Of a DNA stretch of 33,284 nt, positions 1 to 33,284 are shown in pieces; the stretch's first letter is position 1, and each line of letters starts with the position of its first letter. The notes below the pieces were generated by a model. It saw only the letters and a list, made by a program, of their open reading frames with translations, was not told the DNA's origin and did not search any database. Location: contig JAQVHC010000003.1 in the NCBI GenBank assembly GCA_028696435.1, forward strand, positions 1-33,284. Reading direction: 5' to 3'. This stretch comes from Actinomycetota bacterium (GTDB taxonomy: Bacteria > Actinomycetota > Humimicrobiia > Humimicrobiales > Humimicrobiaceae). The translations under genes and the position numbers were made by a program.

Positions 1-354
<354 letters not shown>

Positions 355-372
355 CTAATTTTTATTAATTCG

Positions 373-407
373 CTCAAAGAACTTACACTATTTAGTTCTC
401 AAAGAAC
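373..407 (-). promoter_or_regulatory. Duplicated boxA-like rrn antitermination elements (GTTCTTTGAG twice)
   Basis: Minus strand reads TGTTCTTTGAGAACTAAATAGTGTAAGTTCTTTGAGCG. GTTCTTTGAG copies lie at 398-407 and 373-382, between the rrn promoters and the 16S 5' end. The first resembles Bacillus-type boxA (TGTTCTTTGAAAACT). Confidence 0.6.
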
Positions 408-425
408 ATAAGATTAACCTGCAGA

Positions 426-454
426 AAAATAACATACAAGAGTTTATTTGTCAA
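426..454 (-). promoter_or_regulatory. rrn promoter, proximal (extended -10)
   Basis: Minus strand: TTGACA (449-454), 17-nt spacer ending TGT, TATTTT (426-431). The TGn motif lies immediately upstream of the -10. Confidence 0.6.
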
Positions 455-532
455 TACAAATTAAATAGAAGTTTTCAAATGGATTAAAACTACTCTGTAG
501 CCTTCTCTGGCAACTTTTATTTAGCGTAGTAG

Positions 533-560
533 ATTATATCATTAAGTTAATATAAGTCAA
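533..560 (-). promoter_or_regulatory. rrn promoter, distal
   Basis: Minus strand: TTGACT (555-560), 16-nt spacer, perfect TATAAT (533-538). Confidence 0.6.
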
Positions 561-655
561 TAGCACAAATTGCTTTTTGTGTTATTATTCAGTGATATTG
601 CCACTCTTGAGTTATTCTTTCTATTGTTATATCTATAATGTGTATATCAAGTTTA

Positions 656-1660
656 TTAATTTTTCTTTTTATCAATATCTATAGCAAGCATCTCTTTTAC
701 TTTCTTTTCAATCTCATCCATTATTTCTGGATTCTGTGATAGAAACACTTTTGCATTTTCCCTACCCTGACCAATCCGATCGCCTTTATATGAGTACCAC
801 GACCCACTTTTCTCTATAATCCCCAGCTCTGTTCCAACATCAATTATGCTTCCCTCTTTTGATATACCCTTTCCATACATTATATCAAATTCCGCACTTT
901 TAAATGGAGGAGCAACTTTGTTTTTAACTACTTTTGCACGTACCCTGTTGCCAATCACCTCGGTACCACTTTTAATATTATCAATTTTTCTTATATCTAT
1001 TCTAATTGATGCATAAAATTTTAATGCTCTGCCACCCGGTGTTACTTCTGGATTACCAAACATGACCCCTATTTTTTCCCTGAGCTGATTAATAAAAATT
1101 ACTGAAGTTTTTGTTCTGTTAATAACTCCGGTTATTTTTCTCAGGGCCTGAGACATCAGCCTTGCCTGAAGCCCTACATAAGTATCACCTATTTCACCCT
1201 CTAATTCAGCTCTCGGGACCAGAGCAGCAACAGAATCAATTACTATGACATCCAGTGCACCGCTTTTTAATAATATTTCACAGATATCCAGAGCCTGTTC
1301 TCCATTATCAGGCTGGGATAATAGAAGTTCTTCAATATTAACACCAAGGTTTCTGGCATAGCCCGGATCGAGTGCATGCTCTGCATCTATAAAAGCTGCT
1401 ATGCCTCCTTCTTTCTGAGCATTGGCAATAATATGCAGAGCAAGGGTTGTTTTTCCAGAAGCCTCCGGTCCAAATATTTCAGTTACCCTTCCTCTGGGTA
1501 TTCCTCCAATCCCGAGCGCTATATCAAGTTCCAGTGAATTTGTTGATATATGTCCTATATCCTGCAAAAGTTTTTTTTCACCCAATTTCATTATGGCACC
1601 ATTACCATATTGCCTTTCAATCTGAGATACGGTATTTTCTATAATTTTTTCCCTCTCCAT
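656..1660 (-). CDS. recA: Recombinase RecA
   Basis: 334 aa; Walker [46 protein letters not shown] upstream of the ATG. Confidence 0.98.
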
Positions 1661-1719
1661 GCTAAACCTCCAGATAGTATTATCCTCAAAAAATTAAAAT
1701 AATAAAAACAACAATATTT

Positions 1720-1746
1720 TGTGCTTTTGCACATTAGCTTATTATA
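1720..1746 (-). promoter_or_regulatory. recA extended -10 promoter with overlapping dyad operator (LexA-like candidate)
   Basis: Minus strand TGTTATAAT (TGnTATAAT; -10 at 1741-1746), followed by TGTGC-AAAA-GCACA (1720-1733), a 5-4-5 inverted repeat at the expected start site. Confidence 0.45.
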
Positions 1747-1826
1747 ACATAATAAAATAAATTTAAAAAATATTTTACAATACTTTAAATATTTACAGCA
1801 TTCCAAAGAATCACTTTATAACACTC

Positions 1827-2405
1827 TTACTTTAAACTGAATCTATCAAGAATAATGTATCTTGCACCTTCAGGCCTGAGCTGGCTTTCGAATAATGTAA
1901 GCTCCTTACAATTCAAAACAGCATTTATCTCTTTCCCACTGCTGGACATTAACTCTTTTATATTCTCTCTATTCTTCAACCTTGCAATAGTTATATGAGG
2001 GGAAAATTTCTTTTTTTCTCTTTTTATCTTAATCCTTGAAAGATTATCCTCGAGCTCATTATAAATTTTACATATTTGCTCCCCACCACTATCAACTTCC
2101 AGAAAAACAACCCTTGCGTTCCGGGGGTCAGGAAAAGCATTTACTACTCCGCTTATTTTATATTCAAATTTTTCAAATCGACCAGCAGTTGCCTTTATTG
2201 CCTCTTTTATTTTTTCTATTTTATTGATTTCTGTATCGCCCAGAAATTTTAAAGTTAAATGAATATTTGAAGCCGCCACTACTCTTGCATATTTTTTACT
2301 CCCGAATATATCCATTGCTAATTTATATATACTGCATCTTATGTCTTCAGGTAATTCTATAGCTATAAATAATCTCTTTTTTAATTCATTCTCATTAATA
2401 TCCAC
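1827..2405 (-). CDS. thpR: RNA 2',3'-cyclic phosphodiesterase (2H/LigT family)
   Basis: 192 aa with two HxTx motifs (HLTLKFLG and HITIARLK); begins KKRLFIAIELPEDIR. Confidence 0.9.
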   Translation of the reverse strand: MDINENELKKRLFIAIELPEDIRCSIYKLAMDIFGSKKYARVVAASNIHLTLKFLGDTEINKIEKIKEAIKATAGRFEKFEYKISGVVNAFPDPRNARVVFLEVDSGGEQICKIYNELEDNLSRIKIKREKKKFSPHITIARLKNRENIKELMSSSGKEINAVLNCKELTLFESQLRPEGARYIILDRFSLK

Positions 2406-2420
2406 TATATCACCACTATA

Positions 2421-3722
2421 TTAACTTTCTTTAAGGTACCTTTCATTTATTGTTATCCTTAATTCATTCAATATAAATTGCGCAACTCTGAATTTAATTT
2501 CACATCTATTGCCACTAAATATCCTTTTATATGTTTTTTTATATCTTTCCGGTCCTGTGATACAACAATAAACAAGGCCAACTTTTTTGTCTTTTGCTTC
2601 CGGCCCAGCATAACCGGTAACACTTACTGAATAATCTGAATTAAAAATATTTTTAGCGTTTTCTGCCATTTCAATACATACTTTACGGCTCACTGCTCCA
2701 TATTTTTTAAGTACAATTCTGTCAACATTTAATAATTTCATTTTTGAGAAGTCTGAGTATGATACTATACCACCCAAAAAAAAATCTGAACTCCCGGGCG
2801 TATCTGTTATTATACTGCTAATAAGCCCACCTGTTATTGACTCAGCAGTACTTATAGATAACTTGCTACCAGTCTTTTTATTAACCTTTTTAATCACTTC
2901 CTTCAGACTATCGGAAATTATACTATCATCTTTTCCGTAAAAATAATTTCCAAGCTTTTTTGAAATCTTATCTTCGATCTTCCTTAAATTCCTGTCAGCT
3001 TCTATTACATCTCTACCTTTCGCCAGCAGTATTATTTTTATCAAACCCGGATTTGCAATAATACCAACTTCTACATTAATTTTTCTGGCTTCGACCATAA
3101 TCTTTTTTATTTTTTCCTCTATTTCTGTTTCGCTAATATCTGTAGTGAGGAGTGTTGATTTCCTTAATATTAATCCATTTCTCTCCAGACCTTCTTCCTT
3201 CACTTTTCTCTCCAGAAATGGCACAATGCTTTCCTCAAACATGCTTTTCATTTCTTTTGGAACACCGGGTATGCAGAATAATACCTTCCCGTTATCAAGC
3301 ATTATTCTGAACCCGGAAGCACTGCCTATTTTTGGTTTAATTGGAAAAGAACCTTCAGGAATATAAGATTGCCTGAGTAATCTTTCTGTTATATTTTTAT
3401 CTTTTACTTTCTTTTTGAATTTCAGGCTTGTTTTATCAAGCTTTTCGTCTCTTATAAGTCTTTTTTTTAATACTTCCGAAACTGCACCTCTTGTAATATC
3501 ATCGTCTGTGGGGCCAAGCCCACCGTTTATTATTATTACATCACTGTACTTTAATCCCTGCTCTACAACATTCATAATTTCTGCAGCATTATCTCTTACC
3601 GTAAACATGTATTTACACTCCAGACCAATATCAGTAAGCCGTTCTGCAATATATCTGGAATTTTCATTTAGAATCAGACCAAGAGTTAATTCAGTACCTA
3701 TACTTATTATTGAACAATCCAT
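2421..3722 (-). CDS. cinA: CinA-like protein (MoCF-biosynthesis-like N-domain plus PncC-type C-domain)
   Basis: 433 aa; N-terminal ISIGTELTLGLILNENSRYIAERL, INGGLGPTDDDITR; C-terminal STAESITGGLISSIITDTPGSSDFFLGGIVSYS, SVSVTGYAGP. Confidence 0.93.
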   Translation of the reverse strand: MDCSIISIGTELTLGLILNENSRYIAERLTDIGLECKYMFTVRDNAAEIMNVVEQGLKYSDVIIINGGLGPTDDDITRGAVSEVLKKRLIRDEKLDKTSLKFKKKVKDKNITERLLRQSYIPEGSFPIKPKIGSASGFRIMLDNGKVLFCIPGVPKEMKSMFEESIVPFLERKVKEEGLERNGLILRKSTLLTTDISETEIEEKIKKIMVEARKINVEVGIIANPGLIKIILLAKGRDVIEADRNLRKIEDKISKKLGNYFYGKDDSIISDSLKEVIKKVNKKTGSKLSISTAESITGGLISSIITDTPGSSDFFLGGIVSYSDFSKMKLLNVDRIVLKKYGAVSRKVCIEMAENAKNIFNSDYSVSVTGYAGPEAKDKKVGLVYCCITGPERYKKTYKRIFSGNRCEIKFRVAQFILNELRITINERYLKES

Positions 3723-3770
3723 AACCAGTTTTGCATATAATTTTATAGTTTTACATGATTTTAATTACTT

Positions 3771-6068
3771 CTATTCTCCAAGCAATTTATTAAGGTCTTC
3801 TTTTGAGATTAATACTTCTCTCGGTTTACTTCCGTCGTATCCGCTGACCATTCCTCTGTCTTCCATCTGATCTATAATTCTTGCTGCCCTCGAGTATCCT
3901 ACTCTTAATCTTCTCTGCAGTAACGAAGCTGACGCATGCCCGAAATCCACAACTATTCTTAAAGCTTCATAGAACAGTTCATCCTCATCTTTCGTCTTAA
4001 CCTCATCATCGCTCATTCTTCTGGATATTTCTATACTATAATCAGGGATACTCATATTTCTAATATAGCCCGTAATCATTTCTATTTCATTGGATGTTAC
4101 AAATGAACCCTGAACTCTTTCAGGCCTGTTGGAGTAATATGGCAGGTAAAGCATATCACCTTTGCCCACCAGTTTTTCGGCTCCAGCACAATCAAGTATT
4201 ACACGGGAATCCACATTGGATGTAACCATGAACGCTATTCTTGATGGGATATTTGCTTTTATTAATCCCGTTATTACATTTACAGAAGGCCTCTGGGTAG
4301 ATATTAAAAGGTGGATACCCACTGCCCGCCCCATCTGGGCAATCCTGCATATACTGTCTTCTACTTCTGAAGCTGACAACATCATTAAATCCGCAAGTTC
4401 ATCAATAATTACCAGAATATACGGAAGGGGTTTAAAACTTTCGTCTTCTATTGCACTTCTTTTTGCTTCAAAATTATACATTTCAATAGATTTAAAATTT
4501 CTTTTAACCAGTGTTGTAAATCTATTCTCCATTTCTTCCACCACCCATGAAAGCACAGATGATGCTTTTTTGGGATTAATGACTACTGGTGACAACAGAT
4601 GGGGAATTCCATTATATATACTGAGTTCTACCATTTTCGGGTCTATCATAACAAATCTGACATCGGATGGTTTTACCTTCATTAAAAGAGAAATAATAAT
4701 GCTGTTAAGACAGGAACTTTTCCCTGAATTAGTTGCCCCTGCAATTAATACATGTGGCATTTTAGCTATATCCATATAAACTATATTTCCTGATAGGTTT
4801 TTCCCAAGAGGTACATTTAATAAGTTATCCATAAGATTCCTGTCATCACCTGAAAAAATATCTCCAAGAGTAACTATGCTTCTTACAGTATTTGGCACTT
4901 CGATACCTATTGCAGATTTACCCGGTATAGGAGCTAATATCCTGATATCGGGAGAACCGAGAGCAACACAGAAATCATCCTCAAGACTTAAGAGTCTCTG
5001 AACTTTTACACCTGGTAAAAGTTTTAATTCATAGAGGGTTACTGTGGGCCCACTTACTACTCGCTCTATCCTTGCATCCACGTTAAAATCACTCAATAAT
5101 CTCTGTAATGTATGAACCCTTTCCTTTACACTTTCTTTATAAAGGTGTGATTGTATGTTCCTAGACTTTTTTAATAAATTAATTGGTGGAAATCTGTAAT
5201 TATTTTCAGTTTCGCCACTTTTTACTATGGGTATTTTCAACTGACCTTTTAACTGCTCCTCCTCCAGCCGTCCTTCTACAGCACCTGCCATGTCATATTT
5301 TCTTATATGTTTATCCGATACTTCACTTTTATCTTTTGAACCCTTCGCGGTATGATCAATAATTTCAATTTCTCTAAAATCTTCACTTTTTCCACTGTTA
5401 TATACTTTATCTTTGCTTATTCCTATCCTATCCGGTGTTTTTCCCTCTTCCGGGAAGTCTTTTTCCTTTAATGATGCGATTCTGGATTTTACTTTTAAAT
5501 TTTTAAAAAAATTAATTACTTTTTTACCTGCTTCTATAAGAGAAATTTTTGTTATTATAAGCAACGATATAATTATCAAAACTACCAGCAGTGCTATGGC
5601 CCCTGCACTACTAAAAAGTCTGGATAGTCCATAAAAAATCCAGGCTCCTATAATGCCTCCCCTTGCCTTTATTAAAACCTCATCAAAGATATTTACATAC
5701 TTAAGGTTGTTACTGATAATTCCTAAAATTGATAAAAAAAGAAGTAAAAATCCCCAGCCAAAACTTGAGGACAAAAAGCGAATTCTTTCAAAGAAAAAAC
5801 TAAAACCCCATATTACGAGCAGAAATGGTATTAAGTACTTGCCAGCTCCAAAAATATAGGATAAAAAATTATTTATTTTCTCGTTTACTACACCGTAATC
5901 AGATAGGCCGAATACACTGATAAACAATAGAACTGCAAGTGTTATTATAAGTACACCGTATACTTCAGTTCTTCTTTTAACATAGCTTCTCTTTTCTTCT
6001 GTAGTACCTGATTTATATTTTTTCCCACTTTTTACTGTTTTCTTCCTTTTATTTTTACTGGCTGTCAT
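3771..6068 (-). CDS. ftsK: DNA translocase FtsK/SpoIIIE
   Basis: 765 aa; N-terminal hydrophobic segments; IAGATNSGKSSCLNSII Walker A; VIIDELADLMM Walker B; RLQ/GYSRAARIIDQMEDRGMV gamma domain. Confidence 0.96.
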   Translation of the reverse strand: MTASKNKRKKTVKSGKKYKSGTTEEKRSYVKRRTEVYGVLIITLAVLLFISVFGLSDYGVVNEKINNFLSYIFGAGKYLIPFLLVIWGFSFFFERIRFLSSSFGWGFLLLFLSILGIISNNLKYVNIFDEVLIKARGGIIGAWIFYGLSRLFSSAGAIALLVVLIIISLLIITKISLIEAGKKVINFFKNLKVKSRIASLKEKDFPEEGKTPDRIGISKDKVYNSGKSEDFREIEIIDHTAKGSKDKSEVSDKHIRKYDMAGAVEGRLEEEQLKGQLKIPIVKSGETENNYRFPPINLLKKSRNIQSHLYKESVKERVHTLQRLLSDFNVDARIERVVSGPTVTLYELKLLPGVKVQRLLSLEDDFCVALGSPDIRILAPIPGKSAIGIEVPNTVRSIVTLGDIFSGDDRNLMDNLLNVPLGKNLSGNIVYMDIAKMPHVLIAGATNSGKSSCLNSIIISLLMKVKPSDVRFVMIDPKMVELSIYNGIPHLLSPVVINPKKASSVLSWVVEEMENRFTTLVKRNFKSIEMYNFEAKRSAIEDESFKPLPYILVIIDELADLMMLSASEVEDSICRIAQMGRAVGIHLLISTQRPSVNVITGLIKANIPSRIAFMVTSNVDSRVILDCAGAEKLVGKGDMLYLPYYSNRPERVQGSFVTSNEIEMITGYIRNMSIPDYSIEISRRMSDDEVKTKDEDELFYEALRIVVDFGHASASLLQRRLRVGYSRAARIIDQMEDRGMVSGYDGSKPREVLISKEDLNKLLGE

Positions 6069-6137
6069 TTTCTAAAAATTTAGATTTTTATTTTATAATC
6101 TGATTTTTAATTTATTCCAAACCCATCCTTATAAAAG

Positions 6138-7802
6138 CTAAAGACTTACGATTTTTGCTATTATTATAGGTCTTATTCCTGCTTTTTTAAAAATAAATTT
6201 ACTTACTCTATCATTAACAACACCCTCAATCATATTTTTATCTATAATATTTTTAGAGAAACAGTTTTTTATAGTGTCTTTTATAATATTCTTTAACTTT
6301 TCAATAATCTCATTTAAATCTTTAATATATATAACTCCCTTCATGGTAAAATCAGGTTCATGTAAGATTACTTTTTTTGTAAAATCGACACCCACAACTA
6401 TAAATATAATACCATTTCCTGATAATATTCTCCTATCTTTAAGAACCGTATCTTCTATATTTCCCATGCCAATGCCATCAATATAAATAGTCTGTGGGTT
6501 TAAATTTCCACTAACCCTGCACTGATTTACATTCATCTTAATAATATCTCCATCTTCTGCAATTATAATATTGTCTTCACCTATCCCTATTGATTTAGCT
6601 ATTCGTGCATTCTGTATCTTATGTTTATTTTCTCCGTGAACCGGTATAAAATATCTCGGGCTAGCAAGACTTATCATAATTTTTATTTCTTCGCTTGCAG
6701 CGTGGCCAGACACGTGAACACCTGAAATAGATTCATAGAAAACATCTGCACCCTGCCTTATTAGCCTGTTGATGGTATTTGATATAGCTTTTTCATTTCC
6801 TGGAACCGGGGAAGCAGATATTATTACCATATCGCCTTTCATAATACTCACTCTTTTATGTTCACCGAGCGCCATCCGGTTTAACGCTGAAAGTGGCTCC
6901 CCCTGACTACCAGTAGCAAGTATTACTATCTCTTTTAAGGGATAATCATCTATTCTTGTTATTGGAATTATTGTATCCTCAGGAATCTTCAGGTAACCAA
7001 GCTCTGAAGAAACCCTGATTGTTTTCAAAATTGATTTTCCAGAAATAGCAACTTTTCTGCCGGACTTTCTGGCAACATCAAGCACCTGTTGTATCCTGTG
7101 TATGTGTGATGAAAAAGTAGCAACAATAATTCTTTTCTGCGCTTCCTCAAATTTATCATGCAGGGTTTTTCCAACGTCTTTTTCAGGAAGAGTATAACCA
7201 ATTTCTTCAGCATTGGTGCTATCACATAAAAGCGCAAGGACTCCTTTACTGCCTGCTTCTGCAATTTTTGAAAATTGGGTTACTTTTTTATCAATTGGTG
7301 TAAGATCAAATTTAAAATCTCCAGTATGAACAACTGTTCCGACGTCTGTCTTTATAATCAACCCCACACCATCCGGTATACTGTGATTAACCCTAAAAAA
7401 TTCTATATGAAACGGCCCTATATCCAGAGGTTTATCAGGGTCTATCTCATTATATTTTATGTTTATTCCATTACCCTGATTATTTAACCCGGCTTTTATC
7501 AGACCTATTGTAAGTCTTGTTGCAAATATCGGTACATTTATTTCCTTGAATAGAAAGGGAATACCACCAATATGGTCCTCATGACCGTGTGTAACTATTA
7601 ATGCTTCTACTTTCTCTTTATTTTTTTTAATATATGAAAAATCCGGTATTATAAAATCAACGCCGGGCATATCATCATCAGGAAACATCAAACCGCAATC
7701 AACAATAATAATCCGGTTATCCTTTTCAAAGATCATCATATTCTTGCCGACACCGTTTAATCCTCCAAGCGGTATTAATTTTAAATTAGTTTTCTTTACC
7801 AT
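6138..7802 (-). CDS. rnj: Ribonuclease J
   Basis: 554 aa; metallo-beta-lactamase THGHEDHIGG motif; beta-CASP features (LCDSTNAE, SHIHRIQQV, SGHAASEEIK, PVHGENKH). Confidence 0.94.
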   Translation of the reverse strand: MVKKTNLKLIPLGGLNGVGKNMMIFEKDNRIIIVDCGLMFPDDDMPGVDFIIPDFSYIKKNKEKVEALIVTHGHEDHIGGIPFLFKEINVPIFATRLTIGLIKAGLNNQGNGINIKYNEIDPDKPLDIGPFHIEFFRVNHSIPDGVGLIIKTDVGTVVHTGDFKFDLTPIDKKVTQFSKIAEAGSKGVLALLCDSTNAEEIGYTLPEKDVGKTLHDKFEEAQKRIIVATFSSHIHRIQQVLDVARKSGRKVAISGKSILKTIRVSSELGYLKIPEDTIIPITRIDDYPLKEIVILATGSQGEPLSALNRMALGEHKRVSIMKGDMVIISASPVPGNEKAISNTINRLIRQGADVFYESISGVHVSGHAASEEIKIMISLASPRYFIPVHGENKHKIQNARIAKSIGIGEDNIIIAEDGDIIKMNVNQCRVSGNLNPQTIYIDGIGMGNIEDTVLKDRRILSGNGIIFIVVGVDFTKKVILHEPDFTMKGVIYIKDLNEIIEKLKNIIKDTIKNCFSKNIIDKNMIEGVVNDRVSKFIFKKAGIRPIIIAKIVSL

Positions 7803-7847
7803 ATCTGCTTATTAGCAAAACTCACCTTCTACCTGCTAAATTATTCT

Positions 7848-8729
7848 TTAAATTATTTTGTGTTTTTTTAAAATCTCTCTAAATGTTTCCAGTTCCTTTT
7901 CTTCCATACTGCATAATGGTAATCTGCATGGCCCAACACTTATACCTGCCATGTTTAAAGCTTCTTTAATAGGAACCGGATTTGGAGCAATAAAAATTCC
8001 ATTGAAAATATCAAGCATTTCAAGATGTATTTTAGCCGCACGGGTATAATCACCCTTCTTAAAAGAGGATATCATCTGCTTTATCTCTCTGCATATAATA
8101 TGTGAGGCTACACTTATTATCCCATAACCACCAAGCGATAGTACAGGCAGGGTATCACCATCATTGCCGCTGTATACCACAAAATCATTTTCACTATCCC
8201 TGATTATTTCTGATATTTGCCTCATGTCACCACTGGCTTCTTTTACACCACAGATATTATCAATTTTTGAAAGCTCCACACAGGTTTTTGAACTTATATT
8301 AGATACTGTTCTTGACGGAACATTATAAAGGATTATAGGAATATTTACTTCAGCTGCAATAGCCTCAAAATGCCTGTAAATACCCTGCTGTGAAGGTTTA
8401 TTGTAATAAGGTGCAACAATCAGAAGGCAGTCCACTCCTATTCTCTCTGCTTCTTTTGATAGTTCTATAGAATGTTTTGTATCATTTGAACCCGTCCCTG
8501 CAATAATTTTAACTCTGTCCCCGAAATTATTCTTTGCAAATCTGAATAATTCCAGTTTTTCCCCATCACTAAGAGTTGAACATTCTCCAGTAGAACCGGA
8601 CAGTAATATTCCATCAGTTCCTTCATTTATAAGATAATCCATTAACTTGCCACAGGACTCAAAATCCACATTATAATTTTTATCAAAAGGTGTAACCATT
8701 GCTGTGATTACTTCACCCATATCCAGCAT
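7848..8729 (-). CDS. dapA: 4-hydroxy-tetrahydrodipicolinate synthase
   Basis: 293 aa; GSTGECSTLSDGEKLEL, YYNKPSQQGIYRHFEAI, LYNVPSRT, GVKEASGD. Confidence 0.96.
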   Translation of the reverse strand: MLDMGEVITAMVTPFDKNYNVDFESCGKLMDYLINEGTDGILLSGSTGECSTLSDGEKLELFRFAKNNFGDRVKIIAGTGSNDTKHSIELSKEAERIGVDCLLIVAPYYNKPSQQGIYRHFEAIAAEVNIPIILYNVPSRTVSNISSKTCVELSKIDNICGVKEASGDMRQISEIIRDSENDFVVYSGNDGDTLPVLSLGGYGIISVASHIICREIKQMISSFKKGDYTRAAKIHLEMLDIFNGIFIAPNPVPIKEALNMAGISVGPCRLPLCSMEEKELETFREILKKHKII

Positions 8730-8758
8730 AATACTGCCCTCCTTAAATAAATACTCAA

Positions 8759-9556
8759 TTAAATATCTATCAGCTTATCCAGACCAAAAGTATAATTTTG
8801 AATTTTATCGATATTCTTTATAGCGAGAATAACACCCGGGTAAAATGCTGACCTGTCGAGACTATCATGTCTTATTGATAATGTCTGTCCTCTGGCACCA
8901 AAAATTATATTCTGGTGAGCCATAAGTCCGGGTAACCTTACACTGTGTATGTGAATACCATCTTTAAATCCACCGCGGCTACCTTCAATAATTTCATTTT
9001 CACCTTCTTCCAGACGGGATTCATTAAATTTTTTGCACTGACTTATTTCTTCAACCGAATACAGAGAAGTTCCTGAAGGAGCATCCTTTTTTTTATCATG
9101 GTGCATTTCTATTATTTCACAATTATCAAAATATTTTGATATTAATTTAGAAATTTTTATCATAATCACAGCACCTATTGAAAAATTTGGAACTATAAAG
9201 GTTTTACTTTTTGCCTTCAAAGATTTCCTTTCAATTGCTGACAGTTCATCTCTACTAAACCCGGTTGTCCCTACTATTATATCTATATTGTTGTCAATCG
9301 CCCAGTTTATACTCTCGTAAGCTACATCAGCATTTGTAAAATCAATAATAATATCAGGATTCAGTTTCTTAATGTCATTCCGGCAGTCATATATTCTATA
9401 TCCTGTTTTCTCTCCTGTTAAAAACTCCCCTATATCCTTACCGGCATTCTTAATATCAAAACCACCTACAAGCTCTATTCCTTCTTCCTTTATTAATTCC
9501 TTCGAGATCGAAACACCCATATTACCACAAATTCCAAACATTACTATTTTTTTCAT
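8759..9556 (-). CDS. dapB: 4-hydroxy-tetrahydrodipicolinate reductase
   Basis: 265 aa; GICGNMG N-terminus, DFTNADVA, VGTTGF, EMHHDKKKDAPSGT, HSVRLPGLMAHQNIIFG. Confidence 0.96.
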   Translation of the reverse strand: MKKIVMFGICGNMGVSISKELIKEEGIELVGGFDIKNAGKDIGEFLTGEKTGYRIYDCRNDIKKLNPDIIIDFTNADVAYESINWAIDNNIDIIVGTTGFSRDELSAIERKSLKAKSKTFIVPNFSIGAVIMIKISKLISKYFDNCEIIEMHHDKKKDAPSGTSLYSVEEISQCKKFNESRLEEGENEIIEGSRGGFKDGIHIHSVRLPGLMAHQNIIFGARGQTLSIRHDSLDRSAFYPGVILAIKNIDKIQNYTFGLDKLIDI

Positions 9557-9567
9557 ACTGACCTTCC

Positions 9568-10749
9568 TTATTTTATTTTCCCCATTAACACCAGACTCAT
9601 CTTATCCAGATTAATATACCTGCTTACAATGTCATCTATATCATTCTTTTGTATATTATCTATTTTCTTTAATACCTCGTTAATAGTCAAAACATTTTTG
9701 TCCAGGAGTAAACCTTTACCCAGTCTAAACATCCTTGAACTTATATCTTCAAAACTTAATACAATACCGCCTTTTAAATTTTCTCTGGCAACTAAAAGTT
9801 CGGACTCTTTTACTCCATATTTTGAAATATCTTTTATTTCGTTTCTTATAAGTTCCAGTATTCTGTCTGTATTCCCGGGTGACGAAGCCGCATATATTAA
9901 AATTACTCCTGTATCAATGTATTGAACATTATTGCTAAAAATTGAATATACAAGTCCCTCTTCTTCCCGGATCTTTTGAAATAATCTACTGCTCATGCTC
10001 CCACCCAGAAGATTTGTAAACAGTGAAATAGGGTACCTATCATCACTATCACGTTCGCAGCCCTGACATCCAAAACATATATACACTGAATTAGTTTTGT
10101 TACTCGGCACTTTTCTCATTATTTCACTCTGGGGAGGTTTAAGCTTATTAAAAATATTTTTCTCTGTCCCGTTATTAATGTTATCTGTATATCTTTTAAC
10201 TATATCAACCAGTTTTTCATGTTTAACATTCCCGGCTGCTGAGATCACCATATTTCCTGTATTAAAATTATCATTAAAATACTGTAGTATGATCGATTTA
10301 TTTATACTTTTTAGCGATTTCCCTGTACCAAGAACCGGCAGGCTAAGAGGATGCCCGTCAAAAATAGCTTTATAGAAGTGATTCATAATATTCTCGGAAG
10401 GATTGTCCTCTACCATTTTTATTTCTTCAATTACTACTTTTTTTTCGGTCTTTATATTTTCAGTAAGAAAGGACGGTTCTGTAATTATATCAAATAAAAG
10501 TTCTATACAGTTTTCTAAATAAGTATCTATAAAATCAGCATATATGCAACAGTTTTCCTTATCAGTAAATGCATTATATTCGGCACCAATTGAATCAAAT
10601 TCGATGGCTATATCTCTTGAAGTCCTTTTCTTTGTACCTTTAAAAATAAGATGTTCTATAAGGTGAGTTATCCCGTTGATTTTTTCATTTTCATTTCTGG
10701 ACCCAACCGGTACCCAGATTCCGAGTGATACAGACCTGAAATGAGGCAA
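9568..10749 (-). CDS. M16 family zinc peptidase (true N-terminus probably extends to ~10830)
   Basis: 393 aa; HLIEH (HxxEH) zinc motif, GGSMSSRLFQKIREEEGLVYSI. The same frame is open upstream to the TAG at 10849-10851 and encodes KFDQYKITELSNGVKIISEYLPHFRSVS, typical of M16 N-termini, but contains no ATG/GTG/TTG before the TTG at 10749. Confidence 0.9.
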   Translation of the reverse strand: MPHFRSVSLGIWVPVGSRNENEKINGITHLIEHLIFKGTKKRTSRDIAIEFDSIGAEYNAFTDKENCCIYADFIDTYLENCIELLFDIITEPSFLTENIKTEKKVVIEEIKMVEDNPSENIMNHFYKAIFDGHPLSLPVLGTGKSLKSINKSIILQYFNDNFNTGNMVISAAGNVKHEKLVDIVKRYTDNINNGTEKNIFNKLKPPQSEIMRKVPSNKTNSVYICFGCQGCERDSDDRYPISLFTNLLGGSMSSRLFQKIREEEGLVYSIFSNNVQYIDTGVILIYAASSPGNTDRILELIRNEIKDISKYGVKESELLVARENLKGGIVLSFEDISSRMFRLGKGLLLDKNVLTINEVLKKIDNIQKNDIDDIVSRYINLDKMSLVLMGKIK

Positions 10750-10875
10750 ATATTCACTAATTATCTTTACACCATTACTTAATTCAGTTATTTTATACTG
10801 ATCAAATTTTACACTATTTGTTGATATTATCTCTCTATTAACCTCACACTATTAATGTATTCAGATGATATATAT

Positions 10876-13023
10876 TCAGATGTCAGTTCTTTCCAGCCCT
10901 ATTTTCTTACTTTTGGAATCAATATTTTCTACTTTAACCAGGACTTTATCGCCGACCTTTAAATAATCCTTAATGTCTTTAATCCTCTTATTTGCAACTT
11001 TTGATATATGCAGAAGTCCGTCAACTCCGGGAATTAAGTTAATAAATGCTCCATAGTTTGTTATTCCCACAACAGTTCCCAGAAATTCTTCCCCTACTTT
11101 TATATCATCGATACTTTTTAACATTCCCTCTATCTTTTTTCTGGCCATAGCAATATTCTCGTCATTGGAAGAAATAATAGAAACAATACCTTCTCCGTTA
11201 TAATCGCTTATATCGATTTCATCTAAATTAAATTCCTCTTTTATACTCTTTATATTCTTACCTCCCGGACCGATAATATCACCAATTTTTTCTTTGGGTA
11301 TTTTAAAAGTAGTAATTTTAGGCGCACACTTTGATAAGGTTGGTCTCGGTTCCGGTATAACTTCCAGCATTTTTTCCAGGATGTATAACCTTCCCTCACG
11401 TGCTTTTTCAAGGATTTCTTTTATAATATCAAGGCTAATGCCCTTTGTTTTCATATCCATCTGCAGTGCTGTAATCCCATTTTTTGTCCCGGCAACCTTA
11501 AAATCCATATCGCCATAAAAATCTTCTATACCCTGTATGTCCTTTAGTATTACATAATTGTCTGACTTATCATCCTTAATGAGCCCCATTGCTATACCTG
11601 AAACAGGATTCAATATAGGAACTCCGGCGTCCATTAAAGCAAGTGTGCTGCCGCATACACTGGCCATAGATGTTGAACCATTGGATTCGAGAATTTCTGA
11701 CACGAGTCTTAAAACATATGGGAACTTATCTTCATCAGGAATCATTGGTCTTAAAGCCTTTTCAGCCAGCGCACCATGGCCAATTTCTCTTCTTTTGGGA
11801 CCTCTGAGGGGCCAGGTTTCCCCTACACTGAATGGAGGGAAATTATAGTGATGAATGTATCTTTTAAACTCTTCTTTCCCAAGACTTTCTATTTTTTGAG
11901 CCTCTCTTATTGAGCCAAGTGCCAGTATTGTAAGAGCCTGTGTTTTCCCTCTTGTAAAAAGCCCCATTCCATGAGTTGTATCCGGAAATAAACCTACCTC
12001 ACATTTTATTTCTCTTATATCATCAGGCTTTCTTCCATCGGGTCTTATACCTTTTTCCAGAATTGTTTTCCTTACAAGCTCCCTTTCCAGTTCATTAAAA
12101 CTCATATCAATGCTTTCACTATCATCTGGAAAATCTTCTTCAAGCTCTTTTTCCACTTCTTCTTTTAAAACTGAAACTCTATCCTGAAAAAATCCTCTTT
12201 CTGTACTATCAAGCAGGGCTCTACCCTCATCTTCTTTTGAATACTCTACTATTTCATCCAGAATTCTCTGAATTTTTTCTTCTACAAGCTCCCTTACTCT
12301 CTTTTCAACATCAACATTTAATACAAATTTATCTGTTTCTTTCTTATCCTTTCCTGCTATTTCTTTAAATTCCCTTTGAAAAGAAATTATTTTTTTGATT
12401 TCATCATGTGCTTTCTCCATAGCTTCAATCACTATCTCTTCAGGAGCTTCCTTTGCACCTGCTTCAACCATTAAAATCGCATCTTCGGTTCCTGCTACTA
12501 TTATGTCAATAATACTTTCTTCAATTTCACTATATGTTGGATTTACTATCCATTTATCCCCTACCTTACCCATCCTTACAGCACCTACCGGTTCATCAAA
12601 TGGTATATCTGATATGTATAGCAGTGTTGAAGCACCATTTATTAGAGAAACATCGTAGGGAATATCCTGGTCAAATGATATTACTGTAGCAATTAGCTGC
12701 ACTTCATTCCTTATATTTTTATCAAATAAAGGCCTGAGCGGTCTATCAGTTAACCTCGCATTAAGTATTGCCTTATCACTTGCTTTGCCTTCTCTTCTAA
12801 AGAACCCTCCCGGTATTTTCCCTGCTGCATACATCCTCTCTTCGACATCTACAACAAGCGGGAAAAAATCTACAGCTTCAACCGGGTTTTTATTCATTAC
12901 AGCAGTAATAAGCACACCATTTCCACCAAATTTTACCAGGATAGAATTGGCCTGTCTGGCCATCTTTCCAGTGGAAACAGTCATTTTCTTTCCACGAATA
13001 TCAATTTCATAACTTTTTTCCAT
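10876..13023 (-). CDS. pnp: Polyribonucleotide nucleotidyltransferase (PNPase)
   Basis: 715 aa; two RNase PH domains (GGFFRREGKAS, RTDRPLRPLF-like, SGSTSMASVCG-like), KH GxxG (IIGPGGKNIKSI), C-terminal S1 domain. Confidence 0.97.
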   Translation of the reverse strand: MEKSYEIDIRGKKMTVSTGKMARQANSILVKFGGNGVLITAVMNKNPVEAVDFFPLVVDVEERMYAAGKIPGGFFRREGKASDKAILNARLTDRPLRPLFDKNIRNEVQLIATVISFDQDIPYDVSLINGASTLLYISDIPFDEPVGAVRMGKVGDKWIVNPTYSEIEESIIDIIVAGTEDAILMVEAGAKEAPEEIVIEAMEKAHDEIKKIISFQREFKEIAGKDKKETDKFVLNVDVEKRVRELVEEKIQRILDEIVEYSKEDEGRALLDSTERGFFQDRVSVLKEEVEKELEEDFPDDSESIDMSFNELERELVRKTILEKGIRPDGRKPDDIREIKCEVGLFPDTTHGMGLFTRGKTQALTILALGSIREAQKIESLGKEEFKRYIHHYNFPPFSVGETWPLRGPKRREIGHGALAEKALRPMIPDEDKFPYVLRLVSEILESNGSTSMASVCGSTLALMDAGVPILNPVSGIAMGLIKDDKSDNYVILKDIQGIEDFYGDMDFKVAGTKNGITALQMDMKTKGISLDIIKEILEKAREGRLYILEKMLEVIPEPRPTLSKCAPKITTFKIPKEKIGDIIGPGGKNIKSIKEEFNLDEIDISDYNGEGIVSIISSNDENIAMARKKIEGMLKSIDDIKVGEEFLGTVVGITNYGAFINLIPGVDGLLHISKVANKRIKDIKDYLKVGDKVLVKVENIDSKSKKIGLERTDI

Positions 13024-13109
13024 CTATTATCAAAATGCTCCTTTAAATTATAATTTAAACTCCGGATTAAAATATTTTAAAAGGTTTCCCTGTTGGCTCA
13101 GGTATAACC

Positions 13110-13379
13110 TTATTTTCGCAATCCAAGTTCTTTTATTACTTTTTTATATCTGTTTATGTCATTATTCTTTAAGTATGTAAGAAGCTTTTTTCTTTTTCCA
13201 ACCATAATAACAAGCCCTCTTCTTGAATGATTATCCTTTTTATTCACCTTCAAATGTTCATTAAGCCTGTTTATTTTTTTAGTTAAAATAGCTATCTGAA
13301 CTTCGGAGGAACCGGTATCATTCTCATGAACTTTGAACTTGTCAATTATTTTCTTTTTCTCTTCCTTTACTAAAGCCAA
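13110..13379 (-). CDS. rpsO: 30S ribosomal protein S15
   Basis: [43 protein letters not shown]...HSRRGL. TTG start preferred over the ORF-track GTG at 13388 because GGAGGTGAGG lies just upstream of the TTG. Confidence 0.96.
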
Positions 13380-13388
13380 TTTCCTCAC

Positions 13389-13587
13389 CTCCTAAAATTT
13401 CCGTAGTATAATTTATCATAACTGTATACTAATTACAATTTAATCCATTTTTTAGTTTCCTGATCGCCCATGGTATTAAGTTGTATGCAGTATTAAATAT
13501 ATATAAAATAATTTTACCACTATAGAGCGTTTCTCTCTACCCTGTATGACAGGACGGCACTTATTTCTGCTAAGTTTTATCTATTTA
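13389..13587 (-). ncRNA. Possible structured rpsO upstream leader
   Basis: ~200-nt ribF-rpsO spacer. Minus strand contains adjacent hairpin-forming segments CCTGT-cat-ACAGG and TAGAG-agaaacg-CTCTA. No covariance evidence. Confidence 0.25.
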
Positions 13588-14550
13588 CTAAATTTTATCT
13601 GAATTAAATTTAATTTTAAAATATTTTAATGCATATTCAATATCAAGCTTTATACGTTTCACCAATTCATCTTTGTCATCAAATACCATTTCATCCCTTA
13701 ACTTCTCTAAAAAAGTGATTCTAATTTTTTTATTATATATATTACCACTGAAATTCAGCAAATAAACTTCGATTCGCTTTCCTGATTCTTTAAATGTAGG
13801 GTTATCTCCAACATTAATCACAGCTGGAAATATTTTTTCTTCTTCATCAATAAAAACTTTGCCGAGATAAACACCATCAGCAGGTATTACATATAACTCA
13901 CATATATCAATATTTGCAGTTGGAAATCCAAGCAGTCTTCCTCTGCCTGCACCCTTTGTAACAACTCCATCGATCTGTGGATTTCTTCCCAGTAGATTTG
14001 ATACCTCTCTTATCCTGCCTTCAGAATAATATCTCCTTATAGCTGTGCTTGATACTATTTTACCCTTTACCTTTAGTAGAGGTACTACATTTACTTTAAC
14101 ACAGTAAGACTTTAAAAAATTTTTAAGAAACGACACATCTCCTGCAGCCTGGTAACCAAAACGAAAACCCTCACCCACAAAAATTTCTCTTATACGAAGT
14201 TTGTTTACAAGAATATCCCTGCAGAACTGTTCAGGAGTTAATTTTAAAAAATCTGGATTGTTATCAGCAATTATTATACAGTCAACACCCATGGCATCTA
14301 TAATTTTAATTTTTTCTTCGAAAGGAATTATAAGCTTTTTAAATGTATCATTTCTAACTACATTAACCGGTGGTCTGTTAAAAGTTAAAACCATGCTGCT
14401 ACAGTTCACCGCTCTTGCTCTATCAGCACAGTCATTTATTATTTTTTTGTGGCCGAGATGAACACCATCAAAAAACCCTATAACCACTATAGAATTCTTG
14501 AACTTAAAATTTTCTTCATCTATCTTTTCTAAATCCAATAGCTCCGCCAA
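13588..14550 (-). CDS. ribF: Bifunctional riboflavin kinase/FAD synthetase
   Basis: 320 aa; IGFFDGVHLGHKKII, VGEGFRFGYQAAGD, STAIRRYYSEGRI, GRGRLLGFPTANI. Confidence 0.95.
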   Translation of the reverse strand: MAELLDLEKIDEENFKFKNSIVVIGFFDGVHLGHKKIINDCADRARAVNCSSMVLTFNRPPVNVVRNDTFKKLIIPFEEKIKIIDAMGVDCIIIADNNPDFLKLTPEQFCRDILVNKLRIREIFVGEGFRFGYQAAGDVSFLKNFLKSYCVKVNVVPLLKVKGKIVSSTAIRRYYSEGRIREVSNLLGRNPQIDGVVTKGAGRGRLLGFPTANIDICELYVIPADGVYLGKVFIDEEEKIFPAVINVGDNPTFKESGKRIEVYLLNFSGNIYNKKIRITFLEKLRDEMVFDDKDELVKRIKLDIEYALKYFKIKFNSDKI

Positions 14551-14612
14551 TTATCTGCCGGCTCCCTTTTAAAAAATTAAATTTTTAATGGAACAAATAA
14601 ATATTAAACTTT

Positions 14613-15661
14613 TTAATCCACTCCATCACCAAAAGCTATTATACTTTTTGTTAGTTCTTGTTTTATTTCAACCATATTCTTAACCCTATCACCTGCATCA
14701 TCACCTGTATCACAAAATATTTTTTCACTTATAATTTCATGCACCGCAAGCAGGTTTGCGTTGCTATCCAGTATATTAACAAAACTCCCCTTTTTAAATA
14801 AACCGCCTGTATTACCAGTCAATCTCTTTTCTATCATTTCCTCTGTAACAGGGCATCCATTTTTAATAGAATTTATGTATCTATTCTTTACATAAATATT
14901 CTCCATTTTTTCCGATAATCTTTCCAGAGGTACTATATATGGAGCTGGCTTCATATATTCTTCTACAGAAATATGACCCTCAAGCACATTCCTTATAAAA
15001 TCCTCTACACTGATACTATCTTCCAGTTTATAATCGTTAATCGATGTTCTTTTTAACTCTTTTAAAGAAGCTCCTGTTCCGAGCAAACCACCGATATCAT
15101 AGGCCAGTGATCTTATATATGTACCGGAACTGCAGTTTATTTTTATTTCGACTAAATCCTTTTCAATAGAGATAAGCTCAAGATTATAAATATTTACTAT
15201 TTTTGGTTCTAACTCTAACCTGTGTCCCTTCCTTGCCAGCCTGTAGGAAGGACTCCCTTTATATTTTACTGCTGAATACACCGGTGGTATCTGTTTTATT
15301 TTACCTTTAAACTTATTAAGAGCATTTAATACTTTGTCTTTATCTATATCCTCAACTTTCTTCTCAACCAGAATCTTTCCACTGAGATCCCATGTATCTG
15401 TAACCACTCCCAGCTTTAGCTGTGCAATATATTCCTTATTTAAAGTTAAAAAATATTTGAATAATTTAGTGGCTTTATTTATTAATATAATAAGCAGACC
15501 TTCTGCTGCAGGGTCCAGAGTTCCTGCATGGCCAATTTTTTTTAAAAAAAAACTTTTTTTAACTTCCGTATAACATCATAAGACGTTACAGCCGGTGGTT
15601 TATTTATTAATAAAATACCGTCAAAATCCTTTAGATAATCTGACTTACAGCTTCTATCCAT
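14613..15661 (-). CDS. truB: tRNA pseudouridine synthase B, split by a -1 frameshift at 15536-15560
   Basis: Frame A (15661-15542): MDRSCKSDYLKDFDGILLINKPPAVTSYDVIRKLKKVFF*. Frame B (to 14613): LKKIGHAGTLDPAAEGLLIILINKATKLFKYFLTLNKEYIAQLKLGVVTDTWDLSG... Together they give the canonical TruB N-terminus with the catalytic GTLDP motif. The ORF track shows only 14613-15407. Confidence 0.9.
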
Positions 15662-16655
15662 TGTCTATGCTTTCCTTAACTGAATTTTTTAAATTATTTA
15701 TTACAGTTCTCAGGCTTCCTCTATCAGCATATGCAGAAGCCATTTTGTGTCCCCCACCATTAAATTTACTTGCAATCGTGAAAAGATCAATGTTGCTATC
15801 AGAGGTTCTAAGACTAATTTTAAAGCACCTTTTCCCGGTCTGTTTAATTAAAGCAGCGACTCTTACTTTCTCTGCGCTTCTCAGTAAATTAATGATCTCA
15901 TCCTGGGCAGAAAAAGGTAAATTTAATTTTTTAAAATCTTTCTGCAAAACATAGGAATATATAAGACCGGTAGAAGGCACGAACTCAATTCTCTGAAAAA
16001 CAATCTGTATCAGCTTAAATCTCTCCAGAGGCTCACTCTCATATATATATTTACTTATCTTAGAAGGATTTACATTAAATTTAAGCAATTCACTTACTGC
16101 TTTATGAACATCAGAATTTGTATTGCTGTATTGAAATTTTCCTGTATCAGTCAGTATTCCAACATAAATGCCCTCAGCTATTATATCATCCATCAGACCC
16201 GGGTAATTGCAAGATATAAGTTCATACAAAATCTCTGCAGTTGCTGATTTTTCTATATCCACAACATTCAGGTTACCAAAATTGGTATTATTATAATGAT
16301 GGTCAATGTTTACTATATATTTAAAATTATCTTTTAATTCTTTAAAATCCAGATTCATTCTGTACTCATCAGCACAATCAAGACAGAAACATATATATTG
16401 CCCATTATTATCAGATTCTTTTATTTTCTCAAAGTTTTTACAAATCCTGTCAATATGGGGTAGAAATTTATATTGATAGGGGATTTCACAGTTGCAAACA
16501 GGCAGTACTTCCTTCTTGAGTAGAATTAGTAACTGATAAAGTGCTATCTGTGAACCTAATGAATCACCATCGGGACAATCGTGGGTTATAATTACAAATT
16601 TATTATTAGTATCTATAATTTTTGATATCTGACTGTATAAATTATTTACATCCAA
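15654..16655 (-). CDS. nrnA: Bifunctional oligoribonuclease/PAP phosphatase NrnA (DHH family)
   Basis: 333 aa; ITHDCPDGDSLGSQIAL, CLDCAD, IDHHYNNTNFG, FNGGGHKMASAYADRG (DHHA1). Confidence 0.92.
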   Translation of the reverse strand: MDVNNLYSQISKIIDTNNKFVIITHDCPDGDSLGSQIALYQLLILLKKEVLPVCNCEIPYQYKFLPHIDRICKNFEKIKESDNNGQYICFCLDCADEYRMNLDFKELKDNFKYIVNIDHHYNNTNFGNLNVVDIEKSATAEILYELISCNYPGLMDDIIAEGIYVGILTDTGKFQYSNTNSDVHKAVSELLKFNVNPSKISKYIYESEPLERFKLIQIVFQRIEFVPSTGLIYSYVLQKDFKKLNLPFSAQDEIINLLRSAEKVRVAALIKQTGKRCFKISLRTSDSNIDLFTIASKFNGGGHKMASAYADRGSLRTVINNLKNSVKESIDNG

Positions 16656-16660
16656 TTATA

Positions 16661-17029
16661 CTAACCTGCTTGCTGCCTCTTGTCTTTTTCCAGATCATCA
16701 AGTATTTTTGATACCCTTATACCGGTGTCTATGGATTTATCATATAAAAACTTTATGCTGGGCACACTCCTGAGCTTTAATCTCTGTTGTAGATTTCTCT
16801 TTATAAATCCCTTACAACTATTCAGGCCTTCAAAACTTCTTTTGATCTCATCTTCATCGCCCATTATGCTTATAAAAACATCCAGCCACTTAAAATCTAC
16901 TGATAATTCCGCACCGGTAACAGTCACAAACCCTATTCTTGGATCATTTACTTTTGTATTAATTATAAAACTGATTTCCCTTTTTATATCTATCTCGGCT
17001 TTTTTTATTCTATCCACTTTAAACACCAC
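16661..17029 (-). CDS. rbfA: Ribosome-binding factor A
   Basis: 122 aa; RIKKAEIDIKREISFIINTKVNDPRIGFVTVTGAELSVDFKWLDVFISIMG; RSVPSIKFLYDKSIDTGIRVSKILDDL. Confidence 0.93.
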   Translation of the reverse strand: MVFKVDRIKKAEIDIKREISFIINTKVNDPRIGFVTVTGAELSVDFKWLDVFISIMGDEDEIKRSFEGLNSCKGFIKRNLQQRLKLRSVPSIKFLYDKSIDTGIRVSKILDDLEKDKRQQAG

Positions 17030-17052
17030 CAGCCTTATATCATTTCGACATA

Positions 17053-19236
17053 TTATTTTTCCTCAAAAAATTCAAGCATGTCTCCGATGTTAATATCCTG
17101 AAAATTTTCTATTCTTATTCCACATTCATATCCTGACGTAACTTTTTTCACATCTTCCTTAAAGCGATGCAGGGTTGCAATCTTTCCTTCAAAAATCACA
17201 TTTCCATCTCTTATTACATTTACTAAATTACCTCTTTCAACTTCACCTTCAAGAATATAAGAACCTGCAATTACTCCAACTTTTGGTAACTTAAATGTTT
17301 CTCTCACTTCAGCCTTACCCTTGCTGACTTTCTTCACTTCAGGTTTTAATAATCCTTTAAAGGCAAGCGTAATATCATCGATTAATTTATAGATGATATC
17401 ATATGTCCTTACTTCTACGCCTTCTTTTTTATATAATTGTTCTGCGCTTCTGGTTAATGATACTCCAAAGCCAATTACTATAGCATTTGAGGCTACAGCA
17501 AGCATGATATCACTTTCTGTTATCGCACCTATCGCTTTATGTATTATTTCAATTTTAACCTTTTCTTCTTTTATATCGTCAAGTGATTTTACTAATGCAT
17601 CAAGTGAGCCCTGGGAATCTGCTTTAAGGATTATTTTTAATTTTATCAATTCATTCTCTTTTGACAGCTCTGATAACTTTTCCAGGGTTAATGTTCTCCT
17701 AGAATCAGCTATTTTCATCATTTTTCTTTCATATTCTTTTCTTTGCAGAAGCTCTTTAGCCGATTTTTCATCTTTAACAACAAATAATTTATCACCGGCT
17801 TTCGGAACTGAAGGAAAACCTGTAATTTCTACAGGCTGGGATAAAATTGCTTCTTTAATCGAGTTTCCATATTCATCTCTTATTGACCTTACCCTGCCAA
17901 ATGAATTACCGGTAATAAAAGAATCGCCAACTTTTATTTTACCCCTTTTTACTATTACTGTTCCTGCAGGACCCATACTTTTATCCAGTCTTGATTCAAT
18001 TATAATTCCCGTTCCCATAGAATCAGGGTTACCCTTTATTTCATTTAAATCTGCAACAAGCAGAATCATTTCAAGAAATTCTTCAAGATTAATCTTTTTC
18101 TTGGCAGAGATTTCTATACAAATGGTATCTCCGCCCCATTCTTCAGGAACAAGATCATATTCGGTAAGACCTTTTTTTATTTTTTCTGGATCTGCATCCG
18201 GCAGGTCTATTTTATTTATAGCAATAATAATTGGAACGCCGGCTTCCTTTGCATGATTTATTGCTTCAACTGTCTGGGGCATGATTCCATCATTTGCAGC
18301 TATAACAATTACTGCAATATCTGTAACCCTGGCACCTCTTGCTCTGATGGAAGTGAAAGCTTCGTGACCCGGCGTATCTATAAAAGTAATTTTTCTATTC
18401 TTATATTCAACCTGATAGGCACCTATTCTCTGTGTTATCCCCCCATGCTCACTTATCGCTACATTTGTTTCCCTTATAACATCAAGTAAAGTTGTTTTGC
18501 CGTGGTCCACATGCCCCATTACAGTTACAATTGGTGGTCTGGGTTTTAGCTCTTCCTCAGCGTCTTCATAAACTTCATCTAACCTGTCATCAAAGCCAAC
18601 AATATGATACTTAAAATTATATTCCTGTGATAAAAATTCTATTAAATCTCTACTCAGCGACTGGTTTATATTAACAACCTCGCCCATGTTAAATAATAAC
18701 TCAATTATTTCATGTGAGGGCACATTTATCTTTTCTGATAATTTTTTTATGGTTATACCTTCCGATAACTCGATTACCTTTTTTATTTCAGGCCGCTTCT
18801 TTAAATCTTTTTCAAAACCTTCCTGCCGCTCTTTTAATACTTTTTTACTTTTTGTTTTATCTTGTGATGCTTTCTTTTTCTTAACCGGTCTTACTTTCAG
18901 TCTTCCCTCTTTTTCTTCTTTATCAAGTTCTCTGTCAATTACACTCTTTATACTTAACTTTTTTTCTTTTTCCCAATCTGTTTTCGCTTTTAGTTTAGCT
19001 TCAGTTTTTTGAGGTTTTTCCCTTTCAGACATCACAATCTCTTCTACTTTCTCAGCTTTCTCTGTTTTTGTCTTTACGGTAGCAGCATCCAGAGCCTCGC
19101 TATCTGTACTTCTCAATATCGCTCTTCCGGAAGTTGTAGCTGAGGTTTTTTTCTCCTTTATATGACTTGTCTTTTCCTTTTTAGTTGTATTATTTTTACT
19201 TTTTTCTTTATTTCCACTCATAGCTTTAACAATCAC
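17053..19236 (-). CDS. infB: Translation initiation factor IF-2
   Basis: 727 aa; RPPIVTVMGHVDHGKTTLLDVIRETNVA, ITQRIGAYQV, TFIDTPGHEAFTSIRARGARVTDIAV, NKIDLPDADPEKIK. Translation may start at the internal ATG (MSGNKEK). Confidence 0.97.
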   Translation of the reverse strand: MIVKAMSGNKEKSKNNTTKKEKTSHIKEKKTSATTSGRAILRSTDSEALDAATVKTKTEKAEKVEEIVMSEREKPQKTEAKLKAKTDWEKEKKLSIKSVIDRELDKEEKEGRLKVRPVKKKKASQDKTKSKKVLKERQEGFEKDLKKRPEIKKVIELSEGITIKKLSEKINVPSHEIIELLFNMGEVVNINQSLSRDLIEFLSQEYNFKYHIVGFDDRLDEVYEDAEEELKPRPPIVTVMGHVDHGKTTLLDVIRETNVAISEHGGITQRIGAYQVEYKNRKITFIDTPGHEAFTSIRARGARVTDIAVIVIAANDGIMPQTVEAINHAKEAGVPIIIAINKIDLPDADPEKIKKGLTEYDLVPEEWGGDTICIEISAKKKINLEEFLEMILLVADLNEIKGNPDSMGTGIIIESRLDKSMGPAGTVIVKRGKIKVGDSFITGNSFGRVRSIRDEYGNSIKEAILSQPVEITGFPSVPKAGDKLFVVKDEKSAKELLQRKEYERKMMKIADSRRTLTLEKLSELSKENELIKLKIILKADSQGSLDALVKSLDDIKEEKVKIEIIHKAIGAITESDIMLAVASNAIVIGFGVSLTRSAEQLYKKEGVEVRTYDIIYKLIDDITLAFKGLLKPEVKKVSKGKAEVRETFKLPKVGVIAGSYILEGEVERGNLVNVIRDGNVIFEGKIATLHRFKEDVKKVTSGYECGIRIENFQDINIGDMLEFFEEK

Positions 19237-19325
19237 ACTACTTTGTTAACCGCTTTTATTTTTTATACAGCCCAGAATAATAATTTTTCTGTCTCTATTA
19301 ACTAATTATGCCAGATTACCATCTA

Positions 19326-20381
19326 TCAAACCTTCTCTATATCTTCTCCTTTGCTCTTCAATCTTTCTTTTCTCGCTTCTTCAAGTTCTTCTTCAAACTG
19401 ATTTTCACTCTTTATATCAATTTTCCAGCCCGTAAGCTTCGCTGCCAGCCTTGCATTCTGACCTTCTCTACCTATTGCCAGAGAAAGCTGTTCGCTGGAA
19501 ACCACAACAAGTGCAAATTTGTTTTCGTCATCGGTAAGCACTTTTAAAACTCTTGCCGGACTGAGCGCATTTTTAATAAAAGTTACAATATCCTCACTAT
19601 ATTCTACTATATCTATTTTTTCTCCGCCTAATTCATCCACAATCATTTTAACACGTGAACCTTTAGGTCCAACACAGGCCCCAACAGGGTCTACATTCTT
19701 TTCATTTGACTTTACTGCTATTTTTGTCCTGTAACCTGCCTCTCTGGCAATGCTTTTAATTTCAACAATACCTTCATAAATCTCAGGAACCTCCAGTTCA
19801 AAAAGCTTCTTTATCAAACCCGTATGTGTCCTTGATACTATCACCTGGGGTCCCTTTGTTGTTTTTCTAACGTCAGAAATATAGCATTTTATCCTTTCTC
19901 CATGTTTATACTTCTCCCCGGGAACCTGTTCACCTGGTGGTAGCAGTGCTTCTACTTTGCCTAAATCTACAAGCGTGAATCTAGCATCACTCTGTTGTAT
20001 GATTCCTGTTACCATATCCCCAACTCTATCCTTGAATTCATCATACATAACTTCCCGCTCAGCCTCCTTGATTCTTTGTCTTATTACCTGTTTGGCTGTC
20101 TGCGCTGCTATTCTGCCAAAATTATCCGGAGTAACTTCTATTTCAGTATTCTCGCTATTCTCTCCTCCGGCTTCACCACTGCTCTCGTCTTTATCCAGAA
20201 TTTTAAATACTTTTATTTCGCCTGTTTTCAAATTTATATCAACCCTGCAATCATAATCCACCTGATAGTTCTTTTTATAGGCTGAAACAAAGGCAACCTC
20301 AAGAGCCTCTATTATAGTATCCAGTTTTATACCTTTTTCTTTTTCTAACTCTACCAGTGCTGTAATTAAATTTTTATTCAA
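19326..20381 (-). CDS. nusA: Transcription termination/antitermination factor NusA
   Basis: NKNLITALVELEKEKGI N-terminus, S1 domain, KH domains (VGPKGSRVKMIVDELGGEKIDIVEY; IGREGQNARLAAKLTGWKIDI). TTG start at 20381 preferred over GTG at 20390 because AGGTGAT sits just upstream. Confidence 0.96.
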   Translation of the reverse strand: MNKNLITALVELEKEKGIKLDTIIEALEVAFVSAYKKNYQVDYDCRVDINLKTGEIKVFKILDKDESSGEAGGENSENTEIEVTPDNFGRIAAQTAKQVIRQRIKEAEREVMYDEFKDRVGDMVTGIIQQSDARFTLVDLGKVEALLPPGEQVPGEKYKHGERIKCYISDVRKTTKGPQVIVSRTHTGLIKKLFELEVPEIYEGIVEIKSIAREAGYRTKIAVKSNEKNVDPVGACVGPKGSRVKMIVDELGGEKIDIVEYSEDIVTFIKNALSPARVLKVLTDDENKFALVVVSSEQLSLAIGREGQNARLAAKLTGWKIDIKSENQFEEELEEARKERLKSKGEDIEKV

Positions 20382-20413
20382 ATTTATCACCTGTATGTAA
20401 CAGAATTTAAACT

Positions 20414-20444
20414 AAAAAATAGTGGGTCTCACCCACTATTTTTT
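20414..20444 (-). terminator. Intrinsic terminator hairpin in the nusA 5' leader (attenuator candidate)
   Basis: Perfect 14-bp inverted repeat AAAAAATAGTGGGT-gag-ACCCACTATTTTTT (minus strand) with a T6 run, ~33 nt upstream of the nusA start. Confidence 0.8.
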
Positions 20445-20471
20445 AACTAATTTCAATAAAATTTATTAAAA

Positions 20472-20499
20472 AGTATATCATAATTTTAAAAAATTACAA
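20472..20499 (-). promoter_or_regulatory. Putative nusA-infB operon promoter
   Basis: Minus strand: TTGTAA (494-499 of 20xxx), 16-nt spacer, TATACT (20472-20477). It lies ~28 nt upstream of the terminator hairpin. Confidence 0.45.
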
Positions 20500-20819
20500 T
20501 CAGTATAATCGGTCCGGGACAGGTTATGTCTTACAAATTTCTATTTAAAAATCTGGTTCATGCATAAATGCACAAACGTACAGCAAATTATATTGATGCC
20601 ATATAAATGCCATATAATAATTTTAATTTATATATTTAAGGAGACATTCTGAAAGTTGCTCATCAGATATCATTTAAAGTGACAGAAAACAGTTTGTTGT
20701 AACCATTATCCTTATTAAATAGTCTGTAGAATCCAGGCAAAATTTATTATCTAAAAATTAACTGCTAGAAATAGAAAGCTAAAGATAGAGCAAGAGAGTC
20801 ATAGTTCAGGATTGTTATC

Positions 20820-22991
20820 TTAATAGTTCAATAGCATATCTTTTAAACCTGTATATCGTTTTTCGACGACATTTCTGTTAACAGCCATCCCTATAGCTTT
20901 TTTGCTTCCAACTATTATAACCAGTTCTTTTGCTCTTGTAATAGCTGTGTAAAGTAAATTCCTCTGCAGTAGCATATAGTGAGATGTAAGAAGTGGTATT
21001 ATAACACATTTAAACTCAGAGCCCTGGGATTTATGAATTGATATAGCATATGACAGGCTTATCTCATCAAGCTCAAAAAAATTATAAGTAACAATTTTAC
21101 CATCAAAATCTACGCTGACTTCTTCTACCTCCATATTTATATTATTTATAATCCCTATATCTCCATTGTAAATATCTTTCTCGTAATTATTTTTTAACTG
21201 GATAACTTTATCTCCCGGTCTGTACTGTATTGAACCTTTTATAACTTTTTTATCGTTGTTATTGAAATTCAAAACATTCTGAATCTGCAGGTTAAGGTTA
21301 TCCACACCCACAATTCCCTTATTTGTTGGAACCAGAACCTGAACATCGTAAAGCGGGTCATAGTTAAAACTTCCGGGTATTCTTTTTGTCAGTAATTCCA
21401 GTATAAGTTCGACCACTTTTTCAGGTTCATTTTTTTCAATAAAGAAAAAATCATTGTTTTTTGGTTTACCAATAAACGGAAACTCACCATCTCTTACTTT
21501 ATGAGCATTATATATAATTAGACTTTCACCTTCCTGTCTGTATATTTTTTTTAATCTTATTACAGGGATTTCCCTGGAGTTTATCATATCGCTCAGAACA
21601 TTTCCCGGCCCAACTGAAGGTAGCTGATCTGTATCACCAACAAAAATTATTCGTGTTTCCGGTCTAATAGCTAAAAGCAAATCCTTCATCAACCTTATAT
21701 CAATCATTGAAGCTTCATCAATTATTATGACATCAGCATCGATGGGCTCCTTTTCGTTTTTAAGAAACTTATGTAATTTTGGGTTATAGTTAAGAAGTCT
21801 GTGGATTGTCCTGGCTTCTTTTCCCGTAGTTTCATACAGCCTCTTTGAAGCTCTTCCTGTCGGTGCACCTAAAAGTATGCTTTTATTTTCTTTCTCAAAA
21901 ATTTTTATAATAAAATTCAGTATTGTGCTTTTTCCTGTTCCCGGACCACCTGTTATAATAAGTATTTTTTCTGTTACTGCTTTCTCTATAGCTTTAATCT
22001 GCATATAGTCCAGTATTATTTTTTCTTCTGCTGATATTTTTTCTATCAACCTGGCTACATTTTCCTTTTTACCTTCTATCTCTCTCCAATTTAAATCATT
22101 TAAAATTTCAAGAATTTTTTTGCTAACATATTTCTCAGCATCGTAAGTATTCTTGAGATATATTTTCTTTTCACCATTTCCTATAACTACTATTTTGTCT
22201 TCTTTTTCAAGCTCAGCCAGAGCTCTTACCAGTTTTCCTACCTCTACATCAAGAAAAATACCAGCTCGTTCTATAAGCTCCTCATATGGATAGTAACAAT
22301 GACCTGCATCCTCTGCTTCGCTTAATACATAGACCAGTCCTGCTTTTATCCTGAAAAGCGAATCTTTTTCAATTCCGGAATTTAATGCTATTTTATCAGC
22401 GATTTTAAAACCTATTCCTGATATATCCTCTGATAATCTGTAAGGATTTGCCTTTACAACATTTATAGAATTATCACCATATTGATTATAAATCTTCAGC
22501 GCATAATTCCTGCTTATTCCAATTGACTGCAAAAAAATCATGGCATCTCTTATGTCCCTGTGTTTTTTCCATGACTTAAGAATCAGTTTAATCCTTTCTT
22601 TTCCGATGCCATCCACTTCGCTTAACTTCAGGGGCTCTTCATCCAGTATTTTCAGAGTTTCGTATCCAAAATGAGAAACAATCCTTTCTGCCATTACCGG
22701 CCCGATTCCTTTTATAAGACCTGAACCCAGATATTTTTTTATCCCATTGAGTGTAAGTGGCTGGGATGTCTGAATGCTTTCGATTTCAAATTGCTTTCCA
22801 TAATTTTTATTCATAACCCATTTCCCGGTTATATCCAGACTTTCCCCACATTGAACTTCAAAAGCATTGCCGACAATTGTCACAAGACTTCCGTCTCCTG
22901 TCCTTACTTTCCCGACCAGAAATCCAGTTTCAGAGTTTTTAAAAACTATTTTTTCCAGAACTCCATTTATTTTATAGCTCTGTTTTACCAT
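20820..22991 (-). CDS. recD2: RecD2-type ATP-dependent DNA helicase
   Basis: 723 aa; LIKGIGPVMAERIVSHFG helix-hairpin-helix region, ITGGPGTGKSTIL Walker A, IIDEASMID, GDTDQLPSVGPGNVLSDMI, AISIHKSQGSEF, LLYTAITRAKELV. Confidence 0.94.
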   Translation of the reverse strand: MVKQSYKINGVLEKIVFKNSETGFLVGKVRTGDGSLVTIVGNAFEVQCGESLDITGKWVMNKNYGKQFEIESIQTSQPLTLNGIKKYLGSGLIKGIGPVMAERIVSHFGYETLKILDEEPLKLSEVDGIGKERIKLILKSWKKHRDIRDAMIFLQSIGISRNYALKIYNQYGDNSINVVKANPYRLSEDISGIGFKIADKIALNSGIEKDSLFRIKAGLVYVLSEAEDAGHCYYPYEELIERAGIFLDVEVGKLVRALAELEKEDKIVVIGNGEKKIYLKNTYDAEKYVSKKILEILNDLNWREIEGKKENVARLIEKISAEEKIILDYMQIKAIEKAVTEKILIITGGPGTGKSTILNFIIKIFEKENKSILLGAPTGRASKRLYETTGKEARTIHRLLNYNPKLHKFLKNEKEPIDADVIIIDEASMIDIRLMKDLLLAIRPETRIIFVGDTDQLPSVGPGNVLSDMINSREIPVIRLKKIYRQEGESLIIYNAHKVRDGEFPFIGKPKNNDFFFIEKNEPEKVVELILELLTKRIPGSFNYDPLYDVQVLVPTNKGIVGVDNLNLQIQNVLNFNNNDKKVIKGSIQYRPGDKVIQLKNNYEKDIYNGDIGIINNINMEVEEVSVDFDGKIVTYNFFELDEISLSYAISIHKSQGSEFKCVIIPLLTSHYMLLQRNLLYTAITRAKELVIIVGSKKAIGMAVNRNVVEKRYTGLKDMLLNY

Positions 22992-22998
22992 TTTGAGA

Positions 22999-24741
22999 TT
23001 AATTGAGGTTATTTTCAGATTTGAATTTCTTTATGAATTCAGGAATTAAATCTTCCCTTAGTTCAATTTTATCTCCACTTTTCCTGAATTCTACATCAAT
23101 TGTTTTTTTATTTAGAAATTTTTTCCCCAGGATAAATTTAACAGGTATTCCTATTAAATCAGAATCTTTAAATTTTATCCCTGCACTAATATCTCTATCA
23201 TCATAAAGAACTTCAACATCCAGCTCTTTTAAAGTTCTATAGATTCTATTGCCTTCATGTGACAACTTCTCATCTTTTGTTGTAGTGACAATAAGACTAA
23301 TGGTAAAAGGAGCTATAGAAACAGGCCATATTATTCCTCTGCCATCATGTAATTGCTCTATAGCAGCTGCCATCAGACGTGTTATACCCACTCCATAACA
23401 ACCCATAACCAGGGGTTTAAGTTTTCCATCCACATCAAGAAATTTTGCTTCCAGCTTTTCACTATATCTGGTACCCAGCTTAAAAATATGTCCGATTTCA
23501 ATACCTTTTTCAAACTCAAGTCTCTCTCCACAGCTAATACATCTATCGCCAGGCATAGAATAGGCAAAATCACCACGATGCTTTACTGTAAAATCACGGG
23601 GATAATTAACATTTAAAAGATGATAATCTTTTTTATTTGCCCCGGCTATATAATTAACTCCACTTTTTATTGAATTATCCATATATATATCTATTTCATT
23701 ATCCAGACCTACCGGACCAAGATACCCGATGGTAAGATCTGATTTTTCTTCTGAATTTTCAAGTAAATTCAGGCTCTTTCCTGCATATGTGGCAGCTTTT
23801 TTAATATTTAATTCTCTATCTCCACTTAAAAGAAAGGCATATATTTTGCCAGTTTCATCTTTTAGAAGAACAGTTTTTATAATTTTTCCGGTATCCACAT
23901 TTAAAAATTTTGATAGGCTTTCTATATCGATGATACCAGGAGTGTAAACCTCTTTTACAGCATTCTCTTCATATAACTTTTTGTCTGAAGTAGCGCTGTT
24001 TTTATGCTCTTCAATATCTGGAGGAACTGATTCTGACAATTCATAATTTGCAGAGTAACCACATTTTGGGCAAAAAACCACTTTCTCTTCTCCATTATCA
24101 GCAAGCACTATAAATTCATGGGATAATTTTCCACCAATTAGACCCGTATCTGCGATTACTACCCTGTATTCAAGCCCTATTCTTTCCAGTATCCTGCAGT
24201 ATGCATCATGCATCTTATTGTAAATGATTTCAAGGTCATCATTATCTCTGCTAAAACTATAGGCATCCTTCATAATAAATTCACGTGCCCTCAATAGACC
24301 ATATCTCGGTCTCATCTCATCTCTAAACTTTGTCTGTATTTGATAGAGGTTTATCGGAAGGTCTTTATAAGATTTTATATCCAGATGTGCAAGATATGTA
24401 GTTAGCTCTTCATGCGTTGGCCCCAGACAAAAATCTCTTTTATTCCTGTCCTTTAATCTAAATAACTCCGGTCCATATTCATTCCATCTTCCTGATTTTT
24501 CCCATAATATAGAAGGCTGAATAACAGGTAGAAACACCTCAATAGCACCGGCTCTGTTCATCTCCTGTCTTACTATTTCCTCTATTTTTTTTAACACCCT
24601 GACCCCCAGGGGTAAAAAAGAATAAATGCCCGCTGCAATTTTCCTTATAAGACCAGCTCTTATACAGAGCGAGTGACTGGGGATTTCTGCTTCCCCGGGT
24701 GATTCTTTTAAAGTAGGAATAAAAAAATTAGAATACCTCAA
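22999..24741 (-). CDS. proS: Prolyl-tRNA synthetase (bacterial type with inserted editing domain)
   Basis: 580 aa; LPLGVRVLKKIEEIVRQEMNRAGAIEVFLPVIQP, CLGPTHEELTT, QIQTKFRDEMRPRYGLLRAREFIMKDAYSF, MGCYGVGITRLMAAAIEQ. Confidence 0.97.
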   Translation of the reverse strand: MRYSNFFIPTLKESPGEAEIPSHSLCIRAGLIRKIAAGIYSFLPLGVRVLKKIEEIVRQEMNRAGAIEVFLPVIQPSILWEKSGRWNEYGPELFRLKDRNKRDFCLGPTHEELTTYLAHLDIKSYKDLPINLYQIQTKFRDEMRPRYGLLRAREFIMKDAYSFSRDNDDLEIIYNKMHDAYCRILERIGLEYRVVIADTGLIGGKLSHEFIVLADNGEEKVVFCPKCGYSANYELSESVPPDIEEHKNSATSDKKLYEENAVKEVYTPGIIDIESLSKFLNVDTGKIIKTVLLKDETGKIYAFLLSGDRELNIKKAATYAGKSLNLLENSEEKSDLTIGYLGPVGLDNEIDIYMDNSIKSGVNYIAGANKKDYHLLNVNYPRDFTVKHRGDFAYSMPGDRCISCGERLEFEKGIEIGHIFKLGTRYSEKLEAKFLDVDGKLKPLVMGCYGVGITRLMAAAIEQLHDGRGIIWPVSIAPFTISLIVTTTKDEKLSHEGNRIYRTLKELDVEVLYDDRDISAGIKFKDSDLIGIPVKFILGKKFLNKKTIDVEFRKSGDKIELREDLIPEFIKKFKSENNLN

Positions 24742-24775
24742 TAAACTCTCCCTTTTAAAAATTATTTAAATTCAT

Positions 24776-25840
24776 CTAAATTATCTTTTTTAGCTCTTTT
24801 TCAAAACTTTTCAATGCATCTTTTTTATCGACTCTATCAATTACTCTCCCCTTTAAAAAAATTGCTGCTTTATCTTTACCAAAAGCTACCCCTATATCAG
24901 CCTCTTTTGCTTCACCGGGTCCGTTTACAATGCAGCCCATTACAGCAACTTTTAAATTTTTCTTAATACCAGAAGTTGATTTTTCGATTTCATGTACAAA
25001 CTGCTGGAAGCCTTTCGCAGTTCTCCCGCATGTTGGACATGATATAATATCCACTCCAGCTTTTCTTAAATTTAAACTATTAAGAATTGTATATCCAGCT
25101 TTTACCTCATCTGCTGAATTACCCGTTAGTGAAACTCTTATAGTATCTCCTATTCCTTTATATAATAAAATACCCATACCAACAGCAGACTTTATACTGC
25201 CGCTAAAAATAGGCCCGGCTTCAGTTACACCCAGATGAAGTGGATAATCAACTTTCTCTGATATTTTTTCATATACATATATAGTGTCCAGCACTGATGA
25301 CGCTTTTGCGGATAACTTAAAATTATAAAATTTTAAACTTTCTAAAAGTCTGACGTATTCAAGTGAACTTTCAATCATAGAGGCCGCTATATTCCCCCTG
25401 TTTCTTTTCAATACTTTTTTGTCTATTGAACCTGAGTTTACACCAATTCTTACAACTATATTTTTTTTGCGTGCTTTATCTATAATCTCAGAAACCCGGT
25501 CATAGCCTCCGATATTACCCGGATTTATCCTTATACCATCAACACCTGCACTTATACATTCCAGCGCAATTCTGTAATCAAACTGGATATCAGCAATTAC
25601 CGGTACTGTAAAAATTTTTTCATCAATAAGATTTTTAAGAAAATGTATAGACTTAATGTCAGGTACAGCTATTCTTATAAGTTCACACCCACACTCTATT
25701 AAATTTTTTATTTCAGTCCTTATGCTGTTCAGGTTTCCCAGTTTTGATTTAGTCATTGATTGAACAATAATAGGATTGTTGCCGCCTATTTTTATTTTCC
25801 CGGCTTTTATTTCCCTGGTTTTTTTCCTATTTATCACCAT
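24776..25840 (-). CDS. ispG: 4-hydroxy-3-methylbut-2-en-1-yl diphosphate synthase
   Basis: 354 aa; IIVQSMTKSK, GVDGIRINPGNIGG, IISCPTCGRTAKG, VAVMGCIVNGPGEAKEADIGVAFGK (Fe-S cysteines). Confidence 0.95.
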   Translation of the reverse strand: MVINRKKTREIKAGKIKIGGNNPIIVQSMTKSKLGNLNSIRTEIKNLIECGCELIRIAVPDIKSIHFLKNLIDEKIFTVPVIADIQFDYRIALECISAGVDGIRINPGNIGGYDRVSEIIDKARKKNIVVRIGVNSGSIDKKVLKRNRGNIAASMIESSLEYVRLLESLKFYNFKLSAKASSVLDTIYVYEKISEKVDYPLHLGVTEAGPIFSGSIKSAVGMGILLYKGIGDTIRVSLTGNSADEVKAGYTILNSLNLRKAGVDIISCPTCGRTAKGFQQFVHEIEKSTSGIKKNLKVAVMGCIVNGPGEAKEADIGVAFGKDKAAIFLKGRVIDRVDKKDALKSFEKELKKII

Positions 25841-25852
25841 AACAAAAATTGA

Positions 25853-26917
25853 TTACAGGTTCATAATATTAAAGGGGCTGATTATATCTAATATAAAAGC
25901 AATAATAACTAAAGAAATTAAAATAAAAGACCCGATATAATTAGCAATCTCAATAACTTTTGTTGAAACAGGTTTTCTTCTTAATGATTCAACTATAATT
26001 AATATAATATTACCACCATCCAGGGGAAGGATAGGAATCAGATTTCCATAACCCAGTAAAAGCGAAACAAAAGCAACAAAAAATATAAAATTTTGTATCC
26101 CCATTGAGACCGATTGCTGGAATATACTTACTATACCTATTGGTGAGACAGGTCTGGCTTCGCTAAGCGGTATTTCGCCGGTAAATAGCATCCCGAATAA
26201 CTTTACATATGTAACTGTAATATCCCATATAATTTTAAAACTTTCCTTTATTGTCCCGATAAATCCTAATTTCTCTGCCCTGTATCCCGGAGATATTCCA
26301 AGATATCCCTCTCCATCCTTGTTATCCAGTCTAACTTTTATTTGTATCTCACTATCCCCACGTTTGACTGTATAGGTCACTTCCTCGCCAGGAAATTTTT
26401 TCGTCATAGTTGAAAAATCATCCCAGCTTTCTATGGGCTGGCCGTTCAGTGCGATTACTTCATCGCCAATTTTAAAACCCGCGGTTTCAGCTGGTGCACC
26501 TGGCTGGATATACTCTATAACTGTTGACGGAACCCATACACCCATACTTAAAAAAATTATTACCAGCAGTATTGCGAAAATTACATTAAATCCAGCTCCC
26601 CCGATTATAACCAGGAATTTTTTATAGAAAGGCTTGTTATAGAAAGCTTTATCCTCCATCTCTGGAGGTATATATTCACTCCTGTCCATACCCAGTATTT
26701 TATTATAACCCCCAAGCGGTATAGCAGATACGCCATAATTGGTGCCGCTCCTATCCTTAAATTTAAAAATCTTAGGTCCAAATCCGATAAAAAACTCTTC
26801 AACATGTATTCTGCCAAGTTTAGCCATTGAGAAATGCCCTAACTCATGAACAAATACTATAAGGGATAGACCAATTATCGCCAGGACATACTGTAGGATG
26901 ATGATTAAAATCTGCAT
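25853..26917 (-). CDS. rseP: RIP metalloprotease RseP (site-2 protease with PDZ domain)
   Basis: 354 aa; FVHELGHFSMAKLG (HExxH), GGYNKILGMD, PGAPAETAGFKIGDEVIALNGQPIESWDD (PDZ), LPILPLDGGNIIL. Confidence 0.94.
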   Translation of the reverse strand: MQILIIILQYVLAIIGLSLIVFVHELGHFSMAKLGRIHVEEFFIGFGPKIFKFKDRSGTNYGVSAIPLGGYNKILGMDRSEYIPPEMEDKAFYNKPFYKKFLVIIGGAGFNVIFAILLVIIFLSMGVWVPSTVIEYIQPGAPAETAGFKIGDEVIALNGQPIESWDDFSTMTKKFPGEEVTYTVKRGDSEIQIKVRLDNKDGEGYLGISPGYRAEKLGFIGTIKESFKIIWDITVTYVKLFGMLFTGEIPLSEARPVSPIGIVSIFQQSVSMGIQNFIFFVAFVSLLLGYGNLIPILPLDGGNIILIIVESLRRKPVSTKVIEIANYIGSFILISLVIIAFILDIISPFNIMNL

Positions 26918-26922
26918 AGGAA

Positions 26923-27684
26923 TTACACCCTGCCAAATCTTCTTTTTCTCTGTTGATAATAATATATAGCCTTAAGAAAACCAGATCTATCAAAATCAGG
27001 CCACAGTGTTTTAACAAAATAGAACTCAGTGTATGCTATTTGCCATAATAGAAAATTACTTATCCTGTATTCACCGCCTGTTCTTATTAAAAAATCAGGG
27101 TCAGGGCAATTTCCTGTATATAAAAAATTACCAAAATTTACTTCATTTATTTTCTCAATATCAATATTTTTTTTAAGAACCTCTTTATGTATTTTCTTTA
27201 TTGCCTCTATAATTTCCTGCCTGCCACCATAATTAAATGCAATATTTAAGATAAGTTTATTGTTACATGAAGTCTTTTTTTCTGCATCTTCAAAAGCTTC
27301 CAGTACATAATCAGGCACCCCTTCTCTTTTACCTATAAGTTTCACTCTTATTCCATTTTTTTGTATCGAGTTTAACTCTTCCCCCAGCTTTTCCACAAAG
27401 AGGCTAAAAAGAAAATCTATCTCATCCTGTGGTCTCTGCCAGTTTTCGGTTGAGAAAGAATATACAGTCAAAAATTTTATTCCCAGCTCAATGCTTACAC
27501 CGATTATTTCTTTCAGGGTTTCAGCACCTTCACTGTGACCGGCGGAACGGGGAAGTTTTCTTTTTAGTGCCCACCTGCCATTGCCATCCATAATTATAGC
27601 TACATGTTCCGGAATATTATTCTTTATTAATTCTTTAACAGTTGGACTTTTTATAGAAGAAAAAAAAGATGAAACTAAATTCAA
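26923..27684 (-). CDS. uppS: Isoprenyl transferase / undecaprenyl diphosphate synthase
   Basis: 253 aa; HVAIIMDGNGRWALKRKLPRSAGHSEGAETLKEI, TVYSFSTENWQRP, FNYGGRQEI, PDFLIRTGGEYRISNFLLWQIAYTEFYF. Confidence 0.97.
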   Translation of the reverse strand: MNLVSSFFSSIKSPTVKELIKNNIPEHVAIIMDGNGRWALKRKLPRSAGHSEGAETLKEIIGVSIELGIKFLTVYSFSTENWQRPQDEIDFLFSLFVEKLGEELNSIQKNGIRVKLIGKREGVPDYVLEAFEDAEKKTSCNNKLILNIAFNYGGRQEIIEAIKKIHKEVLKKNIDIEKINEVNFGNFLYTGNCPDPDFLIRTGGEYRISNFLLWQIAYTEFYFVKTLWPDFDRSGFLKAIYYYQQRKRRFGRV

Positions 27685-27695
27685 AGTGCTACTGC

Positions 27696-28253
27696 TTACA
27701 CCTCCATAATTTCTTTTTCCTTTTGCGATAAAGAAATATTTATCCTGTCTATAAACTCATCGGTAATTTCCTGAACCTTCTTTTGATAATTTATAAGATC
27801 ATCTTCAGTTATCTCGCCTTCGCTCTCTAATTTTTTAAATTCATCATTTATTTCTCTTCTAATATTTCTTATAGCTATCCTGCCATCCTCCGCGATCCTT
27901 TTAACCAGCCTTGTTAATTCAATTCTTCTCTCTTCATTTAATTGAGGTATATTAAGTCTAATCACTTTTCCATCATTTGATGGATTGATACCGAGGCCAG
28001 ATCTAAGTATCTGGTTTTCAATCTCTTTTAAAAACCCGGGTTCATATGGAGTAATTAATATAACTCTTGGCTCGGGTATGCTTATACTGGCTATATATTT
28101 AAGCATGGTTTTAGTACCATAGTAATCAATATAAATATTATCAAGTAGTGCTGCAGATGCTCTTCCTGTTCTTATAGTACCGAATTCGTGCTGAATTTTC
28201 TCCAATGATTGACTCATCTTCCTTCTAGCTTCATTAAGCAGCATATCTTTCAT
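27696..28253 (-). CDS. frr: Ribosome recycling factor
   Basis: 185 aa; FGTIRTGRASAALLDNIYIDYYG, ISIPEPRVILITPYE, GLGINPSNDGKVIRLNIPQLNEERR. Confidence 0.97.
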   Translation of the reverse strand: MKDMLLNEARRKMSQSLEKIQHEFGTIRTGRASAALLDNIYIDYYGTKTMLKYIASISIPEPRVILITPYEPGFLKEIENQILRSGLGINPSNDGKVIRLNIPQLNEERRIELTRLVKRIAEDGRIAIRNIRREINDEFKKLESEGEITEDDLINYQKKVQEITDEFIDRINISLSQKEKEIMEV

Positions 28254-28256
28254 TTC

Positions 28257-28976
28257 TTACTCCTTTGATACAATGGTGCCAATCCTTTTACCCATTATTA
28301 CTCCTTTGATATTACCCGGCCGGGTAATATCAAAAACTATAATTGGTAAATTATTTTCCATACATAAAGAGGTAGCAGTAGAATCCATTACCCTTAGATT
28401 CATTTTTAATATGTCAAGAAAATTCAATTTTTCAAATTTTTTTGCATCTTTATACTTCAAAGGGTCTTTATCATATATACCATCCACCTTTGTTGCTTTA
28501 AATATTATTTCAGCTTCTATTTCCAGCGCCCTCAACGCAGCTGCAGTATCAGTGGTAAAATATGGATTACCCGTACCTCCAGCAAATATCACTACTCTTT
28601 TCTTCTCAAGATGTCTTACAGCTCTCCTTCTTATAAATGGTTCTGCAATTTCCTGCATTGATATTGCTGTCTGAACCCTTGTAACTACTCCAATTTTTTC
28701 AAGTGCATTTTGAAGACCCAGTGCATTCATAACCGTAGCAAGCATTCCAATGTAATCTGCAGTGGTCCTATCCATCCCATTTTCGCTGGCCGACACACCA
28801 CGCCAGAAATTTCCTCCCCCTATCACCACTGCCACTTCAACACCAAGTTCTACTACTTCCCTGATCTCACCTGATATGTCATTTATAACCCGCGGGTCTA
28901 TTCCATATTCCAGATTTCCCATTAATGCTTCTCCGCTGATTTTAAGCAAAACTCTTTTATATTTTAATTTATCCAT
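28257..28976 (-). CDS. pyrH: Uridylate kinase
   Basis: 239 aa; [76 protein letters not shown]. Confidence 0.97.
28305..28334. repeat. 30-bp perfect palindrome inside pyrH
   Basis: TTTGATATTACCCGG|CCGGGTAATATCAAA, perfectly self-complementary. In pyrH it encodes part of [10 protein letters not shown]. Confidence 0.95.
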
Positions 28977-29020
28977 ATATCTTTTACTTATCCCGTCGGG
29001 TTAAAATTTTAAATGATAAT

Positions 29021-29623
29021 TTATTTATCTTCCTCACCCAGAACATATCTTTCAAATCTTCTTACTACTATATTCTCGCCAATTTTAGCTATGTTACTTT
29101 TAACGAGGCCTTCTACTGTTATATCATTATCCTTTATAAATGGTTGTTCGAGCAAGCAGTTTTCCTCAAAAAATTTATTAATCTTTCCTTCTGCAATTCT
29201 GTCAACTATGCTTTCGGGTTTTCCTTCATTTAAAGCCTGCTTTCTATATAACTCTTTTTCCTCCTCAATTTTTTCCGGAGGAACATCTTCTCTTGAAACA
29301 TACAGCGGTGCTGCCGCTGCAATATGAAGTGCAATATCATGAACCAGGTTTTTAAACATTTCATTTCTTGCTACAAAATCAGTTTCACAATTAACTTCAA
29401 CTAAAACACCGATCCTTGAACCCGGATGTATATATGCATCAATGAGACCCTCCTTTGCTGCTCTAAAAGCTTTTTTTGAAGCTTCAGCCAGCCCTTTTTC
29501 CTTTAATATTTCTTCTGCTCTTTTTATATCTCCGTTACTTTCAATCAGAGCTTTTTTACAATCCATCATTCCAGCATTACTTTTCTCACGCAACTTTTTA
29601 ACCAGCTCAGCTTTAATTTCCAT
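29021..29623 (-). CDS. tsf: Translation elongation factor Ts
   Basis: 200 aa; [55 protein letters not shown]. Confidence 0.96.
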
Positions 29624-29647
29624 TTCTCATACCTCCTAAATCAATCC

Positions 29648-30436
29648 CTAAACCCATACATCGTCTTCAGGCAAATCTTCAAGTTCGTCTTCCGACTTTA
29701 ATTTTTCCATCTCTTTTGCTTCTTTTTCTTCGGGGCTCTTCTCGATTTTAATTTTTTGTTCTTTTCCCTTCATAACTGCATCACATATTACACTGGTTAT
29801 CAGACTGCAGGAACGAATCGCATCATCATTTCCAGGAATAACAAAATCGATTAGATCAGGGTCACAATTTGTGTCAGTTATCGCCACTATTGGTATTCCC
29901 AGTTTTCTTGCTTCTTTTACAGCAATTATTTCTTTGTTAGGATCAATAATATAGAGAACATCAGGAAGCTTTTTCATATTTCTAATGCCACCGATGTTAA
30001 AAAGAAGTTTTTCATATTCTTTTTTTATCCTCTGGACTTCCTTTTTTGGTAGTTTCTCGAAGACACCTGATTTTTCCATATCCTCTATTGCATCCATTCT
30101 TTTTGCTCTCTTGCTTATAGTCTCGAAATTAGTAAGAGTTCCACCAAGCCATCTGTTTTTAACATACGGCATTTCGCATTTAGTTGCATATAATTCTATA
30201 ATATCCTGTATCTGCTTTTTTGTTCCAACAAATAATACCACTCCTCCATTGCTTACTACATCCTTAACATACTCGTAAGCCTCTATTAGCAGTCTCTCCG
30301 TTTCCTGCAGATCAATAATATATATACCATTCTTGTCCGTGTATATATATTTTTTCATTTTTGGATTCCACTTTTTGGTCTGATGGCCGAAATGAACTCC
30401 TACTTCAAGGAGTTGCTTTATTGTTATGATACTCAA
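29648..30436 (-). CDS. rpsB: 30S ribosomal protein S2
   Basis: 262 aa; [82 protein letters not shown] start with GGAGGT upstream. Confidence 0.96.
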
Positions 30437-30571
30437 AATTATACCTCCTGTTTTTTATGGTTTTTCCTCCATCGCTTTAACAACCTGTTTCTTCACCACA
30501 TTACCACAAGCGATGTGTGTAATTTCAACGCTAAAGTTTAGCATAATACATATTTTTCATCAAATTATCAA
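30437..30571 (-). promoter_or_regulatory. rpsB promoter and structured 5' leader
   Basis: Minus strand: TTGATA (30566-30571), 17-nt spacer, TATTAT (30543-30548), then dyad GCTAAA-c-TTTAGC (30530-30542). The leader has inverted repeat CATCGCTT (30508-30515 arm) / AAGCGATG (30470-30477 arm) upstream of the GGAGGT RBS. Confidence 0.5.
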
Positions 30572-30628
30572 ATAAAAAAATTGCCTGTTGTAAAATTAAA
30601 AACTATTTTTATTCTATTTTTATGCCTT

Positions 30629-31534
30629 TTATGCCCTCGGATGAAATTTTTTATAATCTCTCTTTAGTTTCTTAATATTTAAGTGTGAGTATATCTGTGT
30701 AGTGGATATATTTTCATGGCCAAGTAGTTCCTGAATTTCCCGTATGCCAGCCCCTTCCTGAAGTAAGTGGGTCGCAAAGCTATGCCTGATACTGTGCGGA
30801 GTAATATTCTTATCTATATCTGCTTTTTTCACATATTTTTTAACTATAGTTCTTATACTGCGTGACGAGAGTTTCCTGCCAGATTTATTTAAAAAAAAGT
30901 GATTATCACTTATATTCTTATCTTTTTTCGAATGAATCAACCTGTTTCTTACTTCCATATAATTATTTACCCAGTAAACTGCAGAACTATTTAAATAAAC
31001 AAATCTCTGCTTTCTGCCTTTACCGGTTACCAGTACTTCATTATTTTCAATATTAAAATCATTAATTCTCAGGTTCTCTATTTCGCTTATTCTGGCTCCG
31101 GTAGAATACAGAAGCTCAATTATAGTTCTATCCCTTACTTCCATATCATTTAAAGGTTCTATATTTTTAAAAAGTTTTTCAATTTCGCTTACAGACATAT
31201 ATGTATAAAGGCCCTGCTTCCTTCCAGGAATATTTATAAACTGAGTTAGTTGAAAATCAATATAGTTATTTCTTTCAAGAAATTTAAAGAAGTTAATTAG
31301 AGAAGAATATTTTCTGATAATAGTACTGTTTGAATAATTAAAATGATCAAGATGCTTTAGAAAATCTCTGAAAGCATTCAAATCAAGGTCTTCTACCCTG
31401 GTAATATTTTTATCTTTTAAGTAATTTAAAAATTGCAGGTTATCTTTCTTGTAGGCATTTATGGAATTAAGTGATAAATTCTTTTCATATTTTAGGTACT
31501 TTATATATAATTCCAGACAATCAAATAAATCCAT
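30629..31534 (-). CDS. Tyrosine recombinase, XerC/XerD-like
   Basis: 301 aa; N-terminal SAM-like domain; catalytic signature GARISE, HSIRHSFATHLLQEG, LGHENISTTQIYSH. Confidence 0.9.
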   Translation of the reverse strand: MDLFDCLELYIKYLKYEKNLSLNSINAYKKDNLQFLNYLKDKNITRVEDLDLNAFRDFLKHLDHFNYSNSTIIRKYSSLINFFKFLERNNYIDFQLTQFINIPGRKQGLYTYMSVSEIEKLFKNIEPLNDMEVRDRTIIELLYSTGARISEIENLRINDFNIENNEVLVTGKGRKQRFVYLNSSAVYWVNNYMEVRNRLIHSKKDKNISDNHFFLNKSGRKLSSRSIRTIVKKYVKKADIDKNITPHSIRHSFATHLLQEGAGIREIQELLGHENISTTQIYSHLNIKKLKRDYKKFHPRA

Positions 31535-31536
31535 GA

Positions 31537-31959
31537 TTACAAATAATCACTTTCAATATCTTTCATTTTACTTTTTATATTACTACGAATTTCCTTTAAT
31601 TCTCCTATTTGCAGAATATAATCATCTTTATCTGTTCCCGGTGGATTGAAATTATTAATCTGCACTTCTTCCAAAATATCCTTAATTTTCTTAATCATAT
31701 CAATAATCTCATACCTTATCTTATCAGACCTGTAGTCAATTTTCAGGTTCTCTTTTGAAAGGTCTGTCAGCATTTCATCAAATTCGGTATTAATGTTATC
31801 AATAGTAATGCTGGCTTTTTTTATATTAAATTTCTTTTTTGCTTCCATACAATTCAGTATTTTTTTTAAATCTCTATCAAGTATATTATCATAACGATAT
31901 AAAACTGACCCCAGAGGATTTTTAGGAGTTTCTATTTTCTTTTTTTTAAATAATGCCAT
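31537..31959 (-). CDS. Hypothetical protein, charged and helix-rich (possible coiled coil)
   Basis: 140-aa ORF MALFKKKKIETPKNPLGSVLYRYDNILDRDLKK... between dprA and xer in the same orientation with short spacers. No family recognised. Confidence 0.75.
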   Translation of the reverse strand: MALFKKKKIETPKNPLGSVLYRYDNILDRDLKKILNCMEAKKKFNIKKASITIDNINTEFDEMLTDLSKENLKIDYRSDKIRYEIIDMIKKIKDILEEVQINNFNPPGTDKDDYILQIGELKEIRSNIKSKMKDIESDYL

Positions 31960-32018
31960 TTTAATGCTCCGATAATCTTTCTATTAATCTTTAATCAATT
32001 ATCATTCTAATATAAAAT

Positions 32019-33158
32019 TTAAAATAATCTACTATATTTGTTAAAACTATCCTCTTTTATTAGCCCGTTTATTTCGAGGTAAGCCAGTATTCTCAAAACT
32101 TCTTTAACTTCTATGCCAGAATATTTAACTATATCTTCTATGCTCTTTGATTTATATCCAATGTACTCATATATTCTTAATTCATTACCATTTAGATTTG
32201 TATCATGATCCTTATTTTCTTTCTCTTTCTTACTACTAAATTTATTTTCCTGCCTGGTTTTAAAAATCTTTCCTGTATATATGGAAAACTCATCCAGTAT
32301 ATCATCAATATTTTCAACAAGTTTTGCACCTTCCTTAATTAACCTGTGGCATCCTTTATTTGAAGGAGAAAAAATACTTCCAGGAACTGCCATTACCTCC
32401 CTGTTTTGCTTTAACGCAATTTCACACGTTATTATTGCTCCACTCCTTTCACCTGCTTCTATAACAATAACTCCCTGGCATAATCCGCTTATTATTCTAT
32501 TCCTTACAGGAAAATTTGATTTTAATGGCGGTGTCCCGGGAAGAAATTCTGTTATTATACTGCCATTCTCTGGAATCTTCTCATACAATACCCTATTTTC
32601 AGGAGGATAGACAAGGTCGATTCCACAACCAAGCACTCCAATGCTACCACCCTTTCCTTCAAGTGCCGCCCGATGAGCAAAACTATCAATGCCAGCCGCA
32701 AGGCCACTTACTATAATTATTCCCATTTCTGATAAGTTTTTACTTATATACATGGCCGCCTCTTTTCCATAGGCAGTGCACTTTCTGCTACCGACAATGG
32801 CTATGCTGAATTCCATTTTTTTTATCCTGTCACCCTTGAAAAACAAAAGCAGAGGCGGAAGATGTATTTGTCTTAGCATATCGGGATAATCATCACCGCC
32901 TATGCTCAGCAGCCCTATCTTATTTCTTAAAACAAAATCAATTACATCCTGACTTGAATTCCAGTTATTTCTTGTAAAATCATAATTTAGATCACATGCA
33001 TCATATTTAAACTCTAAATTTTTATAGTTTAAAAAATAATTAATTGTTTTATCTAAATTACAGCTATTTCTTCTATATACTTTTATAAATGCGCCAGGTT
33101 TGACTTTTCTATCAACAAGAATATGTAATATTTTTTCACTATCGCTACTAATTTTCAC
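32019..33158 (-). CDS. dprA: DNA processing protein DprA
   Basis: 379 aa; IAIVGSRKCTAYGKEAA, IIVSGLAAGIDSFAHRAALEGKGGSIGVLGCGIDLVYPPENR, FPVRNRIISGLCQGVIVIEAGERSGAIIT; C-terminal winged-helix-like segment. Confidence 0.96.
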   Translation of the reverse strand: MKISSDSEKILHILVDRKVKPGAFIKVYRRNSCNLDKTINYFLNYKNLEFKYDACDLNYDFTRNNWNSSQDVIDFVLRNKIGLLSIGGDDYPDMLRQIHLPPLLLFFKGDRIKKMEFSIAIVGSRKCTAYGKEAAMYISKNLSEMGIIIVSGLAAGIDSFAHRAALEGKGGSIGVLGCGIDLVYPPENRVLYEKIPENGSIITEFLPGTPPLKSNFPVRNRIISGLCQGVIVIEAGERSGAIITCEIALKQNREVMAVPGSIFSPSNKGCHRLIKEGAKLVENIDDILDEFSIYTGKIFKTRQENKFSSKKEKENKDHDTNLNGNELRIYEYIGYKSKSIEDIVKYSGIEVKEVLRILAYLEINGLIKEDSFNKYSRLF

Positions 33159-33183
33159 AGGACTTTATTTCATATGTCATTTT

Positions 33184-33284
33184 TTACATACAGTTAATAG
33201 AGGCATCGCTATCATTATCATAATTAAAACAAACCCTATAATTCAGCGCTTCGATAACATGATGTTCTTTTATAGAGACACTTG
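33184..33284 (-). CDS. C-terminal fragment, probably a ComM/YifB-type Mg-chelatase-like ATPase (truncated by the window edge)
   Basis: Minus strand reads ...SVSIKEHHVIEALNYRVCFNYDNDSDASINCM*. The HVIEALNYR pattern plus the position upstream of dprA fits ComM/YifB. Only ~32 codons are visible. Confidence 0.55.
   Translation of the reverse strand, partial: SVSIKEHHVIEALNYRVCFNYDNDSDASINCM

Follow-up and report, generated by a model that had tools for sequence, protein, structure and literature searches.

The truB gene of the GTDB family Humimicrobiaceae (Actinomycetota) is, judging from its sequence throughout the family, almost certainly a recoded gene. On the chromosome truB lacks one base for an open frame, immediately ahead of the part that encodes the catalytic domain, and genomes across the family have inherited and retained this arrangement. 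Complete TruB is probably made only when RNA polymerase, or alternatively the ribosome, slips on a homopolymer run nine or more bases long, and transcriptional slippage there is the favoured reading, with a probability of about 0.7. The window, which is the whole stretch of DNA analysed, has 33,284 nucleotides (contig JAQVHC010000003.1, positions 1 to 33,284, forward strand) and belongs to assembly GCA_028696435.1 (G000), a 1.32-Mb metagenome-assembled genome in 152 contigs that has a single truB.

In the window truB lies on the minus strand, and its 0 frame (15542..15661), read directly from the sequence, opens with the ATG at 15661 and runs for 39 codons (MDRSCKSDYLKDFDGILLINKPPAVTSYDVIRKLKKVFF) to a TAA at 15544-15542. 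The ORF upstream on the same strand (15654..16655) extends 8 bases into the start of truB (ATGGATAG). The tract in the coding strand is built by A7 (15554-15560), a G, T9 (15544-15552), which is the proposed slip site, and A8 (15536-15543). The full frame, from 15661 to 14613, requires a -1 shift, or one additional base in the mRNA, at the T9 run, after which it continues as LKKIGHAGTLDP until the stop at 14613. This -1-frame continuation (14613..15545, minus strand, 310 codons and the stop) contains GHAGTLDP, which matches the GHxGTLDP motif with the catalytic Asp, and the rest of the enzyme, so that the joined product has 349 aa. Direct reading thus agrees with the first-pass annotation, made from the window alone, which had proposed a -1 break of truB at A7-G-T9-A8 with the UAA at the tract, a TruB with its catalytic-Asp motif restored by a single -1 slip and, without the slip, a 39-aa peptide and a downstream frame whose first listed start is the GTG at 15407, past GTLDP.

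The joined protein scores 231.3 bits against the TruB equivalog model TIGR00431 and aligns to it from position 2, and the downstream half alone scores 202.5 bits, both above the cut-off of 151.45 bits. The gain comes with the 0-frame ORF, which supplies the N-terminal NKPxxxTSYDVIR segment of TruB, while the downstream half also matches the PDB TruB structures 1r3e and 1k8w. An internal start for the downstream half was rejected, because the -1 frame has no ATG, GTG or TTG from the tract to GTLDP and the upstream half is constrained.

The gene was compared in 30 genomes (14 genera) of the family and in 17 outgroup genomes, which include four f3 genomes and one f2 genome from the same class, and the frame was measured as the number of nucleotides from the conserved TSYD codon to the KIGH codon. 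This distance is 47 nt in 29 of the 30 family genomes, which represent 13 genera and all need the same -1 shift, and 48 nt, hence in frame, in the remaining one (G010). In the outgroups it is 48 nt, or 51 in one of them, and truB is a single open frame in all 17, as had been expected of TruB in general. The shared one-base offset (29/30 in the family against 0/17 in the outgroups) is far beyond chance. A search of 396 Actinomycetota genomes for T9 followed by GHxGTLD found 29, all of them inside the family. The nearest relatives that have a name come from unrelated projects and are Actinomycetota bins, which include Ca. Hydromicrobium americanum and Ca. Calidifonticultor daggyaiensis. An intact frame in relatives that have no slippery tract had been named as the outcome that would speak against recoding; the relatives have the tract and the broken frame.

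Family genomes have one truB each, with two partial matches in G025. Five others (G014, G016, G023, G028 and G032) have no TruB match, probably because their bins are incomplete, although the completeness of G028 is put at 92%. Two genomes, G036 and G039 (L035 and L036), have an insertion within the TruB_N domain and hence two Pfam matches each; a split TruB by frameshift was rejected there, since the insertions are in frame.

The sequence of the tract itself has changed repeatedly within the family clade, while the offset has stayed at 47 and the longest run has never fallen below nine. At least nine identical bases are found at the site in 30/30 family genomes: T9 in 25, T10 in four (G002, G004, G017 and G025) and A9 in one. 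The last is G007, in which the T run is gone and an A9 plus TTCTTAG stands in its place, with the offset still 47; this A9 occupies the position equivalent to the A7 run of the window. Both flanking A runs vary among relatives, and the A8 run is probably not essential. The tract is displaced by one base in genera g9 and g13, and the residues that follow it vary among the family genomes. The 0-frame stop, which may be TAA, TAG or TGA, falls exactly at the slip tract in the window, as first described, but this is not a general feature, because it lies a few codons past the tract in g9 and g13 and further still in G004 and G012. Likewise, the tandem heptamers, the UAA and the hairpin, proposed together as the site, are present in the window, but what the family conserves is a homopolymer of nine bases or more.

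The V/I-F-F-L residues encoded there demand some of the T bases of the T9 run and so account in part for its length. Phe is encoded by TTT in 220 of the 267 Phe codons in the downstream half of the family genes, so a tract made up wholly of TTT is only a slight surprise, and the replacement of T9 by A9 in G007 carries more weight.

In the proposed mechanism, RNA polymerase would slip on the T9 run, or on A9 in one genus, as the 9-bp RNA:DNA hybrid re-aligns, and a mixed pool of truB mRNAs would be produced. Messengers one base longer or two bases shorter would be translated into full-length TruB, of 349 aa here, while the templated mRNA and the remaining slippage products would yield the 39-aa peptide or short dead ends. 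The slip site may also set a low or conditional level of TruB, a step that is less certain than the slippage. Transcriptional slippage is favoured by four observations taken together: a run of at least nine, the avoidance of nine-base runs in coding sequence, the lack of frameshift stimulators and the in-frame state of the other runs.

Run statistics were obtained from genome-wide pattern counts and from the window sequence. G000 has 445 A/T runs of exactly eight, 35 of nine and none longer, with overlaps counted. All 35 T9/A9 runs were inspected and truB alone breaks a reading frame, so that slippage as a general habit of this genome was rejected, the other 34 breaking no frame. The A9 run of cinA at 2776 keeps its frame, as the first reading had it. 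In the coding sequence of the window (about 30 kb) a single run of at least nine was observed where about 8.5 were expected, and none of 300 synonymous-codon shuffles was as low. In-phase heptamers in coding runs of seven and eight are about as frequent as expected (17 observed and 16.9 expected for A, 4 and 4.7 for T). Polymerase-prone runs are thus purged from coding sequence, whereas ribosome-prone heptamers are tolerated, and replication slippage could be an alternative cause of the avoidance of nine-base runs. Baranov et al. found that selection against bacterial slippage runs starts at nine in many genomes (PMC1088944), and the RNA:DNA hybrid has a length of 9-10 bp, which matches a run of nine (PMC5009743).

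Near L095 1501 (G000:C116:2863-2871) a coaBC-like ORF opens with TTTTTTTAAAAAAAAA without a preceding ATG and comes after an rpoZ-like ORF in a different frame. A TTG start is plausible for it, and it is probably an ordinary case.

Programmed -1 ribosomal frameshifting, in which the P- and A-site tRNAs would slip back on U_UUU_UUU (A_AAA_AAA in G007), is rather unlikely but has points in its favour. A perfect in-phase heptamer (T_TTT_TTT, or A_AAA_AAA in G007) can be read in every family tract, so the ribosome could do the same and the argument for slippage of the polymerase is not a proof; a stop follows directly in most genomes. G000 could also form a hairpin just 3' of the site, TGCAGG-N10-CCTGCA (15507..15528, minus strand). 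Against this mechanism, the run is never shorter than nine in the 30 genomes although seven would be enough for the ribosome, which favours transcriptional slippage, coding sequence shows no avoidance of in-phase heptamers in runs of seven or eight bases, and in some genomes the stop lies away from the site.

Frameshift stimulators also fail to appear. The hairpin had been correctly noticed in the window, but folding of the 30 family genomes rejected it as a conserved element 3' of the tract, and it is probably incidental: z-scores of the 60 nt downstream, compared with shuffles, scatter near zero and reveal no common fold among structures without pseudoknots. No consistent SD-like element was found upstream in the 30 genomes, where the duplex with the anti-SD ranges from +0.2 to -7.1 kcal/mol and is essentially missing in G004, G007, G009, G013, G019, G025 and G029, and an SD-type stimulator was rejected because of this inconsistency. 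Rfam gave no match in 14500-16700.

The history of the frame bears on phase variation, in which the genomic tract would switch in length by replication slippage and truB would be on in some cells. A maximum-likelihood tree of TruB unites the family in a single clade (support 99/96), with the in-frame G010 nested among its frameshifted members (97/85). The frame state changes twice in total on this tree, and none of 500 shuffles was as low. With G010 nested in the family, the simplest account is that the ancestor of the family lost the frame once and that G010 regained it. The truB of G010 (L043, L104) is in frame and yet keeps T9, on a contig that begins about 35 codons before GTLDP; it is probably a natural frame restoration, a case that rests on one assembly. 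Mononucleotide tracts are the classic phase-variable loci and the in-frame T9 of G010 would suit such switching, but 29 of the 30 assemblies are off in one direction, where switching would give a mixture, and truB is a housekeeping gene, related neither to the surface nor to defence, so phase variation is very improbable.

A homopolymer error of sequencing or assembly, with truB intact in the cell, would be a natural suspicion for such a tract when the genome was assembled from a metagenome into 152 contigs. The recurrence of the one-base offset in 29 genomes, which span 13 genera and stem from several unrelated projects, the constancy of this offset while the tracts differ (T9, T10 and A9), and the in-frame state of the other coding runs of nine in G000 leave it practically no room. 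Among the three explanations first offered for the break, the error is therefore excluded and recoding upheld, with transcriptional slippage fitting better than the ribosomal form.

Both halves of truB are under purifying selection. Pairwise dN/dS is 0.11-0.23 in the downstream half, and in the upstream half dN is well below dS, a rough estimate on about 32 codons per pair. Besides the frame break, the downstream frame has no inactivating change across the family. Decay of a truB inactivated by the frameshift in the family ancestor, for which the broken chromosomal frame would speak, has accordingly almost no probability, given the constraint on both halves, the depth of the family without further inactivation downstream and the strong equivalog match.

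Since the run is mutable and a gain of one base restores the frame, and yet only one of the 30 genomes has been restored, the out-of-frame state is probably favoured or at least harmless. Slippage may, as a guess, limit the dose of TruB, perhaps depending on the supply of nucleotides. A more specific proposal, which is tentative and slightly less probable than its opposite, is that polymerase slippage would act as an obligatory and heritable control of TruB dosage, possibly sensitive to UTP/ATP, with selection opposing the frame-restoring indel. A neutral account, by which an early deletion was tolerated through slippage and then left unrepaired, is possible but fits less well with so mutable a tract. 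Few chromosomal genes are known whose sole full product depends on slippage and which are conserved over deep time, and the persistence of the broken frame here makes it testable what a cell might gain from rationing TruB in this way. Annotation of the family will report truB as a pseudogene or as two fragments.

Among known systems, prfB is an essential-pathway gene that is out of frame across a wide clade and gives its full product only by recoding, through an autoregulatory +1 programmed ribosomal frameshift at CUU_UGA with an SD stimulator. The truB gene resembles it in obtaining its full product by recoding only, over a broad clade, and differs in having neither CUU_UGA nor the SD stimulator. 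By sequence the enzyme belongs to the same family as other TruB proteins (TIGR00431, PF01509; PDB 1r3e, 1k8w), whose outgroup genes are single ORFs.

The dnaX gene of Thermus thermophilus is also a cellular housekeeping gene, and its run of nine A/T is a known site of polymerase slippage (PMC1088944, PMC5009743). In dnaX, however, the full-length product comes from the templated frame and a second useful one from slippage, while only a 39-aa peptide comes from the templated frame of truB. Shigella mxiE (cited in PMC5009743) reaches an extended functional product through transcriptional slippage, and encodes a type III secretion regulator, in contrast to the family-wide housekeeping enzyme TruB. 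In the AT-rich genomes of Buchnera and Blochmannia, polymerase slippage at poly(A) rescues broken frames, with 12-50% of transcripts corrected (PMC5009743). The frameshifted genes in question are those of insect endosymbionts with reduced genomes, whereas truB belongs to environmental bacteria and is one gene with the same offset over 13 genera, in which the run has moved from T to A with the frame unrestored. Slippage at nine A/T and recoded cellular genes (dnaX, mxiE, IS elements, Buchnera, Blochmannia) were thus already known (PMC1088944, PMC5009743), and no earlier report of a recoded truB was found in the literature searched, which covers few subscription papers. The truB of this family is best filed as an unusually well conserved case of the already known slippage and recoding type.
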